Source: Streptomyces aurantiacus (lineage in GTDB: Bacteria; Actinomycetota; Actinomycetes; Streptomycetales; Streptomycetaceae). Taken from it: 64,000 bases of DNA. The translations under genes and the position numbers were made by a program. The notes beneath the pieces were generated by a model. That model made no database searches, had not been told where the DNA came from, and was given only the letters and a program-made list of their open reading frames with translations. The stretch spans positions 3,782,001 through 3,846,000 of the forward strand of contig NZ_CP114283.1 in the NCBI RefSeq assembly GCF_027107535.1, in the 5' to 3' direction. Shown one piece after another: positions 1 through 64,000 of the stretch. Each line of letters starts with the position of its first letter. Within the stretch, counting starts at the first letter, position 1.

Positions 1-160
1 GCTGCCAGCGTCCCTCCGGGTCGGTGCCGTCGGCCGGCGCGTCACGTCGTACGGCGTCCATTTCGCCCCGCAGTCGGCGCGTCTGCGAAATGAGCGCGTC
101 GACCGAGCCGCGCGGGGGCGGCTGGGCGGCAGGGTGGTCCGCCGAGAGGTGGGACGGCAT
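1..160 (-). CDS. Hypothetical protein, 3' end beyond window
   Basis: Reading leftward from an ATG at 158-160 the frame stays open to the window edge, giving 53 residues that begin MPSHLSADHP. The fragment is hydrophilic, with a Pro-rich start and then a helical Arg/Asp/Glu-rich stretch (LISQTRRLRGEMDAVRRD). No signal peptide or membrane segment is visible and I do not recognise the family. Codon use is typical of Streptomyces coding DNA in this frame, and the overlapping plus-strand frames look like shadows. The C-terminus is missing, so nothing can be said about function. Confidence 0.55.
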   Translation of the reverse strand, partial: MPSHLSADHPAAQPPPRGSVDALISQTRRLRGEMDAVRRDAPADGTDPEGRWQ

Positions 161-560
161 GACGTACTCCGATACAGGCACGGTACGACCAAGGCAGAGG
201 GAAGGACCGTTACGACTGTTGCACAGCCCGCGACGCGCTGTAAGTGGTTTGGTGACACACGACGCGGTGGTGCCCACGGCATATGCCGTAGTCCTTACGG
301 AGGGTTTGGGCGGGACGGATTCAGTACCCGACTGAATGCCCAAGTCGTAGGAATCATAGGCGAGTTGATGGAGTGATCCCAGTGGTGGGTGAGCTCTTCA
401 ATCACACGTTCGGGGAGCGTATGTGCGAGTGTTCTGTGCCCCGCTCGCTCCTGCGAAAACGGGCGCCCGGAGATTGCCTGATCTCCGTCGCCGGTGCATG
501 GGGCGGGAGTGGCTGATGGGGCGGAAGATGGCCGCTCGCGCGGGGCCGGCAGCCGCCGGA
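161..560. other. 400-base stretch without a firm gene
   Basis: This is the upstream region of the partial gene on its left and the downstream flank of the HAD gene on its right. It holds a perfect 14-base palindrome, ACGGCATATGCCGT, at 276-289, which could be an operator. It also holds a possible 44-residue plus-strand ORF at 382-516 (two successive GTG codons, stop TGA) with four Cys residues and no recognised family. Neither is more than a candidate. Confidence 0.35.
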
Positions 561-1322
561 TCAGCGGGCGTCGACCTCGCCGTCGCCCGAGGTGCTCGTG
601 CCGGTCAGCCGCAGTACCGCGTCCAGGCCCCGGCGGGAACCCGGTGCGGCCCCGGCGGGCAGCACATAGGCGCGCAGTCCGGCACCGGCCGCCCCGCCGT
701 CCTTCGCCGGATGGTCGCCCACCATCAACGTCTCGGCGGGAGCGACGTCCAGTTCACGGCACGCGTGCCCGAACAGCACCGGGTCGGGCTTCTCCGTACC
801 GAACGCGTAGGAGTGCACCCACGTCGAGAAGTACTGGTCGAGCCCGTGGTGCGCGAACGTCGCCCGCAGATCCCAGCCCACGTCACTGACCACGCCCAGC
901 GCGATCCCCTCGCCGGCCAGTCGCGCGAGTGTGGGCCCGGTGTCCGCGTACGGCACCCAGTGCTCGGGGGCCCGCAACTGCGCGTAGAGCGCGTCCGCGT
1001 GCGGCGCCAGCTCCCGCACCGACGCGTACCACGTGGTGAAGGCGTGCCGGTGTGCCCGCGACGACACATCGCGCCCGCGCTGTGCCTCGACCACGTCGGG
1101 GTCGGTGAGTCCCCTCTCCAGCCCGTCCAGGAGCCGGTCCATCTCCCGCTCGCCGACGGGCCGCGGGAGGACACCGCGGATCCGGTCCGCGTACGTCGCG
1201 ATCTGGAGGAGCGTGCCGCCGAAGTCGAAGAGCACGGCCCGGACGGGGGCCGGGCCCTGTCCGAAGGGCGTGGCGCGCAACGGTCCCTCGGGGCCGCAGA
1301 CCGGGAGAGGGGATCGAGTCAT
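561..1322 (-). CDS. HAD-superfamily hydrolase
   Basis: Haloacid dehalogenase-fold protein of 253 residues, likely a soluble phosphatase or hydrolase of unknown substrate. Motif I is LFDFGGTLL around residue 33 (nucleophile Asp33), motif II Ser146 in GVVSDVG, motif III Lys178 in TEKPDP, and motif IV MVGDHPAKD with Asp203 and Asp208. The second motif I acid of classical HAD phosphatases (DxD) is Gly35 here, as in a subset of HAD proteins, so the general acid may come from elsewhere. A helical cap (about residues 45-125) lies between motifs I and II, a C1-cap arrangement. The ATG at 1322 has an AGGAAG ribosome site six bases upstream. It lies head-to-tail with the lipoprotein gene on its right. 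Fold confidence is high; substrate unknown. Confidence 0.85.
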   Translation of the reverse strand: MTRSPLPVCGPEGPLRATPFGQGPAPVRAVLFDFGGTLLQIATYADRIRGVLPRPVGEREMDRLLDGLERGLTDPDVVEAQRGRDVSSRAHRHAFTTWYASVRELAPHADALYAQLRAPEHWVPYADTGPTLARLAGEGIALGVVSDVGWDLRATFAHHGLDQYFSTWVHSYAFGTEKPDPVLFGHACRELDVAPAETLMVGDHPAKDGGAAGAGLRAYVLPAGAAPGSRRGLDAVLRLTGTSTSGDGEVDAR

Positions 1323-1388
1323 TCGATCTTCCTAGCCGCACGGGGCGGGCGGGGCAAGACCCGTGCGCACCCTGCGGTCCGCGGCCGG

Positions 1389-2015
1389 TCAGTACCGCTG
1401 GGCCTTGGCCAGCTTCGGCGTCAGTGCCGGCTCGGCCGGCTTGCGGCTGATGGCGAGCGGCTGGGCCTTCTCGCCGGGTGCGAGGTCCTCGGCGCCGACA
1501 TACCTGGTCTCCACCGTCTTGCCGGAGGAGTCCGTGAAGTCGACCTGGACGGCGTACGAGGCCTCGTCGTCGGTCCTGTTGGTGATGTTGACGAGGACGA
1601 CGAGCAGGCCGCCGGTCTCCGACCTGGGTTTGCCGGTCATGGAGACGTCGGACATCGCGTTTCCCCGGCCGTCGACATCCTTGAGGGCGCTCTCCGCGGC
1701 CTCGTTGGCCCGGGACACCTCCGCCGACACGGACGCCTCGAAGGCCGACGCGGCGGCCGAGGCGGAGGACGCCGCCGCGGAGGCGGCGGCGCGCGCGGAC
1801 TCGACGACCGACTCGTTCACGGAGGGGGCCGTGCCCGAGAAGGACGCGGTGTCGGGCGGCGAAGGCCGCTCACTGAAGGACGAGCTGGAGCCGTCCGGGT
1901 CGCTGTCGGTGCTGCACGACGCGGCGGCGCTCACGACCGCGGTCACAACCGCCGCCGTGAGGAGAGCCGAGCGGATGCGGCCCGGCCGGCGGGGCCCGTG
2001 GGGTGCTGTGCTCAT
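1389..2015 (-). CDS. Secreted lipoprotein, Ala/Ser-rich
   Basis: A 208-residue protein with an N-terminal Arg-rich and hydrophobic signal ending in a lipobox-like SAAASC, placing the lipidated Cys at residue 34. A Ser/Pro/Asp linker and then a long Ala/Ser/Glu helical stretch (about residues 68-110) follow; the stretch looks coiled-coil like. The C-terminal part (about 130-208) has alternating hydrophobics (LLVVLVNITN, YAVQVDF) and resembles small beta-sandwich FxLYD-type domains of exported proteins. It is probably anchored on the outer face of the membrane. The exact family is not recognised. It is same-strand with the HAD gene, 66 bases apart. Confidence 0.8.
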   Translation of the reverse strand: MSTAPHGPRRPGRIRSALLTAAVVTAVVSAAASCSTDSDPDGSSSSFSERPSPPDTASFSGTAPSVNESVVESARAAASAAASSASAAASAFEASVSAEVSRANEAAESALKDVDGRGNAMSDVSMTGKPRSETGGLLVVLVNITNRTDDEASYAVQVDFTDSSGKTVETRYVGAEDLAPGEKAQPLAISRKPAEPALTPKLAKAQRY

Positions 2016-2174
2016 CGAGTGCGGTCCTCGCTGTCGGGGACGTCGGAACGGTCGCCGAAATAAACCTTATGCCGGAAATATCGGTGCAGCATTCCGGATG
2101 AGTCGGCCGCGGTCACCCGTTCCCTCGCTCGGTTCGCGCCGGCGCCCTGAACCGGCTCGTCGCGGAGCGGAGCA

Positions 2175-2213
2175 CGGCGGGGCCGATCCGGTCCGACCGG
2201 ATCGGCCCCGCCG
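2175..2213 (-). terminator. Strong hairpin terminator
   Basis: An 18-bp perfect inverted repeat (2175-2192 and 2196-2213, arms around GGGGCCGATCCGGT) with a 3-base loop sits just past the stop of the baeRF gene. It has no U-tract, which is common for Streptomyces terminators. Confidence 0.8.
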
Positions 2214-2235
2214 GGCGACGAAGTGTCGGTCGTGC

Positions 2236-3333
2236 TCAGTAGCGGAGTACTCCCGCGATGCCGTCGGTTTCGGCGAGTGTGCCGTCCGGTACGAAGCGGA
2301 CCTGCGCGCCGGTGTCGAGGCACTGTTCGACGATCTCGTCCACGATGTCGTCCCGCGCGTCGAGGTCACCGCTCTCGGCAGGGACGAGATGGTCGCCGCC
2401 GTCGTCGCGTACCGTCACGCGGTAGTTCTCCTCGACGGCCAGCAGGCGGACCCGGCCGGCGGTCGCGTTCTGCCACACCTCGTCGACGCCCGCCGCGAAC
2501 TCCCGGCGGCCCTTGGCGGCTTCGAGCTCGCGGGTCACGGTGTCGACGCTCTTCCGGTCCTCGGCGGTGACCAGCGGGCCGACCGCCTGCCACACCGCGT
2601 CGGCTCCGGCGTGCCCGAGGCCGCCGTGCGGGACGTGGACGGCGTTCTTGGTGACGGTGCCGACCTCGTCGAGCAGCGAGAGCGCGGCCTGTTCGCCGGC
2701 GACGTACACGGGCCTCGGGGCGGAGCGCAGGACCCCGGCGAGGGCGGTGTCGCCGTCCCGCAGGAAGTGTCGCGTGCGTTCGTCGCGGAAGGTGCTCGGC
2801 AGGTCGCCGACGCGCTCCTTGCGCTCGGCGTCCGGATCCTCGAGGTTCCGCGTCAGCGGGAAGCCTGCCGTCCCGGCCTCGACGACATGCCCTCCGCCGC
2901 CGCTCCACAGGGAGATCCGGTCGGCGGAGACGGTCAGCACCCAGAACGGACGCTCGGCGGCCTGCGCCGCGACGAGATTGCGGGTCAGGAACGTGTCCGA
3001 GAGGACGACGCGCTCCGGCACGGTCCGGGCCAGCGACCACACCTGGTGCTCACCGGGGGCCGCGAAGATCGCGAGTCCGTCCGCGGCGTGGTTGAGGTCG
3101 ACCTCCGCCAGCGCCTGTTCGAGCTGCCCGACGACGTCCATCCGCCGCTCACGGGTGACCGCCGGGTCGGTCTCGAGTTGCTTCTTCGCCTCGGCCAGGA
3201 CGTTGCGCAGCCGGACGGGATCCTGCGCCTTGTCGGGTTCCCTGCGATGGGTCGGCGTCAGGACCGACACCGCCGGGTAGGGCCGCGGCCGGCGCAGTTC
3301 GACGAGTGTGGTGGGGCTCAGAACATGCTCCAT
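2236..3333 (-). CDS. baeRF family 3-type protein (archaeo-eukaryotic release factor-like)
   Basis: A 365-residue soluble protein beginning MEHVLSPTTL. It has the layout of the bacterial archaeo-eukaryotic release-factor (baeRF) family: an N-terminal PYPAVSVLTPTHRR segment, a central SADRISLWSGGG strand-helix unit, and a C-terminal eRF1 domain 3-like part (about residues 255-365, DDIVDEIVEQCLDTGAQVRFV). Proteins of this family are predicted to act on stalled ribosomes or peptidyl-tRNA, but few have been studied. The frame is open for 118 more codons upstream, but that extension covers the divergent promoter and the start of arcD, so I chose the ATG at 3333. It is transcribed divergently from the arginine antiporter and ends at a strong hairpin. 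Confidence 0.8.
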   Translation of the reverse strand: MEHVLSPTTLVELRRPRPYPAVSVLTPTHRREPDKAQDPVRLRNVLAEAKKQLETDPAVTRERRMDVVGQLEQALAEVDLNHAADGLAIFAAPGEHQVWSLARTVPERVVLSDTFLTRNLVAAQAAERPFWVLTVSADRISLWSGGGGHVVEAGTAGFPLTRNLEDPDAERKERVGDLPSTFRDERTRHFLRDGDTALAGVLRSAPRPVYVAGEQAALSLLDEVGTVTKNAVHVPHGGLGHAGADAVWQAVGPLVTAEDRKSVDTVTRELEAAKGRREFAAGVDEVWQNATAGRVRLLAVEENYRVTVRDDGGDHLVPAESGDLDARDDIVDEIVEQCLDTGAQVRFVPDGTLAETDGIAGVLRY

Positions 3334-3460
3334 AGATGCACCATATGACCGATTTGATGGTGTGGCATTCGGGGGAATTCGATCGGGCAAAAAGGGCAAT
3401 TGGTTGTTAATGTCGCCGGACAGTCGCGTCGCGCACTCCCTGCAACGCCCTAGGACCCCC
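3334..3460. promoter_or_regulatory. Divergent promoter region, baeRF / arcD
   Basis: This AT-richer gap between divergent genes carries an inverted repeat, CACCAT (3339-3344) and ATGGTG (3357-3362), with a 12-base spacer, and an A-rich patch (AAAAAGGGCAATTGG). It is a plausible shared regulatory region, but I could not assign a known regulator such as ArgR. Confidence 0.45.
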
Positions 3461-4894
3461 ATGACCCAGGCCGAGACCGGAGCCGGGACCGAGCCCCGGG
3501 CGCCCGCAGCCAAACTCACCCTGCCCACTCTGACCACGATGGTCGTGGGCTCCATGGTCGGTGCGGGCGTCTTCTCGCTGCCCCGGCGCTTCGGCCAGGA
3601 GACCGGCGTGGCCGGCGCGCTCATCGCGTGGGCGGTGGCCGGCACCGGGATGCTGATGCTGGCCTTCGTCTTCCAGCGGCTGGCCATCCGCAGGCCCGAC
3701 CTCGACGCCGGCGTCTACGCCTACGCGAAGGCCGGTTTCGGCGAGTACCTCGGCTTCTTCGCCGCTTTCGGCTACTGGGCGAGTGCCTGCGTCGGCAACG
3801 TGACGTACTGGGTGCTCATCATGTCGACGGTCGGTGCGATCGCCCCGGCGCTCGGCGACGGTGACACCGTCCTCGCCATGGTGCTCTCCTCGGCCGGTCT
3901 GTGGGCGTTCTTCCTGCTCATCAGCCGCGGGGTCAAGGAAGCGGCGGCCATCAACAGGATCGTCACCATCGCCAAGATCGTGCCCATCCTGGTCTTCGTC
4001 CTCATCGCGCTGTTCTGCCTCAAGCCCCACGTCTTCGCCGAGAACTTCGCCGGCGCCGACTACGCCGGGTCACTGTTCCAGCAGGTCAAGGGCACCATGC
4101 TGGCAACGGTCTTCGTGTTCCTGGGCGTCGAGGGCGCCAGCGTCTACTCCCGGCACGCCAAGCGCCGCGAGGACGTCGGCCGCGCGACCGTCCTGGGCTT
4201 TCTGAGCGTGTTCGCCATCTTCGCCTCGGTCACCATCGTCTCGTACGGCATCCTGCCGATGAGCGAGATCGCCGAGCTCCGCCAGCCCTCCATGGCAGGC
4301 GTCCTGGAGGAGGCGGTCGGCACCTGGGGAAAGGTGTTCGTCAGCGTCGGCCTGATCGTCTCCGTCCTCGGCGCCTACCTCGCCTGGACGCTCATGGCCG
4401 CCGAGGTTCTCTTCGTCGCCGCGAGGGACGAGGACATGCCCCGCTTCCTGGGCCGCTCCACCGCGGCCGACGTGCCCCTGCCCGCGCTGGTGATGACCAC
4501 GCTTCTCACCCAGGTCGTGCTCGTCGTCACCCTCTTCTCGGACGACGCGTTCAACTTCGCGCTCGACCTGACCAGCGCACTGACCCTCATCCCCTTCCTG
4601 TTGGCCGCCGCCTTCGCCGTACAGGTCGCGTGGTCCGGCGGCGGGGGCCGGGCCGATCTCCCCATCGCCGCCCTGGCCACCGTCTACACCGCGTTCCTCC
4701 TCTACGCGGCCGGCCTGAAATATCTCCTCGTGTCCCTCATCGTCTACGCGCCCGCCACGATCCTGTTCGTCATGGCCCGCCGCGAGCAGGACAGACGCCT
4801 CTTCTCGCCCCGTGAACTCGTGATCCTCGCGGTCTCGGTCGCCGGAGCGGTCGTGGGGGTGGTCGCCCTCGCGCAGGGCTGGATCAGCCTCTGA
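3461..4894 (+). CDS. arcD: Arginine/ornithine antiporter-like APC permease
   Basis: Basic amino acid antiporter of the APC superfamily, 477 residues with about 12-13 hydrophobic segments. The N-terminal TM1 motif GSMVGAGVFSLPRRF matches the substrate-binding GxG bend of APA-family antiporters; TM6 has the FVFLGVEGASVYSRHAKRR signature. With arginine deiminase encoded 63 bases downstream, the likely role is exchange of external arginine for ornithine or citrulline. The frame is open upstream to 3308, but the upstream part overlaps the divergent promoter. The ATG at 3461, giving MTQAETG, has an AGGA five bases before it and a normal hydrophilic N-terminus. No arcB or arcC is present nearby. Confidence 0.88.
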   Translation: MTQAETGAGTEPRAPAAKLTLPTLTTMVVGSMVGAGVFSLPRRFGQETGVAGALIAWAVAGTGMLMLAFVFQRLAIRRPDLDAGVYAYAKAGFGEYLGFFAAFGYWASACVGNVTYWVLIMSTVGAIAPALGDGDTVLAMVLSSAGLWAFFLLISRGVKEAAAINRIVTIAKIVPILVFVLIALFCLKPHVFAENFAGADYAGSLFQQVKGTMLATVFVFLGVEGASVYSRHAKRREDVGRATVLGFLSVFAIFASVTIVSYGILPMSEIAELRQPSMAGVLEEAVGTWGKVFVSVGLIVSVLGAYLAWTLMAAEVLFVAARDEDMPRFLGRSTAADVPLPALVMTTLLTQVVLVVTLFSDDAFNFALDLTSALTLIPFLLAAAFAVQVAWSGGGGRADLPIAALATVYTAFLLYAAGLKYLLVSLIVYAPATILFVMARREQDRRLFSPRELVILAVSVAGAVVGVVALAQGWISL

Positions 4895-4957
4895 CGCCGT
4901 GCCCGACGAAGGCCGACCGCTCGCCCGCTCACCCGCCGACTCCGTGAAAGGCAGACC

Positions 4958-6220
4958 GTGACCAGACAGGACACCCCACCCCGGCCCGCGTACGGCGTCC
5001 ACTCCGAGGTCGGCAGACTGCGCAAGGTGCTGGTCTGCGCACCCGGGCTCGCCCACCGCAGACTCACGCCCACCAACTCCGACGACCTGCTCTTCGACGA
5101 CGTCATGTGGGTGGAGAACGCCCAGCGCGACCACGCCGACTTCGTCGACAAGCTGCGTGAGCGGGACGTCGACGTCGTCGAACTGCACGATCTGCTCGCG
5201 CGGACCATGGCCGACGCGGAGGCGAGAACCTGGCTGCTCGACCGTAAGATCACCGCGAACGAGGTTGGCCTCGGCCTCATCGACGACACCCGGGCCTTCC
5301 TGGAGTCGCTGGAACCCCGCAGGCTCGCCGAGTACCTGATCGGCGGCCTGGCCACCGTCGACCTGCCCGAGGAGTTCCGCGACGGCTATGTGGCCCTGGC
5401 CCGCGAATCGACCGGCGCACGCGAGTACCTGATGCCGCCGCTGCCCAACACCCTCTACACCCGGGACACCACCTGCTGGCTCTACGGGGGTCTCACGCTC
5501 AACCCGCTGTACTGGCCCGCCCGGCACGACGAGACGCTGCTCATGAAGGCGATCTACACCTTCCACCCGGACTACGCGGGTTCCGAGGTGTGGTGGGGGG
5601 ATCCCGAACTCGACTGGGGGCAGGCCACGTTCGAGGGCGGTGACATCATGCCCGTCGGCAACGGCGTGGTCCTCATGGGCATGAGCGAACGCACTTCACG
5701 CCAGGCGATCACGCAGGTGGCGGCCGCCCTGTTCGCGAAGGGGGCGGCTGAGCACGTCATCGTCGCGGGCATGCCCAGACTGCGCTCCGCGATGCACCTC
5801 GACACGGTGTTCACCTTCGCCGACCGGGACCTCGTGACCCTGTACCCGACCATCATGGACGCGGTCCACACCTTCTCCCTGCGCCCCGGCGACAGGGCGC
5901 CCGGCGTCGAACTGACCGACGAGGGCTCCCGCCCCTTCGTGGAGGTCGTGGCGAAGGCCCTCGGGCTCGCCGCGCTGCGGGTCGTGGAGACGGGCGGTGA
6001 CGTGTACGCCTCGGAGCGGCAGCAGTGGGACAGCGGGAACAACGCCGTCGCGCTGGAGCCCGGTGTGGTGTTCACCTACGACCGCAACACGCAGACCAAC
6101 ACGCTGCTGCGGAAGGCGGGCGTCGAGGTCATCACGATCGTCGGCGCCGAGCTGGGACGGGGCCGGGGCGGCGGGCACTGCATGACGTGCCCGATCGTGC
6201 GCGACCCGGTCGACTTCTGA
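4958..6220 (+). CDS. arcA: Arginine deiminase
   Basis: Arginine deiminase converts arginine to citrulline and ammonia. The protein has 420 residues, the usual family length. Visible catalytic residues are Asp170 (YTRD), Glu226 and Asp229 in FEGGD, His280 and Asp282 in MHLDTVFT, and the nucleophile Cys408 in GGGHCMTCP; their spacing matches the well-studied Pseudomonas enzyme with a constant shift of two. The start is a GTG with a GAAAGG site upstream. It follows arcD by 63 bases, so the two are probably co-transcribed for arginine uptake and deimination. The ATP-yielding partners (ornithine transcarbamylase, carbamate kinase) are not encoded next to it. Confidence 0.95.
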
Positions 6221-6246
6221 ACCCGAGAATTGCGCGACTCGGCAGG

Positions 6247-6260
6247 CCGCCCGCGGGCGG
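6247..6260. terminator. Small palindrome between convergent genes
   Basis: The 14-base palindrome CCGCCCGCGGGCGG lies in the 46 bases between the convergent arcA and peptidase genes. It could form a short hairpin terminator, but it is weak. Confidence 0.35.
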
Positions 6261-6266
6261 CGGTTC

Positions 6267-7841
6267 TCACTCCTCCGAGCCGCACGAGCTGCCATCGGCC
6301 GGCAGCCGTCCGTACAGCAGGAAGTCGTCGACCTTGCGGTGGACGCACTTCGACGAGGCGTAACCGGTGTGCCCCTCGCCCTTGTTGTCGAGGACGACGG
6401 CCGACGGGCCGAGCCGCCGGGCGGTCTGCGTGGTCCAGCGGTACGGGGTCGCCGGGTCGCCGCGGGTACCCACGAGGAGCATCTTCGGAGCGTCCACGTC
6501 ACGCACCTCCTCGCGGATGTACGTGGTGCCCCGGGGGCGGCCGAAGCACATCAGGACCTGGGCGAGGCGGTACCGGCCGAAGACCGGTGACGCCTGCTCG
6601 TACTCGGCGCGCAACCGGTCGATGTCCTCGGTGACCTGGTCGGCGCTGGGCCGGTCGGGATCGTCGGCGCAGTTGACGGCCATCAGGGCGGCCGGGAGGT
6701 TGTCGAGGGGGACGTCCCCCTCGTCGACGAGACCTCCGTCCGTGTCACCGTCCTCGGCGGGGCCGCGGACGCCGGGGACGGCGCTGCCCCCGGTGGAGAA
6801 CCGCATGATGCCCCGGGTGTCCCCGTCCTGGACCAGCGAGGTGAGCGCCTGCGAGAGGGTCGGCCACAGTTCCTTGCTGTAGAGGGCCTGTCCTATGGCG
6901 CCCACCAGGTCCTGGCCGGAGAACGGTATGCCGAAGTCGGCCGGCACCGGATTCTCGTCCAGCGAGCCGACGAGCCGGACCACCTCCTGCCGGGCCGAGC
7001 GCGGATCCTGGCCGAACGCGCAGTTGATGTCCTCGACGCACCAGTCGAGGAAGTCCTCAAGGGCCGTCTGCTGGCCCCGGGCACCGGCGATGCCCTGCTC
7101 GCTCAGCGGTTCGGTGAGGGTGTCCACGCCGTCGAGGACCAGGCGTCCCGTCTTGCCGGGGAACTGGGCGGCGTACACCGCTCCTAGCCGCGTCCCGTAC
7201 GAGAAGCCGAGGTAGTTGAGCTTCTTGTCGCCCAGGGCCTGGCGCATCACGTCGAGGTCGCGCGAGGCGTTGACCGTGCCGACGTGCGGCAGCACCGGCC
7301 CGGAGTGCTCGGCGCATTCGGCGGCGACCTTCCGCAGCACCTCCAGGGCGGCCCGCGGATCGTCGCTCACCTCCGCCTCGGGATCCGCGGCGTCCATGGC
7401 CTCGTCGGTGCCCTCGCCGCAACTGACCGGGGAGCTCCGGCCGACGCCGCGGGGATCGAAGGTCACCACGTCGTAGCCGTTCGTGAGGCCCATGAAGTCC
7501 TTGCCGCCGGCGGCGAGTTCGCCGACGCCCGGCCCGCCGGGCCCGCCGAAGTTGAGCAGCACCGATCCTCTGGACTTGCCCGTCGCCCTGAACCTGGCCA
7601 TGGCGAGGTCGAGCGTGCCGTCGGCGGGTTTCGCGTAGTCGAGGGGGACGGTCACCTTGCCGCACTGCAGGTCCTTGGGCAGACCGTCGCCGGGGCAGGA
7701 CGACCACTTGATCCGCTGGTCGTAGAAGCGGGACAGGTCGGGCCGGTCGGCGGCCGCCGCGGCCACCGACGGCAGCCCGGCTCCCAACAGGGCCAGCGTC
7801 ACGGCGCAGGTGAAGGCGTGGCGTTGGTGCGTGGACAGCAT
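6267..7841 (-). CDS. Secreted alpha/beta hydrolase, TAP-like tripeptidyl aminopeptidase
   Basis: A 524-residue exported serine hydrolase of the SlpD/SlpE-like tripeptidyl aminopeptidase group. A Sec signal peptide ends around AAAAADRPD (about residue 32). The alpha/beta hydrolase core shows an oxyanion-region GGPGGPG near residue 100, FDPRGVGRSS, the nucleophile Ser214 in GFSYGTR, a late Asp in VGTRGDPATP and the His in KGEGHTGY, the TAP-like C-terminal arrangement. It probably releases N-terminal peptides from secreted proteins. A GTG at 7844 is also possible, but the GGGAGG site is better spaced (6 bases) for the ATG at 7841. It is convergent with arcA. Confidence 0.9.
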   Translation of the reverse strand: MLSTHQRHAFTCAVTLALLGAGLPSVAAAAADRPDLSRFYDQRIKWSSCPGDGLPKDLQCGKVTVPLDYAKPADGTLDLAMARFRATGKSRGSVLLNFGGPGGPGVGELAAGGKDFMGLTNGYDVVTFDPRGVGRSSPVSCGEGTDEAMDAADPEAEVSDDPRAALEVLRKVAAECAEHSGPVLPHVGTVNASRDLDVMRQALGDKKLNYLGFSYGTRLGAVYAAQFPGKTGRLVLDGVDTLTEPLSEQGIAGARGQQTALEDFLDWCVEDINCAFGQDPRSARQEVVRLVGSLDENPVPADFGIPFSGQDLVGAIGQALYSKELWPTLSQALTSLVQDGDTRGIMRFSTGGSAVPGVRGPAEDGDTDGGLVDEGDVPLDNLPAALMAVNCADDPDRPSADQVTEDIDRLRAEYEQASPVFGRYRLAQVLMCFGRPRGTTYIREEVRDVDAPKMLLVGTRGDPATPYRWTTQTARRLGPSAVVLDNKGEGHTGYASSKCVHRKVDDFLLYGRLPADGSSCGSEE

Positions 7842-8168
7842 CACAGGCCTCCCGGGACGCCCCGGCCCGCGGCCGGGGATTCCCCCTCGAACACGATAAG
7901 GGGGCGCCTTCGAGCACGCCTCTCGGCGAGCGCGCGGGCGGCGTAGGCCTTACCCTGCACCGCCCGGCGGGCGATCCGGCCATCCGCCCGGCGCCCTAAC
8001 GCCGCCCGCCGCGGCGACGCGTCACCGCAGCGGACCCTTCGAACCGCCCTTCGACCGGCGTCCGCTCGAAGGGTGGTGAATGGCGGGTGGGCCATAACCT
8101 GAGTGGTTTGCCCGCGTTTAAACGGTGCGGGCGACTGCCCGCCATCATGTCTGGAAGGCAGGGAACCT
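7842..8168. promoter_or_regulatory. Divergent regulatory region, peptidase / chaplin
   Basis: The 327 bases between divergent genes contain an inverted repeat CCCTTCGA (8047-8054) and TCGAAGGG (8066-8073), with a second CCCTTCGA copy just before it. Nearer the chaplin is an AT-rich core GTTTAAAC flanked by CCCGC and GCGGG around 8111-8132. These are likely promoter or operator elements for the developmentally controlled chaplin; I cannot name the sigma factor. Confidence 0.45.
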
Positions 8169-8888
8169 ATGAACCGGGTTGCCCGAAACGGTTTGATCAT
8201 CGCGGCCGCCGCCTCCGGCGCCGTGGCCGTGACGATGCCGGTGTACGCGGACTCCGCGGCCGACGGCGTCACGACCCGCTCGCCCGGGCTGATCTCCGGC
8301 AACACCATTCAGCTTCCGGTACACGTTCCGGTGAACGCGTGCGGGAACACCGTGAATGTGGTCGGACTCCTCAACCCCGCGGCCGGCAACAGCTGCGCCA
8401 ACGAGGGCGGCGACAGCAAGGGCGGTAAGGGCGGCAAGGGCGGCGGCCACGAGGGCTCCGCGGGGGCGGTCGCCGAAGGAGGCGGAAAGGATTCACCGGG
8501 CCTGATCTCCGGCAACGGTGTGCACCTGCCGGTCCAGCTCCCCGTGAACGTCACCGGCAACTCGGTGAACGTCGTCGGCATCGGCAACCCCGCCGTCGGC
8601 AACGAATCCACCAACACCTCCGGCGAGCGGCCGCACCACCCGGCCACGCCGCCCGCTCCGAAGCCGACCCCGCCGGCGAAGCCACCCGTGAAGCCGGCGG
8701 TTCCGGTGGAGCCCGAGGCGCCGCGGACCCTGCCGGAGGAGCCCGGTGCCTCCCTCGCCGAGACCGGCACGGACCTGATGGGCCCGACGGTCGCCGCGAG
8801 CGCCGCGCTGATGCTGGGCGGAGCCGCGCTGTACCGCCGGTTCCGGTCTGCCGCCGGTCAGCGGTCCGAGCACACGGGCGGGCGCTGA
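8169..8888 (+). CDS. Long chaplin, two chaplin domains, sortase-anchored
   Basis: Chaplins are secreted amphipathic proteins that coat aerial hyphae. This one has 239 residues: signal peptide (about 1-28), chaplin domain 1 (about 39-78), a Gly/Lys linker, chaplin domain 2 (about 109-149), a Pro-rich wall-spanning region, the sortase signal LAETG at 196-200, a hydrophobic segment and a basic tail. That layout matches the long chaplins ChpA-C of S. coelicolor, in which sortase E links the protein to the wall. Domain 1 has the usual pair Cys58 and Cys76; in domain 2 the aligned positions are Thr129 and Ser147, so it lacks the disulfide. The ATG at 8169 follows a CAGGGA site. I see no chaplin partner in the window. 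Confidence 0.93.
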   Translation: MNRVARNGLIIAAAASGAVAVTMPVYADSAADGVTTRSPGLISGNTIQLPVHVPVNACGNTVNVVGLLNPAAGNSCANEGGDSKGGKGGKGGGHEGSAGAVAEGGGKDSPGLISGNGVHLPVQLPVNVTGNSVNVVGIGNPAVGNESTNTSGERPHHPATPPAPKPTPPAKPPVKPAVPVEPEAPRTLPEEPGASLAETGTDLMGPTVAASAALMLGGAALYRRFRSAAGQRSEHTGGR

Positions 8889-8972
8889 CCCGAACCGACC
8901 GGCGTACACCGACGCGAGTCACGGTCGTACGCGGATCGTCGCCCTCGGCCGACCGGCACCTCCGAGGACTGA

Positions 8973-9004
8973 AGGCCCCGCCGGCCCAGAGGCCGACGGG
9001 GCCT
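8973..9004 (+). terminator. Hairpin terminator after the chaplin
   Basis: Arms AGGCCCCGCCGGCC (8973-8986) and GGCCGACGGGGCCT (8991-9004) pair over 14 bases with one G-U and a 4-base loop, 84 bases past the chaplin stop. Confidence 0.7.
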
Positions 9005-9288
9005 CCGCCCGTCAGCGCTCTTCCCGGGCCGCTGTCCGGGCGCCCACGGCAGAAGCGCAGAGCTGCCATCCCACGTGGTGGTGCAGGTCAACAGCGCTTC
9101 CAAAAGCTGGAGTTGGCGGATCGAGGACATCGGCGGAATTCAGCCGGACGCTCGCGGTGGCCCGGCCGACGCGAGGCGTCACCGGCACAATGCCGAGGTG
9201 GGCGTACCGGACTTCGGGAAGGATGCCCATCGTGTGCGGCCGACCTCCGCACGCCGTCTCCTCTCCTCCCCACGAACGGAGCGCATCG
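9005..9288. other. Intergenic stretch before the GNAT gene
   Basis: I see no convincing gene or motif here. The frame of the next gene is open upstream, but that part has no ribosome site and non-coding composition. With the bases from 8889 on, it makes a gap of 400 bases that holds only the chaplin terminator. Confidence 0.4.
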
Positions 9289-10149
9289 ATGGCATCTCCG
9301 AGCCCCGAAGATCTCGTCGTCACACGGGCCACGCTCGACGACTGGCCGGTGATCAGCGGGTGGGCGCGGGACGAGGGGTGGAATCCGGGGGTGTCGGACG
9401 GGCCGTGCTTCTTCGCCCAGGATCCCGAGGGCTTCTTCCTCGGCCGGATCGACGGCGCGCCGGTCTCGGCGATCTCCGTCGTCAACCATGGTCCCGACTA
9501 CGCCTTCCTGGGCTGCTATCTGGTCCGTCCGGACCTGCGCGGGCGCGGCTACGGTCTCACCACCTGGAAGACCGCTCTGGGTCACGCCGGCGGGCGGACG
9601 ATCGGACTCGACGGTGTGGTCGCACAGCAGGGCAACTACCGGCGGTCGGGGTTCCGGCTCGCCCACAAGACCTTCCGGTTCGGAGGCCTTCCGACTGCGG
9701 TCGCCGCCACCGCGGCCTCGGGTGTGCGCGGGGCCGAGGACCGGGATCTCGGCGCGGTCATCGCGTACGACAGCGGCTGTCATCCCGCCGACCGCCCCCG
9801 CTTCGTGGAGAGTTGGCTCGGTGGCACCGGCCACCGCGCCCTGGTCCGCGTGGTGGACGGGCGGCTCACCGGCTACGGCGTGATCCGGCCCGCAGTCGAC
9901 GCCCTGCGCATCGGACCCCTGTTCGCGGACACACCCGGCGACGCCCGTGCCCTCTTCGCCGCGCTCGTCGCCGAGGCCGACGGCCGACCGGTCGCCGTCG
10001 ACATCCCCGAGCCGAGCGTGGCGGGCGTCGCACTCGCCGAGGAATACGGTCTGCCCCCGTCGTTCGAGACGGCCCGCATGTACACCGGGCCCGTCCGGCC
10101 GCACGCCACCGACCGGGTGTACGCCATCACCACGCTCGAACTCGGCTAG
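9289..10149 (+). CDS. GNAT family N-acetyltransferase
   Basis: A 286-residue acetyltransferase. The N-terminal GNAT domain (about residues 8-130) shows the acetyl-CoA loop VRPDLRGRGYGLTTW, followed by a second acetyltransferase-like domain (about 145-286) with LVRVVDGRLTGYGVIRP and FAALVAEADGRPVAVDIPE. This two-domain layout is common in actinobacterial GNATs of unknown substrate. I chose the ATG at 9289 (MASPSPEDL) because it follows an AACGGAG site and the domain starts right after it. Its stop overlaps that of the convergent acyltransferase gene by a few bases. Confidence 0.85.
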   Translation: MASPSPEDLVVTRATLDDWPVISGWARDEGWNPGVSDGPCFFAQDPEGFFLGRIDGAPVSAISVVNHGPDYAFLGCYLVRPDLRGRGYGLTTWKTALGHAGGRTIGLDGVVAQQGNYRRSGFRLAHKTFRFGGLPTAVAATAASGVRGAEDRDLGAVIAYDSGCHPADRPRFVESWLGGTGHRALVRVVDGRLTGYGVIRPAVDALRIGPLFADTPGDARALFAALVAEADGRPVAVDIPEPSVAGVALAEEYGLPPSFETARMYTGPVRPHATDRVYAITTLELG

Positions 10150-11261
10150 GACCTGTCCGACGGTCGTGCGACGGCTGTCGTGCTCTCGTCGCGGCGGCTG
10201 AACATCCACTCCAGCCGTGGCTCGACCAGGAACCGGAACACCGTGCGGACCGGGCGGGAGCACAGCGCGGTGATGAGTCCCACGGCGGCCGCGGTGACGG
10301 CCAGTTGGCCGAGCGGGGTGTGCAGCCAGGGGTGGTCGTACCAGTCCCAGAAGCGGGACGCCTTGATGACGAAGCCGTGCAGCAGATAGCCGTACATCGT
10401 CCCGGCGCCCAGCGCCGTGCACCACAGGAGCCGTCCCGGTACCCAGGCCAGGAAGCAGGCGGTCAGGACCAGGGCGAGGCCGAACAGCGCCGGAGTGGTG
10501 AACAGCCCGGCCCAGTTCGGTACGCCCTGGCCCGTGACACTGCCCCGGTGGTAGAGCCACCCGGCGCCGAACCAGGGCGCCACCGTGTACGCCGTGACCA
10601 GCGTCGTCGCGACCACCGGCAGCGCCCACAGCCGGACCCGCCAGGTGCGCAGCCGTTCGAAGTGCTCGGCGCGCAGTGTCAGGCCGAGCACGAAGAACGG
10701 CAGGAATCCCAGGACCCGTTGGATCGAGATGTCCCCGCCCAGGTCCGGCGAGACGGCGGCCAGGACGGCGAATCCCAGCGCGACCGGCACCGGGTGGCGC
10801 AGGGCCAGCCAGATCGGGGTGGTCAGCCGCCAGACGAAGAGCGCGACCAGGAACCACATCACGTACCAGGGGTCCAGCAGGCTGAGCGGATAGCCGGGAT
10901 CGTCCTGGGCCCACCGGTAGAACAGCGTGTAGGCGGTCTCGAAGACGAGGTACGGCACGACGATGCTCGTCAGGAGCCGGCGCACGCGGCCCGGGGCCAT
11001 GTCGAAACTCCGTGAGAAGTACCCGGAGATGAGCGCGAACGCGGGCATGTGGAAGGCGTAGACGGTCAGATACGCGGCCGTCGCGGCCCTGCTCCCGTGG
11101 GTCAGCGGTTCCCACGCGTGGCCGCAGGCCACCAGCACGATGGTGAGGTACTTCGCGTTGTCGAAGTACGGGTCTCTGCGGGCGGACGCCGACTTGGCCG
11201 GAGCGTGGGTGAGGCGCTCCCGCGGAGCGGCGGGTGCGGGGGCTGACAGGTCTTGCGACAC
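10146..11261 (-). CDS. Acyltransferase 3 family membrane protein
   Basis: A 371-residue integral membrane protein of the acyltransferase-3 (OafA/YrhL, Nod factor O-acetylase) family with about ten hydrophobic segments. The N-terminal RRDPYFDNAKYLTIVLVACGHAW carries the expected early motif with the family's conserved His; FHMPAFALISGYFSR and a later LHGFVIKASRFWDW are further family landmarks. It likely O-acylates an extracytoplasmic sugar or lipid. The frame is open far upstream, but two consecutive GTG codons preceded by AGGAG mark the start; the second (11261) has the better spacing. It is divergent from the GDSL esterase. Confidence 0.85.
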   Translation of the reverse strand: MSQDLSAPAPAAPRERLTHAPAKSASARRDPYFDNAKYLTIVLVACGHAWEPLTHGSRAATAAYLTVYAFHMPAFALISGYFSRSFDMAPGRVRRLLTSIVVPYLVFETAYTLFYRWAQDDPGYPLSLLDPWYVMWFLVALFVWRLTTPIWLALRHPVPVALGFAVLAAVSPDLGGDISIQRVLGFLPFFVLGLTLRAEHFERLRTWRVRLWALPVVATTLVTAYTVAPWFGAGWLYHRGSVTGQGVPNWAGLFTTPALFGLALVLTACFLAWVPGRLLWCTALGAGTMYGYLLHGFVIKASRFWDWYDHPWLHTPLGQLAVTAAAVGLITALCSRPVRTVFRFLVEPRLEWMFSRRDESTTAVARPSDRS

Positions 11262-11669
11262 CACGTCTCCTGGCCTCGGTGGCGGTGAGCCGATCTCGTC
11301 CGCCTGCCCCCTCACGTACGGCGCAGTCGTGCCGTCCGTTCGCCGCGGGTCGTTTCCCCCGGCTCTCCGAGTGCGAAACCGGTGTCCTGATCGGCCGGAT
11401 TCCGTGTCTTGACGCCCGTCACAGCTCTCTCTATCGTCACCACCGCTCAGTCGTAAAGTGCTTCGAAAGTTTCGAGGCGGGACTCGGTGGACGGGTGAAG
11501 GCGGCGGAGAGGGGCCCGTGTCGGCCACGAGAAGTGCCGGACGGGCGAGCGCCGTCCCCCCGGCGGAGAACGCGAAAGGCGCCGGGAACCGCCTGACCGA
11601 GCCGCCTCGATCCCGCTGCCGACACGCCCGGCCCCGCCACCCCTTCCTCCGGACGACGAGGAACCCCAG
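11262..11669. promoter_or_regulatory. Divergent regulatory region with CGAAAGTTTCG operator
   Basis: The 408 bases between the acyltransferase and the GDSL esterase hold no convincing gene. The strongest signal is a perfect 13-base palindrome, TCGAAAGTTTCGA, at 11463-11475, about 195 bases before the esterase. It resembles the CGAAA-N-TTTCG operators bound by LacI-type regulators of xylan and other polysaccharide genes in Streptomyces, so sugar-controlled expression of the esterase is a reasonable inference. Confidence 0.55.
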
Positions 11670-12983
11670 ATGACATTCCTGGCCATCCGCCAGAGACTCT
11701 CCGCCCTGCTGGCCGGAGGCCTCCTGCTGGGAGCCGCCCTTGCTCCCGCCGCCTCCGCCCAGGCGCCCGCACCCGAACCCACCTCCTGGACCGGCACCTG
11801 GGCCACGGCCCCCACTGCCGTCCCCGGCTCGGACACCACAACGTTCCGTGACCGGACGATCCGGCAGATCGTGCACACCAGCATCGCCGGGAACGCCCTG
11901 CGCATCCGCCTCTCCAACGAGTTCGGCACCCAGCCGCTCAAGATCGGCGAAGTGCGAGTCGCCCGCCGTGCGGCGGGCACGGACGCGTCGGCCATCGACC
12001 CCGCCACCGACCGGGCGGTGACCTTCTCGGGCAGGTCCTCCGTGACGATCCCCGCGGGAGCGCCCGCCGTCAGTGATCCCGTCACGCTCCGGGTGCCCGC
12101 GCGCTCCGACATGGTGGTGAGCCTCTACCTCCCCGAGAGGACACCGGGCTCCACGGTCAACTCCTTCGCGTCGCAACGCAATTACGTCGCGGCGGGCAAC
12201 GTGAGCGGCGAGGCGGAGATCGAGGCGGAGTCCGTCACCCAGCGCTGGTACTTCCTGACCGGCGTGAGCGTACGGGCCGCCTCGCCCGGCCCCTCCGGAG
12301 GGAACCGGGCGTCGGCGGTGGTCGCGCTCGGCGACTCCATCACCGCCGACACCACCCTCGACTCCAACCACCGCTGGTCCGACTTCCTCGCGAAGCGTCT
12401 CCAGGGGCCCGGCGGCCCCCGCCACCCCGTGGGTGTGCTCAACAAGGGCATCAGCGGGAACCGCCTGCTGCGCGACCCCAACCCGCCCGCCGGTCACCCC
12501 GCCGAGGCGTACGCCGCGTACTTCGGGGAGAGCGCGCTCAAACGCTTCGACCGTGACGTGGCCGCCCAGCCGGGCGTCCGCCATGTGCTCGTGCTGCTCG
12601 GGGTGAACGACCTCGGCCATCCGGGGACCGTCGCGCCGCTCTCCGAGAAGGTGACAGCGCAGCACCTCATCGACGGCCACCGGCAGCTCATCGCCCGGGC
12701 CCACGAGCGCGGACTGAGGATCTACGGAGCCACGATCACCCCGTTCAAGGACGACACGCTCGGCTTCTACACGCCCGAGAACGCGGCGGCGCGGGGAGCC
12801 TTCAACCACTGGCTGCGCACGAGCGGCGAGTACGACGCGGTGATCGACTTCGACGCGGCCCTGCGCGATCCGGCCGATCCTGAGCGGCTCCTCGCCGCCT
12901 ACGACAGCGGCGATCATCTGCACACCAACGACGCGGGGCGGGAGGCGATGGCGCGGGCGGTGCCGCTGCGTCTGTTCAGGTAG
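11670..12983 (+). CDS. Secreted SGNH/GDSL-family esterase
   Basis: A 437-residue exported hydrolase. A Sec signal peptide ends near residue 30 (APAASAQAP). A beta-sandwich-like N-terminal domain (about 38-205) is followed by an SGNH hydrolase domain with block I VVALGDSITAD (nucleophile Ser223), a block III-like LLGVNDLGHPG, and the catalytic His in a late DHLHTNDAG. It probably deacetylates or de-esterifies a plant or wall polysaccharide. The ATG at 11670 follows a GAGGAA site. The upstream CGAAAGTTTCG palindrome fits carbohydrate control. The exact substrate is unknown. Confidence 0.88.
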   Translation: MTFLAIRQRLSALLAGGLLLGAALAPAASAQAPAPEPTSWTGTWATAPTAVPGSDTTTFRDRTIRQIVHTSIAGNALRIRLSNEFGTQPLKIGEVRVARRAAGTDASAIDPATDRAVTFSGRSSVTIPAGAPAVSDPVTLRVPARSDMVVSLYLPERTPGSTVNSFASQRNYVAAGNVSGEAEIEAESVTQRWYFLTGVSVRAASPGPSGGNRASAVVALGDSITADTTLDSNHRWSDFLAKRLQGPGGPRHPVGVLNKGISGNRLLRDPNPPAGHPAEAYAAYFGESALKRFDRDVAAQPGVRHVLVLLGVNDLGHPGTVAPLSEKVTAQHLIDGHRQLIARAHERGLRIYGATITPFKDDTLGFYTPENAAARGAFNHWLRTSGEYDAVIDFDAALRDPADPERLLAAYDSGDHLHTNDAGREAMARAVPLRLFR

Positions 12984-13064
12984 CGGCACTCTCGTACGGG
13001 GCGGCGGTGCCGGCCGGGCAGGCCCTCACCCTCGCCCCTCACCCCGGCCCGGCGGTCCCGTCCG

Positions 13065-14348
13065 TCAGGCCGGAGTGACCTCGACCGGCAGTTTCTTGAT
13101 GCCGTTCACGAAGTTGGACCGCACCCGCGGCACCTCGCCGGTCAGCCGGATGTCCGCGAGACGCGGGATCAGCTCCTCGAACATGACGCGGATCTCGGTG
13201 CGGGCCAACAGGTTGCCCAGGCACAGGTGCGGGCTGCCCTTGCCGAAGGTGACGTGGTCGTTGTCCTGCCGGGTGACGTCGAAGGCGTACGGGTTCTCGA
13301 AGACTGCCTCGTCGCGGTTGCCGGAGGCGTACCACATGACGACCTTGTCGCCCTCCTTCACCCGCTTGCCGCCGAGTGCGACGTCGCGGGTGGCGGTGCG
13401 GCGGAAGTGGTAGACGGGGGAGGCCCAGCGCAGGAACTCCTCGACCGCGGTGGGGATCAGGGAAGGGTCCTCCTGGAGCTTCGCCAGCTGCTCGGGGTGC
13501 TGGATGAGGGCCAGCATGGAGTGCGAGATGGCGTGGCGGGTGGTCTCGTTGCCTGCCACGACGAGCAGCAGGAAGTAGTTGTCGAAGTCCTGCTCCGTCA
13601 GCGGGACGCCGTCGCGCGGGGTGGTGTTGACGAGTTTGGAGACCAGGTCCGTACCCTCGCCGCCCCGGCGCTGCCGCGCCAACTCCCGCCCGTACGCGAA
13701 GACTTCGAGCGAGGCGGGGGAGCGGAAGGGAAGATCGCGGTACTTCTCGCTCTCCGCGCTGCTGAGCAGGACGTCCGCGTAGTCCGGATCGGTGTTGCCG
13801 ATGATGCGGTTGCCCCAGTCGATGAGCTGCTGGTTGTCCTCGGGCGGTACGTCCAGCAGCCGAGCCAGCACGTTGATCGGGAAGTCGGCGGAGACGTCGG
13901 TGACGAAGTCGAAGCGGCCCTTCGCCAGGGCCGTGTCCAGTGTCTTCGCGGTCAGGCCGCGCAGGAAGTCCGTGTACTGGCTGATGACGTTCGCGCCGAA
14001 CTGCCGTTGCAGCAGGCTGCGCAGCGCCCTGTGGCGTACGCCGTCCAGTTCCAGAATGGAGGCGCGCTTCTTGATCTGGTCGTCGTCGACCTCTTCGAGG
14101 TTCACGAACCTGGTCGAGGTGAACGTCTCGGAGTCCCGGTCGACGCGGGAGATGTCCTCGTGCCGGGTCACCGACCAGAAACCGGAGTTGGGCGCATCCT
14201 CGGGCTGCCAGTGGACCGGGTCCTCGTGGCGCAGGGTGTGGAACATCCGCCAGGGTGTGACGCCGTCGGTGAAGTGGTTGAGGTCGGCGAGGTTCACGTC
14301 CGCGAGTGGCAGGGGCTCGTGCGCGGCGGCGGTCAGGGTGTCGGTCAT
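13065..14348 (-). CDS. Cytochrome P450
   Basis: A 427-residue soluble P450. Visible landmarks are the I-helix oxygen-binding AGNETTRHA, the K-helix ExxR-containing EEFLRWASP, and the haem-binding FGKGSPHLCLG with the ligand Cys376. The haem motif is one residue longer than the common FGxGxHxCxG, and the N-terminal HFTDGVTPWRMFHTLRHEDP resembles the CYP124/125/142 group of actinobacteria that oxidise isoprenoid or steroid side chains; I infer a hydrophobic substrate of that kind but cannot prove it. It starts 16 bases after the stop of the truncated glutamine synthetase, so it was probably the second gene of that operon and may now lack its original promoter. Confidence 0.9.
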   Translation of the reverse strand: MTDTLTAAAHEPLPLADVNLADLNHFTDGVTPWRMFHTLRHEDPVHWQPEDAPNSGFWSVTRHEDISRVDRDSETFTSTRFVNLEEVDDDQIKKRASILELDGVRHRALRSLLQRQFGANVISQYTDFLRGLTAKTLDTALAKGRFDFVTDVSADFPINVLARLLDVPPEDNQQLIDWGNRIIGNTDPDYADVLLSSAESEKYRDLPFRSPASLEVFAYGRELARQRRGGEGTDLVSKLVNTTPRDGVPLTEQDFDNYFLLLVVAGNETTRHAISHSMLALIQHPEQLAKLQEDPSLIPTAVEEFLRWASPVYHFRRTATRDVALGGKRVKEGDKVVMWYASGNRDEAVFENPYAFDVTRQDNDHVTFGKGSPHLCLGNLLARTEIRVMFEELIPRLADIRLTGEVPRVRSNFVNGIKKLPVEVTPA

Positions 14349-14364
14349 GGGTGGCTCCTTGGCG

Positions 14365-15003
14365 TCACAGGTGGTACGCGTACTCGGTGAACTCCCAGTC
14401 GGTGACGTGCCGTTGGAAGCGCTCGACCTCGTTGCGCTTGTAGGAGAGGAAGGAGGTGGTGAAGTCCTTGCCGAGCACTTCGGTGAGAGCGGTGTCCGCC
14501 TCCAGCGCGTCGAGTGCGTCGGGCAGTGCCATGGGGAGCACCGCGGAGCGGGACGTGTCGTAGCCGTAGCCCTCCAGCGGCGCCGGCGGCTCGTCGCCTG
14601 CCAGTACGCCGAGCAGTGCGGCGGCCGTCATCGCGGCGATCGCCAGGTACGGGTTGGCGCTCGCGTCGCCCAGTCGCAGCTCCAGCCGGGCGCCCGAGCC
14701 GCGCTCGGGCGGGATGCGGACCATGGCGCTGCGGTTGTCGAGCCCCCAGTCGATCAGCCAGGGCGCCAGAGTGTCGGGCCCGAACCGTTTGTAGGAGTTG
14801 ACCGTCGGGTTGAGCAGCGCGGCCAGCGCCGGGGCGTGGGCCAGGACGCCGGCGATCGCGTGCCGCGCGGTCGCGGACAGGCCGTGAGCACCTGACGGGT
14901 CGTCGAACGCGTTGTGGCCGTCGGCGTCCTCGCAGGACAGGTGGAGGTGGAACCCCGAACCGCCCGCGTCGTTGAACGGCTTCGCCATGAAGGTGGCGGC
15001 CAT
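14365..15003 (-). pseudogene. Truncated glutamine synthetase, C-terminal half only
   Basis: The 212-codon frame encodes only the C-terminal half of a glutamine synthetase-type enzyme. It begins at ATFMAKPF and contains GGSGFHLHLS, NSYKRFGP, SAMVRIPPE and LELRLGDASANPYL, which correspond to the ATP/glutamate-site blocks of the family; intact enzymes have about 440-470 residues. An in-frame TGA lies two codons before the apparent ATG at 15003, and the sequence beyond is not glutamine synthetase but the DNA-binding tail of a LuxR regulator on the other strand. The protein was probably a GlnA-like gamma-glutamyl ligase rather than the main enzyme, but without its N-terminal half it cannot be active. 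Deletion junction or chimeric assembly are the alternatives. Confidence 0.88.
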
Positions 15004-15004
15004 G

Positions 15005-15202
15005 GGTCAGACGAACCAGGTCATCGCGCAGGGGCTGTTCCTCTCCCCGCGCACCGTGCACAGCCACGTCGAGCACATGCTCCGCAAGACCGGCACGGCC
15101 TCCCGGGCCGAGGCCACGGCCCTCGCGGTGCGGGACGGACTGCTCCGCCCGGCGTCCGAGGACCTCGCGCACTTCGTGGAGAGGCACTCGGGCGCCCGGT
15201 GA
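15005..15202 (+). pseudogene. Truncated LuxR-family regulator, HTH tail only
   Basis: From about 15005 to the TGA at 15202 the plus strand encodes a LuxR-type helix-turn-helix: NQVIAQGLFLSPRTVHSHV, then a recognition-helix continuation with SRAEATALAVRDG. Everything upstream (receiver or sensor part) is missing, because the sequence changes to antisense glutamine synthetase at about 15003. An ATG happens to precede the fragment in frame (14987), but no ribosome site is seen. It ends 103 bases before ogt. Confidence 0.82.
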
Positions 15203-15305
15203 CGCGCCGGGCCGGCTCAGCGCGCCGTCCGAATCCCGCCAGCATCCGTGATCGCGGCACCCCACCATGGGAAGTGGCACGAAAGCGCAGGAAAGGGAGG
15301 CGACG

Positions 15306-15809
15306 ATGACCGCCTGTACGACGATCGAGAGCCCACTGGGTGACCTGCTGCTGACAGGCGAAGAGGCCCCGCACGGCGTGACGTTGACGTCGCTGTCCAT
15401 GCCGGGGCAGCGCAACGCGCCCGCACCGAAGCCCGGCCGGCGGCGCGACCCGCACCGCTTCGCACGGGTGGAGCAGCAGTTGACCGCCTACTTCGCCGGT
15501 GAACTCACGCGGTTCGACATCGAGTTCACCCCCGCCGGCACCGACTTCCAACGGCGCGTGTGGCACGCCCTGGAAGAGATTCCCTACGGCACGACGACCA
15601 CGTACGGGGCACTCGCCGAACGGCTCGGTCTGCCCCGCGAGCGGATCCAGGCCCTGGGCGCCGCGATCGGCGCGAACCCGCTGCTCCTGGTGCGCCCCTG
15701 CCATCGTGTGATCGGCGCGGACGGCTCCATGCGCGGCTACGCCGGCGGCGTGGAGCGCAAGGTCCGGCTGCTCACGCACGAAGGCGCCCTGCAGCCGACC
15801 CTCCTCTGA
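15306..15809 (+). CDS. ogt: Methylated-DNA-[protein]-cysteine S-methyltransferase
   Basis: DNA repair protein that transfers alkyl groups from O6-alkylguanine or O4-alkylthymine to its own cysteine. It has 167 residues, the usual Ogt length. The C-terminal domain has FQRRVWHALEEIPYGTTTTYG (helix-turn-helix region, from residue 81) and the acceptor Cys132 in RPCHRVIG. Start ATG 15306 has a strong GGGAGG site. The next gene, a 2OG-Fe(II) oxygenase, begins 65 bases downstream on the same strand, suggesting a joint alkylation-damage unit. No Ada-type regulator is present. Confidence 0.94.
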   Translation: MTACTTIESPLGDLLLTGEEAPHGVTLTSLSMPGQRNAPAPKPGRRRDPHRFARVEQQLTAYFAGELTRFDIEFTPAGTDFQRRVWHALEEIPYGTTTTYGALAERLGLPRERIQALGAAIGANPLLLVRPCHRVIGADGSMRGYAGGVERKVRLLTHEGALQPTLL

Positions 15810-15874
15810 CACCCCGGGCCGCACATGGCCCACGGGGCGAACCGCCGCAGAGCCGACCCGGAGGAACATCCACC

Positions 15875-16594
15875 ATGAACGACCCCACGCTCCCCGCGAG
15901 CCGGGTCGCGGCACAGGACTGGGCCGCCCTGGCCGGCGAACTCGACGAGCACGGCCATGCTCTCACCGGCCCGCTCCTCACTCCCGGGCAGTGCCGCGAA
16001 CTCGCCGCCCTGTACGACGAGGACGAGCACTTCCGTGCGACCGTCGACATGGCCCGCCATCGCTTCGGCTCGGGACAGTACCGCTATTTCGCCCATGAAC
16101 TGCCGCAGGTGGTACGGGAGTTGCGTGCGGCGTTCTATCCCCGCCTGTTGCCCGTCGCCCGCGACTGGGCCGAAAGGCTCGGCCGGCCGGCTCCCTGGCC
16201 CGACACGCTGGGGGAGTGGGTACGGATGTGCCACGCCGCCGGGCAGTCCAGATCCGCGCAGATCCTGCTGCGCTACGGACCGGGCGACTGGAACGCCCTG
16301 CACCGGGACGTGTTCGGCGACCTGGTCTTCCCGCTCCAGGTCGTCGTCGGCCTCGACGCACCGGGCGAGGACTTCACGGGCGGGGAGTTCGTCATGACCG
16401 AGCAGCGTCCGCGCGCTCAGTCCCGGGGGTCCGCGACGACCCTCCTCCAGGGCCACGGCCTGGTCTTCACGACCCGGGACAGGCCCGTGGCCTCCAGCCG
16501 GGGATGGTCCGTCGGACCGATGCGCCACGGGGTGAGCACCGTCCGCTCCGGACGGCGGCGCACACTCGGCCTGGTCTTCCACGACGCCACCTGA
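15875..16594 (+). CDS. 2OG-Fe(II) oxygenase, possible AlkB-like repair enzyme
   Basis: A 239-residue non-haem iron dioxygenase. The iron triad is visible as His143-Arg-Asp145 (LHRDVFGDLVFPLQ) and distal His218 (MRHGVST), with Arg228 in GRRRTLGLVF positioned to bind 2-oxoglutarate. The N-terminal half resembles prolyl-hydroxylase-like family members. Adjacent to ogt on the same strand, it likely removes alkyl lesions oxidatively, but direct evidence is lacking and protein hydroxylation is an alternative. ATG 15875 follows GAGGAAC at about ten bases. Confidence 0.85.
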   Translation: MNDPTLPASRVAAQDWAALAGELDEHGHALTGPLLTPGQCRELAALYDEDEHFRATVDMARHRFGSGQYRYFAHELPQVVRELRAAFYPRLLPVARDWAERLGRPAPWPDTLGEWVRMCHAAGQSRSAQILLRYGPGDWNALHRDVFGDLVFPLQVVVGLDAPGEDFTGGEFVMTEQRPRAQSRGSATTLLQGHGLVFTTRDRPVASSRGWSVGPMRHGVSTVRSGRRRTLGLVFHDAT

Positions 16595-16707
16595 CCCGCG
16601 GGACGACGGCCGCGCCGCGGAGGCCCTGCTCACCGCGCGGAAGCCCCGCTGTCCGGCCCCACCGAAACCCCGTTGCCCCGCCGACCCACGGGTGATGGAG
16701 TGACGCG

Positions 16708-17487
16708 ATGGATCACGAAGCGGTACTGGCAGTGTTCGACCGGGACATGCGTGAGGGCGCGCGTCCTTTTGACCCCGACTCCGTCGTGGAACGCGTCGGC
16801 CCGGTGGTCCGGCACGTCGGACCCGAGCAGGGCTGGAACGGCGTGCTCTGGTCGGATCTGGCGGAGGCCGACGCGGACGCCGCCATCGCCGAGCAGACGC
16901 GCTACTTCACGGCGCTGGGCCGTGAGTTCGAGTGGAAGCTGTACGGGCACGACCGGCCGGACGACCTGGGGCAGCGCCTGCGGGCCGCCGGGTTCACACC
17001 CGAGCCGGAAGAGACTTTGATGATCGCCGAGGCCGACGCGCTGGATCTCCACGCCGGGCCACCGCCGGGCATCGAGCTGCGGCCCGTCACCGACGCCGCC
17101 GGCGTCGACCTCGTGGTGGACGTCCACGAGCAGGCCTTCGGTACGTCCGGCACCCGGCTCCGCCACCAGATGCTCGCCCAGCTCGACGGGGAACCGGACA
17201 ACGTGGTCGCCGTCGTGGCCCTCGCCGCCGACGTCCCGGTGAGCTCGGCCCGGATGGAACTCGTCCCCGGCACACGGTTCGCGGGCCTGTGGGGCGGCGG
17301 CACCGTCGACGCCTGGCGTGGCCGCGGCATCTACCGGGCTCTGGTCTCCCACCGGGCCCGCATCGCCTTCGACCGCGGCTACCGCTACCTCCAGGTCGAC
17401 GCCTCCGACCAGAGCCGGCCCATTCTCCAGCGCCTCGGTTTCGCACCGCTCACCACGACCACGCCGTACGTCCACTCGGCGCCGTAG
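16708..17487 (+). CDS. GNAT family N-acetyltransferase
   Basis: A 259-residue protein with a helical N-terminal region (about 1-105; a long Ala/Asp-rich part) and a C-terminal GNAT domain (about 110-255) with the acetyl-CoA loop GTVDAWRGRGIYRALV and a late FDRGYRYLQVDASDQS strand. Substrate unknown. The ATG at 16708 has GGAG upstream. It is convergent with the next GNAT gene across 132 bases. Confidence 0.85.
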   Translation: MDHEAVLAVFDRDMREGARPFDPDSVVERVGPVVRHVGPEQGWNGVLWSDLAEADADAAIAEQTRYFTALGREFEWKLYGHDRPDDLGQRLRAAGFTPEPEETLMIAEADALDLHAGPPPGIELRPVTDAAGVDLVVDVHEQAFGTSGTRLRHQMLAQLDGEPDNVVAVVALAADVPVSSARMELVPGTRFAGLWGGGTVDAWRGRGIYRALVSHRARIAFDRGYRYLQVDASDQSRPILQRLGFAPLTTTTPYVHSAP

Positions 17488-17619
17488 CCTCCCGGCCGGA
17501 CGCCGGGCCCCGGGTCCGTGACCGTTGAGCGGGTGGGGCCAAGGTGACGGCGGTCCCGCCACCGGGTCCCGTCGCCCGTTCGCGTCGTCCGCTCGTCCCG
17601 AGCGGTGCGGGCACCCGCC

Positions 17620-18501
17620 TCACAGGTCGAGCTGGTACTCCACCGCCCTGTGCGTGGGCAGATAGCCGAGCGTGTCGTTGATGCCCCGCATGTGTGTGTT
17701 GCTGTCCGCCGTGTCGGTGAGCAGGCCGCCTAGCTCCGGGTGCCGCCCGCGCGCCAGGCGGATCGACTCCGCCTTCATCCAGAGGCCGAGGCCGTGGCCA
17801 CGGTGCTCGGGCAGCACACCGGTCCCGTAGTGCTGTCCGTCGCCCCGCCCGTCACCGGGCACGACCAGCTCGGAGAAGCCGACGACCGACCCGTCCGCCG
17901 TGTCCACGACGGCCACGGTGTGCAGCAGTTCGCCGCGCTTGGCGATGGCGTCGGCGGCGGAGAGCACCCGGTCCACGTCCCAGACGACCGTGCCGTAGTC
18001 GGCCCCGTCCATCGGCATGTCGTCCATGGCCCGGCGCGACGCGGCGAAGGTCCGGGCCAGCTCGGGCGCAACCGTGCCCTCCCACTGGATCAACCGGTAG
18101 CCCGCACGGGGGCGTTGGACGATCGTGTCGATGCGGCCGAGGTCGGCGTCGGCCAGCGGCAGGCGGGCGTACGTCAGTGCCAGGACCCTGCGGAATCCGT
18201 GGGCGGCCAGGAAGTGGTCGCCGGGGGAGTCGCCCTCCGCCTGCGCGAGGAGCGATCGGCGTCCCTCGCCCCGTGCCGCCGTGACCGCCGCCTCCAGCAG
18301 ACGGCCGCCGATGCCCCGTCCGCGCTCCGCGCGGTGCACGGCGATCTCCAGCTCGGCGAGATGCTCCTGCCCCTCCTTGGTGAACAGGCGCAGGAACGCG
18401 GACCCGGCCGGCACCCCCTCGTCGTCGGACGCGAGCCAGGCCAGACGGCGGCTCGACGCGGTGGATTCGGGGTCGGTGAGCGCGGTGATGCGGTGCGGCA
18501 A
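17620..18501 (-). CDS. GNAT family N-acetyltransferase, tandem GNAT domains
   Basis: A protein of about 293 residues with two GNAT modules: the first shows VHRAERGRGIGGRLLEAAV, the second VLPEHRGHGLGLWMK and a late NTHMRGINDTLGYLP. Such tandem GNATs include mycothiol synthase-like enzymes, but the substrate is not clear here. The start is uncertain. An ATG at 18639 is in frame but has no spaced ribosome site, and the 46 extra codons have atypical composition. A TTG at 18501 (then PHRITAL) has GGAG five bases upstream and is my choice. Confidence 0.8.
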   Translation of the reverse strand: MPHRITALTDPESTASSRRLAWLASDDEGVPAGSAFLRLFTKEGQEHLAELEIAVHRAERGRGIGGRLLEAAVTAARGEGRRSLLAQAEGDSPGDHFLAAHGFRRVLALTYARLPLADADLGRIDTIVQRPRAGYRLIQWEGTVAPELARTFAASRRAMDDMPMDGADYGTVVWDVDRVLSAADAIAKRGELLHTVAVVDTADGSVVGFSELVVPGDGRGDGQHYGTGVLPEHRGHGLGLWMKAESIRLARGRHPELGGLLTDTADSNTHMRGINDTLGYLPTHRAVEYQLDL

Positions 18502-18720
18502 GACGTCTCCGTCACGGTCGGCGCGAAGTGCGGGAAGCCCGCAGACGCTAGCCGTGACGGAGAACGGCCCGCAACGGCTTTTCGTGAGGTGCCGCGAGCT
18601 TTCCCGAGGTGCCGCGCCGAACGGCCGGTGGCGCGGCATCCCTGCGTGCGGCGGATGCGCGTGGCGGAGCGCCGGCGCACCGCGGAACCCGTCGTGCGGT
18701 ACGCCTCGGATCCGCCCTCG

Positions 18721-18987
18721 TCAGCGGCGGCCCGCCTTCGACCGGTCCAGAGCCGCGACGCCGAGCGCCGCGAGTCCGATCTGGATCAGCCACTCGACCC
18801 AGTCGACTCCGTCGGTGTCGCCCACGTCGAACGCGTTCGCGAGTGCTGAACCGATGAGTGCGGCCACGATGCCGACACCGATCGTCCAGAGAACGCCGAT
18901 GCGCTGACGGCCCGGCACCACGAGCCGGCCCAGCACGCCGATGACGATACCGATCACGATGGCACTGATGATGCCCGAGATCTCCAT
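18721..18987 (-). CDS. GlsB/YeaQ/YmgE-type small membrane protein
   Basis: An 88-residue protein with three hydrophobic segments and the GlsB/YeaQ/YmgE (transglycosylase-associated) signature GVLGRLVVPGRQ followed by a Gly-rich membrane segment (GVGIVAALIGSALA). Members are small inner-membrane proteins often linked to stress; the enzymatic name is historical. The start ATG at 18987 precedes MEISGIISAIVIG. Confidence 0.88.
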   Translation of the reverse strand: MEISGIISAIVIGIVIGVLGRLVVPGRQRIGVLWTIGVGIVAALIGSALANAFDVGDTDGVDWVEWLIQIGLAALGVAALDRSKAGRR

Positions 18988-19062
18988 CTCAGCCCCTCTT
19001 CGTCGTACTCCTTGCCTTCTTGCATGCCCTCCTGAAGGCGAGCGCAGTCGGATCGTCCGCCC

Positions 19063-19608
19063 TTACCCGGTGATGTTCGCGATCCAGCCCGTGATCCCCA
19101 GCACCTCGCGTGCGATGTCGATCACCTCGCGGTCGTCCGTGACCACGCGCACGGTGTCGGCGGGCGCGCGCTCCTCCAGGAGCCGCGCCTTGCCGGCGCT
19201 GCCCCGCAGCTCCTGCTCCAGCTCCGAACCGAGCTCGCGGCCCTTGAGGCGCTTGGCGGCGGTGGCGTCGGTGGCCGTGAGCAGTACCCGTACCAGCCGT
19301 ACGTCCTCGCCGATCGCCCGCTCGAACATGCCCGCCGCGCCGGCCAGCACGCTCACGGTGTTCGTGTAGACGAGACGCCGGTGGCCCAGTTCGGCGAAGT
19401 TCTGCCACACGGCCGCCAGATTGCGTTCGGTGATTCCGGCGCGGTGCGGGTCGTCCGCCGGGGCCGGATGCACCTGGCCCATGAAGTCACCCTCGATGAC
19501 GGCATGCGCGACCCCGGCTCCGCGCAGCCGGGCCGACACCTCCCAGCCGACCGTCGACTTCCCGACACCCGCGCGTCCGCCGATGAGCAGAACCTCCGCA
19601 TGATCCAT
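19063..19608 (-). CDS. P-loop AAA-type ATP-binding protein, small kinase-like
   Basis: A 181-residue protein with a Walker A motif GGRAGVGKST near residue 10, an Asp in VIEGDFMGQVHP, and adenylate-kinase-like architecture with a lid-like stretch (TATDATAAKRLKGRELGSE). It may phosphorylate a small metabolite such as a nucleoside or aminoglycoside-like compound. ATG at 19608 begins MDHAEVLLIGG. It follows the GNAT gene by 55 bases on the same strand, likely in one transcript. Confidence 0.8.
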   Translation of the reverse strand: MDHAEVLLIGGRAGVGKSTVGWEVSARLRGAGVAHAVIEGDFMGQVHPAPADDPHRAGITERNLAAVWQNFAELGHRRLVYTNTVSVLAGAAGMFERAIGEDVRLVRVLLTATDATAAKRLKGRELGSELEQELRGSAGKARLLEERAPADTVRVVTDDREVIDIAREVLGITGWIANITG

Positions 19609-19663
19609 GGGAGCAGCCTGCCAGTCCCGGGCCGGTCCGCGCGATCGAGAGAGGGCCGAAGGG

Positions 19664-20224
19664 TCACTCCGCGCCGTCGGTGAGGCGCCACGTCCGCAGG
19701 GCGACCTCCCGCCCTCGGGACGTCCGCAGAACGGGCTCGTCGTCGGTGAGGGTGAATCCGGCGGCCCGGGCGACGGCGGCGCTGGCCGCGTTGGCCTCCT
19801 CGATGCACAGCACCACGCGGCGTGCTCCCGTGTGCCGCACCGCGTGGGCGGAGAGGAGGCGCACGGCCCGGGAGGCCAGGCCCCGGCCGCGATGGGCGGC
19901 GCCGACGCCGTACGCGATCTCGACGTCCCGCTCGTCGGCCCTGCTGGGGAACAGCAGCACCTCGCCCCGGGGCACGACACCGTCCGTCGTGATCGCGAGC
20001 TGCACCTTGCGCCCCTGGGCCCGCGCCTCCTGGGCCTCGGTGAGGTAGACGAGCGCCGCCGACGAGTCGAAAGGCGAGGCCACCGGTGTCCAGCGCGCGA
20101 TCTCGGGGTCGTCGTACAGCTCGATCAACGCGTCCAGGTCGTCCTCGGACCATTCGCGCAGGTGGAGTCCCTCTCCTTCGAGGCGCAGGCGGGGAGGCAG
20201 GGCGAGTGTCAGCGGGCTGTCCAT
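19664..20224 (-). CDS. GNAT family N-acetyltransferase, RimJ/RimL-like
   Basis: A 186-residue acetyltransferase. RimJ-like features are LHLREWSEDDLDALIELYDD at about residues 20-40, the YGVGAAHRGRGLASRAV acetyl-CoA loop, and RRVVLCIEEANAASAAVARAAGF. It likely modifies a protein N-terminus or an antibiotic-like amine; substrate unknown. The ATG at 20224 begins MDSPLTLALPP. It sits between the phosphotransferase and the P-loop gene, all on the minus strand. Confidence 0.85.
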   Translation of the reverse strand: MDSPLTLALPPRLRLEGEGLHLREWSEDDLDALIELYDDPEIARWTPVASPFDSSAALVYLTEAQEARAQGRKVQLAITTDGVVPRGEVLLFPSRADERDVEIAYGVGAAHRGRGLASRAVRLLSAHAVRHTGARRVVLCIEEANAASAAVARAAGFTLTDDEPVLRTSRGREVALRTWRLTDGAE

Positions 20225-20276
20225 GAGGTGATCCTGCCCCGCGCACGGGCGGGTGGCCAAGGGCGCGTGCCCTCGT

Positions 20277-21512
20277 TCACAGCGCCGCCGAGCGCCCCAG
20301 GTCGACAAGGCACGGGTCAGGGGCACCGGCGCTGCGCACGGCCTCACGTATCTCCGACGCGGGATCGCCCAGGTGGTAGATCCGCTCGGACGGTTCGATG
20401 CCGTCCAGGAACTCCTGGTAGCGCACGGCGTACGCGAGATGGGCGAGCGGTTCGGCGACGGCCAGGGCGCGCGCCGGATCGCTGCCGGGGACCTGCTCGC
20501 GCCAGGCGTCGACCCAGGCACGCACGGCGCTCGCGCGCACCTCCTCGGGGAGGAAGGAGCTCAGGCGCAGACCGTCGAGGACCGGGTTGCCCCAGTGTGC
20601 GTCGGCGAAGTCGATGATCGTGGGCGGCCCGCCGTCGGCACGCCAGTTGCCGGGATGGAAGTCGCCGTGCGCGACCGTGTCCGGCAGACCGCACTCCTCC
20701 AGTGGTCGCACACGATCGGCCAACTCCCGGGCGAGGTCGTGTTCCTGGGCCGTGAGCTCGGTGGAGACCGGGCCGTCGAGCAACTCCGTCACGCGCTCGG
20801 CGAGGCCGGACATCCGGCGGTCCGGCAGAGAGGAGGGCCGCTCCTGTGGCTTTCCGGCGAGGGACGCCTGCGCGGCGACGAACCGCCGTACCCCCGTGGC
20901 GGCGGTCTCCGCCGACACTCCCCAGCAGTCCTCGCCCGGAATGTGCTCCATGAGGACGCGCCCGCCCGCGGAGCCGAGGACGGTGGGGACCAGCTGCGGA
21001 TCGACGCGGGCGAACGCGGAGATGACCTGTGCCTCGTCCGCCGCGAACTGCGGGGTGGCCTTGAGCCAGACCGGCCCTCGGTCGGTCGGCAGCCGGAAGA
21101 GCCCCGCCAGGTTCCAGGTGCGGCGCTGTTCCACGGGCCCGGTCACCGGGCGTCCGGCCGCGGCCAGTTGGTGTTCCGCCCAGTCGAGCAACCGCCGGAG
21201 TCCGTCGGCGTCGGCCCACGGCGCACGCAGCGATTCCTGCGCGCTCAACAGGCCCGGCTCCGAGGGAAGCCGGAGCAGCACACGGGGGCGGTCCAGCGCC
21301 TCGACGTGGTAGGTCACATGGCCGTCGCGCGCACCCCCGCCGCCCTCCACGGCCAGGAGGCGCAGCACTAACACCCGGACGCCCAGGGCCTGTTGGAGTT
21401 GTCGGGTCACGGGCTCGACCTCGGACCACCACGGTACGTCGACGGCGAAGGGGCCGGCGACGCCGAGGAAGTCCTCGCCCGACGTCACCCACGCGCTGAA
21501 GTTTCGGCTCAC
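20277..21512 (-). CDS. Aminoglycoside phosphotransferase-family protein
   Basis: A protein of about 411 residues whose C-terminal half is an APH/choline-kinase fold: RVLMEHIPGED, the catalytic VAHGDFHPGNW and the metal-binding PTIIDFADAHWG. The N-terminal half (to about residue 140) contains a strand/helix-rich region with no clear match. Such APH-like proteins phosphorylate small molecules; resistance is not implied. The frame is open upstream to 21920, but that crosses the ArsR promoter; I chose the GTG at 21512 (then SRNFSAWV). No good ribosome site is visible, so the start is tentative. Confidence 0.78.
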   Translation of the reverse strand: MSRNFSAWVTSGEDFLGVAGPFAVDVPWWSEVEPVTRQLQQALGVRVLVLRLLAVEGGGGARDGHVTYHVEALDRPRVLLRLPSEPGLLSAQESLRAPWADADGLRRLLDWAEHQLAAAGRPVTGPVEQRRTWNLAGLFRLPTDRGPVWLKATPQFAADEAQVISAFARVDPQLVPTVLGSAGGRVLMEHIPGEDCWGVSAETAATGVRRFVAAQASLAGKPQERPSSLPDRRMSGLAERVTELLDGPVSTELTAQEHDLARELADRVRPLEECGLPDTVAHGDFHPGNWRADGGPPTIIDFADAHWGNPVLDGLRLSSFLPEEVRASAVRAWVDAWREQVPGSDPARALAVAEPLAHLAYAVRYQEFLDGIEPSERIYHLGDPASEIREAVRSAGAPDPCLVDLGRSAAL

Positions 21513-21655
21513 CGCGACAGTGTGGGCGGTGCCGACCTGTGCGGCCAGCGATTTTCGCTCTCCGGGCGTTCTCCGTCTCCCGCCGGACGTGATCGCACTC
21601 TGTGACGAGTGCGGGTGAATCCGGCGGCCTCTCCGCACCCGCCTGACCCTTGCGA

Positions 21656-21691
21656 TTGACATGCAGGTGATTGACTGCATAACGTTGAGTG
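21656..21691 (+). promoter_or_regulatory. Promoter with overlapping ATGCAG-N8-CTGCAT operator
   Basis: A -35 TTGACA (21656-21661) and a -10 CATAAC (21678-21683) are 16 bases apart, placing the transcript start at about 21690-21691, exactly on a GTG. A perfect inverted repeat ATGCAG (21661-21666) and CTGCAT (21675-21680) fills the spacer. That is the expected layout for autorepression by the ArsR-type protein encoded directly downstream. Confidence 0.75.
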
Positions 21692-22521
21692 TGCGATCGG
21701 ATGAGGAAGCAGAGACGGAGAAACAGCCGGGAGCGGCCGGGGACGCGGAGACCGACCAGGTCTTCAAGGCGCTGGCCGACGGGACACGCAGACGCCTGCT
21801 CGACAGGCTGCACGAACACAGCGGGCAGACGCTGGGCGAGCTCTGCGAACACATCGACATGACCCGCCAGTCGGTGACCCAGCACCTGGCCGTCCTGGAG
21901 GCCGCCAACCTGGTCAGCACGGTGCGGCGGGGACGGCAGAAGCTGCACTACCTCAACCCCGTACCGCTCCACGAGATCCAGGAGCGGTGGATCGACAAGT
22001 TCGAGCGTCCGCGCCTTCGCGCGCTGAGCGCACTCAAGCGACGAGCCGAGGAAGACATGACCGACAAGCCGACTTTCGTGTACGTCACCTACATCGCCAG
22101 CACTCCGGAGAAGGTGTGGGACGCCCTCACCGACGCCGACGTCACGGCCACGTACTGGGGCCACAGCAACGTCTCGGAGGACTGGCGCCCCGGCTCGCGG
22201 TGGGAGCATCGGCGCACGGACGGTTCCGGCGTCGCCGACGTGGTCGGCAGCGTCGTGGAGAGTGAGCGGCCCACCCGTCTGGTGACCACCTGGGCCTCGC
22301 CCGAGGACGAGAAGCAGGAGGACCGGCATTCCAGGGTCACCTACGACATCCGGCCGCACGGCGACATCGTCCGGCTGACCGTCACGCACGAGGACCTGGC
22401 GGACGAGACCGCGGCCAGGGAGGTCTCCGGCGGCTGGCCGGCCGTCCTGGCCAACCTGAAGTCGCTCCTGGAGACCGGCAGTCCGCTGCCGCAGGAGCCG
22501 TGGCTGGTGCCCGGGAACTGA
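21691..22521 (+). CDS. ArsR-family HTH fused to SRPBCC (AHSA1) domain
   Basis: A 276-residue fusion. The N-terminal winged HTH (about residues 22-110) has FKALADGTRRRLLDRL and the recognition helix MTRQSVTQHLAVLEAANLV. The C-terminal SRPBCC/AHSA1 domain (about 125-270) has YIASTPEKVWDALTDADV and a hydrophobic cavity pattern, suggesting a small-molecule ligand rather than a metal; no ArsR-type Cys cluster is seen. In other genomes the two halves are often adjacent genes, so this may be a one-component sensor. I moved the start from the upstream ATG at 21661, which lies inside the promoter, to the GTG at 21691, implying a leaderless mRNA. Confidence 0.88.
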   Translation: MRSDEEAETEKQPGAAGDAETDQVFKALADGTRRRLLDRLHEHSGQTLGELCEHIDMTRQSVTQHLAVLEAANLVSTVRRGRQKLHYLNPVPLHEIQERWIDKFERPRLRALSALKRRAEEDMTDKPTFVYVTYIASTPEKVWDALTDADVTATYWGHSNVSEDWRPGSRWEHRRTDGSGVADVVGSVVESERPTRLVTTWASPEDEKQEDRHSRVTYDIRPHGDIVRLTVTHEDLADETAAREVSGGWPAVLANLKSLLETGSPLPQEPWLVPGN

Positions 22522-22539
22522 CCGCCCGGTCGCGTGGGC

Positions 22540-22575
22540 CGGCCGGTCCGCGGCGCTCGGCGCGCGGACCGGCCG
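22540..22575. terminator. Bidirectional hairpin terminator
   Basis: A 13-bp perfect stem (22540-22552 and 22563-22575, core GGCCGGTCCGCG) with a 10-base loop lies between the convergent ArsR-SRPBCC and SPW genes. Confidence 0.8.
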
Positions 22576-22602
22576 ACAGTCCTCATCCGTGCAGACGTCC
22601 TG

Positions 22603-23043
22603 CTATGTCTGTGGTGCACTCTTCGTGGAGGCGGCCGCGCACAGGAATCCCAGCATCACGGCGAGGACGCCGATGATGATGTTGTTCAGTACGACGCCCG
22701 CGTCGGGGCTCTCGCCGACGATCCAGGGCGAGATGATCATCCAGGCGCCTATGGCGCACATGGCCCAGCTCAGGCCGTACATCCGCGTCGGAGTGGTGGT
22801 GAATCCGAGAGCCAGTACGCCGATGGCGATGCCCATGATGAGGTTGTGCGTCACGAGGGCGGGCTGACTCGTCGTGTAGTGGAGAATCCACGGGGAAGCG
22901 GCGCAGTACAGACCGAGCAGGAACACCGGTCCGTCCACGAGCGCCACATCGCGACCACCGAGCATGCGGTCGTATCGATCCCGCATTTCGGGTACATCAG
23001 GGTGGCTGGTGATGTCACCTCTGGTGTTCGAGACGTTGGCCAT
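22603..23043 (-). CDS. SPW repeat membrane protein
   Basis: A 146-residue protein with four hydrophobic segments in two SPW repeats; the defining Ser-Pro-Trp tripeptides are in CAASPWILHY and IISPWIVGES. SPW proteins are small membrane proteins of unknown function. ATG 23043 follows a strong AAAGGAG site. It is transcribed divergently from the CarH-like regulator with about 230 bases between, including an AT-rich patch (CTTATTTTCTGTTTATG). Confidence 0.88.
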   Translation of the reverse strand: MANVSNTRGDITSHPDVPEMRDRYDRMLGGRDVALVDGPVFLLGLYCAASPWILHYTTSQPALVTHNLIMGIAIGVLALGFTTTPTRMYGLSWAMCAIGAWMIISPWIVGESPDAGVVLNNIIIGVLAVMLGFLCAAASTKSAPQT

Positions 23044-23277
23044 GACTCGACTCCTTTGTCTCTGCAGGCCTGACCGCGACTGTGCGGTGTGCGGTAGACG
23101 CCGCGTACGTACATTCTGCGCTTATTTTCTGTTTATGTGTAGCTCTGGGGTGATATGGCAGAGGCGGATGTGGCGCCGTCCGCACGGGGCCGTCCGCGGG
23201 TCCACTGCCGCGGCCGTCACGGAGGCCGAGGGCCGGGGCGCCGACTCGCATCGATTCTGCGTCGTACAGTCGGATTC

Positions 23278-24495
23278 ATGAACGGGTCGACGGGCGGGCC
23301 GGGTCGGCCGGAGTCCGACACGAACGAGACAGTGGCGGGCGGGGCGGGGATGACGACCGGGGGCCTGGCCCGTCGGCTCGGAGTGTCTCCGACCACGCTC
23401 CGCTCGTGGGACCGCCGGTACGGCCTGGGCCCCGCGGTCCGCGCAGACGGGCGGCACCGCCGCTGGACACCCCGGGACGTGGCGGTGCTGGAGGCGATGT
23501 GCCGGCTCACCTCGGCCGGTGTGCCACCCGCCGAGGCGGCGCGCGCCGCCCAGGAGGCAGCTGCCGGAGAGGGAGCCGCCAGGGGCGGCGGCGCGGGGGC
23601 CGCCGGAGAAGCGGCCGCTGAGCGGCGGACCGCGGTGGACGGGACTGGCCCGGCCCCTGCGGGCCGGTCCGCGGCCGTTGACGGAGAAGCCCCGCCCGAA
23701 CGCCTGCCGCCCGCAGGGGGCAGCCCGGCGGCCGGGGCCCGGCCCGCGGTCGGCGGCCTGAAGCCCGGGAGCGGTCGGCGCTCGCACGCGGCGGGCGCAC
23801 TGCCCCTCGGCGATGTGCGCCAGGAGTGCCGCGGGCTGGCCCGGGCGGCCGTGCGGCTCGACGCCCCGGCCGTGGACGGCCAACTGGCCTCGGCCGTCGA
23901 GCGGTACGGCCTCGCCGTCGCCTGGGAGGAGGTGATGGTGCCGACCCTGCACGCCGTGGGACGCAAGTGGGCGTCGTCCGGCGACCGCTATGTCGAGGTC
24001 GAACACCTGCTGTCCTGGCACGTCTCCACCGCGCTGCGCCGTGTCACGCCGTCCTCCCGGGCGGCGACGCCGTGGGACGTCGCGCAGGGGCCCGTGGTCC
24101 TGGCCTGCCTGCCGGGCGAGCAGCACACCCTGCCGCTGGAGGCGCTCAACGCCGGGCTCACGGAACGCGGCCTGCCCACCAGGATGTTCGGCGCGGCGGT
24201 TCCGTTGGAGGCACTCACCGCGGCGGTGCGCCGTGTGGGACCCGCGGCCGTGGTCCTGTGGGCCCAGGGCCGTTCCACGGCGAGCATCCCTCTGGCCCGG
24301 CACATCGCCGCCACGCAGTGGGGAGTGCGGGGCGCGCGAAGTCAGCCCACGGTCGTCCTCGGCGGCCCCGGATGGGCCGGCCGCTCGGCCCGGGGCATGG
24401 TCCGGCCGTCGAGCCTGACGGAGGCGTTGTCGGTTCTCACTGCCCGGTACGAGAGCGGCGCCCGGGGCCGGCCGGCCGACGGGCCGGCCGACTGA
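23278..24495 (+). CDS. MerR-HTH / B12-binding-type regulator, CarH-like
   Basis: A 405-residue regulator. The N-terminal MerR HTH (about 26-90: LARRLGVSPTTLRSWDRRYG) is joined by a long Ala/Gly/Pro-rich linker (about 92-170) to a CarH/LitR-like light-sensing C-terminus. The helical cap (about 180-260) has WASSGDRYVEVEHLLSWHV with Trp231 and Glu242-His243; the Rossmann part has GEQHTLPLEAL with His283, the expected cobalamin ligand. In T. thermophilus CarH the Trp and Glu-His are separated by nine residues and the Trp is followed by His; here the gap is ten and Ala follows. It neighbours photolyase, as LitR/CarH genes often do. A TACAGT -10-like box seven bases before the ATG suggests a leaderless start. 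Confidence 0.85.
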   Translation: MNGSTGGPGRPESDTNETVAGGAGMTTGGLARRLGVSPTTLRSWDRRYGLGPAVRADGRHRRWTPRDVAVLEAMCRLTSAGVPPAEAARAAQEAAAGEGAARGGGAGAAGEAAAERRTAVDGTGPAPAGRSAAVDGEAPPERLPPAGGSPAAGARPAVGGLKPGSGRRSHAAGALPLGDVRQECRGLARAAVRLDAPAVDGQLASAVERYGLAVAWEEVMVPTLHAVGRKWASSGDRYVEVEHLLSWHVSTALRRVTPSSRAATPWDVAQGPVVLACLPGEQHTLPLEALNAGLTERGLPTRMFGAAVPLEALTAAVRRVGPAAVVLWAQGRSTASIPLARHIAATQWGVRGARSQPTVVLGGPGWAGRSARGMVRPSSLTEALSVLTARYESGARGRPADGPAD

Positions 24496-24568
24496 TCGCT
24501 TCCCGGACCGGCGGGCCGCGGCACCGCACGCGACGCGCCCGATCCGCCCGCGCCGCCCCCGAGTTGCC

Positions 24569-25942
24569 TCACTCGCGTCCGCGGGCCCGCTTGAAGCGGG
24601 CCAGCCCTTCGGAGAGTTCGACGATGGGATCGGGATAGTCGTAGGCGGCACGCTCCAGACCCTGGAGTTTCCACGGCTCGTGCACCGAGGCCCCGTCCAG
24701 CCCTGCGAGTTCGGGCACCCAGCGCCGTACGTACGCGCCGTCCGGGTCGTACCGCTTGGCCTGCAGGACCGGGTTGAGGACCCGGTTGGGCCGGGTGTCG
24801 GTGCCTGTTCCCGCCACCCACTGCCAGTTGAGCTGGTTGTTGGCGACGTCGCCGTCGACGAGGAGGTCCAGGAAGTGGCGGGCGCCCACGCGCCAGTCGA
24901 CGTAGAGCGTCTTGGCGAGGAAGCTCGCGGTCAGCAGGCGGCCCCGGTTGTGCATCCAGCCCTCGTGCCGCAGCTGGCGCATCGCCGCGTCGACGACGGG
25001 ATAGCCGGTCCGCCCCTCCTTCCAGTCCTCGATCTCCTGCCGCGCCTCGGCCTGCGACCGCCACCGGTCGTGCCGGGTGCGGTAGTCCGCCGTGGAGACG
25101 CCCGGCCGCGCCGCCAGTACCTGATGGTGGAAGTCCCGCCACGCCAGCTGCCGTACGAAGGCATCGGCGCCGGGTCCGCCCGTCTGCCGCGCCCGGTGGA
25201 CGAGCTCGACGGCGGACAGCGTCCCGAAGTGGATGTGCGGGGAGAAGTGCGACGTGGCGTCCCCGGCCAGATCGTCGTGGCGTTCCTCGTACTGGGCGAT
25301 CCCGTTCCGCAGCCAGGCCGTGAGCCGCTTCCGGCCCTCCCGTTCGCCGCCCGTGGCGAGGCCCTCCGACAGGCCGGACAGCTCCGCGCGCTCGGGGAGC
25401 CTCTCCGAACCGACGTTCTCCGGTACGGGCACGGCCCGGGGCGCGCCCAGTACGTGACGCTGGTGATGCCGCTCCCAGCGCCGGAAGTACGGGGTGAAGA
25501 CGGCGAAGTGGTCCGAGGACGCCGGGGCGACCGCGCCCGGTGCCAGGGCGGTGACCACCTCGTCGTGGACGTGCAGTCGGCGGCCCTCGGCCTCCAGGGC
25601 GCTGCGCAGCCGCTGCTCGCGCCGCTGGGCGTAGGAGGTGACTCCGGCGGCCATGTGCACTTCGTCCGCGTCCGTCTCGGCGGCCACCTTGCACACCTCG
25701 TCGACGAGATCCCCCGAGCGGAACACGAGCCGGCCGCCGCGCTCGCGCAGGCCCGCGTCCAGATCCCGCAGGCAGTCGGCGAGGAACGCCAGCCGGTTGG
25801 GAGCGGCGAAGCCGGCCTCGTCGACGGCCCGGTCGCGCACGAAGAGAGGCACCACGGCGCGCGCGTCGTCGAGAGCGGCGTGCAGCGGCGGATGATCGTG
25901 CAGGCGCAGGTCGGAGGTGAACAGGACGACCGAGACGTTCAT
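24569..25942 (-). CDS. phrB: Deoxyribodipyrimidine photolyase
   Basis: Light-driven repair of cyclobutane pyrimidine dimers. The 457-residue protein has an N-terminal antenna domain (VVLFTSDLRLHDHPPL from residue 5) and a C-terminal FAD domain with SPHIHFGTLS, TGYPVVDAAMRQLRHEGWMHNRGR and NQLNWQWVAGTGTDTRPNR, the classic photolyase signatures. Length and motifs indicate a class I CPD photolyase. It is convergent with the CarH-like regulator and lies downstream of the SDR gene on the same strand, so light control of the pair is plausible. Confidence 0.93.
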   Translation of the reverse strand: MNVSVVLFTSDLRLHDHPPLHAALDDARAVVPLFVRDRAVDEAGFAAPNRLAFLADCLRDLDAGLRERGGRLVFRSGDLVDEVCKVAAETDADEVHMAAGVTSYAQRREQRLRSALEAEGRRLHVHDEVVTALAPGAVAPASSDHFAVFTPYFRRWERHHQRHVLGAPRAVPVPENVGSERLPERAELSGLSEGLATGGEREGRKRLTAWLRNGIAQYEERHDDLAGDATSHFSPHIHFGTLSAVELVHRARQTGGPGADAFVRQLAWRDFHHQVLAARPGVSTADYRTRHDRWRSQAEARQEIEDWKEGRTGYPVVDAAMRQLRHEGWMHNRGRLLTASFLAKTLYVDWRVGARHFLDLLVDGDVANNQLNWQWVAGTGTDTRPNRVLNPVLQAKRYDPDGAYVRRWVPELAGLDGASVHEPWKLQGLERAAYDYPDPIVELSEGLARFKRARGRE

Positions 25943-26155
25943 GCGGGACTCCGGAACTCCAGGACGAGGCGACGGGACGAGGAGACGAGCGGACGAGGGG
26001 GAGACGGGGACGACGGGGCGTCGGAGGCAGGGGACGGCGGTGGCGCCGAGGTGAGCCGGACCGCGCTGCCTCAGCCATCAGGTACTTCTGGTTCGGCAGG
26101 GCGGGCGGATGCGCGGGTCGGCTGTTTTGTTGTGTTTCGGGGTGTCTTGGGGGCG

Positions 26156-27685
26156 TCACTCGGCGGGTGTGTGCCGCTGTGTCGCGGCGGGATCCGCCTT
26201 GGCGGCAGTCCGTGCGATGTTGCGGGCCATGCCGCCGAACACCACGGCGTGGAACGGCGACACGCTCCACCAGTAGGCGTGGCCGAGCAGTCCGTGCGGA
26301 TGGAACAGGGCGCGCTGGCGGTAGCGGACGCGGCCGTCGGCGTCCGTGTCCGTGGACATCTCCAGCCAGGCGAGGCCCGGCAGGCGCATCTCGGCGCGCA
26401 GCCTCAGCAGCCGGCCCGGTTCGATCTCCTCGACGCGCCAGAAGTCGAGCGAGTCACCGACCCGCAGTCGTGCGGCGTCTCGGCGTCCGCGGCGCAGCCC
26501 CACGCCGCCCACCAGCCGGTCCAGCCGGCCGCGCACGGCCCAGGCGAGGGGGAAGGAGTACCAGCCGTTCTCGCCGCCGATGCCCTCGATCACTCGCCAC
26601 AGGGCCTCGGGCGTGGCGTCGACCGTGAGTTCGCGCCGGTCGGTGTAGAGGCTGCCGCCCGCCCAGTCGGGGTCCGTGGGCAGCGGGTCGCTGGGGGCGC
26701 CGGGCACCGACGCGGACGACCAGCGGGTGGTGACCCGGGCGTCCCGGACGCGTTGCAGGGCCAGCCGCACCGACTCCTCGAAGCCGATCGGCCTGCCCGG
26801 CGGGTCGGGCACGTACCGGGCGATGTCGTGCTCGTGGCAGACGACCTCGTGGCGCAGCGACTCGGTCAGCGGGCGCGCGATGGACCGCGGAACGGGGGTG
26901 ACCAGCCCGACCCAGTAGCTGGAGAGCGTCGGCGTGAAAACCGGCACGGGAAGGATCAGCCGCCGCGGAAGACCGGCGACGGCCGCGTACCGCACCATCA
27001 TCTGCCGGTACGTCAGGATTTCCGGCCCGCCGATGTCGAAGGCCCGGCTGACGTCGTCCGGCATCCGCGCGCTGCCCACGAGCGTGCGCAGGACGTCCCG
27101 CACCGCGACCGGCTGGATCCGCGTGTGGACCCAGCTGGGTGTGACCATCACCGGCAGCCGCTCGGTGAGGTAGCGCAGCATCTCGAAGGAGGCCGAGCCC
27201 GAACCGATGATGACCGCCGCCCGCAGCACCGACGTCGGGACGCCGGAGTCCAGAAGGATGCGGCCGACCTCGGCCCGGGACCGCAGGTGCGGCGACAGCT
27301 CCTCGTCGGGCACCCCGGCGGGTGTGAGTCCGCCCAGATAGACGATCCGGCGTACACCCGCCGCGCGGGCCTGCTCCCCGAAGATCCGCGCCGCCCTGCG
27401 GTCGGTCTCCTCGAAACCCTTGCCCGTGCCCAGTGCGTGCACCAGGTAGTACGCGACATCGACGCCCCGCATCGCCTCGGCGACCGACTCGGCGTCCGTG
27501 ACATCGCCGCGTACCACTTCGGCGTCGCCCGCCCACGGATGGTCTCGCAACGCGCCGGGGGAGCGGGCCAGGCAGCGCACCCGGTGTCCCGCGTCCAGGA
27601 GCTCGGGGACGAGACGTCCGCCGATGTATCCCGTCGCGCCGGTCACCAGACAGCGCGGCGCGGGCACGGTGAGGTCGCTGCTCAT
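26156..27685 (-). CDS. SDR epimerase fused to DUF2867/SRPBCC domain
   Basis: A 509-residue two-domain protein. The N-terminal atypical SDR/NmrA-like domain (about 10-330) has the nucleotide motif VTGATGYIGGRL, a DVTDAESVAEAM strand and an RIVYLGGLTP segment. The C-terminal half (about 350-490) matches the DUF2867 layout (TPEALWRVIEGIGGENGW, a hydrophobic cavity pattern). In several genomes this family sits beside photolyase and LitR-type regulators, which fits here; substrate unknown. The ATG at 27685 follows a GGAGGAC site at nine bases. Its divergent neighbour is a MarR gene. Confidence 0.85.
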   Translation of the reverse strand: MSSDLTVPAPRCLVTGATGYIGGRLVPELLDAGHRVRCLARSPGALRDHPWAGDAEVVRGDVTDAESVAEAMRGVDVAYYLVHALGTGKGFEETDRRAARIFGEQARAAGVRRIVYLGGLTPAGVPDEELSPHLRSRAEVGRILLDSGVPTSVLRAAVIIGSGSASFEMLRYLTERLPVMVTPSWVHTRIQPVAVRDVLRTLVGSARMPDDVSRAFDIGGPEILTYRQMMVRYAAVAGLPRRLILPVPVFTPTLSSYWVGLVTPVPRSIARPLTESLRHEVVCHEHDIARYVPDPPGRPIGFEESVRLALQRVRDARVTTRWSSASVPGAPSDPLPTDPDWAGGSLYTDRRELTVDATPEALWRVIEGIGGENGWYSFPLAWAVRGRLDRLVGGVGLRRGRRDAARLRVGDSLDFWRVEEIEPGRLLRLRAEMRLPGLAWLEMSTDTDADGRVRYRQRALFHPHGLLGHAYWWSVSPFHAVVFGGMARNIARTAAKADPAATQRHTPAE

Positions 27686-27837
27686 GAGTGGTCCGTCCTC
27701 CGTCTCGGCGTCACTTCTCCCGGTGATCCCTTCCCCGGCGGGCGCCGCCGCGGATGCGCCGAGCGGGCCATAGCGTGTGACCGGTTCCCGGGCCGCCGGC
27801 ACCGGAGGCGGCTCGGACCGGGGAGGGCGGAGCCTTC

Positions 27838-27852
27838 TATAGGCTGAGCGTG
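27838..27852 (+). promoter_or_regulatory. -10 box of the MarR gene, probably leaderless
   Basis: TATAGG at 27838-27843 ends eight bases before the GTG start at 27852, with no ribosome site between, so the transcript probably begins at or next to the start codon. Confidence 0.5.
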
Positions 27853-28373
27853 TGGCCAGCGCAGACGACCGGGAGAGCCGGGCAGGAGATCGGGAGCCCC
27901 GAGAGGGTTCGGCGGGGGACGGCGCCGCGGTGACCGATCTGCAGGCGTTCGCCGTGCGTCTGCGGCGGATGAACGGCGAGATCAACCGCCTCGTGCACGG
28001 GTTCGCGGCCGACCAGGGCCTGCACGCCACGGACGTGCAGGCGCTGGCGGCGATCCTGGACTCCGACGGGCCGATGACACCGGGCGGGCTGCGCGAGCAC
28101 CTCGGCCTGACCTCCGGCGCGGTGACCGCCTGCGTGGACCGGCTGGAGCGCGCGGGACACATCCGCCGGGTCAGGGAGAGCGCCGACCGCCGGGTGGTCC
28201 ACCTGTACTACGCCGCCGACGCGCGGTCGGCTGCGCGCTCGCACTTCCGTCCCCTCGCCGACGCCACCGAGGCAGCCCGGTCGCAGTTCACGGCCGACGA
28301 ACTGTCCGTGGTGCTGCGCTTCCTCGCGGCGATGAACGAGGAGCTGTCGACGCTGCGTTCGTCCGGGCGCTGA
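27852..28373 (+). CDS. MarR-family transcriptional regulator
   Basis: A 173-residue winged-helix protein. The MarR core (about residues 30-150) shows VQALAAILDSDGPMTPGGLREHL, the recognition helix LTSGAVTACVDRLERAG and the wing RRVRESADRRVVHLYY. It probably controls the MMPL exporter immediately downstream on the same strand; an AT-rich CAATC-ATTAA-GATTG palindrome lies between them. The GTG start is probably leaderless. Confidence 0.88.
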   Translation: MASADDRESRAGDREPREGSAGDGAAVTDLQAFAVRLRRMNGEINRLVHGFAADQGLHATDVQALAAILDSDGPMTPGGLREHLGLTSGAVTACVDRLERAGHIRRVRESADRRVVHLYYAADARSAARSHFRPLADATEAARSQFTADELSVVLRFLAAMNEELSTLRSSGR

Positions 28374-28522
28374 ACGGCCGGGCCGAACAGCCGGGACGCG
28401 CCGCTGCCAGCCGCGGTGATCGGGCCGGGCCGGACACCAGGTTTTCGCGGGCCGCCCGCATCCATGGGCCGGGTCATGGCGGAAGAAGAAGTGTCGTCTA
28501 TGCTCGCGGCGCTCATATATCT

Positions 28523-28537
28523 CAATCATTAAGATTG
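28523..28537 (+). promoter_or_regulatory. MarR-like operator CAATC-N5-GATTG
   Basis: The perfect repeat CAATC (28523-28527) and GATTG (28533-28537) spaced by ATTAA is embedded in an unusually AT-rich stretch (about 28513-28552) that is atypical of this genome. It sits 40 bases before the exporter start, and a wider CTCAA...TTGAG pair (28521, 28545-28549) surrounds it. Confidence 0.6.
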
Positions 28538-28576
28538 TTTTTTGTTGAGTTACCGGATCGATCCCTCTGGAGAACG

Positions 28577-30731
28577 ATGACCATCTCGCCCCGGCGGGCC
28601 CGTCTGCTCGTCCCCGTCGTCCTGCTCATCGCCTGGCTGGGCATCGGCGGCGCGCTGGGCCCCTTCGCCGGCCGGCTAGGCGAAGTAGCGACCAACGACC
28701 AGGCCGCCTTCCTGCCCCGCAGCGCCGAATCCACCGCGGTCATCGACGAACAACGCGCGTTCCAGCAGGACGAGACGCTGCCCGCGATCGTCGTGTGGAC
28801 CCCCGACGACTCCGCGACGGCCGGCGGTCTGCGGAGCGCCGCCACCCGGGAACTCGAATCGCTGGCCGACACGCCGGGCCTCGTCGGCACCCCGTCGCCC
28901 GCGATCGTCTCCGACGACGCCAAGGCTCTCCAGGGCGTCGTCCAGCTGCGGCCCGACCTTGAAGAGGGCCTCCCGGGCGCCCTCGAAAGGATCCGGAAAG
29001 CGGCCGAGCGCGTCGACGGCGCGACGGTCCAGCTGGCCGGGCCCGCCGCCAGCCAGGCGGACCTCTCCGACGCCTTCGCCGGCATCGACGGACTGCTGCT
29101 GGTCGTCGCGCTGGTCACCGTCCTCGTCATCCTGCTGCTCGTCCACCGCAGTGTGCTGCTGCCCCTGGTGATCATCGTCGGCTCGGTCCTCGCGCTCGGC
29201 CTGGCCTGCGCGATCGTCTACGCACTCGCCGCACGCGACATACTCCGGGTCGACGGACAGGTCCAGGGCATCCTCTCCATCCTGGTGATCGGCGCGGCCA
29301 CCGACTACGCCCTCCTGCTCACCGCCCGGTACCGCGAGGAACTGACCACCGGGGCCGACCGGTTCGGCGCCGTACGTGCCGCGCTGCGCGAGTCCTGGGG
29401 CGCCGTCGTCGCCAGCGGCGCGACCGTCGCCCTCGGCCTGCTGGCCCTGTTCCTCAGCGACCTGACGAACAATCGCGCCCTCGGACCGGTGGGCGCGATC
29501 GGCATCGTCTGCGCCGTCGTCAGCTCACTGACGTTCCTCCCCGCGGTCCTCGTCCTTCTCGGGCGGGCCGCCTACTGGCCGGCCAAGCCCCGCTCCACCG
29601 ACGGCGGTGGCAGCGTGTCGGGTCTGTGGACCCGCGTCGCGCACCTGGTGGACAGGGCTCCGCGCAAGGTCTGGGCGTTCTCCCTGGCCGGTCTGCTCGC
29701 CTGCGCGGTCTTCGCGCCGACCCTCACCTCCAAGGGCGTACCCCTCGACGAGATCTTCGTGAACGACGCGCCCTCCGTCGCCGCGCAGCGCACCCTCGGC
29801 GAGCACTTCCCGGGCGGCTCCGGAAACCCCGCCGTGGTCGTCGCCGACGCCGACCGGCTCGATCAGGTCGTCGCCGCGGCCCGCCGGACCCAGGGTGTCG
29901 CGGAGGCCGCCGGCGTCACCGGGTCGGGCCGCCCCGGTGGTGAACCCCGGATCGTCGACGGCCGGGTACGCATCGACGTCACTCTCCGCTCCGCCGCCGA
30001 CAGCGACGAGGCCAAGGACACCGTGGTGCGTCTGCGTACCGCGGTCCACGCCGTGCCCGGAGCCGACGCCCTCGTCGGCGGCTACACGGCCCAGCAGTAC
30101 GACACCCAGCGCACGGCCGAGCGGGACCGCACGCTCATCGTCCCCGTGGTGCTCGCCATCATCTTTCTTCGCCATCCTCGCCCTGCTGCTGCGCTCGCTG
30201 CTCCTGCCCGCCGTCCTGGTGGCGACGGTGGCTCTCAACTTCCTCGCCACCCTGGGTATTTCGTCTCTCGTCTTCCAGCACGTCCTCGGCTTCTCGGGCA
30301 CCGACTCGTCCGTGCCGCTGTACGGCTTCGTGTTCCTGGTGGCCCTGGGAGTCGACTACAACATCTTCCTCATGTCCCGGGTGCGGGAGGAGTCGCTGCG
30401 GCACGGCGTGCGCGAGGGCGTCCTGCGCGGTCTGGTCGCCACGGGTGGAGTGATCACCTCGGCCGGTGTCGTACTGGCCGCCACCTTCGCCGCCCTCGGA
30501 GTGATCCCGCTGGCCTTCCTCGTGCAGATCGCGTTCATCGTCGCCTTCGGTGTCCTGCTCGACACCCTTGTGGTGCGGTCCCTGCTGGTGCCGGCGCTGA
30601 CGCTGGACATCGGGCGGGCCGCCTGGTGGCCGGGCCGGCTGAGCCGGAAGCGGGACGCGGGGCCCGACGGCGGGGCCGCCGGGCCCCGCGAGCAGGTCAC
30701 GGCGGGAGGCGGTGCGCGCCCTGTCGAATGA
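28577..30731 (+). pseudogene. MMPL-family exporter with a +1 frameshift
   Basis: The full gene would encode about 717 residues of an RND/MMPL transporter: TM1, an extracytoplasmic domain, TM bundle DGLLLVVALVTVLVILLL with GAATDYALLLTARYREE, a second extracytoplasmic domain and a second TM bundle with GVDYNIFLMSRVREES. At 30161-30170 (ATCTTTCTTC) one extra T in the run 30164-30166 shifts the frame. Before it the frame reads VLAIIF; the correct continuation FAILALLLRSLLLP lies one base over. The first frame then runs on as nonsense to 31081. Removing one T restores a normal protein. It may be a real mutation or a homopolymer error. The ATG at 28577 has GGAGA upstream; the MarR gene precedes it. 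Confidence 0.9.
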
Positions 30732-30768
30732 CGTCCGGTGACGGCGGGGCTTGCGGCTCATCGCATCC

Positions 30769-30791
30769 GTCGTGTCGTCGTGTCGTCGTGT
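30769..30791. repeat. Short GTCGT/TCGTCGTG tandem repeat
   Basis: Three imperfect 8-base units of CGTGTCGT lie in a row in the intergenic region after the exporter, with no assigned role. Confidence 0.4.
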
Positions 30792-30913
30792 ACGCGCGGC
30801 ATCGAGCCGCGGGTACCGGCACATGTGCGCGCCGATCGGGGGCAGGAGGGAGTCGACAATGCAGAAGAGGAAGGCGACAGGGTCGCCGGCCGGTCTGGGA
30901 GGAATCTGCCGTC

Positions 30914-31081
30914 ATGAGTACGAAGGTGTTGAAGCGCTTTCCCGCGGGAGCCCCGCGAGGCTCCTGGCCCGCCGAGGAGTACGCGGCGCGACGCCGGGAC
31001 GAGGGAGAAGCCGCGGCGGTCGTGATGGACCTGGAGTCGGACGCCTTCCTCGTGGTGATCCGGGCGGGCGACGAGGACTGA
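30914..31081 (+). CDS. Small hypothetical protein, 55 aa
   Basis: The ORF MSTKVLKRFPAG...AGDED has typical Streptomyces codon bias and a GGGAGG element 11 bases upstream of its ATG. The sequence ends with a likely beta-strand stretch (VVMDLESDAFLVVIRAG). The family is unknown to me, although I believe similar short proteins occur in Streptomyces. The same frame also carries the shifted tail of the exporter ORF, but the ATG and ribosome site here support a separate gene. Confidence 0.6.
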   Translation: MSTKVLKRFPAGAPRGSWPAEEYAARRRDEGEAAAVVMDLESDAFLVVIRAGDED

Positions 31082-31305
31082 ACGCCCCGCCGGCGGGTCC
31101 CGCTCCACCGCGGACCGTTCCTCCGACGGGCAGCCGATCAGGCGAAGCCGGACGGCGACGTGAGCACGCGGCCCCGCCCGTTCCAGTTCCAGCTGTTCTG
31201 TTCGCACTCCGGCGAATTCCGTGCCCGCGCCGCCCTGTTCGAAGGACGCCCGGCGTACCGTCGTGCAATTGACCGGTCCGGGATACGAGACCGATCGGGT
31301 ATTCC

Positions 31306-31343
31306 TTGACGGTCCGGACCGATGCCTGCCACGATCGAGAACA
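31306..31343 (+). promoter_or_regulatory. Promoter of the sulfur locus, leaderless start
   Basis: A -35 TTGACG (31306-31311) and -10 CACGAT (31330-31335) are 18 bases apart; transcription would start about 31342-31343, on the first ATG of the leader peptide. A second TTGACCGGTCCGG copy lies at 31269, a direct repeat of the -35 region. Confidence 0.65.
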
Positions 31344-31426
31344 TGATGATGCGACTGGACCTCACGCGGCGACGCCATGTCGACCTCGCGCGTGTCTCCA
31401 GCGCCGCCTGTTGCCCCGCGGCCTGA
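31343..31426 (+). CDS. Cys-Cys leader peptide, 27 aa
   Basis: The short ORF begins with three ATGs and encodes MMMRLDLTRRRHVDLARVSS followed by AACCPAA. Peptides with the LTRRRHVDL...RVSS...CC pattern occur ahead of sulfur-assimilation genes in Streptomyces and are annotated as putative leader peptides. In mycobacteria, leaderless polycysteine ORFs of this sort act as cysteine-responsive attenuators. Here it precedes a sulfonate/sulfone-use locus and is followed by mutually exclusive hairpins, so translation stalling at the Cys codons under cysteine shortage probably controls readthrough. The name is pattern-based; function is inference. Confidence 0.82.
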   Translation: MMMRLDLTRRRHVDLARVSSAACCPAA

Positions 31427-31466
31427 TCCTCCGGATCCGCTGCGCCTCACCCCACCTTTGCTTCCG

Positions 31467-31538
31467 CGGCTGCCGACAGCCGTGAGTCGTCTTTCGCTGC
31501 CCTGATTCGGCAACTCACCGCGCTCTGCCGAATTCGGC
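31467..31538 (+). promoter_or_regulatory. Attenuator-like alternative hairpins
   Basis: Hairpin 1 pairs CGGCTG (31467-31472) with CAGCCG (31477-31482). Hairpin 2 pairs ATTCGGCA (31505-31512) with TGCCGAAT (31526-31533). The palindrome GCCGAATTCGGC (31527-31538) overlaps the second arm of hairpin 2, so it and hairpin 2 cannot form together. This is the layout expected of a leader-peptide attenuator. Confidence 0.6.
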
Positions 31539-31567
31539 TGCCCGAATTCCCGCAACAGGAGTTCCGC

Positions 31568-31937
31568 ATGCCTGCAGAAAACCTTTCCGCAGATCCCGTC
31601 CGCTTCGCCTAGTGGGCCCCAATGCCAATGGCGGTCTCGTCACCAGCACGATCGGACAACGCACCGACTGGGGCTACGACCACAACCGCGAACTCTGCGT
31701 GCTCGCCGAGAACAACGGCTTCGACCACGCCCTCAGCCAGGTCCGCCACATGGCCGACTACGGCGCCGGGTTCCAGCACGAGTCGACCCGGCTTCACCCT
31801 CGCCCTGCTGCTCGCCACCCAGCGCCTCAAGGCCATCGCGGCGGTCCACCCGGACTTGTGGCGGCAGCGCTCGTCGTGCTCCGGCCGCGGTTCACCGAGG
31901 GCGGTGAACTCGTCCTTGGACCAGCCGCTCCACGCCT
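31568..31937 (+). pseudogene. sfnG-like dimethylsulfone monooxygenase remnant with inverted segment
   Basis: An FMNH2-dependent LLM-family monooxygenase of the SfnG type, destroyed. It starts at ATG 31568 with AGGAG upstream and reads AENLSADPVRFA, then TAG at 31610-31612. One base over it continues as GGLVTSTIGQRTDWGYDHN and the FDHALSQVRHMADYGAGFQH segment. A second shift near 31790 leads to FTLALLLATQRLKAIAAVHP. After 31861 the homology continues on the opposite strand: antisense 31862-31935 encodes GWSKDEFTALGEPRPEHDER, matching the next SfnG segment. The remaining two thirds of the gene are absent. The damage includes a nonsense codon, two frameshifts and a small inversion. Confidence 0.8.
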
Positions 31938-31975
31938 GAGTCCGGCTCCTTCCGCACCCCACTGCGAGAGAGGTT

Positions 31976-32106
31976 CACAAGGGCTCGACCGCTTCTGGCG
32001 CAACGACCGCACCCACACCCTCCACGATGCCGTCGCCCACAAGCGCTGAGAGGCGGGCCGCTGGTTTCTCGAGGGCGAACTGCCCGAACCCACCTGGTAC
32101 TCCTGA
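31976..32106 (+). pseudogene. sfnB-like acyl-CoA dehydrogenase, C-terminal fragment
   Basis: From about 31976 the plus strand encodes GLDRFWRNDRTHTLHDAV, then an in-frame TGA at 32047-32049 and GRWFLEGELPEPTWYS to a TGA at 32104-32106. RFWRNxRTHTLHDP is the C-terminal signature of the SfnB/DszC-type acyl-CoA dehydrogenase-like flavoproteins used in sulfur scavenging. The rest of the protein is not upstream, but an N-terminal fragment of the same family lies at 32786-33112, after the reductase gene. It is clearly non-functional. Confidence 0.72.
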
Positions 32107-32162
32107 CCGCTCACCCCGGGGCGCCTCCCTCGCGAAGGCGCCCCCGTCCCGAAAGAGAACCC

Positions 32163-32717
32163 ATGGCCACCGTTCTGTCCGTCTCCGGCAGCCCTTCCGC
32201 CTCCTCCCGTACCAACCGTCTTCTGCGCCACCTCGACACCCGGCTGACGGCACAGGGCCACGAGGTGATTCCGCTCGACGTCCGCACGATCCCCGCGGAG
32301 GCACTGCTCGGCGCCGACTTCCGGCATCCGGCGATCGTCGAGGCCGCCGCCCTCTTCGCGCGTGCCGACGGCGTCGTCATCGGCACCCCCGTCTACAAGG
32401 CCGCCTACTCCGGGGTCCTCAAGGCACTGCTCGACCTGCTCCCGCAGTACGCACTCACCGGGAAGACGGTGCTGCCCCTGGCGACCGGCGGTACGACGGC
32501 ACATGTGCTGGCCATCGACTACGCCCTGCGGCCGGTGCTCAGCTCCATGGGCGCCCGCCATGTGGTCCAGGGCTGGTTCACCCTCGACAAGGACATCTCG
32601 GTGGGCGAGGACGGCGGACTCGCCGTGGCGCCCGAGGCCACCGAGGCGCTGACCCAGGTGCTCGACCAGTTCTCCGAGGCGCTGGGCCGCACGCCGGTCC
32701 TGGCCGCGGCGGGCTGA
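32163..32717 (+). CDS. ssuE: NADPH-dependent FMN reductase, SsuE/MsuE-like
   Basis: A 184-residue flavodoxin-fold reductase that supplies FMNH2 to two-component monooxygenases. It begins ATVLSVSGSPSASSRTNRLL (phosphate-binding GSPSASSRT) and has VIGTPVYKAAYSGVLKALLD and a LPLATGGTTAH loop, all typical of SsuE. Length matches the family (E. coli SsuE is 191). It is flanked by the two sfnB fragments and followed by SsuD at 33164, so together they form an intact alkanesulfonate monooxygenase system. ATG 32163 has a GAAAGAG site. Confidence 0.88.
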   Translation: MATVLSVSGSPSASSRTNRLLRHLDTRLTAQGHEVIPLDVRTIPAEALLGADFRHPAIVEAAALFARADGVVIGTPVYKAAYSGVLKALLDLLPQYALTGKTVLPLATGGTTAHVLAIDYALRPVLSSMGARHVVQGWFTLDKDISVGEDGGLAVAPEATEALTQVLDQFSEALGRTPVLAAAG

Positions 32718-32785
32718 CCGTGCCCGCGAACACGTCCGCCAGGATCTCCGCGTAAGCCTCCACGAGGGACCCCGCGAGGACCGCC

Positions 32786-32860
32786 GCCAACGCCAACGCC
32801 GGCAACGCCAACGCCAACGCCAACGCCGGCAACGCCAACGCCAACGCCAACGCCGGCAAC
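32786..32860 (+). repeat. 27-base tandem repeat (GCCAAC-rich)
   Basis: Three units, two complete of 27 bases (GCCAAC x3, GCC, GGCAAC) and one of 21 bases, run in tandem. In the frame of the sfnB fragment they encode ANANAGN and ANANANAGN units joined directly to VIADDAEALA. Confidence 0.9.
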
Positions 32861-33112
32861 GTCATCGCCGACGACGCCGAGGCCCTGGCCGTCGCGGCGG
32901 CCCTGGCCGACGGGTTCCGGGCCGGAGCTTCCCGTCGGGACAGTGAACGCGCCCTCCCGTACGCGGAGTTGGACCGGCTCTCCGCCTCCGGCCTGCTCGC
33001 CGTCACCGTGCCGGCCGAGCACGTCGGCGCCGACGTACGCCAGGAGACGCTCGCCGAGATCTTCCGGCTCCTCGCGTCCGGCACCCCGCCTCCGCGCCAC
33101 GGCCTCCTCTGA
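32786..33112 (+). pseudogene. sfnB-like acyl-CoA dehydrogenase, N-terminal fragment
   Basis: After the tandem repeat the frame reads VIADDAEALAVAAALADGF, LPYAELDRLSASGLLAVTVP, EHVGADVRQETLAEIFRLLA and then ends SGTPPPRHGLL at a TGA at 33110-33112. The first 80 residues match the N-terminus of SfnB-family sulfur-acquisition dehydrogenases, but the next 280 residues are missing. There is no normal start: the GTG at 32720 in the same frame meets a TAA at 32753. The C-terminal signature of the same family lies upstream at 31976-32106. Confidence 0.72.
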
Positions 33113-33163
33113 GGCCGGAATTCCGCCCCCTCGACAAACACCCCCCGATCGGAGAACGCCCCC

Positions 33164-34309
33164 GTGTCCCTCACCTTTCACTGGTTCCTGCCCACCAACG
33201 GCGACAGCCGCCATGTCGTGGGAGGCGGACACGGCACCCCGGCCACGGTGTCCGGGCGGGACCGGCCGCCGACGGTCGCCTATCTGAGCCAGATCGCCCG
33301 AGCGGCCGAGGACCTCGGCTTCGTCGGCGCGCTCACGCCCACCGGCGCCTGGTGCGAGGACGCCTGGCTGACCACCGCGATGGTCAGCCGGCACACCGAG
33401 CGGCTGAAGTTCCTGGTCGCCTTCCGGCCGGGGTCCGTGTCGCCGACGCTCGCCGCGCAGATGGCATCCACGTTCCAGCGGCAGTCCGGCGGACGGCTCC
33501 TCCTCAACGTCGTCACCGGCGGCGAGAGCCACGAGCAGCGCGCCTACGGCGACTTCCTCGACAAGGACGCCCGTTACCGCCGCACCGGTGAGTTCCTGCA
33601 GATCGTGCGGGGCCTGTGGGAGGGCAGGACCGTCGACCTGACCGGCGAGTTCCTGCGGGTCGAGGACGCCCGCCTCGCCCGGCTGCCCGACCCGGTCCCC
33701 GAGGTGTACTTCGGCGGATCGTCGCCCATCGCGGGCGAGATCGCCGCCCGGCACGTGGACGTCTACCTCACCTGGGGCGAACCGCCCGCGCAGGTCGCCG
33801 AGAAGATCGCGTGGGTCCGCGCGCTGGCGGAGAAGGAGGGCCGCGACGTCCGGTTCGGCATCCGGTTGCACGTCATCACACGCGACACCTCCGAGCAGGC
33901 CTGGGCGGAGGCCGAGCGGCTGCTCGCCGGCTTCGACCCGCAGACGGTGAAGTCCGTACAGGCCGGACTCGCCCGCAGCGAGTCCGAGGGCCAGCAGCGG
34001 ATGCTCGCCCTCCACGGAGGCGGCAGCCGGGACGGTCTGGAGATCCACCCCAACCTGTGGGCCGGCATCGGTCTCGTGCGCGGCGGCGCGGGCACCGCCC
34101 TGGTCGGCAGCCACGACGAGGTCGCCGAGCGCATCGCCGAGTACCACGGTCTGGGCATCGACGAGTTCGTGCTCTCCGGCTACCCGCACCTGGAGGAGGC
34201 GTACTGGTTCGGCGAGGGAGTCCTGCCCCGGCTCGCCGTGCGAGGGCTGTGGCAGCACCCGTTCACCGGCAGGGCCACCCCCGCGGCACAGGAGCCGTTC
34301 GCGAGCTAA
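33164..34309 (+). CDS. ssuD: FMNH2-dependent alkanesulfonate monooxygenase
   Basis: Releases sulfite from alkanesulfonates with FMNH2 and oxygen, giving sulfur for growth. The 381-residue length equals that of E. coli SsuD. LLM-type features include the N-terminal LTFHWFLPTNGDSRHV, GFVGALTPTGAWCEDAW, LKFLVAFRPGSVSPTLAAQM, LLLNVVTGGESHEQRAYGD and a late GIDEFVLSGYPHLEEA. The start is GTG with GGAG at about nine bases. It belongs with the SsuE-like reductase 446 bases upstream. The leader peptide and attenuator at 31343-31538 likely control both. No ssuABC transporter lies in the window. Confidence 0.93.
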   Translation: MSLTFHWFLPTNGDSRHVVGGGHGTPATVSGRDRPPTVAYLSQIARAAEDLGFVGALTPTGAWCEDAWLTTAMVSRHTERLKFLVAFRPGSVSPTLAAQMASTFQRQSGGRLLLNVVTGGESHEQRAYGDFLDKDARYRRTGEFLQIVRGLWEGRTVDLTGEFLRVEDARLARLPDPVPEVYFGGSSPIAGEIAARHVDVYLTWGEPPAQVAEKIAWVRALAEKEGRDVRFGIRLHVITRDTSEQAWAEAERLLAGFDPQTVKSVQAGLARSESEGQQRMLALHGGGSRDGLEIHPNLWAGIGLVRGGAGTALVGSHDEVAERIAEYHGLGIDEFVLSGYPHLEEAYWFGEGVLPRLAVRGLWQHPFTGRATPAAQEPFAS

Positions 34310-34331
34310 CGCCTTGCTCCCTCCGAACGCC

Positions 34332-34574
34332 TCAGCGCAGTACGGCCACGCTCATGCGCAGTCCGCTGCCGGCCGCTTCGGCGAGGGCGTTGGTGTGGCC
34401 GGCTGCCGCCGCGCGTTCGTACCAGGTGAGTGTTTGGTCCAGGTCTTCGGCCTTGGTCAGTTCAGCTCCGACGGAGGCCAGGACATCGGTCCCGCCCGCC
34501 GCCGCCGCGCGGTCGAAGCAGAGCAGAGCGTCCGCGGGCCGTTCCTCGGCCAGGAGGTGGCCGCCGACCTCGGC
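34332..34574 (-). pseudogene. Sel1/TPR-like repeat protein, C-terminal remnant
   Basis: The minus frame from about 34574 to the TGA at 34332 encodes about 80 residues with two repeats of the Sel1/TPR kind (DALLCFDRAAAAGGTDVLAS and TLTWYERAAAAGHTNALAEA). Upstream the frame is open but loses the repeat pattern and has no start or ribosome site, so it looks like the tail of a longer solenoid protein. Confidence 0.45.
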
Positions 34575-34790
34575 ATGTACGTGCGTGGGACCTTCGGATG
34601 CGGCGAGGTCGCCCCACGGCGGCGAGGTGCTCGGTGGCCGGACGGAGAACCGACAAGGAGCCCTGTGTCCGAGGTCGCGGCGCCGGGGAAAATCGCTGTA
34701 CTCCGCGCCCTCCCGGGTGATGACCTTGAGTGAGCCCCCGGCTCGCATCAGGCAGACGGGTCGGGGCGACAAGAGTGAAGGGGGACGGCT

Positions 34791-35486
34791 GTGACCACCA
34801 GGAACATCCTGCTGTCCGGCATCGTCGGTTCGACCGCCTACGGTCTGGCCCACGAGGGCTCCGACGTGGACCGGCTCGGCATGTTCGCCGCCCCCACCGA
34901 GGACCTGCACGGCCTCCACGGGCCGAAGGAGTCCCACGTCACCACCAAGCCCGACAGCACGCTCCACGAAGCGGCCAAGTGGTGCAGGCTCGCCCTGGGC
35001 GGCAACCCGACCGTGACCGAACTGGTGTGGCTGCCCGACGAGTTGTACGAGGTCCGCACGCCGCTGGGCGACGAGCTGATCGGCCTGCGCACGACGCTCC
35101 TCTCCGCGAAGCGGGTCCGCGACGCCTATCTCGGTTATGCCACCCAGCAGTTCAAGCGGCTCTATGACCGAGGCGACAACTCGTTCTCCGCGGACACCCG
35201 CAAGCGGACCGCCAAGCACGCCCGGCACCTGCGACGCCTGTGCCACCAGGGGTTCGAGCTGTACGCCACCGGCCGCCTGAGCATCCGCGTCGAGAACCCC
35301 GAGGAGTACCACCGCTTCGGCGAACAGGTGGCAGCCGACGCCATGGCCGCGCTTCCCCTGCTCAAGCACTACGAGTCCGCCTTCGACGAGACCCGCAGCG
35401 TCCTGCCGGAGCAGGCCGACGAGGCACCCGTCGAGGCGTGGCTGCGCAGAGTGCGCGCCCACCACTACACGCAGAGGGGAGCGTGA
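34791..35486 (+). CDS. RlaP-type predicted nucleotidyltransferase
   Basis: A 231-residue protein of the DNA polymerase beta-like nucleotidyltransferase superfamily, RNA-ligase-associated (RlaP) group. The N-terminal GIVGSTAYGLAHEGSDVDRLG contains the GS and DxD signatures (the second acid position reads D-R), followed by THEAAKWCRLALGGNPTVTE-like helices and a helical C-terminus. Members are predicted to modify RNA ends and often accompany RNA ligases, but no ligase is encoded here. Start GTG 34791. Transfer target unknown. Confidence 0.78.
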   Translation: MTTRNILLSGIVGSTAYGLAHEGSDVDRLGMFAAPTEDLHGLHGPKESHVTTKPDSTLHEAAKWCRLALGGNPTVTELVWLPDELYEVRTPLGDELIGLRTTLLSAKRVRDAYLGYATQQFKRLYDRGDNSFSADTRKRTAKHARHLRRLCHQGFELYATGRLSIRVENPEEYHRFGEQVAADAMAALPLLKHYESAFDETRSVLPEQADEAPVEAWLRRVRAHHYTQRGA

Positions 35487-35859
35487 CCGGCCGGCTCGCG
35501 ATCGGCGGCCCGACCTGTCACGCGTCCTCACTCACCTCGCTCCGCGCGGCGATGCGTACGCGCGGAGCGTGCTGACAGCGCGCCGACCGCGAGGTTCGCG
35601 GCGGCGGCCCGCCCCGGGCGGCGGCGACACGCTGCCACCGGCGCTCCCGCTCCGGCCGGCGGATCCCCTCGGCGCGGTGGCGCGGAAGTCCTCCGTCCGA
35701 GCGGTCCCGATGGGCCCTTGGTGTGACCTGTCGCTCACGAGTGACTGTTTCGGCCTGCGCGGAATGAATGATGCCGTATAAATGGTTGGTATATACATCG
35801 AGCTTGTCGCTCGACCCACCGTGCGCGGGCCACCAACCCGCCCCGACCAGCGAGGCACC
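35487..35859. promoter_or_regulatory. Intergenic region with aldehyde dehydrogenase promoter
   Basis: Nothing gene-like is visible in these 373 bases. Just upstream of the dehydrogenase is an AT-rich patch (about 35761-35800) with GTATA (35776-35780) and TATAC (35792-35796) arms, which may be a promoter or operator. Confidence 0.4.
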
Positions 35860-37182
35860 GTGAACCAGCCCACCCCCCAGCAGCCCGCCGACGTCGTGGC
35901 CCGGCTGCGCGCCACCTTCCGCTCAGGCCGCACCAAGCCCGTCGAATGGCGCACCGGCCAGCTGAGCCGCCTGCGCGAGATGCTCACCGCGCACGGCGAG
36001 GACCTGGCCGCGGCCCTCCACGCCGACCTGGGCAAGAGCTCCACCGAGGCCTTCCGTACGGAGATCGACTTCGTCGTACGGGAGATCGACCACACACTGG
36101 AGTACCTTGACGGGTGGCTGCGCCCCGAGTCCGCCCCCGTCCCCGCGCACCTCGGCACCGACGCGACGGCCTGGACGCGGTACGACCCGCTCGGTGTCGT
36201 CCTCGTCATCGCCCCCTGGAACTACCCGGCGCAGCTCCTGCTCGCCCCGATGCTGGGCGCCCTGGCCGCGGGCAACGCGGTCGTCGTCAAGCCCAGCGAA
36301 ATGGCCCCGGCCACCTCCGCCGAGCTCGCCCGGCTGCTGCCCCGGTTCCTCGACACCGAGGCGGTCGCCGTCGTCGAGGGCGGTGTCCCCGAGACCACGG
36401 CCCTGCTCGCCGAGCGATTCGACCACATCTTCTACACCGGCAACGGCACGGTCGGTCGCATCGTGATGACCGCCGCCGCCCAGCACCTCACCCCGGTCAC
36501 CCTCGAACTCGGCGGCAAGTCCCCGGCCTTCGTGGACCGGGACACCGACCCGGCCGTCGTCGCCGACCGCCTGGTGCGCGGCAAGTTCCTCAACGCCGGG
36601 CAGACCTGCGTCGCCCCCGACTACGTCCTGACCGACCCGGAGACCGCCCGCGCCCTGGAGCCCGCGCTGGCCAAGGCCGTAGAGGCGCTGTTCGGGGCCG
36701 ACGCGGCGAGCTCCCCCGAGTACGGCCGGATCGTCAACGAGCGGCACTTCGACCGGCTCAGCGGACTGCTCGGCTCCGGCCGAGTCGTCGTGGGCGGCGA
36801 CAGCGACCGCGCGACGAAGTACATCGCGCCGACCGTCCTGGCCGACGTCGAGCCCGACGCGCCGGTCATGCGCGAGGAGATCTTCGGCCCGGTTCTGCCG
36901 ATCGTGACCGTCCGCGGGCTGGACGACGCCATCGGCTTCATCAACGACCGCGACAAGCCCCTCGCCCTGTACGTCTTCACCGAGTCGGACGTGACCCGGG
37001 AGCGGCTCGCCGAGGAGACGTCCTCCGGAGGTTTGGGCTTCGGTCTGCCGCTCGCCCACCTCACCGTCTCCGACCTGCCCTTCGGCGGCGTGGGGGAGAG
37101 CGGCATGGGCAACTACCACGGCCGCTACTCGATCGAGACGTTCAGCCACCGCAAGGCCGTGCTGGAGAAGCCGCTGAGCTGA
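35860..37182 (+). CDS. Aldehyde dehydrogenase, class 3-like
   Basis: NAD(P)-dependent oxidation of aldehydes to acids. The 440-residue length is that of short, class 3 (ALDH3-like) enzymes. Catalytic residues are visible: Asn121 (VIAPWNYP), Glu216 (LELGGKSP) and Cys250 (NAGQTCVAP). A FYTGNGTVGR nucleotide-binding loop and a late GEEIFGPV-type segment (REEIFGPVLP) are present. The frame extends to 35782, but I chose the GTG at 35860 with a GCGAGG site. Physiological aldehyde unknown. Confidence 0.93.
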   Translation: MNQPTPQQPADVVARLRATFRSGRTKPVEWRTGQLSRLREMLTAHGEDLAAALHADLGKSSTEAFRTEIDFVVREIDHTLEYLDGWLRPESAPVPAHLGTDATAWTRYDPLGVVLVIAPWNYPAQLLLAPMLGALAAGNAVVVKPSEMAPATSAELARLLPRFLDTEAVAVVEGGVPETTALLAERFDHIFYTGNGTVGRIVMTAAAQHLTPVTLELGGKSPAFVDRDTDPAVVADRLVRGKFLNAGQTCVAPDYVLTDPETARALEPALAKAVEALFGADAASSPEYGRIVNERHFDRLSGLLGSGRVVVGGDSDRATKYIAPTVLADVEPDAPVMREEIFGPVLPIVTVRGLDDAIGFINDRDKPLALYVFTESDVTRERLAEETSSGGLGFGLPLAHLTVSDLPFGGVGESGMGNYHGRYSIETFSHRKAVLEKPLS

Positions 37183-37217
37183 AGCGGAGCGGTGGAGGGC
37201 GGCTGCGGGGCGAGTTG

Positions 37218-37250
37218 ACTGGTCTACACCCTTGACTGGTCCAGACCAAG
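37218..37250 (+). promoter_or_regulatory. Two DasR-type binding sites
   Basis: Two copies of a DasR-like sequence lie 17 bases apart: ACTGGTCTACACCCTT (37218-37233) and ACTGGTCCAGACCAAG (37235-37250), each 13 of 16 against the consensus ACTGGTCTAGACCACT. Directly repeated sites of this kind are known in Streptomyces chitinase promoters, where GlcNAc-derived signals lift DasR repression. Confidence 0.75.
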
Positions 37251-37385
37251 GGAGTTGAGTGTGCCTCCACACCCCCCACCACGGCCGCTCCGTGCGCCGC
37301 GGCCGGTGCCACCGGCGCGCGTACAAGGTCTGCTCCGCTCTGCCCTCGTACGGGTGCGGCCGTGCTCCGCGAAGGAGTTGGTCCT

Positions 37386-38273
37386 GTGTCGAGGCGTCGT
37401 ATCTCTGCGTTCGTGGCCGCGGTCGTCCTCGGAGGCGCCGCGCCGGTGATCCTGCCGGCGTCGGGCGCGTCCGCGGCGGCCTGTTCGAGCTACCCGAACT
37501 GGGTGGCGGGCAAGGCCTACGTCACCGGAAACATCGTCCGGTACACCGACGGCAAGGCGTACATCGCCGAGCACGACAACCCGGGTTACGACCCCACCAT
37601 CAGCACCTGGTTCTGGGAGCCGTACGCCTGTGACGGCGGACCCACCAACCCCTCCGGGTTCGTGGTGAGCGAAGCGCAGTTCAACCAGATGTTCCCGGGC
37701 CGGAACTCCTTCTACACCTACAACGGGCTGAAGGCCGCGATGAGCGCCTACCCGGCCTTCGCGAACACCGGCAGCGACACGGTGAAGAAGCAGGAGGCCG
37801 CGGCCTTCCTCGCCAACGTCAGTCACGAGACCGGCGGGCTGGTCCACATCGTCGAGCAGAACACCGCCAACTACCCGCACTACTGCGACTGGGGCCGGCC
37901 GTACGGCTGTCCGGCCGGCCAGGCCGCGTACTACGGGCGCGGGCCGATCCAGCTCAGCTGGAACTTCAACTACAAGGCCGCGGGCGACGCGCTCGGCATC
38001 GACCTCCTGAACAACCCCTGGCTCGTGCAGAACGACGCCGCCGTGGCCTGGAAGACAGGTCTCTGGTACTGGAACACCCAGTCCGGCCCCGGCTCCATGA
38101 CCGGCCACAACGCGATGGTCAACGGGGCGGGCTTCGGCCAGACGATCCGCTCCATCAACGGTTCGCTGGAGTGCGACGGCAAGAACCCCGCCCAGGTGCA
38201 GAGCAGGGTGAACAACTACCAGCGGTTCACGCAGATCCTCGGCACGACGACGGGCAACAACCTGTACTGCTGA
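37386..38273 (+). CDS. Secreted GH19 chitinase with CBM5/12
   Basis: Endochitinase of 295 residues. A signal peptide ends around SGASAAACSS (residue 31); an N-terminal chitin-binding CBM5/12 (about 33-82) has WVAGKAYVTGNIVRY and STWFWEPYAC; the GH19 domain (about 90-295) has catalytic Glu148 in SHETGGL and Glu157 in IVEQNT, with YYGRGPIQLSWNFNY. This architecture matches the Streptomyces ChiC/ChiG chitinases. GTG 37386 follows GAAGGAG at eight bases. Two DasR-like sites lie about 140 bases upstream, indicating chitin-derived regulation. Confidence 0.95.
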   Translation: MSRRRISAFVAAVVLGGAAPVILPASGASAAACSSYPNWVAGKAYVTGNIVRYTDGKAYIAEHDNPGYDPTISTWFWEPYACDGGPTNPSGFVVSEAQFNQMFPGRNSFYTYNGLKAAMSAYPAFANTGSDTVKKQEAAAFLANVSHETGGLVHIVEQNTANYPHYCDWGRPYGCPAGQAAYYGRGPIQLSWNFNYKAAGDALGIDLLNNPWLVQNDAAVAWKTGLWYWNTQSGPGSMTGHNAMVNGAGFGQTIRSINGSLECDGKNPAQVQSRVNNYQRFTQILGTTTGNNLYC

Positions 38274-38286
38274 CCCTCCTGGCGGA

Positions 38287-38327
38287 CACGGCTCCGCGGC
38301 CGGCTGTGAACCGGCCGCGGAGCCGTG
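38287..38327. terminator. Bidirectional hairpin terminator
   Basis: A 17-bp perfect stem (38287-38303 and 38311-38327, arm CACGGCTCCGCGGCCGG) with a 7-base loop sits between the convergent chitinase and catalase genes. Confidence 0.88.
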
Positions 38328-38348
38328 ACGCCGCTCAGCGCCCGGCGC

Positions 38349-40007
38349 TCAGCGCGTGACCGTGTGCCGCGTGTTGGGGACGCAGTGGGTCATGGTCAGT
38401 CCGGCGACGTCCCGGGGCGGGTTCTCGCCCAGCTTGGCGAGCCGCTCGCGATCCTCCTCGGTGAGGTCCTGGCCGGCCAGCGGCTGAAGGCCGGCCACGT
38501 CCTGGGGGCTGATCTTGAGCCCTTCGCCCACCTTCAGGCCGAGTTCGTTCTCGACCAGCAGGAAGTGCCAGACCATCCGCTCCTGCACCGGCGGGTCGCA
38601 CTGGGAGAGCAAGGTGACGAAGTTCTTCACCAGGTCGTCCCGCTCCCACTCCTCCATCAGCAGGTAGCGCTGCCCGGCCTGCGTGTAGTCGTTGGTGCGG
38701 GGGATCCGTTTGCGGGTGAGCCGGCCGTGGATCTCCGGTCCCTGCTCGTCGAGTGTGGGGTACTGCCCCTCGCGCAGGCCACCGGTGATCGACGGCTCGT
38801 AGTTCACGATCGGATTCTCGCCGCCGCCGTCCACGTGGTACGTCATCTGGCCGTCACGCTGGTTCGTACGGACCTCGGCGTTCTTGGCCTGGTTGACCGG
38901 GAGCTGGAGATAGTTCGGCCCCACCCGGTAACGCTGCGTGTCGCTGTAGGAGAAGGTCCGGCCGACGAGCATCTTGTCGTCGGAGAAGTCCAGGCCGTCC
39001 ACCAGGACACCGGTACCGAAGGAGATCTGCTCGTTCTCCGCGAAGTAGTTGTCCGGCATCCGGTCGAGCACCATCCTGCCGACCGGCTTCGGCGGGAAGT
39101 CCTGCTCCGGCCAGGTCTTGGTGTCGTCCAGCGGATCGAAGTCGAGCTCGGGGTGATCGTGGTCGTCCATCACCTGGACCAGCAGTTCCCACTCCGGGTG
39201 GTCGCCGCGCCCCACCGCCTCGTAGAGGTCCTTGGTGGCGTGGCCGAGGCCATCGGCCTGGACGTTGGCCGCGTCCTCCTCGGTCATGCTGCGCACGCCC
39301 TGCTTGGGCATCCAGTGGTACTTGACCAGGACCGTGCCGCCCTCCTCGTTCACCCACTTGTAGGTGTTGACGCCGAATCCCTGCATGTGGCGGTAGTCGG
39401 CAGGGATGCCGCGCGGGCTGAAGAGGTTGATCAGCATGTGCATGGACTCGGGTGTCTGCGACATGAAGTCGAAGATCCGGCGCGGCTGCTGTTCGAAGGT
39501 GACCGGGTCGGGCTTGAGGGCGTGGATCACGTCCGGGAATTTGATCGCGTCCCGGATGAAGAACACCCCCAGGTTGTTGCCGACCAGGTCCCAGTTGCCG
39601 TCCTCGGTGTAGAACTTCACCGCGAAGCCGCGCGGATCGCGCGCCGCCTCGGAGGAGTCCCGGCCGCCGATCACCGTGGAGAAGCGAACGGCCAGGTCCG
39701 TGCGCTTGCCGCGCTCCGCGAAGAGCTTGGCGCGGGTGAAGCGGCCGATCGGCTCGTCGCCCCAGGAGCCGTACGCCTCGAAGTAGCCGTAGGCGGTCAC
39801 GCCGCGGGCGTGCACGACGCGCTCGGGGATGCGCTCGCGGTCGAAGTGGCTGATCTTCTCGAGGAGCTGGTAGTTCTCCAGCGTCGCGGGGCCGCGGGCA
39901 CCGACGGTCCGCTGGTTCTGGTTGTCGTGGACCGGGTGTCCCTGCCGGTTGGTGAGTACCTTCCGGTCGTCGTCCGGGGCGGGGCCGGTGCTCGCTACGT
40001 CCGTCAC
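38349..40007 (-). CDS. katA: Monofunctional haem catalase
   Basis: Decomposes hydrogen peroxide. The 552-residue protein is a clade-3-like catalase: catalytic His66 in [28 protein letters not shown], the active-site Asn in [14 protein letters not shown], and the haem-binding Tyr in [14 protein letters not shown]. The GTG start at 40007 has GAGG upstream. It is convergent with the chitinase across a strong terminator; its upstream region (40008-40142) contains AT-rich operator-like sequence. Confidence 0.94.
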
Positions 40008-40142
40008 GTTCGTCCACTCCTCTGGGGTCGTACGAGAATTCCTGAACAGATATGCCCCAATTTGGCCGTATATCTTCCCATGCTGGGGAACCGCGGCCGA
40101 CAGGGCCGTTCGCCGGGCGTACCGGCCGGAGTGACACCGTGG
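40008..40142 (-). promoter_or_regulatory. Catalase promoter region
   Basis: The gap upstream of katA has an AT-rich core (about 40041-40081: GATATGCCCCAATTTGG, then CGTATATCTTCCC) flanked by CCCCA and TGGGG. It likely holds the catalase promoter and a peroxide-sensor operator, but I cannot name the regulator. Confidence 0.4.
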
Positions 40143-40415
40143 TCAGCCGAGGATGCTCCACGACGTGGTGCCGTTCGCCGCCATGAGAAGGGCGAGCACC
40201 ACGATGTCGGCGATGCCGAGCCACAGCCCGAGCAGTGCTCTGAAGCGTCGGGGCGTGTCCCGGCGCAGGGCCATGGTGGCCAGGACGATGGCGATGGGGC
40301 CGAGGACGAAGTTCAGGACGAGGAGACCGACCAGGCCGAGGACGAAGGAGGCCACGGCCATCCCCTCGGTGTCCCGCCTGCCGGTCTCCCGCCGGCCGGG
40401 TGCTGTCAGTCGCAT
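40143..40415 (-). CDS. DUF4190-type small membrane protein
   Basis: A 90-residue protein with two hydrophobic segments, the first MAVASFVLGLVGLLVLNFVLG and the second LLGLWLGIADIVVLALLM, typical of DUF4190 proteins (small two-helix membrane proteins of unknown role). An upstream start at 40457 would overlap the next gene; the ATG at 40415 (MRLTAPG) lies just after that gene's stop. It is probably co-transcribed with it. Confidence 0.7.
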   Translation of the reverse strand: MRLTAPGRRETGRRDTEGMAVASFVLGLVGLLVLNFVLGPIAIVLATMALRRDTPRRFRALLGLWLGIADIVVLALLMAANGTTSWSILG

Positions 40416-40419
40416 CACG

Positions 40420-40584
40420 TCACGCCCTTCGGGTGCGGCCGGACCGGCGCCGCTCACGGACGGCGAAAACCGCCAGCCAGACGGTGATGGCCACGCCGGC
40501 CACGATGGTCACGGGCCAGGGAAGGTAGGCGGCCGACCCGATCAGCACGGTCAGCAGAAGGAAGGCCACGACAAGGATGAGCAT
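40420..40584 (-). CDS. Small two-TM membrane protein, 54 aa
   Basis: Two hydrophobic segments (MLILVVAFLLLTVLIGSAAY and a PWPVTIVAGVAITVWLAVFA stretch) and a basic Arg-rich tail. ATG 40584 has a strong GGGAG site at six bases. Function unknown; it precedes the DUF4190 gene by four bases. Confidence 0.7.
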   Translation of the reverse strand: MLILVVAFLLLTVLIGSAAYLPWPVTIVAGVAITVWLAVFAVRERRRSGRTRRA

Positions 40585-40767
40585 GTCTACTCCCGTTCGC
40601 GCGGGGACACGGGCAACGAGGTGGAACGCCACTGCATGAACATGCGGTCACGGGTGTCCCGGCGGACCGACGTCACACCTCCGTCGGGCGGAGGGAGGTT
40701 GGCCGCGCCGCTCAGGGGTACTCCGACGATCTTCCGGAAGAGCCGTGGAAGAACTGGAAGGTGACTG

Positions 40768-42093
40768 GTGCCCGAAAAGAACATGAGTGACGTGAACGAC
40801 GTGAAGAACGTCTTCGTGATAGGTCTCGACGACGCCAACCTGCCGACGCTCGAAGCAGCGCCGGCAGCCAAGTCGCTGCGATACCACCCGTTGTTGACGG
40901 TCGAGGAACTGCAGGGCGGGGAGGTGTCGGTCCCGGAGCTCATCGACAAGGCCCAGGCCGTACTGGACGCCTTCGACGGGAGCATCGACGCGATCGTCGG
41001 CTACTGGGACTTCCCGGTCAGCACCCTCGTCCCCATCCTCGCCGAGCGGTACGGAACCCGCAGCACCGGCCTGGAGTCGGTGGTCAAGTGCGAGCACAAG
41101 TACTGGAGCCGGCTGGAGCAGCAGAAGGTCACGGACAGGCACCCCCGGTTCGGCCGGGTCGACCTGGACACCGACGACCCGAAGCCGCCCGAGAACGTGC
41201 GGTTCCCGATGTGGGTCAAGCCCGCCCTGTCGTACTCCTCCGAACTCGCCTTCGGCGTCAAGGACATGGACGAGTTCCGTGACGCCGTCCGGCAGATACG
41301 CGAGGGCATCAGCCGGGTCGGCCGCCCCTTCGAGTACATCCTCGACCAGCTGGAGCTGCCGCCCGAGATGGACGGGGTCGGCGCCCAGGTCTGCCTCGCC
41401 GAAGAGGCGATGACGGGCCTGCAGGTCGCTGTCGAGGGATACGTCCACGAGGGCGAGGTGACCGTCTACGGCGTACTGGACTCCATCAACTACCCCGGCA
41501 CGTCGAGCTTCCAGCGTCACCAGTACCCCTCGACGCTGCCGCCACCGGTGATCGACCAGCTGCACGACGTCACCGAGCGCACCATGCGCCAGATCGGCTT
41601 CGACGAGGCCACCTTCAGCGTCGAGTACTTCTACGACCCCAAGGCGCAGGAGATCAACCTGCTGGAGATCAACCCCCGGCACTCCCAGTCCCACGCCGAG
41701 TTGTTCCAGTACGTCGACGGAGTACCCAACCACCACAGCATGCTCGGCCTCGCCCTCGGGGAGGACCCGCGCATGCCCCGGCGCGAGGGCCCGTACGCGA
41801 TGGCCGCGAAGTGGTACTACCGATGGTTCACCGACGGAGTGGTGCGCAACGTGCCCTCGCCCGAGGACCTCGCCCGTATCGAGCACGAGACCGACGGCGT
41901 GCGGGTGGACGTCACCACCGAGGAGGGCCAGGTCCTCTCCGACCTGTCACAGCAGGACAGCTACAGCTACGAGCTGGCGCACGTCTTCACCGGCGGGAAC
42001 AGCGAGAAGGACCTGCGGGAGAAGTACGACCACTGCGTGGCCGCACTGGGACTCACCTTCGACGAGACCCCCCAGGAACGACCGCACGAGTAA
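40768..42093 (+). CDS. ATP-grasp family protein
   Basis: A 441-residue ATP-grasp ligase-like protein. It begins with a Rossmann-type KNVFVIGLDD segment, then shows WVKPALSYSSELAFGV (ATP-binding Lys region), the PFEYILDQLELPP helix and the metal-binding LLEINPRHSQSH typical of the fold. ATP-grasp enzymes join carboxylates to amines or thiols; the partners are unknown. Start GTG at 40768, with GGAAGG upstream. The CocE-like hydrolase starts 16 bases after its stop, indicating a functional pair such as ligation plus processing. Confidence 0.85.
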   Translation: MPEKNMSDVNDVKNVFVIGLDDANLPTLEAAPAAKSLRYHPLLTVEELQGGEVSVPELIDKAQAVLDAFDGSIDAIVGYWDFPVSTLVPILAERYGTRSTGLESVVKCEHKYWSRLEQQKVTDRHPRFGRVDLDTDDPKPPENVRFPMWVKPALSYSSELAFGVKDMDEFRDAVRQIREGISRVGRPFEYILDQLELPPEMDGVGAQVCLAEEAMTGLQVAVEGYVHEGEVTVYGVLDSINYPGTSSFQRHQYPSTLPPPVIDQLHDVTERTMRQIGFDEATFSVEYFYDPKAQEINLLEINPRHSQSHAELFQYVDGVPNHHSMLGLALGEDPRMPRREGPYAMAAKWYYRWFTDGVVRNVPSPEDLARIEHETDGVRVDVTTEEGQVLSDLSQQDSYSYELAHVFTGGNSEKDLREKYDHCVAALGLTFDETPQERPHE

Positions 42094-42109
42094 GGAGCAA
42101 GTCCACCGC

Positions 42110-44167
42110 ATGCGTTACGTGAGCAACCTGCCGTACGCGACCAAGGAAGAGGAGGACCTCCGCATCCCGATGCCCGACGGTGTCCAGCTGTCGGCCCGCG
42201 TCTGGCGCCCCACCTCTTCGGACAACGAGCCCGTGCCCGCGGTGCTGGAGTACATCCCCTACCGCAAACGCGACCTCACCTCGGTACGCGACTCCATGCA
42301 CCACCCCTACATCGCCGGGCACGGCTACGCCTGTGTACGCGTCGATCTGCGCGGCACGGGTGACTCGGAAGGGGTACTGAGGGACGAGTACCTGGAACAG
42401 GAGCAGGCCGACGCCGAAGCGGTCCTCGCCTGGCTCGCCGACCAGCCCTGGTGCGACGGCAACACCGGCATGATGGGCCTCTCCTGGGGCGCCTTCGCCG
42501 CGCTCCAGGTGGCCGCCCGGCAGCCGCCGAGCCTGCGCGCCGTCGTCATCGCGTCCTTCACCGACGACCGGCACGCCGACGACATGCACTACATGGGCGG
42601 CGCCATGCTGTCGGACAACCTCGCCGAGGCCGGCACCATGTTCGCCTACGCCACCTGTCCGCCCGACCCCGCGGTGGTCGGCGACCGGTGGCGCGAGATG
42701 TGGCACGAACGCCTGGAGAACACCGGCCCCTGGGTCCTGCCCTGGCTGCGCCACCAGCGCCGTGACGACTACTGGCGCCACGCCTCGGTCTCCGAGGACT
42801 ACCGGGCCGTCCGCTGTCCCGTCCTCGCCTCCAGCGGCTGGGCGGACGGCTACTCCAACGCCGTGACGCGGCTGCTCGGCCATCTGGACGTGCCCCGCAA
42901 GGGACTCATCGGCCCCTGGTCGCACAAGTTCCCCCACCTCGGGGAGCCCGGACCCGCCATCGGCTACCTCCAGGAAGTCGTGCGCTGGTGGGACCACTGG
43001 CTCAAGGGCGTCGACAACGGCGTCATGGACGGCCCCATGCTGCGCACCTGGATGCAGGACAGCGTGCCCCCGTCCACGTCGTACGAGGAGCGCCCCGGCC
43101 GCTGGGTCGCGGAGCCCGCCTGGCCCTCCCCGCACATCCACCCCGTGACATATCCGCTGACCCGCCATCGGATCGGCGACCCGCGTGACGCCGACGGCGA
43201 CCCCGGCAGCGAGGACGCGACGGCCGGCGAGGGCTCCGCGATGACGGTGCGTTCCCCGCTGTCCGTCGGCCAGTTCGCGGGCAAGTGGGCCTCCTACAAC
43301 GCACCGCCGGACCTGCCGTACGACCAGCGCGAGGAGGACGGCGGCTCCCTCGTCTTCGAGACCGAACCGCTGACCGAACGGCTGGAGATCCTCGGCTCGC
43401 CGACCGTGGAACTCGACCTCTCGGCCGACCGGCCGGTCGCCATGGTGGCCGCTCGCCTGTCCGACGTGAGCCCGGACGGCGCAGCCACCCGCGTCACCTA
43501 CGGCCTGCTCAACATCACGCGCAGGGAGAGCGCCGAGAACCCCGAGGCCCTGGAGCCCGGTACGCGCTACCGCGCGACCGTGCAGCTCAACGGAGTGGCG
43601 CAGGCCTTCCCGCCCGGGCACCGGGTGCGGCTGTCGCTGTCCACGTCGTACTGGCCGCTCGCCTGGCCGCCCCCCGAGCCCGCCCTGCTGAGCGTGCACG
43701 AGGGGTCCAGCACCCTCACGCTCCCCGTCCGCCCGACGGGCGAGCCGGACGAGATCGCGGCGAACCCGTTCGAGGAGCCCGAGGGCACGCCTCCGGTGCG
43801 CACGACCCGGCTGACCGCTCCCGAGGGACGCTGGGAGGTGAAGCGCGACATGGTCGACTACCGGGCCGAGCTGGAGATCGTGAAGGACCAGGGACTCGTC
43901 CACTTCGACGAGATCGGTCTCGACGTCGGCCGCCGCGCCTACGAGCGGTACACCTCCGTCGCCGACGACTTCACGTCGGCCACCGGCGAGTCGAGCTGGA
44001 CGATGCGGTTCAGGCGCGACGACTGGGACGTCCGTGTGGAGACGAGCACCCGTCTGAGCTGCGACGAGCGGGACTTCTTCGTGGCCGCGACGCTGGACGG
44101 TTACGAGGGTGAGCGCCGGGTCTTCTCCCGTACGTGGAACGAGACGGTGCCACGGGACCTCCTGTAG
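42110..44167 (+). CDS. CocE/NonD-family hydrolase (X-Pro dipeptidyl-peptidase-like)
   Basis: An alpha/beta hydrolase of 685 residues. The catalytic Ser125 is in MMGLSWGAFA, an Asp in SSGWADGYSN and the His in GPWSHKFPH; a CocE-type beta-sandwich C-terminal domain (about 470-680) has HRVRLSLSTSYWPLAW and ends with a beta-rich stretch. The family includes cocaine esterase and X-Pro peptidases; substrate unknown. No signal peptide is seen. It is coupled to the ATP-grasp gene; translation follows AAGGAGCAAG. Confidence 0.88.
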   Translation: MRYVSNLPYATKEEEDLRIPMPDGVQLSARVWRPTSSDNEPVPAVLEYIPYRKRDLTSVRDSMHHPYIAGHGYACVRVDLRGTGDSEGVLRDEYLEQEQADAEAVLAWLADQPWCDGNTGMMGLSWGAFAALQVAARQPPSLRAVVIASFTDDRHADDMHYMGGAMLSDNLAEAGTMFAYATCPPDPAVVGDRWREMWHERLENTGPWVLPWLRHQRRDDYWRHASVSEDYRAVRCPVLASSGWADGYSNAVTRLLGHLDVPRKGLIGPWSHKFPHLGEPGPAIGYLQEVVRWWDHWLKGVDNGVMDGPMLRTWMQDSVPPSTSYEERPGRWVAEPAWPSPHIHPVTYPLTRHRIGDPRDADGDPGSEDATAGEGSAMTVRSPLSVGQFAGKWASYNAPPDLPYDQREEDGGSLVFETEPLTERLEILGSPTVELDLSADRPVAMVAARLSDVSPDGAATRVTYGLLNITRRESAENPEALEPGTRYRATVQLNGVAQAFPPGHRVRLSLSTSYWPLAWPPPEPALLSVHEGSSTLTLPVRPTGEPDEIAANPFEEPEGTPPVRTTRLTAPEGRWEVKRDMVDYRAELEIVKDQGLVHFDEIGLDVGRRAYERYTSVADDFTSATGESSWTMRFRRDDWDVRVETSTRLSCDERDFFVAATLDGYEGERRVFSRTWNETVPRDLL

Positions 44168-44322
44168 TGCCACAACAGGCGACGTTCGCCCCGGGTCCTG
44201 CCGTGATGACGAAGGCGGGGCCCGGGGCCCGCCGGGGAGGCGTCGATTCCCGTTGCCCGGGAACCCGCTGGGGGAAAGCGGAACACCACGACAGGAAACG
44301 TACGAGTGAGGAGCTTCCCGGC

Positions 44323-44493
44323 ATGACCGTTCCCGAGGACGACCGTCGTAGGACCGAGGCCGCACACCGGGCGCCGGCGCAGCAGGACCGGGCACAGCCC
44401 CAGGAGCGGGGCGGCACCGGCCGTACGCTGCGTGAGGCCCTGGAGGAGGCCCGGGTCCGGCCGGGCGACTTCGCGGAGCGGGAGGCGAGGTAG
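44323..44493 (+). CDS. Small hypothetical protein, 56 aa
   Basis: ATG 44323 with GAGGAG upstream begins MTVPEDDRRRTEAAHRAPAQ and ends in an Arg/Glu-rich helix (LREALEEARVRPGDFAEREA). It is highly charged, without a recognised family. It lies three bases before the DUF3662 gene, so it probably shares a transcript. Confidence 0.55.
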   Translation: MTVPEDDRRRTEAAHRAPAQQDRAQPQERGGTGRTLREALEEARVRPGDFAEREAR

Positions 44494-44496
44494 GGC

Positions 44497-44889
44497 ATGA
44501 GTTCACTCACCGGCCTGGAACGAGCGCTGGAGCGCTTCGGAGGGTCACTGCTCGCTCAGTTGCGGCACAAGGAACCGGTCGAACTGGTCGAGGCCCTGCG
44601 CAAGGAGTGCGACGACAACACGGTCGTGTGCAGCGAGAACCGGACCGTCGTCCCCAATGCCTACGACGTCGAGCTGGCCGAGTTCGCCTACGAGGAACTC
44701 GAGCGTCGCGGCGCCCGCGTCGACCAGATCCTCACCGACAGCCTGCTTCGCCACGGTCAGGACCGGGGCTACGAATGGGCCGGCCCGCTCGCGGTGCATG
44801 TCACCAGGTCCCGCGACGTGCCCAACGGCCGGTACCGGGTGGCGAGTCAGGTGATGCAGCATGTGCGGGCCGACGCCTTCCGGCTCTGA
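44497..44889 (+). CDS. Stand-alone DUF3662 (FhaA N-terminal domain) protein
   Basis: A 130-residue protein matching the N-terminal domain of FhaA: LERFGGSLLAQLRHKEPVEL, LRKECDDNTVVCSENRTVVP and NAYDVELAEFAYEELERR. In FhaA this domain precedes a phosphothreonine-binding FHA domain and is linked to cell-wall control; here the FHA domain is absent. It may be a regulatory fragment or an adaptor. ATG 44497 is four bases after the previous stop. Confidence 0.75.
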   Translation: MSSLTGLERALERFGGSLLAQLRHKEPVELVEALRKECDDNTVVCSENRTVVPNAYDVELAEFAYEELERRGARVDQILTDSLLRHGQDRGYEWAGPLAVHVTRSRDVPNGRYRVASQVMQHVRADAFRL

Positions 44890-44909
44890 CCGGTCGCCAC
44901 CACGCCGAT

Positions 44910-44937
44910 CCGGACCACGCCGTCCGCCGTGGTCCGG
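44910..44937. terminator. Hairpin after the DUF3662 gene
   Basis: CCGGACCACG (44910-44919) pairs with CGTGGTCCGG (44928-44937) over 10 bases with an 8-base loop. Confidence 0.6.
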
Positions 44938-44963
44938 CAGACGGCAGACGGCAGACGGCAGAC
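44936..44963. repeat. Four tandem GGCAGAC units
   Basis: GGCAGAC is repeated four times exactly between the DUF3662 gene and the convergent GAF-ANTAR gene and is followed by GTCTGCA, so the last unit also forms a palindrome. Confidence 0.85.
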
Positions 44964-44977
44964 GTCTGCACGGTCGG

Positions 44978-45688
44978 CTATCCGCGGGGCGGACGCCTGA
45001 GAACGGCCGTGGTGATCTCCGCGAGTGTCTGCCCGGTGCGGAAGGCCTCCGCCCGCATCGTGGCGAGAGCCGACTCGACACTCATGCCGAAGCGGGCGGC
45101 GACGACCCCGATGGCCTGATGGGTCGACGACCAGTGGGCCCGTGCCACGTCCTGCGGCTTCCACAGGGGATACGCGAAGTCGTCGAAGAGCTCGCGGTGT
45201 GCCGGCAGGAGAGCCGTCACCACGGCGTCGGCGACCTGGGCCCCGGCGCGCATCGAGGACGCGTCGAGACAGTCGGAGGCTCGCGTGAAGAGCTCCATCG
45301 AACCGAGCGTCTGGTCCGCGAGCCGCAGCGGAAACGCGTAGACGGCGCCCACTTCGGGAAGCTGCTCGGCGACCGTCGCCCCGAAGAACGGCCACGGCGT
45401 GACGCGTTGCCGCAGACCACTGCCCACGGCGGGAACCCCTTGTGAGGCGGCGGTGATGCAGGGGCCCTCCGCCACCGTGAACTGGATCTCCTCCAGCCGC
45501 AGGGCCGTGCTGTTGGACGCGCACAGCAGTTGCCGGGACGGCGTGTCGGTGAGCAGGGAGAAGGCGGCTCCGTCGACGGCCAGGACCTCGCACGCCGTGT
45601 CGCAGAGGGTACGTGGCAGGTCGTCGGCCCTCGCATGACGGGCAGCCTCCGCAACCGTCTGTGCCGCCGAGAAGCGCCGTGCCTCCAT
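44978..45688 (-). CDS. GAF-ANTAR regulator
   Basis: A 236-residue signal-transduction protein: GAF sensor domain (about residues 20-160, with VDGAAFSLLTDTPSRQ and VGAVYAFPLRLADQT) and C-terminal ANTAR RNA-binding domain (about 170-230, with THQAIGVVAARFGMSVESAL). ANTAR proteins bind paired hairpins in nascent mRNA to cause antitermination; targets here are unknown. Ligand or redox cue of the GAF domain unknown. Minus strand; its C-terminal stop faces the DUF3662 gene. Confidence 0.85.
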   Translation of the reverse strand: MEARRFSAAQTVAEAARHARADDLPRTLCDTACEVLAVDGAAFSLLTDTPSRQLLCASNSTALRLEEIQFTVAEGPCITAASQGVPAVGSGLRQRVTPWPFFGATVAEQLPEVGAVYAFPLRLADQTLGSMELFTRASDCLDASSMRAGAQVADAVVTALLPAHRELFDDFAYPLWKPQDVARAHWSSTHQAIGVVAARFGMSVESALATMRAEAFRTGQTLAEITTAVLRRPPRG

Positions 45689-45759
45689 CGGAGTCTCCGC
45701 CCTGTCCGCATCCGAGCCGTCATCGGTGCGGGTACCTCTTCACAGGCGTCCGGAACGTG

Positions 45760-45793
45760 GTGGTGCCCGACGACCTCGGTCGTCGGGCACCAC
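45760..45793 (-). terminator. Hairpin terminator of the DUF5709 gene
   Basis: A 15-bp perfect stem (45760-45774 and 45779-45793, arm GTGGTGCCCGACGAC) with a CTCG loop lies 80 bases past the DUF5709 stop and upstream of the GAF-ANTAR gene. Confidence 0.85.
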
Positions 45794-45872
45794 GGTCCAC
45801 GTGACCGGGACGAGCCGGAGGCTGCCGGCGAGGCGGCCGCGGGCAGCCTGTTCGTGAGCCGGTCCGGCGAGG

Positions 45873-46361
45873 TCAGACCCCTCGCTCGGATGCCGTCGGC
45901 AGCTCCTCCTCGGGCACGACGTGGACCGCGGCCTCCTCGGCGCCCGCGGCTCCGCCGTCGATGCCCATGTCGGAGGCGACGGCTTCCTTCGTCGTGTCCG
46001 TGTGCGCGCCCTCGTCCGGCGCCACCAGACGGCCCGCACGGTCGGCGCCGACCTCCGGGCCGACCGGTTCGCCCTCACCCCCGGGCAGGTCGCCGATGCC
46101 GTCGCCGGGCGGTGCCTCCTCCTCGGGGACCTCCTGGCGCAGCCGTTCGTCGAGGGTCTCGCCCTCGTGCTGCTCGGCCGCCGTGACACCGGTCTTGGTG
46201 ACACCCAGGGGCTTCTCGGGCGGGGAGTAGCCCTCGTCGAGGATGTCGTCGTACGTGCGTTCGTCCACCGCGTCCTGGAGATCGAGCGGCGCGGCGTCCG
46301 CCTGCTCCTCGTTGGTTCCCGTGGGCTGGTAGGCGTCGTCCGCCATGCTGTCGTCGTTCAT
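45873..46361 (-). CDS. DUF5709 protein
   Basis: A 162-residue acidic, Glu/Asp/Gly/Pro-rich protein with no membrane segment; DERTYDDILDEGYSPPEKPL near residue 35 is the family's core. The protein is likely disordered. Function unknown. The ATG at 46361 (MNDDSMADDAY) has an AGGAGG site; a longer frame to 46424 has none. Confidence 0.75.
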   Translation of the reverse strand: MNDDSMADDAYQPTGTNEEQADAAPLDLQDAVDERTYDDILDEGYSPPEKPLGVTKTGVTAAEQHEGETLDERLRQEVPEEEAPPGDGIGDLPGGEGEPVGPEVGADRAGRLVAPDEGAHTDTTKEAVASDMGIDGGAAGAEEAAVHVVPEEELPTASERGV

Positions 46362-46582
46362 GTTCACCCTCCTGGCCCGGTGATCGGTCGGTGCTCCCCG
46401 TAGGAGTACCGCGGTGCCCGTCATGCAACCCGCGAAACACCGGACGACCTGGTGAGCCGTGCCCGCCCCGTCCGAGCTATTGACCGGTACATACCAAGCC
46501 GATTGAGTGTCCCGCGCAGACCCCCCATTTTTTTCCGGCCGCCGTTCCGGCGTCGCCGTGCTGCCGAAGGGACCCGACCGTC

Positions 46583-47947
46583 ATGCGGAGCCATCGCCCC
46601 CTGCTCGCTCTCACCGCCGCCGGAGCGGCACTGACCACCGCCCTGGCCGCTCCCGCCCAAGCGGCCGAGGTGCCGACGGCGGGAGTGTTCTACGTGCAGA
46701 GCGCGGTCACCGGCCTGAACGCCGCCGACAACGGGGGAGCGGTCGTCCAGCGCAACCCCAAGGGCAACGAGGACCGCCAGCAGTGGTCGCTGCGGTCCAG
46801 CGGCGCGTCGTACGTCCTCGAAAGCACCGACACGGCGGGCAGTTGCCTCGGCCGCTCGGGTGGTCAGGCGAGAACCGTGGCCTGTGCGGGCGCCGACGCC
46901 CTGTGGGAGATCACGTCGACGGGCACCGACCAGTACCGGCTGAAGGTCCCCGGCGCCGACCAGTACCTGACGGTCGGAGCGAAGGCCTCGGGCGCCAACT
47001 ACCCCGCACAGCTGGTCGTGGGCGGGGCGGGCGGTCCCGCGGCCTGGTACCTGACTCCGGTCACGTCCCCGGTCGCTCCGATGCCCTCCCAGGACCGGCG
47101 CACCCTGGACCAGGTCACGTTCCTCACCTCCCACAACGCCTACGCGAACGGCGTGGACGGCGGTTTCGCCCCGCCCTTCGTGAACCTCGTCCCGAACCAG
47201 ACCCGGGGCATCGACCGGCAACTCACCGACGGCGTACGCGGATTCATGCTGGACATCCACCAGACCTCGGACGGCGCGATCCTGTGCCACAACAGCTGCA
47301 CGCTCGTCAGCAGGCCGGTGGCGCTGTGGGTGGACATCCAGCGCATGGTCGACTTCCTCAAGCGGAACCCGGACGAGTTCGTCACCGTGTTCCTGGAGGA
47401 CTACGTCGACCCGGGCGTCCTGCGCAGTGAACTGGCCCGCGTGAACGGCCTGTCCGACGTCCTCTACCGCCCGGACCAGACCGGCGTGCGCGCGAAGGGC
47501 TGGCCGCGGATGGCGGACCTGATCGCCGCCAACGACCGTCTGCTCCTGTTCACCGACCACAGCCGCTCCGCCGACCAGGCCGCCGGGCTCACCCGCGACA
47601 GCTTCGGCGTGATGTACCAGCGTGAGTGGACGGTGGAGAACTACTGGTCCATGGGCTCGGGCCTCGGGAGCTCCAACTGGGCCTGCTACAGCCGCTGGTA
47701 CGACGCCAACGCCAACATTCCCCTCACCGCCGCGGCGCCGCCCTTCCGGCCGCTCTTCGTCATGAACCACTTCCGCGACGCGGGGATAGCCTCCACCGCC
47801 GCCACCGACAACACCAAGCTCACCGACCGGGCCCAGCGCTTCTGCCAGCCCGCGGCCCGCAAGAAGCCCAACTTCCTCGCGGTGGACCACTACGACCTCG
47901 GCTCACCCGCTTCGGCGGTGGCGACGCTGAACACGTACACGTACTGA
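46583..47947 (+). CDS. Secreted phosphatidylinositol-specific phospholipase C with trefoil-like domain
   Basis: A 454-residue exported PI-PLC. The signal peptide ends around AAPAQAAEV (residue 28). An N-terminal lectin-like beta-trefoil region (about 30-160) has AADNGGAVVQ and QQWSLR repeats. The PI-PLC X domain (about 170-450) has the catalytic His184 in TSHNAYANG and His236 in ILCHNSC. PI-PLC cleaves phosphatidylinositol; the trefoil may bind sugar. ATG 46583 follows GAAGGGA. The upstream region has TTGACC and a T-rich patch (CATTTTTTT). Confidence 0.85.
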   Translation: MRSHRPLLALTAAGAALTTALAAPAQAAEVPTAGVFYVQSAVTGLNAADNGGAVVQRNPKGNEDRQQWSLRSSGASYVLESTDTAGSCLGRSGGQARTVACAGADALWEITSTGTDQYRLKVPGADQYLTVGAKASGANYPAQLVVGGAGGPAAWYLTPVTSPVAPMPSQDRRTLDQVTFLTSHNAYANGVDGGFAPPFVNLVPNQTRGIDRQLTDGVRGFMLDIHQTSDGAILCHNSCTLVSRPVALWVDIQRMVDFLKRNPDEFVTVFLEDYVDPGVLRSELARVNGLSDVLYRPDQTGVRAKGWPRMADLIAANDRLLLFTDHSRSADQAAGLTRDSFGVMYQREWTVENYWSMGSGLGSSNWACYSRWYDANANIPLTAAAPPFRPLFVMNHFRDAGIASTAATDNTKLTDRAQRFCQPAARKKPNFLAVDHYDLGSPASAVATLNTYTY

Positions 47948-47974
47948 GCCGAACACGCCCACGTACCGGTGGGG

Positions 47975-48056
47975 AGGGTCCGAGCGCGAGAGCACCGGAC
48001 CCTTTGCCGTACGCCGCTTCCGCCGGTGAGCTCCGGGGGGGGGAAGCGGCGTACGG
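47975..48056 (+). terminator. Two consecutive hairpins after PI-PLC
   Basis: AGGGTCCG (47975-47982) pairs with CGGACCCT (47996-48003), followed by TT. Next, CCGTACGCCGCTTCC (48007-48021) pairs with GGAAGCGGCGTACGG (48042-48056), 15 bases. Both lie between convergent genes. Confidence 0.8.
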
Positions 48057-48077
48057 ACCGCTCGACGAGGCCTGTGG

Positions 48078-48788
48078 TCAGCCCAGTTGGGCGTGCAGGA
48101 AGTCCACCGTGCTCCGCCAGGCGAGGGCGGAGGACTCGGGGTCGTGGACCGCCGGGCGGCCATCGTTGAAGAACGCGTGGTCGGCCGGATAGACGCGCAG
48201 GTCCGGGGTGATGCCGGACTGCTCGCGGATCGTCTCGGCGAGAGGGGCGAGGGAATCCACGGGGATGCTCGTGTCACGTTCGCCGTAGTGGCCCAGGATC
48301 TGCGCCTTGAGCCCGGAGAAGTCGGGCGTCTCGCCCTGGATGACGCCGTAGAAGGGAACGGCGGCACGGACGCGGGCGTCGGTGGCCGCCTGATGGAGGA
48401 CGAAGCCGCCTCCCATGCAGAAGCCGACCGAGCCGACGGCCCCGGACGTGACCTCGGGCATCGCCAGCAGATGGTCGACGGCGCCGGACAGCAGCTCGAC
48501 GCCGCGCGACACGGGCAGGTCCTGCATCATGCGCAGCGCCTCGGAGCTCTCGTGGGCGACATTGCCGCCGTACAGATCGGGGGCCAGCGCCACGAAGCCC
48601 TCCTTCGCCAGGCGCTCGGTGACGTCCGCGATGTGGTCGGTCAGGCCCCACCACTCCTGGATCACGATGACGCCGGGCCCCTGTCCGGCCGGTGGCAGTG
48701 CCAGGTAACCGTGCGCGGTGCTCCCGCCGCTCGGGAAGGTGACGTTCTGGTGGGCGGGTGCCCCGGTCGACCTGGGCGTCTCGGACAT
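48078..48788 (-). CDS. Dienelactone hydrolase family protein
   Basis: A 236-residue alpha/beta hydrolase. The nucleophile Cys124 is in GFCMGGGF, with Glu45 in VIQEWWGL, the Asp in GERDTSIP and the His in ADHAFFND, the full dienelactone hydrolase pattern. It may open lactones in aromatic-ring breakdown, though the family is wider than that. Start ATG 48788 with GGAG upstream. It is divergent from the VOC gene. Confidence 0.9.
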   Translation of the reverse strand: MSETPRSTGAPAHQNVTFPSGGSTAHGYLALPPAGQGPGVIVIQEWWGLTDHIADVTERLAKEGFVALAPDLYGGNVAHESSEALRMMQDLPVSRGVELLSGAVDHLLAMPEVTSGAVGSVGFCMGGGFVLHQAATDARVRAAVPFYGVIQGETPDFSGLKAQILGHYGERDTSIPVDSLAPLAETIREQSGITPDLRVYPADHAFFNDGRPAVHDPESSALAWRSTVDFLHAQLG

Positions 48789-49015
48789 GGTGTGTCGCTC
48801 CTGCCTGTCGCTTGATCCTGCCGCCGTCCAGCATGCAGGAGGCGGGTAAGACGACGGCAAGCGGCCCCTGCCCGGTCCGGCCCCGCACGCTCTCGGCCGC
48901 ACGCCCCGCCCGGACCGGAGCCGAGGGCACCCGCGCGGACCGTCCCCGCCGATGCCGTATCCTCGCGTGTTACGTATAACTCCCGTCGCTGAACCCACCC
49001 TCCCGAGAGGCCCCG

Positions 49016-49426
49016 ATGAAACGCGTCGCCCTGGTCACCCTCGTCGTCGACGACTACGACGAGGCGATCCGCTTCTACACCGAGGCGCTCGGGTTCCGGC
49101 TCGCCGAGGACGCCCCGCGCCCCGACGGGTCCCGCTGGGTCGTCGTGGAACCGGACACGGGCGGGACCGGCACCGGGCTGCTGCTGGCCCGTGCCAAGGG
49201 CGAGGCGCAGCGCGACCGGGTCGGCGACCAGACCGGCGGCCGGGTCGGCTTCTTCCTGCACACCGACGACTTCGCCCGCGACCACGCACGGATGGCCGCG
49301 GCGGGCGTGACCTTCCTGGAGGAACCCCGCCACGAGACGTACGGCTCGGTCGTCGTCTTCCAGGATCTGTACGGGAACAGGTGGGACCTGCTGCAGCCCG
49401 CCTCTCCCGACGCGACCGACCACTGA
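49016..49426 (+). CDS. VOC family protein (glyoxalase-like)
   Basis: A 136-residue vicinal-oxygen-chelate protein. Two beta-alpha-beta modules are visible: [21 protein letters not shown] at the start and [19 protein letters not shown] later, ending [17 protein letters not shown] members bind metal-dependent substrates or drugs; the function here is unknown. ATG 49016 follows the GAGAGGC region. It precedes the adenosine deaminase by 56 bases. Confidence 0.88.
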
Positions 49427-49482
49427 CCGGCCGTCCCCACCCGCGGACCACACCCACAGACAACCTGCCGAGGAATCACCGC

Positions 49483-50547
49483 ATGACCGCGTCACGCATC
49501 GACATCGACACCATCCGCCGGCTCCCCAAGGCCGTTCTCCACGACCACCTCGACGGCGGACTGCGCCCCGCGACTCTCGTCGAACTCGCCGCCACGGTCG
49601 GCCACACACTCCCCACCACCGACCCCGACGCGCTCGCCGCCTGGTACTACGAGGCGGCCAACTCCGGCGACCTGGTCCGTTACATAGCCACCTTCGAGCA
49701 CACCCTCGCCGTGATGCAGACCCGGGAAGGCCTGCTGCGGACCGCCGAGGAGTACGTCCTCGACCTGGCCGAGGACGGTGTCGTCTACGGCGAGGTCCGC
49801 TACGCCCCCGAGCTGATGCTGAACGGCGGGCTCACGCTGCCCGAGGTCGTCGCGACCGTGCAGGAGGGCCTGGCCGCCGGTATGGCGAAGGCGGACGCCG
49901 CCGGGACCCCGGTCCGCGTCGGCACGCTGCTGTGCGGGATGCGCATGTTCGACCGAAGCCGCGAGATCGCGGACCTGGCCGTGACGTTCCGCGACGCGGG
50001 CGTCGTGGGCTTCGACATCGCGGGCGCCGAGGACGGTTTCCCGCCCGCCGACCACCTCGCCGCCTTCCGGCACCTGCGCGAGGAGAACGTCCCGTTCACC
50101 ATCCACGCCGGTGAGGCACACGGCCTGCCCAGCATCCACCAGGCGATCCAGGTCTGCGGTGCCCAGCGCATCGGCCACGGAGTCCGGATCACCGAGGACA
50201 TCGTGGACGGCAAGCTCGGCCGCGTCGCGGGCTGGGTGCGCGACCACCGCATCGCTCTGGAGATGTGTCCCACCTCCAACCTCCAGACGGGTGCGGCCAC
50301 GTCGATCGCCGAGCACCCGATCACGCACCTGCGCGACCTCGGTTTCCGCGTCACCCTCAACACCGACAACCGGCTGGTCTCCGGCACGACCATGACCCGC
50401 GAGATGTCCCTGCTCGTCGACGAGGTCGGCTGGACCCTCGACGACCTGCGCACGGTCACGGTCAACGCCCTCAAGAGCGCGTTCATCCCGTTCGACGAGC
50501 GCAACGCCCTGATCCGGGACGTGGTCCTGCCGGGGTACGCGCTCTGA
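49483..50547 (+). CDS. add: Adenosine deaminase
   Basis: Deaminates adenosine or deoxyadenosine to inosine in purine salvage. The 354-residue protein has the metal His pair in [12 protein letters not shown], the HAGEAHG helix with its catalytic Glu, [11 protein letters not shown] and a [11 protein letters not shown] metal-Asp region. ATG 49483 has a GAGGA site. It is probably co-transcribed with the VOC gene, 56 bases upstream. Confidence 0.93.
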
Positions 50548-50555
50548 GCGCCGGC

Positions 50556-50590
50556 GGCCGGCCGGGCCCCGCCGCGGGGTCCGGCCGACC
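50556..50590. terminator. Bidirectional hairpin terminator
   Basis: Arms at 50556-50570 and 50576-50590 pair over 15 bases with two G-U-type mismatches and a GCCGC loop, between the convergent add and carotenoid oxygenase genes. Confidence 0.7.
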
Positions 50591-50596
50591 GCGTCC

Positions 50597-52093
50597 TCAC
50601 GCGTCCGGCACCCAGTTGCCGTGGAATCCCAGCGGCACCCGCGCGGGGAGATGGACCCGGGCCACCGGCTCACCCGTGAAGTCCTGGGCGGACAGGATCA
50701 GCAGATCGGCGGCGCCCCGGTCGGGATTGTGCACGTACGCCAGCGTGTAGCCGTCGTCCTCCGCCGCCCTCGGGTCCGTCGGATCAGAGGCCACGAACAC
50801 CGCCTCGCCCGCCGCCGAGTGCCGGGGCAGCCGGTGCACCTGCGTCGTACCACGCAGCAGATCGTGTTTGATGAGTTCGTTGCTGAAGGCACGGTCGGGC
50901 GGATTCCCGTCGGGCGTCACGTACGCCAGCATCATCTCCGCGGCGGCCGCCGAGTAGCCGTACCGGTGCCGCCGCGTCAGCAGCGCCTCGTTGACGCGCG
51001 GGAACTCCTGCGGCCGGTCGTCCAGAACCCTGGTCCGCACACAGCCCCGGTCGAGATCGACGGTCCAGCGGTGCAGCCGCGGCGTCCCGGCGCCGTAGGG
51101 CCCGCCGGAGCCGCGCCCCGCGACGAAGAAGGGCGCCGGGTAGGCCGTGAGGTCGACGACCACCGACGATCCCTCGTCGTAGGCGTTGAGGGTGTGCGAG
51201 TAGTACGTCGGCTCGGCCTCGATCCAGCGGATCTTCCCGCCGGCCCGCGGCAGGACGCCGACCCGCGCCGCATGCCGGTCGTTCCACACGTACGGCACCA
51301 GGTCGCCCCGCTCCGCGGCCGCCAGGTCGAAGGTGACCGGCATGTCGAGGATGACGACGTACTTCTCGGTGAGCGCGAAGTCGTGGATCATCGGGCTGTC
51401 CGACACCGGGATCCTCGTGGTCCGCACGACCCGCCCCGCGGCGTTCACCACCACATGCCGTATGTGGTTCCAGGTCGGGTAGTACGTGATCGCGTGCAGC
51501 TCGCCCGTCTCCATGTCCAGCTTGGTGTGCGCGGTGAACGCGCCCTCCAGGGTGCCGCGGAAGTCGTACGTGCCCACGGTGTCGAGCTCGTAGCCGAGTT
51601 CGTAGGGCAGCGGGCCGCTCTCCTGGATGGCGAGGACCCGTCCGCGGTGCCCGATGACATGGGTGTTGCAGGGGAAGTCGTCCGGGGGCACCGGTCCCGG
51701 ATAGGGCTCGCCGAGCTGCTCCGCGACACCGGCGGAGCGGACCCAGCGGTTGCGGTACCACTCGGCGCGGCCGTCGCGCAGCCGCACGCCGTGCACCATG
51801 CCGGCGCCGTGCATCCAGTGGTGTGCGCGGGGGTCCTCCAGGCCCAGGACGTTCGGCCCGTTCCTGAGATATCGGCCGTTCAGCTCGCGGGGGATCCTGC
51901 CGGTGACCGGGAGGTCGAAGGCGGTCAGTTCCTCCGTGACGGGAGCGAACGCCCCCTCCAGGAAAGGATGGTGGCGACCCTTGTCGCCGACGGGAGCGCC
52001 TGCCGCGAATCCTCCGGTCGACCCCACCAGTCCGCTCGCCGCCGCGATGGCGGCCGCCCCGCGCAGTACGTTCCGTCGGCTGTGCTCAGTCAT
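50597..52093 (-). CDS. Carotenoid oxygenase family protein, Tat-exported
   Basis: A 498-residue non-haem iron dioxygenase of the carotenoid/lignostilbene cleavage family. The four iron-binding His are in TAHTKLD, MIHDFAL, YYSHTLN and GFHGNW. The N-terminus has a Tat signal, SRRNVLRGAAAIAA, so the enzyme is probably exported folded with iron. Many bacterial members cleave carotenoids or stilbenes; the substrate here is unknown. It lies downstream of LysR on the same strand, 66 bases apart. Confidence 0.88.
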   Translation of the reverse strand: MTEHSRRNVLRGAAAIAAASGLVGSTGGFAAGAPVGDKGRHHPFLEGAFAPVTEELTAFDLPVTGRIPRELNGRYLRNGPNVLGLEDPRAHHWMHGAGMVHGVRLRDGRAEWYRNRWVRSAGVAEQLGEPYPGPVPPDDFPCNTHVIGHRGRVLAIQESGPLPYELGYELDTVGTYDFRGTLEGAFTAHTKLDMETGELHAITYYPTWNHIRHVVVNAAGRVVRTTRIPVSDSPMIHDFALTEKYVVILDMPVTFDLAAAERGDLVPYVWNDRHAARVGVLPRAGGKIRWIEAEPTYYSHTLNAYDEGSSVVVDLTAYPAPFFVAGRGSGGPYGAGTPRLHRWTVDLDRGCVRTRVLDDRPQEFPRVNEALLTRRHRYGYSAAAAEMMLAYVTPDGNPPDRAFSNELIKHDLLRGTTQVHRLPRHSAAGEAVFVASDPTDPRAAEDDGYTLAYVHNPDRGAADLLILSAQDFTGEPVARVHLPARVPLGFHGNWVPDA

Positions 52094-52159
52094 CTTCTTA
52101 CCCCTGCCTCGCAGTTGTCGTGTCGGTGTGCACGAGTCTGCTGGCGGACGAGGGGCCGG

Positions 52160-53071
52160 TCAGGAGGGCTGGAACCCCTCATGGGGTGGTGCCAGGCCCC
52201 CTGTTTCGAGCAGTGACATGAGTGCCCGGGCGGCCGGACTGGTCGCTTCCGGCGGCGGGAGCATGGCGACGGTCTCGTACGGCGTCTCGGCGTCGGCCTT
52301 GAGTGCGAGGGCCGGCAGTGCCTGACGCTTGTGGGCGAAGTGGCGCGGTACGACGGCGATGCCGAGGCCCTCCTCGACGAGGTCGAGGAGGCTGTGCACG
52401 TCGTTGACCTCCAGCGCGACCGTGCGGTGCACACCCGCGGCCGCGAAGGCCGCGTCGGTGGTGCGGCGCGGGCCCCAGTCGGGGTGGAAGTCCACGAAGG
52501 ACTCGCCGCCGAGTTCGTCCGGCGTCACGGGCCCGCCGCCCGCCAGACGGTGCGAGGGGTGACAGAGCACGGTCATCGGTTCGCTGGTCAGGGGCAGGCA
52601 GCGGAGCTGTTCCGTGTCGGCGCGGGTCGTCACGGCGAAGGCCAGGTCGAGGCGGCCCGCGGCGACGTCCTCGGCGAGCGCCCCGGACCCCGCCTGCCGC
52701 AGCCGGATCTCCACGTCGGGATGCTGCCTCCGGAACGCGGCGAGCAGCTGGGCGACGGGCACCCCGGCGATGCACTGCTCGGTGCCGACCGAGAGCAGGC
52801 CGCGCAGCACCCCCTGCACGGCGGCCACCGCGTCCTCGGCCGCGCGGACCTGGGCCAGGATCCGCTCCGCCTCGGTCAGCAGCGCCCTGCCGGCCTCGGT
52901 GAGCGTGACGCGGCGGGTGGTACGGACGAACAGCGGAGCGCGCAGCTCCCGCTCCAGGGCGCGGATGGAGGCGGACAGGCCGGACTGCGACACCATGAGC
53001 CGTTCCGCTGCCCGGGTGAAGTGCTGGTCCTCGGCGACCGCGACGAAGTGCTGAAGGTGGCGCAGTTCCAT
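52160..53071 (-). CDS. LysR-family transcriptional regulator
   Basis: A 303-residue LTTR. The winged HTH (about 1-60) has LRHLQHFVAVAEDQHFTRAAER, then QSGLSASIRALERELRAPLF; the C-terminal effector domain (about 90-295) has VGTEQCIAGVPV and RLDLAFAVTT. It is divergent from the aldo/keto reductase and may control it, as LTTRs often act on the divergent gene. ATG 53071 lacks a ribosome site. Confidence 0.9.
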   Translation of the reverse strand: MELRHLQHFVAVAEDQHFTRAAERLMVSQSGLSASIRALERELRAPLFVRTTRRVTLTEAGRALLTEAERILAQVRAAEDAVAAVQGVLRGLLSVGTEQCIAGVPVAQLLAAFRRQHPDVEIRLRQAGSGALAEDVAAGRLDLAFAVTTRADTEQLRCLPLTSEPMTVLCHPSHRLAGGGPVTPDELGGESFVDFHPDWGPRRTTDAAFAAAGVHRTVALEVNDVHSLLDLVEEGLGIAVVPRHFAHKRQALPALALKADAETPYETVAMLPPPEATSPAARALMSLLETGGLAPPHEGFQPS

Positions 53072-53184
53072 GATTGAGAAGCGTATCCGCTGAATCCCAT
53101 CCGATTCTCCTGTTGGACCGCTGTCCACCGGGCAGGCGAGAGTGGACACCGGTCCACTCCGTACCGACCCCTCTGGAGACCGCG

Positions 53185-54186
53185 TTGTACACCGCACACA
53201 CCGACCGTTACGCGGACATGCCCTACCGGCGCACCGGACGCAGCGGCCTGAAGCTGCCCGCGTTCTCCCTCGGCCTGTGGCACAACTTCGGCCCCGACCG
53301 GCCGGTGGACACCCAGCGTGCGATCCTGCGCCGCGCGTTCGACCTGGGAGTCACCCACTTCGACCTGGCGAACAACTACGGGCCCCCGCCCGGCGCCGCC
53401 GAGTCGGCCCTCGGTGAGGCACTGAAGGCGGACTTCGCGCCGTACCGCGACGAGCTGGTCATCTCGTCGAAGGCCGGATACCTGATGTGGCCGGGCCCGT
53501 ACGGCGAGTGGGGATCCCGCAAGTACCTGCTGTCCTCGCTCGACCAGAGCCTGAACCGCATGGGCCTCGACTACGTCGACATCTTCTACTCGCACCGCCC
53601 CGACCCGCAGACTCCGCTGGAGGAGACGATGGGCGCGCTGCACTCGGCCGTCCAGCAGGGCAAGGCACTGTACGTCGGTGTGTCGAACTACTCGCCGGAG
53701 CAGACCCGTGAGGCCGCCCGCATCCTCGGCGAGCTGGGCACCCCGCTCCTCATCCACCAGCCGCGCTACTCGATGCTCGACCGGCGTCCCGAGGAGGAGG
53801 GACTCCTGGACACGCTCGACGAGCTGCGGATCGGGTCCATCGCCTACTCGCCGCTGGAGCAGGGCCTGCTCACCGGCCGCTACCTGGACGGGATCCCGGA
53901 GGGTTCGCGGGCCGCGAGTGACAGCCCCTTCCTGAGCGCGGACAAGGTGACCGGGGAACTCGTCGCACACCTGCGCGCCCTGAACGACATCGCCACGTCG
54001 CGCGGCCAGTCCCTGGCCCAGATGGCGCTGGCCTGGGTGCTGCGCGGCGAGCGGGTCACCTCTGCGCTCATCGGCGCGAGCAGCCCGCAGCAGCTGGAGG
54101 ACAGCGTGGCGGCCATGGGCAACCTGGAGTTCTCGCAGGACGAGCTCACCCGGATCGACGACATCGTGCGGAAGGCTGCCGCCTAG
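53185..54186 (+). CDS. Aldo/keto reductase, YghZ-like
   Basis: A 333-residue NADPH-dependent reductase of the AKR14/YghZ (L-glyceraldehyde 3-phosphate reductase) type. It begins with MPYRRTGRSGLKLPAFSLGL (about residue 12) and has FDLANNYGPP (catalytic Tyr), the Lys in ISSKAGY, VDIFYSHRPDP and a late VTSALIGASSP. The start is TTG with GGAG six bases upstream; the upstream part of the long frame lies in the divergent promoter. Role possibly detoxification of aldehydes. Confidence 0.9.
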   Translation: MYTAHTDRYADMPYRRTGRSGLKLPAFSLGLWHNFGPDRPVDTQRAILRRAFDLGVTHFDLANNYGPPPGAAESALGEALKADFAPYRDELVISSKAGYLMWPGPYGEWGSRKYLLSSLDQSLNRMGLDYVDIFYSHRPDPQTPLEETMGALHSAVQQGKALYVGVSNYSPEQTREAARILGELGTPLLIHQPRYSMLDRRPEEEGLLDTLDELRIGSIAYSPLEQGLLTGRYLDGIPEGSRAASDSPFLSADKVTGELVAHLRALNDIATSRGQSLAQMALAWVLRGERVTSALIGASSPQQLEDSVAAMGNLEFSQDELTRIDDIVRKAAA

Positions 54187-54213
54187 GTCGCGGCCCCTGT
54201 CGGGGTCTCGGGC

Positions 54214-54244
54214 CGGGCCCGCCGGTGTCACACCGGCGGGCCCG
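54214..54244. terminator. Hairpin between convergent genes
   Basis: A 15-bp perfect repeat (CGGGCCCGCCGGTGT, 54214-54228, and its complement 54230-54244) with one loop base lies between the aldo/keto reductase and DUF1905 genes. Confidence 0.8.
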
Positions 54245-54315
54245 ACCCGGTTCCCGTCGGCACTGCCGCGCGGGACCCGCACGGCCCGGACCCCGTCGTA
54301 CGCCGACGCCGTCGG

Positions 54316-54603
54316 TCAGTCCGTGACGCGCTCCTCCAGCCGTACCGTCACGGTGTCCCCGGCCTCCTTCCCGATCGCCTTGCGCACGTCGGCCTTCACG
54401 GGGAGTTTGTGGGTGCCGTCGCCGAGCGCCATGAACGAACTCCTGAAGGGGTGGCCGTCGATCGTCCCGCGGACCTTGACCAGGCCGCGGGTGCCGAAGA
54501 ACGCGACCGAATCGGGCCAGACGACATACGTCCAGCCACCGGTTTCGGGGCTCTTCCGCAGTTCGGCCGTGAATTGCTGGTCCAGTGCGGTGTCCGTGCT
54601 CAT
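54316..54603 (-). CDS. DUF1905 protein
   Basis: A 95-residue protein of the DUF1905 (small beta-barrel) family: [20 protein letters not shown], then [20 protein letters not shown] and [19 protein letters not shown]. Function unknown. ATG 54603 has a GGAGG site at six bases. The same frame continues upstream into a SnoaL-like fragment without a stop. Confidence 0.82.
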
Positions 54604-54689
54604 GATGTCCTCCGCTTTCCCGGTGGTCTCTCTCATACAAGACCACCCGACGGGGCAGAACTCATCGCGATCGCCGGGGCACTCCGCCG

Positions 54690-54885
54690 CGGGCACCCGG
54701 TCGAGAAACCCGTACACGCTCCGTATCCGGCCGTACTCGTCCAGGGAGACGACGTCGAATCCGGCGACAGGTGCGGAACCGGCGGCGGTGTTCGCCGGTC
54801 CCCAGCCGAAGCGGGCGATGCCGTGGCGGCCGTCCACGGTGTCGGCCGGCCGGAAGGAAGTGACCGGGAAACTGCTCGGGCGCGG
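54690..54885 (-). pseudogene. SnoaL-like (NTF2 fold) C-terminal remnant
   Basis: The minus frame from about 54885 encodes [19 protein letters not shown], then [12 protein letters not shown], and [20 protein letters not shown], ending LDRVPA. This matches the C-terminal half of SnoaL/NTF2-like proteins. Upstream there is no start and the sequence becomes AT-richer promoter-like DNA. At its end the stop is missing, and the frame runs on into DUF1905. Confidence 0.6.
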
Positions 54886-54900
54886 TGCCGATCGCGTTCC

Positions 54901-55219
54901 AGGCCTCGAAGTGGTGGCCGCGCGGTTTCGGCCAAACAGTGCCGTGAATATGCCAGGAGACTGGCCGGAAAGTTATGGTGACACTGTTTCAGGAGTGGCG
55001 ATACTTGAATGCTAGAACCATTCACCACCCGGAGAGCCGCTCGGAGAACCTCCCGAGAGAACGCCCCGGGAGCGTCCCGGTGAACCGCCCGGAGCGCGCG
55101 TACTGAGAGCCGCCCGGAGATCCCTCCGGTGAACCGCATGAGAACAGCGCCACAGTGCACTGCAAAGCGAGCCGCAGGAAAGAGAGGCCGGCCCGGCAGC
55201 AAGCGGATGCAATGGGGGA
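54901..55219. promoter_or_regulatory. Regulatory region with nested dyads and degenerate repeats
   Basis: This 319-base gap holds AAACAGTG (54934-54941) and CACTGTTT (54982-54989), which flank a hairpin GCCAG-GAGA-CTGGC (54952-54965) and form a nearly concentric dyad. TGAATG (55006-55011) and CATTCA (55019-55024) form another. Ten degenerate 12-base units follow. Confidence 0.5.
55028..55147. repeat. About ten degenerate 12-base repeats
   Basis: Units of 11-13 bases resembling CCCGGAGAACCG follow each other without gaps (for example CCCGGAGAGCCG, CTCGGAGAACCT, CCCGGTGAACCG, TACTGAGAGCCG). No frame reads through the whole array in a convincing way. Confidence 0.65.
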
Positions 55220-55225
55220 GTGATC

Positions 55226-55636
55226 GTGCACGACGAATTCCTGTGCCACGTCACCGCGTACGGAGTCTGCGGCGGAATGTGGGTCGGAGTACCGCTCGGT
55301 ACCTACCGGGCGCCCACCCTGGCCCTGGCCATGTGGTGGTTACGGGACCGGGCGTCCTGGATCGCCGAACGCCTGGATCCGAACCCCGACGCCCCGTACT
55401 TCCCGCCGAACTCGATGGCGCCCGTCGCCCTCACGTCTCCGGACGTGCCCGGCATGCTGCGCACCTGGTGCGGCGACATCGCACAACAGGATCTGGCCGC
55501 CGAGGAGTTGGCCGCGGGGCACCTGCTGCGCATCGCCACGCACGACGAGACCACCGAGTACGAGCTGCTCGCGGAGTCGGTCGACGCCCTGAGGATGCGG
55601 CGCACCCAGCCCTTCCTGTCCGTCCCGGCCGCCTGA
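55226..55636 (+). CDS. Hypothetical protein, 136 aa
   Basis: A soluble protein beginning at GTG 55226 (MHDEFLCHVTAYG) with a GGGGGA site; an in-frame GTG at 55220 is an alternative. It has a hydrophobic start (LALAMWWLRDRASWIAERL) and an Asp/Glu-rich middle. I do not recognise the family. Codon bias is typical, and it lies between the repeats and the FHA-ABC gene. Confidence 0.6.
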   Translation: MHDEFLCHVTAYGVCGGMWVGVPLGTYRAPTLALAMWWLRDRASWIAERLDPNPDAPYFPPNSMAPVALTSPDVPGMLRTWCGDIAQQDLAAEELAAGHLLRIATHDETTEYELLAESVDALRMRRTQPFLSVPAA

Positions 55637-55726
55637 GCCGCCGGGAATCCCGCCGCCGCCCCGGATCCCACCGCCCCGGATCCCCTCGTCCCGCACGCGC
55701 GGCAGGCGCATACACGGGTAAATAGT

Positions 55727-55739
55727 TAGAATTCAGGCA
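55727..55739 (+). promoter_or_regulatory. -10 box of the FHA-ABC gene, leaderless start
   Basis: TAGAAT at 55727-55732 ends six bases before the ATG at 55739, the distance expected if transcription begins at the start codon. No ribosome site is present. Confidence 0.6.
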
Positions 55740-58075
55740 TGGGAGAGCGGTCTGCGGCGCCCGAACTCGTCCTCGAAACCGAGACGGGATCCACGGTGAT
55801 GACCCCGAACCACGCCTACCGCGTGGGGCGGGATCCACTCTGCGACATCGTCATCGACGACGCCCGGGTGTCCTGGCACCACGCGGTCCTGCGGCCGGGC
55901 GCCGACCACTGGACGCTGGAGGACGAGAACAGCACGAACGGCACGTACGCCGACGGCCGCCGCGTCCGTGCGTGGGACGTCGGGCCCGGCAGTGTCATCC
56001 GCTTCGGCAACCCCGCCGACGGCCCGTGCGCCGTGCTCGCGGACCGGCCGCCGCCCGCCCCCGAGCGGCCCTCTGCCGTCTCGATGCCCGCGGCGACCGG
56101 AACCTTCCGGCAGCCCACCACCGTGCGGCCGCTGCCCGCCCGCTCCGTCCGTATCGGCCGTGGCGACGACAACGACCTCGTCGTCGACGACCTGAGCGTC
56201 TCCCGGCGGCACGCCGAACTGCGGGCGATGCCGGACGGGACGTACGAGATCGTCGACCTGGGCAGCCACAACGGCACATTCCTCAACGGCCAGCCCGTCA
56301 CCCGCGCCCGCATCGACGGGGGCGACATCGTCGGCATCGGCCACTCGGCGTTCTGCCTGGTCGGCGACCAGCTCCAGGAGTACGTCGACACCGGCGAGGT
56401 CTCGCTCGACGTGCAGGACCTGTCCGTCGCCGTCGACCGGGGCCGCAAGACGCTCCTCGACCAGGTCTCCTTCCCCGTCGGCGAGAAGTGCCTGCTGGCC
56501 GTCGTCGGACCCAGCGGCGCCGGCAAGTCCACGCTGCTCAACGCCCTCACCGGACAGCGCCCCGCCGACCGGGGCACGGTCCTGTACGACGGCCGCGACC
56601 TGTACCGGGACTACGCCGAGCTGCGCCAGCGCATCGGCCTCGTCCCGCAGGACGACATCCTCCACTCCCAGCTGACCGTGCGACGCGCCCTCGCCTACGC
56701 CGCCGAGCTGCGTTTCCCGCAGGACACCGCGAAGGCCGAGCGCAAGGCCCGGGTCGACGAGGTCATACACGAGCTGGGCCTCGAACAGCGCGCCCGGCAG
56801 CCCATCCACAGCCTCTCCGGCGGCCAGCGCAAACGGGTCAGCGTGGCACTCGAACTGCTCACCAAGCCGTCCCTGCTCTTCCTCGACGAGCCGACCTCCG
56901 GACTCGACCCCGGAATGGACCGCTCGGTGATGCACATGCTGCGCGGACTGGCCGACGACGGGCGGACCGTCATCGTCGTCACGCACAGCGTGCTCAGCCT
57001 CGACGTCTGCGACCGGCTGCTCGTCCTCGCGCCCGGCGGCAAGGTCGCCTACTACGGACCTCCCGACGAGACGCTCGCCTTCTTCGGCTACGAGCAGTGG
57101 CCGGAGGCGTTCGAGGCGTTCGAGCGGGATCACGACCGGGACTGGGCGGGCGACTACCGCGAGTCACCGCACCACAGGCAGTACATCGTGAACTCCAGCG
57201 CCCAGCCGCGCCTGCCCGAGGCCGCCCCGGCCCCCGGTACGGTCGCCCGCCCGCCCAAGGCACAGAGCTGGGGATCGCAGCTGGGCACACTGGTGCGCCG
57301 GTACGCGGCGGCGCTCAGCGCCGACCGGACGTTCCTCGCCATCATGATCGCCCTGCCCTTCGTCATGGGAGCGATGGCCCGTGCCCTGTCGGGGAGCAAA
57401 CTGACGCAGGAGACGGCGATGAACGCGCTGCTCATCCTCTGCGTCGGCGGAGTCCTGACCGGCGCGGCCAACGCGGTGAGGGAACTGGTCAAGGAACGGG
57501 TGATCTACCAGCGGGAGCGGGCCGTCGGCCTGTCCAGATCGGCGTACCTGATGTCCAAGGTCGTCGTCCTCGGCACGATCACCGTGCTCCAGGCCGTGGT
57601 GCTGACCCTGGTGGCACTGCTCGGCGTCGACCTGAACGCGCCCGGCGGCGAGGGAGTCGTCCTGCCGCCACTCGTGGAGATCACGCTCGCCGTCGCGCTG
57701 CTGGCCTTCACCGCGATGATGCTCGGCCTCCTCGTCTCCGCACTGGTGCGCAAGGAGGAGGTCACGATGCCGCTGCTCGTCCTCCTCGCCATCGTCCAGG
57801 TGGTGTTCTGCGGTGCGCTGCTGAAGCTCGACGGCGTCCCCGGCATCGAGCAGCTGTCGTGGCTGGTGCCGTCGCGCTGGGCGCTCGGCGCGATGGCGGG
57901 CACCATCGGGCTGGCCCGGCTGGTCCCCGGCGACCTGACGGCCGACCCGATGTTCCGGCACTCGGTGGGCGTGTGGCTGCTCAACATGGGCATGCTCGTC
58001 GTCCTCTCGGCCGTCTTCGGCTACCTGGTGGCCCGGCTGCTCAGGCGGCACGAACCCGAAGTCATGCGGAAGTAG
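55739..58075 (+). CDS. FHA-FHA-ABC transporter, Rv1747-like
   Basis: A 778-residue fusion: FHA domain 1 (about 22-90, with RVGRDPLCDIVIDDARVSWHH), FHA domain 2 (about 130-195, RIGRGDDNDLVVDDLSVSRRH), ABC ATPase (about 225-445, GPSGAGKST, LSGGQRKR, LLFLDEP) and an ABC-2-type membrane domain (about 515-775, six hydrophobic segments). This matches M. tuberculosis Rv1747, which PknF phosphorylates and whose FHA domains bind its phosphothreonines. The third gene downstream here is also a Ser/Thr kinase, so phosphorylation control is likely; the exported substrate is unknown. Start ATG 55739 is probably leaderless. Confidence 0.92.
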   Translation: MGERSAAPELVLETETGSTVMTPNHAYRVGRDPLCDIVIDDARVSWHHAVLRPGADHWTLEDENSTNGTYADGRRVRAWDVGPGSVIRFGNPADGPCAVLADRPPPAPERPSAVSMPAATGTFRQPTTVRPLPARSVRIGRGDDNDLVVDDLSVSRRHAELRAMPDGTYEIVDLGSHNGTFLNGQPVTRARIDGGDIVGIGHSAFCLVGDQLQEYVDTGEVSLDVQDLSVAVDRGRKTLLDQVSFPVGEKCLLAVVGPSGAGKSTLLNALTGQRPADRGTVLYDGRDLYRDYAELRQRIGLVPQDDILHSQLTVRRALAYAAELRFPQDTAKAERKARVDEVIHELGLEQRARQPIHSLSGGQRKRVSVALELLTKPSLLFLDEPTSGLDPGMDRSVMHMLRGLADDGRTVIVVTHSVLSLDVCDRLLVLAPGGKVAYYGPPDETLAFFGYEQWPEAFEAFERDHDRDWAGDYRESPHHRQYIVNSSAQPRLPEAAPAPGTVARPPKAQSWGSQLGTLVRRYAAALSADRTFLAIMIALPFVMGAMARALSGSKLTQETAMNALLILCVGGVLTGAANAVRELVKERVIYQRERAVGLSRSAYLMSKVVVLGTITVLQAVVLTLVALLGVDLNAPGGEGVVLPPLVEITLAVALLAFTAMMLGLLVSALVRKEEVTMPLLVLLAIVQVVFCGALLKLDGVPGIEQLSWLVPSRWALGAMAGTIGLARLVPGDLTADPMFRHSVGVWLLNMGMLVVLSAVFGYLVARLLRRHEPEVMRK

Positions 58076-58087
58076 GAAGCAGGCGCG

Positions 58088-58861
58088 ATGACGACGACTC
58101 CCGACTTCCGTCCCACGCACGTGGTCCCGCAGGACGGCATGCCCGCCTGGGACGCCCCGGACCCGGTCCGGCCCACCGTGCCCCTCGACGCCCTCCTGCC
58201 GGTCCGGCTCGTCGAGCGCCTCGGCGACTGGGGGCACGTCCTGTGCGCCAACGGATGGTCCGCGTGGGTCGACGGCCGCCTGCTCGTCGCCGTCCCGCAG
58301 GAACCGCCCGCCGCCGGGCAGCCGCTCGCCCGGACCGCCGACCCGCGTCCGCTGCTCGCCCGCGTCGAGGAGACGCTGGGCCGCTACCGGCAGACGGTCG
58401 AGGAACTGGCGGCCGGCCACCTGGACGGCGAGGCGTTCCACGGCAGGACACAGGGCATGCGCGTCGGGATCGTCGTCGAGGGCGAGGCCGTCTGGCTGTA
58501 CGAGGCCGAGCACGAGCGGTGGGTGTACTGCGACGGCACCCGGATGAGCACGTACGCGACGCAGGAGCCGCCCGCCGCGGCCGGCGCCGCGCCGTCCGCC
58601 CGGCCTCCCGCCCCGTCCGCCCCGGCCGGGACCAGGCCGCCCGCCGGACCCGGCCGTCCGCCCACACAGGTCGTACCGGGTGCGGGCCCGGAGCCCACGC
58701 AGGTCGTACCGGGTCTCGGGCCCGAGCGGGGCCGAGGGGCGCCGGGCGCGGGGCCGGAACCCACGCAGGTCGTGCGAGGCACCGGACCGGACCGGCCACG
58801 GGGCGGGGAGGACGCCGGTCACGCCCCCACCCGGCTCGTCACGGGTGACGGTGACGAGTGA
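58088..58861 (+). CDS. PTQVV-repeat protein, likely kinase/FHA partner
   Basis: A 257-residue protein of unknown fold: an N-terminal folded part (about 1-155; RPTHVVPQ at 8, then WGHVLCANGWSAWVDGRLL) and an Ala/Pro/Gly-rich tail (about 160-257). The tail carries PPTQVVPG, EPTQVVPG, EPTQVVRG and APTRLVTG. Each Thr has Val at +3, the preference of many FHA domains (pT-x-x-V/I/L/D), so these threonines may be phosphorylated by the downstream kinase and read by the upstream FHA domains. It lies 12 bases after the FHA-ABC stop, and its TGA overlaps the kinase ATG. Inference, not proof. Confidence 0.75.
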   Translation: MTTTPDFRPTHVVPQDGMPAWDAPDPVRPTVPLDALLPVRLVERLGDWGHVLCANGWSAWVDGRLLVAVPQEPPAAGQPLARTADPRPLLARVEETLGRYRQTVEELAAGHLDGEAFHGRTQGMRVGIVVEGEAVWLYEAEHERWVYCDGTRMSTYATQEPPAAAGAAPSARPPAPSAPAGTRPPAGPGRPPTQVVPGAGPEPTQVVPGLGPERGRGAPGAGPEPTQVVRGTGPDRPRGGEDAGHAPTRLVTGDGDE

Positions 58862-59862
58862 TGCCGCACGACACCAGTCTGCACTCGGGGCGGCCCTCCG
58901 ACCTGATCGGCAAACAGATCGCGGGCTACCGCATCGAGCGCGAGGTCGGCCGCGGAGGGATGGCCGTCGTCTACCGGGCCAAGGACCTGCGCCTGGACCG
59001 CACGGTCGCCCTGAAGCTGCTCGCCCCGGAACTCGCCCGCAACGACACGTTCCGCAAACGCTTCACGCACGAGTCGCGCGTGGCCGCGGCCATCGACCAC
59101 CCGCACATCGTGCCGGTCTTCGAGGCGGGCGAGACGGACGGTGTCCTCTACATCGCCATGCGGTACGTCGCCGGCCTTGACCTGCGCCATCTGCTCGACC
59201 GGGAGGGGCCGTTGGCCCTCCCGGTGGCCGCCCGAATCGCCGTGCAGGTGGCATCCGCCCTCGACGCCGCCCATGACCACGGTCTGGTCCACCGGGACGT
59301 CAAACCCGGCAACATCCTGGTCGCGGCGGGCACGGACAGCGACCACCCCGAGCACGTCTACCTCACCGACTTCGGTCTCACGAAGAAGTCACTGTCCCTC
59401 ACCGGCTTCACGACGGTGGGCCAGTTCGTCGGCACGCTCGACTACGTGGCACCCGAGCAGATCTCCGGGCGGCCGGTCGACGGCCGCTGCGACGTCTACA
59501 GCTTCGCCTGCGTCGTGTACGAGACCCTGGCCGGCCGCCCGCCCTTCCAGCGGGACGACGACATGGCCCTGCTGTGGGCACACCAGTACGACCAGCCGCC
59601 GCCGCTGACCGGCGAGCGGCCCGGACTCGCCGCGCCCGTCGACGGTGTGCTGGCGAAGGCACTCGCCAAGAGCCCCGACGACCGGTACGAGTCGTGCCTC
59701 GCCTTCGTGGCCGCGCTGCGCGCCGCGGCGACGGGGACCGAGGTGGTGGGGCACGCGCCCACCCAGGTGGACCATCGAGCTGCCGGGACGCCCCAGCGGC
59801 CGGGGCCGCCGCCCGAGCCGCCGGAATGGGCTCTGCCCGTGTTTCCTCGCTCGCGCTGGTGA
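58861..59862 (+). CDS. Serine/threonine protein kinase
   Basis: A Hanks-type kinase of 333 residues. It has the Gly loop VGRGGMAVVY, the Lys in TVALKLL, HRDVKPGN, DFGLTKKSLS (activation segment with several Ser/Thr), GTLDYVAPEQ and a C-lobe CDVYSFACVVYETLAG. The C-terminal tail (about 290-333) has GHAPTQVDHRAAG, the same kind of PTQV motif as the neighbouring protein. No transmembrane segment or PASTA domain is present. Start ATG 58861 overlaps the previous stop; GTG 58858 is possible. It likely phosphorylates the FHA-ABC system. Confidence 0.93.
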   Translation: MPHDTSLHSGRPSDLIGKQIAGYRIEREVGRGGMAVVYRAKDLRLDRTVALKLLAPELARNDTFRKRFTHESRVAAAIDHPHIVPVFEAGETDGVLYIAMRYVAGLDLRHLLDREGPLALPVAARIAVQVASALDAAHDHGLVHRDVKPGNILVAAGTDSDHPEHVYLTDFGLTKKSLSLTGFTTVGQFVGTLDYVAPEQISGRPVDGRCDVYSFACVVYETLAGRPPFQRDDDMALLWAHQYDQPPPLTGERPGLAAPVDGVLAKALAKSPDDRYESCLAFVAALRAAATGTEVVGHAPTQVDHRAAGTPQRPGPPPEPPEWALPVFPRSRW

Positions 59863-60067
59863 GGCTCCGCCCGGGCAGGAACGGACCCGGAACAGACGGG
59901 AGCGGACCCGCCCGGACGGGTGAATGGGCGAAAGTTGCGTCGGGCCGTTCGCACGGTCCCCGCGCCCTTTCCGGGCATCGGCAGCGAAGCGTCGCCATCG
60001 GGCCGGGGACCGCGATGCGGTAGTCCGTTCGTGTGGTGCGCTGCAATGCCCGTGTGCCCGGCCGAGG

Positions 60068-61345
60068 TCAGGCCTTCGGCTTCTCCACCTCGCCGTGGTG
60101 GCGCATCCGGGAGGCGAGCAGCGCGCCCGCGAAGCCGGTGACCAGGCCCCAGAGCAGGGCGAGACCGAGCGTGGCCCACAGCCCGGGCCGCAGGAAGAGT
60201 TCGCCGGACAGTCCGCCGCCGACGTCCCCGATGCCGAGCAGCGACAGGCCGTAGTGCGCGTCGATCCGGCCGAGGAGGCAGACCGTGAGCACCGTGAGCA
60301 CGAGTGCGACAGCCATGTGCACGGCGTGCTGCCAGGCGCGCATCCGGCCCGGTGAGCGCGAGGCCATGAGGAACGCCACGCCGACCAGCAGCACGGCGTT
60401 CACGACCAGCAGCCACCACACCCTGCCGTCCTGCTCGGAGAGCGTCCGCAGGTTGAGGGTCGAGATGTCCGGCGTACGCAGCACGGTGTCCAGCACCTTG
60501 GGCATCGGCAGCCCGAACGGCCCCTCGACGCGGCCTTCCCAGGTGACGCCCAGACCGATCGTGAAGGCGAGCCATACGAGGTTCGGCAGCCCGAGGAGGA
60601 TCACCGCGAGCGTCTCCCTGGCATGGCCGCGGGTCACCGCCACCACCAGCGCGACGACCACACCCAGGGCGACGAACGCGAGCAGCAGCACGACCATGCC
60701 GTACGCGGCAGGCCGTACCGACTCCTGGAAACGCAGCAGGCGGGGCGGGAGCGGGGCCCTGGGCGAGACGAGCAGCGCGAGGACGAGGACACCGGCCAGC
60801 CAGAGGAGGCCGAAGGCCAGCGTCACCGGCACATCGGCCTTGAAACCGACCCGCGGTGACGAGGCGCCGAAGAGGTCGCCGACGTCGGAGAGCGTGCCTT
60901 CGCCGAGGGAAATGGCGAAGGTCTGGCGGGCCGACAGCGCGAGGCCGGCCAGGGCGAGCAGCCACACGACGGCGATCCGGCCCGCCCAGCCCGCCAGTTC
61001 GGGCGCGCCCGCCACGGCCCGGTGACGCAGCGGCCGCAGGAAACCGGCGGCGACGACCAAAACTCCGGTGAGGGTCACCGACAGGGGAGTCACCGTCAGG
61101 CCCGCCCGGGTCTCCGCGATCGCTCCGGCGTCCCCGGCGAACTCCACCGAACCGCCGACCGCCACCACCACCGTGGCGGCCACGACACGCGGGAACGCGC
61201 CGTCGGGCAGGTCGACGGCCCCGGCCGCCCACAGTCCGAGCGCCGCCACCACGAGCATGGCGATCAGTCCGGCGAGGACCGTCACCAGGGCCTGGACCCA
61301 GCCGTGCCGGGCCACTGCCTGGTCAGGGGATGTCTGGAGGCTCAC
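60068..61345 (-). CDS. Streptophobe-family membrane protein
   Basis: A 425-residue protein with about nine or ten hydrophobic segments (such as VQALVTVLAGLIAMLVVAAL and LLWLAGVLVLALLV), belonging to the streptophobe family that is restricted to Streptomyces. Function unknown. The start is a GTG at 61345. It is convergent with the kinase and divergent from the DUF6777 gene, which often lies nearby. Confidence 0.82.
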   Translation of the reverse strand: MSLQTSPDQAVARHGWVQALVTVLAGLIAMLVVAALGLWAAGAVDLPDGAFPRVVAATVVVAVGGSVEFAGDAGAIAETRAGLTVTPLSVTLTGVLVVAAGFLRPLRHRAVAGAPELAGWAGRIAVVWLLALAGLALSARQTFAISLGEGTLSDVGDLFGASSPRVGFKADVPVTLAFGLLWLAGVLVLALLVSPRAPLPPRLLRFQESVRPAAYGMVVLLLAFVALGVVVALVVAVTRGHARETLAVILLGLPNLVWLAFTIGLGVTWEGRVEGPFGLPMPKVLDTVLRTPDISTLNLRTLSEQDGRVWWLLVVNAVLLVGVAFLMASRSPGRMRAWQHAVHMAVALVLTVLTVCLLGRIDAHYGLSLLGIGDVGGGLSGELFLRPGLWATLGLALLWGLVTGFAGALLASRMRHHGEVEKPKA

Positions 61346-61508
61346 CCTGCCACGCTAAGCAGCCTGCCGGTGGTGCGCCTGCCGGGAGGGCCGACCGCGT
61401 CGGCTCGCGGGCGATACAGGATCGGAGCACACAAGGTGCTCATTGCGGAAGAAAGCTGTACTAATCGGTTGAAGTGCCGCATTGTCCCTACGCCGGGAAG
61501 AAGAGCTC
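61346..61508. promoter_or_regulatory. Divergent promoter region, streptophobe / DUF6777
   Basis: Holds the inverted repeat GAGCAC (61425-61430) and GTGCTC (61436-61441) and a -10-like TACTAAT at about 61458-61464. Confidence 0.45.
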
Positions 61509-62780
61509 GTGAGCGTCGAACCGCCGTCCTCCGGCCGCCCCACAGGACCACCCTCCGGCCCCTTGTCGGGACCGACCAGGCCGAGCCCCACGCCGCCGCC
61601 CGACGAGCGCACCCCCGCGGGCCCGTCGAGCGGTGGATCGGGCGGCGGCCCTTCCGGCCCCTCAGGCCCCTCGGGTGGAGGATCCGGTGGGTCCGGCGGA
61701 CCGGGTGGACCCGGCGGGGGCACGGGCAGGGGACCCGACCGGCCCTGGTGGAGGTCGGCGCCGCGGGTCGCCGTCATCGCCGCCGCGGTCGTCGCCGCGG
61801 TGGTCCTGGTCGTCGTCCTCACCCGGCCCGACGACAACAGCACCACCAGCTCGGGCGGCGAGGTCTTCCTCCAGTCGGCGGGCAAGTCGGGACCCGACCC
61901 GTTCACCGAGTCGACGGCGAAGGACAGCTCCACCGCGCCCGTGACGCCCTCGCCCACGGACGCCCCCGAGTCGGACAACGTGACGCGGGGCGTGGACGGT
62001 TCGGCCCCGGGCCTCTACGGCGGCACACGGAAGGTGGCCAGCTGCGACGTCGAGAAGCAGATCTCGGCGCTCGAAGGGGCTCCGGAGAAGAACAGGGCGT
62101 TCGCCTCGGTGCTGGGTCTCCAGCCCTCCGGCGTGCCCGCGTATCTGCGCTCGCTCACCCCCGTACAGCTGCGGATGGACACCCGCGTCACCAACCACGG
62201 CTACAGCGACGGCAAGGCCACCAGCTACCAGGCGGTCCTGCAGTCCGGCACCGCGGTCCTCGTCGACGACCGCGGCGTCCCCCGGGTGCGCTGCGCCTGC
62301 GGCAACCCGCTGCTGCCGCCCGTGGCGCTCAAGTCCACACCCAAGAAGACGGGCGATTCCTGGCCGTCCTACCGGCCGTCGAACGTCGTGGTCGTCACGC
62401 CCGCGCCCCAGGTCATCAACATCTTCGTGATCTTCGACCCGGACAGTGGCGACTGGTTCGAGCGGCACAAGGGTGACACCGGTGGCAAGGACCGGAAGAC
62501 GGATCCTCCGGCGAGCCGGCCGTCCCCGTCGACGAGTTCCCTGCCTCCTTCGTCGGTGCCCCCGGCCTCCTGTGTGCCGGTGCCGGAGGGTGCGACCGCG
62601 ACGCCGAGCGGTTCGGAGAGCCCCTGCCCCTCGACATCGTCGGCCACGCCGTCCGCGGAGTCCGATTCGCCCTCGTCCGAACTGCCGCCGTCGGAGCCCT
62701 CCGACCCGGCGCCCGACGACGCCGACACGACGACGGAATCGGCCGCCAGCCAGAGCGTCCCGGACTCGGGCGCCACCTGA
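61509..62780 (+). CDS. DUF6777 membrane-anchored protein
   Basis: A 423-residue protein: N-terminal Pro/Gly-rich cytoplasmic part (about 1-75), one TM segment (RVAVIAAAVVAAVVLVVVLT), and an exterior domain with GEVFLQSAG, PGLYGGTRKVASCDVEKQI, RMDTRVTNHGYSDGKATSYQ and RVRCACGNPL, the core of DUF6777. A long Ser/Pro/Thr-rich tail ends the protein. Function unknown. Start GTG 61509 follows GGGAAGAAG. Confidence 0.82.
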   Translation: MSVEPPSSGRPTGPPSGPLSGPTRPSPTPPPDERTPAGPSSGGSGGGPSGPSGPSGGGSGGSGGPGGPGGGTGRGPDRPWWRSAPRVAVIAAAVVAAVVLVVVLTRPDDNSTTSSGGEVFLQSAGKSGPDPFTESTAKDSSTAPVTPSPTDAPESDNVTRGVDGSAPGLYGGTRKVASCDVEKQISALEGAPEKNRAFASVLGLQPSGVPAYLRSLTPVQLRMDTRVTNHGYSDGKATSYQAVLQSGTAVLVDDRGVPRVRCACGNPLLPPVALKSTPKKTGDSWPSYRPSNVVVVTPAPQVINIFVIFDPDSGDWFERHKGDTGGKDRKTDPPASRPSPSTSSLPPSSVPPASCVPVPEGATATPSGSESPCPSTSSATPSAESDSPSSELPPSEPSDPAPDDADTTTESAASQSVPDSGAT

Positions 62781-62866
62781 CCGGCAGTGGGTACGGGAAT
62801 CCCGCCGACGACCGGGGAAAGGGAAAACGGGTGGCGCATTCGTGAGGGAGCCCAGATGCTTCTCGC

Positions 62867-63457
62867 ATGGCCGACGCCCCGGAACCCGAGCCGAACCAGC
62901 AGGCGCAACCCGAGCGGAGCTTCGGGTGGTGGGACATGTTCGTCCATCCCGACGAGGATCCGCGGTCGGACGACGAGTTCGTGGGGGAGCGGGCCACGCT
63001 GGTCGGCTATCTGCGGGACCACCGGCTCACGTTCGAGATGAAGTGCGCCGGGCTCGACGCCGAGGACATGGCACGGCGCTCGGTGGAGCCGTCGAACCTC
63101 TCGCTGCTGGGGCTGCTGCGGCACCACGCGAGGGTGGAGCAGGCCTGGTTCCGCCGGGTCATGGCCGGTGAGGACGTACCCCCGCACTACCGCACCGAGG
63201 AGGACCCGAACGCGGACTTCAACGGCGCGGTGCCCGACCCCGCGGTCGTGGCGGAGGCCTGGGACGCCTGGCGCGCCGAAGTCGCCTTCGCCGAACGGTT
63301 CGTGGAGAAGGCGGCCGACCTCGACCTCGCCGGCGGCAACGACGAGGAGCCGGTCACCCTCCGGGTGGTGCTGGTGCACATGATCTCTGAGTACGCGCGG
63401 CACAACGGTCACGCGGACTTCCTGCGGGAGCGCATCGACGGACGCGTCGGCCAGTAG
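62867..63457 (+). CDS. DinB/DUF664-family protein
   Basis: A 196-residue four-helix DinB-like protein. Metal-site His are in LLGLLRHHARVEQ and MISEYARHNGHADF, the two positions typical of the DUF664/DinB group; GERATLVGYLRDHRLTFEMK opens the fold. Members may be thiol-dependent enzymes (mycothiol or bacillithiol S-transferases). ATG 62867; the ribosome site is weak. Confidence 0.85.
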   Translation: MADAPEPEPNQQAQPERSFGWWDMFVHPDEDPRSDDEFVGERATLVGYLRDHRLTFEMKCAGLDAEDMARRSVEPSNLSLLGLLRHHARVEQAWFRRVMAGEDVPPHYRTEEDPNADFNGAVPDPAVVAEAWDAWRAEVAFAERFVEKAADLDLAGGNDEEPVTLRVVLVHMISEYARHNGHADFLRERIDGRVGQ

Positions 63458-63471
63458 GCCCGATCGCGCCA

Positions 63472-63502
63472 CCGCCACCGCCATTGTTCTGCGCGGTGGC
63501 GG
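63472..63502 (+). terminator. Hairpin after the DinB gene
   Basis: CCGCCACCGC (63472-63481) pairs with GCGGTGGCGG (63493-63502) with an 11-base loop. Confidence 0.65.
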
Positions 63503-63602
63503 CCGGAGTCACCCGTCCGGAACGGCTGCCCGTGCCACCGATGAGTTTCCCGTCGAGGATCAGTCGATACAGATGACTGCGTTCCCGCCCCAGGAGGTAC
63601 TC

Positions 63603-64000
63603 ATGACCACCGACGGATTCACCACGTGTCTCTGGTTCGACGGCCAGGCCGAGGAGGCCGCGAACTTCTACGTCTCTGTCTTCAAGAACTCCGAGCTCGG
63701 CAGGGTCGGCCGGTACACGGAGGCCGGGCCCGGACCCGTCGGTTCCGTCATCACGGTCGACTTCGTGGCCAACGGCCAGAGGTTCGTCGCACTGAACGGC
63801 GGACCCCAGTTCAAGTTCACCGAAGCCATCTCCTTCCAGGTGGACTGCGGGGATCAGGCGGAGGTGGACTTCTATTCGAACGCTCTCACCGAGGGCGGCG
63901 GAGAGCAGGGCCCCTGCGGCTGGGTGAAGGACCGGTTCGGAGTCTCCTGGCAGGTCGTCCCGACCAGGCTGACCGAGATGATCACCGACCCGGACCAGGA
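63603..64000 (+). CDS. VOC/PhnB-like protein, 3' end beyond window
   Basis: ATG 63603 after a strong AGGAGG site opens a frame that runs to the window edge. It reads TDGFTTCLWFDGQAEEAANF, then VFKNSELGRVGRYTEAG, VDFVANGQRFVALNGG and CGDQAEVDFYSNALTEGGGE, the PhnB / 3-demethylubiquinone-type VOC pattern. About 132 codons are visible, close to the usual length of about 160. Function unknown. Confidence 0.85.
   Translation, partial: MTTDGFTTCLWFDGQAEEAANFYVSVFKNSELGRVGRYTEAGPGPVGSVITVDFVANGQRFVALNGGPQFKFTEAISFQVDCGDQAEVDFYSNALTEGGGEQGPCGWVKDRFGVSWQVVPTRLTEMITDPDQ

Follow-up and report, generated by a model that had tools for sequence, protein, structure and literature searches.

The window analysed here, a stretch of 64,000 nucleotides from Streptomyces aurantiacus (positions 3782001–3846000 of its contig), holds three consecutive genes on the forward strand: an FHA-FHA-ABC half-exporter (55739–58075, 778 aa), a middle protein, hereafter MID (58088–58861, 257 aa, 774-base gene), and a soluble Hanks-type Ser/Thr kinase (58861–59862, 333 aa, Pfam PF00069). 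The MID and kinase genes are joined by the sequence TGATG, in which the MID stop TGA (58859–58861) runs into the kinase ATG at 58861 (or GTG at 58858). The order of FHA-ABC, repeat protein and kinase with a TGA/ATG overlap, from which an earlier note had read a compact phospho-switch, was borne out by the coordinates and by this junction. The threonine motifs were also found where that note had placed them, namely one PTHVV, three PTQVV and one PTRLV in MID and one PTQVD in the kinase, and the +3 residue is V in each motif of MID and D in that of the kinase.

The operon was then evaluated across Streptomyces, where at least 592 matching stretches were found and 122 relatives were confirmed. 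The best 80 of these 122 were taken as loci, and the sample is consequently skewed to close relatives; the MID of the window is 96–97% identical to MIDs of Streptomyces strains. The gap between exporter and MID was 60 bases or less in 77 of the 80 loci, including L010 and L050, whose long overlaps probably reflect start codons called too far upstream. A kinase match lay downstream in 75 of the 80 loci (best 80 of 122), with kinase and MID reading frames overlapping in 68 of the 75. One of the five loci with no kinase match, L021, stops at a contig edge. In the other four (L026, L032, L076 and L080), the gene of a streptophobe-family membrane protein lies on the other strand about 45–205 bases after MID, and since this next conserved gene follows so closely the kinase gene is absent there, at the locus itself. 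The MID tail motif is still kept in these four loci, so the operon kinase may not be obligatory. One locus (L004) has one undetermined residue in its sequence, and the exporter frames of L030 and L048 stop early as computed. Within the flanks covered, a streptophobe gene was present in 70 of the 80 loci and a DUF6777 gene in 55.

The exporter is composed, by Pfam, of FHA1 (residues ~27–90), FHA2 (~137–201), a nucleotide-binding domain (NBD, 240–387) and an ABC2 membrane domain (514–721), which is the Rv1747-type arrangement, a pair of FHA domains at the N terminus ahead of NBD and ABC2, here with intact pockets. By sequence, FHA1 matched Rv1747 FHA-1 (6ccd, E 2.6e-8, residues 3–97) and FHA2 matched Rv1747 FHA-2 (6cah, E 2e-13, residues 129–204), GarA and TB39.8 chains likewise matching FHA2. 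The excerpted text of PMC5549992 names five residues of the pThr pocket for Rad53 and for Rv1747 FHA I; their counterparts here are G30, R31, S45, H48 and N67 in FHA1 and G140, R141, S155, H158 and N178 in FHA2, and the FHA1 spacing R31-S45-H48-N67 equals that of R33, S47, H50 and N69 in Rv1747 FHA I in the same excerpts. Both pockets were identical in 78/78 Streptomyces exporters (two of the 80 were omitted for incomplete frames) and in 22/22 further exporters, 21 from other genera and one (L151) from the own genus, hence in 100/100. The linker between the FHA domains (56093–56137, forward strand) carries a conserved ATGTFRQPTTVRPLP directly before FHA2; TGTFR was kept in 71/78 and PTTV in 53/78 Streptomyces orthologues, with like stretches in the six other-genus orthologues examined, and this TGTFRQPTTV is a candidate phospho-site within the exporter.

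Sampling within the genus Streptomyces gave MID in 24 of 41 genomes; at the level of the family it was present in 30 of 71 (6 of 17 genera, core query), and at the level of the class in 6 of 118, each of these six belonging to the own genus. A core FHA-ABC paralogue with 57–61% identity was present in 12/12 Streptomyces genomes compared. The close exporter orthologue (79–100%) occurred in 3/3 MID-positive genomes and was absent from 8/9 MID-negative ones, the ninth (G017) having an 80% exporter match that is truncated where its contig stops. Within these 12 genomes, MID therefore goes with the close orthologue and not with the core paralogue, given 3/3 MID-positive against 0/8 MID-negative genomes plus one cut match. 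Neither a kinase nor MID was recognised among eight ORFs beside one core paralogue (L087, 12 kb), the four flanking ORFs having been scanned with Pfam, which gave no kinase, and the rest judged by first and last residues only. The divergent neighbour of this paralogue is a streptophobe-family protein (NCBIfam NF038391, E 5e-156), and a streptophobe-family gene also lies directly after the kinase gene in the window, on the other strand, which hints at a functional link between streptophobe proteins and FHA-ABC exporters, the paralogue side being one locus.

MID consists of a putative SH3-like domain (residues ~5–72), a part with helices and beta strands (~87–156) and a Pro-rich tail for which no secondary structure is predicted and which houses the threonine tags. 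No match was obtained against Pfam up to E 0.1 or against PDB sequences up to E 1, the sole NCBIfam row (E 0.31) was far under its cut-off, and no membrane segment was indicated by hydropathy. The earlier suggestion that the middle protein may be an undescribed one is supported, in that it falls outside every Pfam and NCBIfam family and has no PDB sequence match within these limits; likewise, no paper on the adaptor MID was found among the open-licence papers searched. The full-length structure model was poor (pLDDT 55) and a core model was used instead, of which residues 5–72 align to SH3 domains, these filling the rows of the fold search. The MID of the window gave no match above cut-off to a curated SH3 profile, P0059 scored 15.9 bits to SH3_4 (cut-off 24.1), and against SH3_3 (cut-off 27) the remote relatives of MID reached 13.3–16.4 bits, two of them carrying the UniRef name SH3 domain-containing. 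MID resembles the bacterial SH3 proteins (Pfam SH3_3, SH3_4) in that residues 5–72 model as an SH3-like barrel, and differs from them in lying below the Pfam cut-offs, in having no membrane segment and in its extra alpha/beta part and tail.

The N-terminal motif PTHVV (58112–58126, forward strand) opens the putative SH3-like domain. P[TS]H[VI][VI] was found at this place in 80/80 Streptomyces loci (best 80 of 122), its +3 residue is A or T in 17/23 relatives from other genera, and remote relatives that lack the tail motif still have a similar stretch, THVVP or THTTP. The earlier note had counted RPTHVV among the phospho-motifs; it was rejected as an unlikely phospho-site because of its position at the SH3-like start, the replacement of V at +3 and its persistence where tail tags are missing, and it is probably kept for a structural reason.

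The tail of MID in the window contains PTQVV three times (58661–58675, 58694–58708 and 58760–58774) and PTRLV once (58826–58840), all on the forward strand, and closes with the C-terminal cassette DAGHAPTRLVTGDGDE (58811–58858), similar to the GHAPTQVVTPDG end of short MIDs. The first two PTQVV lie within one 33-base tandem duplication (58660–58724), and the near relative L001 has PTRAV in place of the first; the copy number of three is therefore not conserved, and the presence of at least one tag is. The pattern [PA]Tx[VIL][VILD] was present in 78/80 Streptomyces MID tails and the strict form PTx[VIL][VIL] in 66/80 (best 80 of 122). Strict tags numbered 123, whereas shuffling the same tails 1000 times gave 0.63 on average and at most 4, and their density was 19.4 per 1000 residues in MID tails compared with 0.024 in the exporter and kinase domain of the same loci. 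For these tails, the core-end pattern failed in 55/80 loci, where residue 158 was used as the tail start. The genome-wide DNA pattern for PTxVV gave 252 hits versus 248 for the reversed control, so the genome has no general excess of PTxVV, and the MID gene alone holds four.

Tail length ranged from 22 to 357 residues over the 80 loci, and strict counts of 0, 1, 2, 3, 4, 5 and 8 were found in 14, 38, 16, 5, 3, 2 and 2 of them, respectively. Short MIDs of 178–183 aa, present in 26 loci, end in a cassette near GHAPTQVVTPDG, in which the Thr and the V at +3 were unchanged in 26/26 with synonymous codon changes, and the neighbours varied (P/A before the Thr, Q/R/E after it). The MID tag was lost in L051 and L023. 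An origin of the tail tags by chance or low complexity was ruled out by the shuffles and by the conservation in the short forms, and the repeat number as a functional constant was ruled out by the counts of 0–8 and by the tandem duplication of the window. The shuffle excess, the 26/26 conservation of Thr and V and the duplication together indicate that the tag is selected and its copy number labile. Conservation of motif number across relatives, proposed earlier as a check, therefore stood for presence (78/80) and not for number (strict 0 to 8). The same 78/80 MID tails carry, in a loose segment, a conserved threonine whose +3 residue (V, I, L or D) is of the FHA-ligand type. Elsewhere in Streptomyces, an FtsW/RodA protein has FhaA and a PP2C phosphatase encoded close by (Pfam), and its C terminus reads EMTQVVRP, with one further residue in some cases, in 24/24 loci from 25 genomes searched; this is an independent case in favour of TQVV as a recurrent candidate tag in the vicinity of FHA genes of this genus.

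PknF, the kinase of the PknF-Rv1747 system, is a membrane kinase with a transmembrane segment. The kinase of the window differs from it in having no such segment by hydropathy (maximum 19-residue value 1.43, none above 1.6), and the two share the Hanks-type catalytic motifs, which are present here as HRDVKPGN, DFG and APE. Its tail carries PTQVD (59758–59772, forward strand). The pattern [PA]Tx[VIL][VILDA] was present in the tails of 52/74 complete Streptomyces kinases, compared with a shuffled mean of 2.2 and a maximum of 7. Scored by the first match per tail, 35 kinases have D at +3, 13 have A and 4 have V, the first match in L002 and L039 lying upstream of a PTQVD or PTEVD; the PTxVD/A form occurred in 48/74 tails. 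The kinase ends in PPEWALPVF (59818–59844, forward strand), and an end of the type PxWAxPV[FYV] was found in 72/74 Streptomyces and 22/22 other-genus kinases. This end is more constant than the threonine tag, for which reason a second docking motif is proposed, and the pattern points to one. No kinase consensus motif is given in the excerpts of PMC4946905 and PMC4389566.

Placing of the tag was compared outside Streptomyces in 23 loci, out of 27 from which L155–L157 (remote, with no exporter) and L151 (own genus) were excluded. The motif occurred in only 3/23 MID tails, with V at +3 in L158 alone (KTRVV), and in 18/22 kinase tails (L146 has no kinase in its stretch), against a shuffled mean of 1.2 and a maximum of 6; the +3 residue of the kinase tails was V in 15/22 and D in 3/22. 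The kinase tails of L136, L137 and L142 read GHAPTQVVT, the end letters of many short Streptomyces MIDs. In L139, L144 and L149, the motif was found in neither MID nor kinase tail. A tree of exporters (FastTree only) was built from 93 rows, of which 72 came from the 80 Streptomyces loci and 21 from the 23 other-genus ones, rows with no full exporter or complete kinase having been dropped. On this tree the distribution of the MID tag is consistent with a single gain, in the clade of L158 and the 72 Streptomyces rows (support 99), and two losses, L023 and L051. With D-type tags scored as none and PVFTGLVR at the kinase end of L046 and L065 left uncounted, the V+3 tag was placed on MID in 68 of the 93 rows, on the kinase in 14, on both in 3 and on none in 8. 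A correlation or sign test of this placing was uninformative, with three independent pairs; the different placing is a single event on the tree and is therefore unreplicated statistically. On sequence grounds, then, the threonine tag appears as a property of the operon, carried by MID or by the kinase tail according to genus, and its placing is suggestive of a single shift between the two proteins.

An analogue of both motif and reader is provided by the Rv2623/Rv1747 precedent. According to the excerpts of PMC5549992, Rv2623 carrying phosphate on T237 (pTRVV) is a ligand of FHA I in the FHA-ABC protein Rv1747, the binding is weakened by T237A, and FHA II does not bind Rv2623; the two FHA domains of an exporter thus need not read the same tag. 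The same source describes FHA domains as selecting on the +3 position. In the excerpts of PMC3908365, Rv1747 is a substrate of PknF in vitro, the yeast two-hybrid interaction of the two requires both FHA domains, and PknF and Rv1747 form an operon in which the transporter is positively modulated by the kinase. Condensates formed by the phosphorylated FHA region of Rv1747 are reported in the review PMC9312465. The operon of the window resembles this system in its FHA-FHA-ABC half-exporter beside a Ser/Thr kinase (PMC3908365, PMC5549992, PMC9312465), and differs from it in having three genes in the order exporter, MID, kinase instead of two with the kinase directly upstream of the exporter. Moreover, the pTRVV tag sits there in a universal stress protein, Rv2623, and in operons of the present type in MID or in the kinase tail. 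CwlM-FhaA is similar in that a kinase substrate has phosphorylated C-terminal threonines that bind an FHA domain; however, CwlM is amidase-like and acts in peptidoglycan control, and FhaA is no transporter (PMC6180346, in excerpt). In the type VI secretion system PpkA-TssW-Fha, a third gene also lies between kinase and FHA protein and affects the placing and activity of a membrane machine, although TssW is described as an outer-membrane protein and no PTxVV tail is mentioned in the excerpts of PMC12607579.

Among the readings considered, the best is a phospho-adaptor reading that leaves out the N-terminal site: MID would link the soluble kinase to the FHA-ABC exporter through phosphorylated tail threonines that are read by the exporter's FHA domains, which we regard as reasonably likely. 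The phosphorylation, binding, clustering and effect on export that we infer would proceed as follows. The folded part of MID (SH3-like plus small alpha/beta) probably docks a partner, and the loose tail would present one or more PTx[VL]V threonines. These would be phosphorylated by the operon kinase, or by another kinase where it is missing, and then bound by the exporter FHA domains, so that the bound tail would recruit and cluster adaptor, kinase and exporter and change export activity. Where a tail has several tags, it would bind the FHA pair of each half-exporter in a multivalent manner. The kinase itself would, in related genera, serve as phospho-ligand, because the tag sits on its tail there. 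The earlier proposal of a phospho-switch operon is therefore supported in its general form by the conserved FHA-ligand-type tail motif, the two intact FHA domains and the related motif of the kinase tail. Its strict three-part form is weakened, as 4/80 loci have no kinase there and, outside Streptomyces, the V+3 tag is usually found on the kinase and missing from MID.

Three other readings were weighed against the phospho-adaptor. It is improbable, in our estimate, that the tail tags are phosphorylated and read mainly by another FHA protein (GarA-like, FhaA-like or others), with the exporter as a mere genomic neighbour. Ten FHA matches in the own genome (9.9 Mb) offer other possible readers, and the loci that have lost the kinase and keep the tag make partners outside the operon possible; against this, MID accompanies the accessory FHA-ABC and not the paralogue found in all 12 genomes (orthologue in 3/3 MID-positive genomes, one cut match in nine MID-negative), the exporter adjoins MID in the 80 loci (best 80 of 122), and the published precedent concerns an FHA-ABC protein itself (PMC5549992, in excerpt). 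Just as improbable is that the tags are no phospho-ligands, the unmodified PTxVV binding something else (for example by strand addition) or being a docking site of the kinase. The folded N-terminal PTHVV, kept for apparently structural reasons, lends this some weight, whereas the Thr is retained in all short MIDs while its neighbours vary, and +3, the FHA selection position in the excerpts of PMC5549992, is mostly V in MID tails and D/A in 48/74 kinase tails. Least likely, and doubtful to us, is that the FHA ligand at work is in every case the kinase tail, with the Streptomyces MID tail as a competitor at the FHA domains that tunes or blocks kinase recruitment. In its favour are the tag on 18/22 other-genus kinase tails, PTxVD/A in 48/74 Streptomyces kinases and the GHAPTQV core common to MID and kinase; against it are 22/74 Streptomyces kinases in which the pattern is absent and among which MID keeps a V+3 tag in 21/22.

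Building on the phospho-adaptor, a more tentative scenario, possible and still rather unlikely in our judgement, is that of a moved phospho-tag. A ligand of the kinase tail would have passed to the SH3-like adaptor and been multiplied there (up to eight strict copies), the kinase tail turning to PTxVD/A; the tunable multivalent tail would set exporter clustering and possibly condensation, and the conserved PxWAxPVF end may be where the SH3-like domain holds the kinase.

FHA domains are frequent in actinobacteria, and to our knowledge few of their natural ligands are known. Here, a likely FHA reader and a likely ligand could both be named from sequence alone, in a soil genus whose laboratory species include harmless ones. 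The natural variants, with one tag, many tags, the tag on the kinase or the kinase missing, amount to a ready experiment. If the phospho-adaptor reading is true, a kinase signal would be passed to a membrane exporter via a loose multi-site adaptor, and the operon may serve as a model for FHA-ABC regulation outside pathogens.

The C terminus of the kinase carries a PPxWAxPVF/Y motif (window 59818-59844, + strand) that was near-invariant at the compared loci, being found in 72 of 74 Streptomyces kinases, drawn from the best 80 of 122 relatives, and in 22/22 kinases from other genera; the threonine tag of the kinase tail varied more than this end. The motif is a possible docking motif, and its partner is maybe the SH3-like domain of the middle protein of the operon (MID). 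At four loci (L026, L032, L076 and L080) no kinase gene was present at the operon position, and MID retained a C-terminal tag (PTRLV, ATRVV or PTRVV). Distant relatives of the MID core (L089:6374-6934, L155, L156 and L157) lacked the tail tags and lay outside such an operon, with the match limited to the SH3-like part in L156 and L157.

Within the exporter itself, orthologue comparison revealed a conserved TGTFRQPTTVRPLP stretch in the linker directly before FHA2 (window 56093-56137, + strand), a candidate phospho-site. A second TQVV tag close to FHA genes, besides those of MID, is the C-terminal EMTQVVRP of an FtsW/RodA protein (L088:410-1849, - strand; G000:C2:32412-33845), encoded near FhaA and PP2C genes and conserved in the 24/24 Streptomyces loci read.

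Among the best 80 of 122 relatives, the fetched flanks held a DUF6777 gene (window 61482-62777, + strand) as conserved neighbour in 55/80 loci and a streptophobe-family membrane protein gene (NF038391; window 60068-61345, - strand) close to the exporter in 70/80. The word "streptophobe" was not found in the open-licence literature searched. Both the window exporter and the core FHA-ABC paralogue of the same genome have such a gene nearby, that of the paralogue, seen at one locus, being its divergent neighbour (NF038391; L087:3798-5666, - strand), and this gene neighbourhood suggests the streptophobe-family protein as a possible partner of FHA-ABC exporters.
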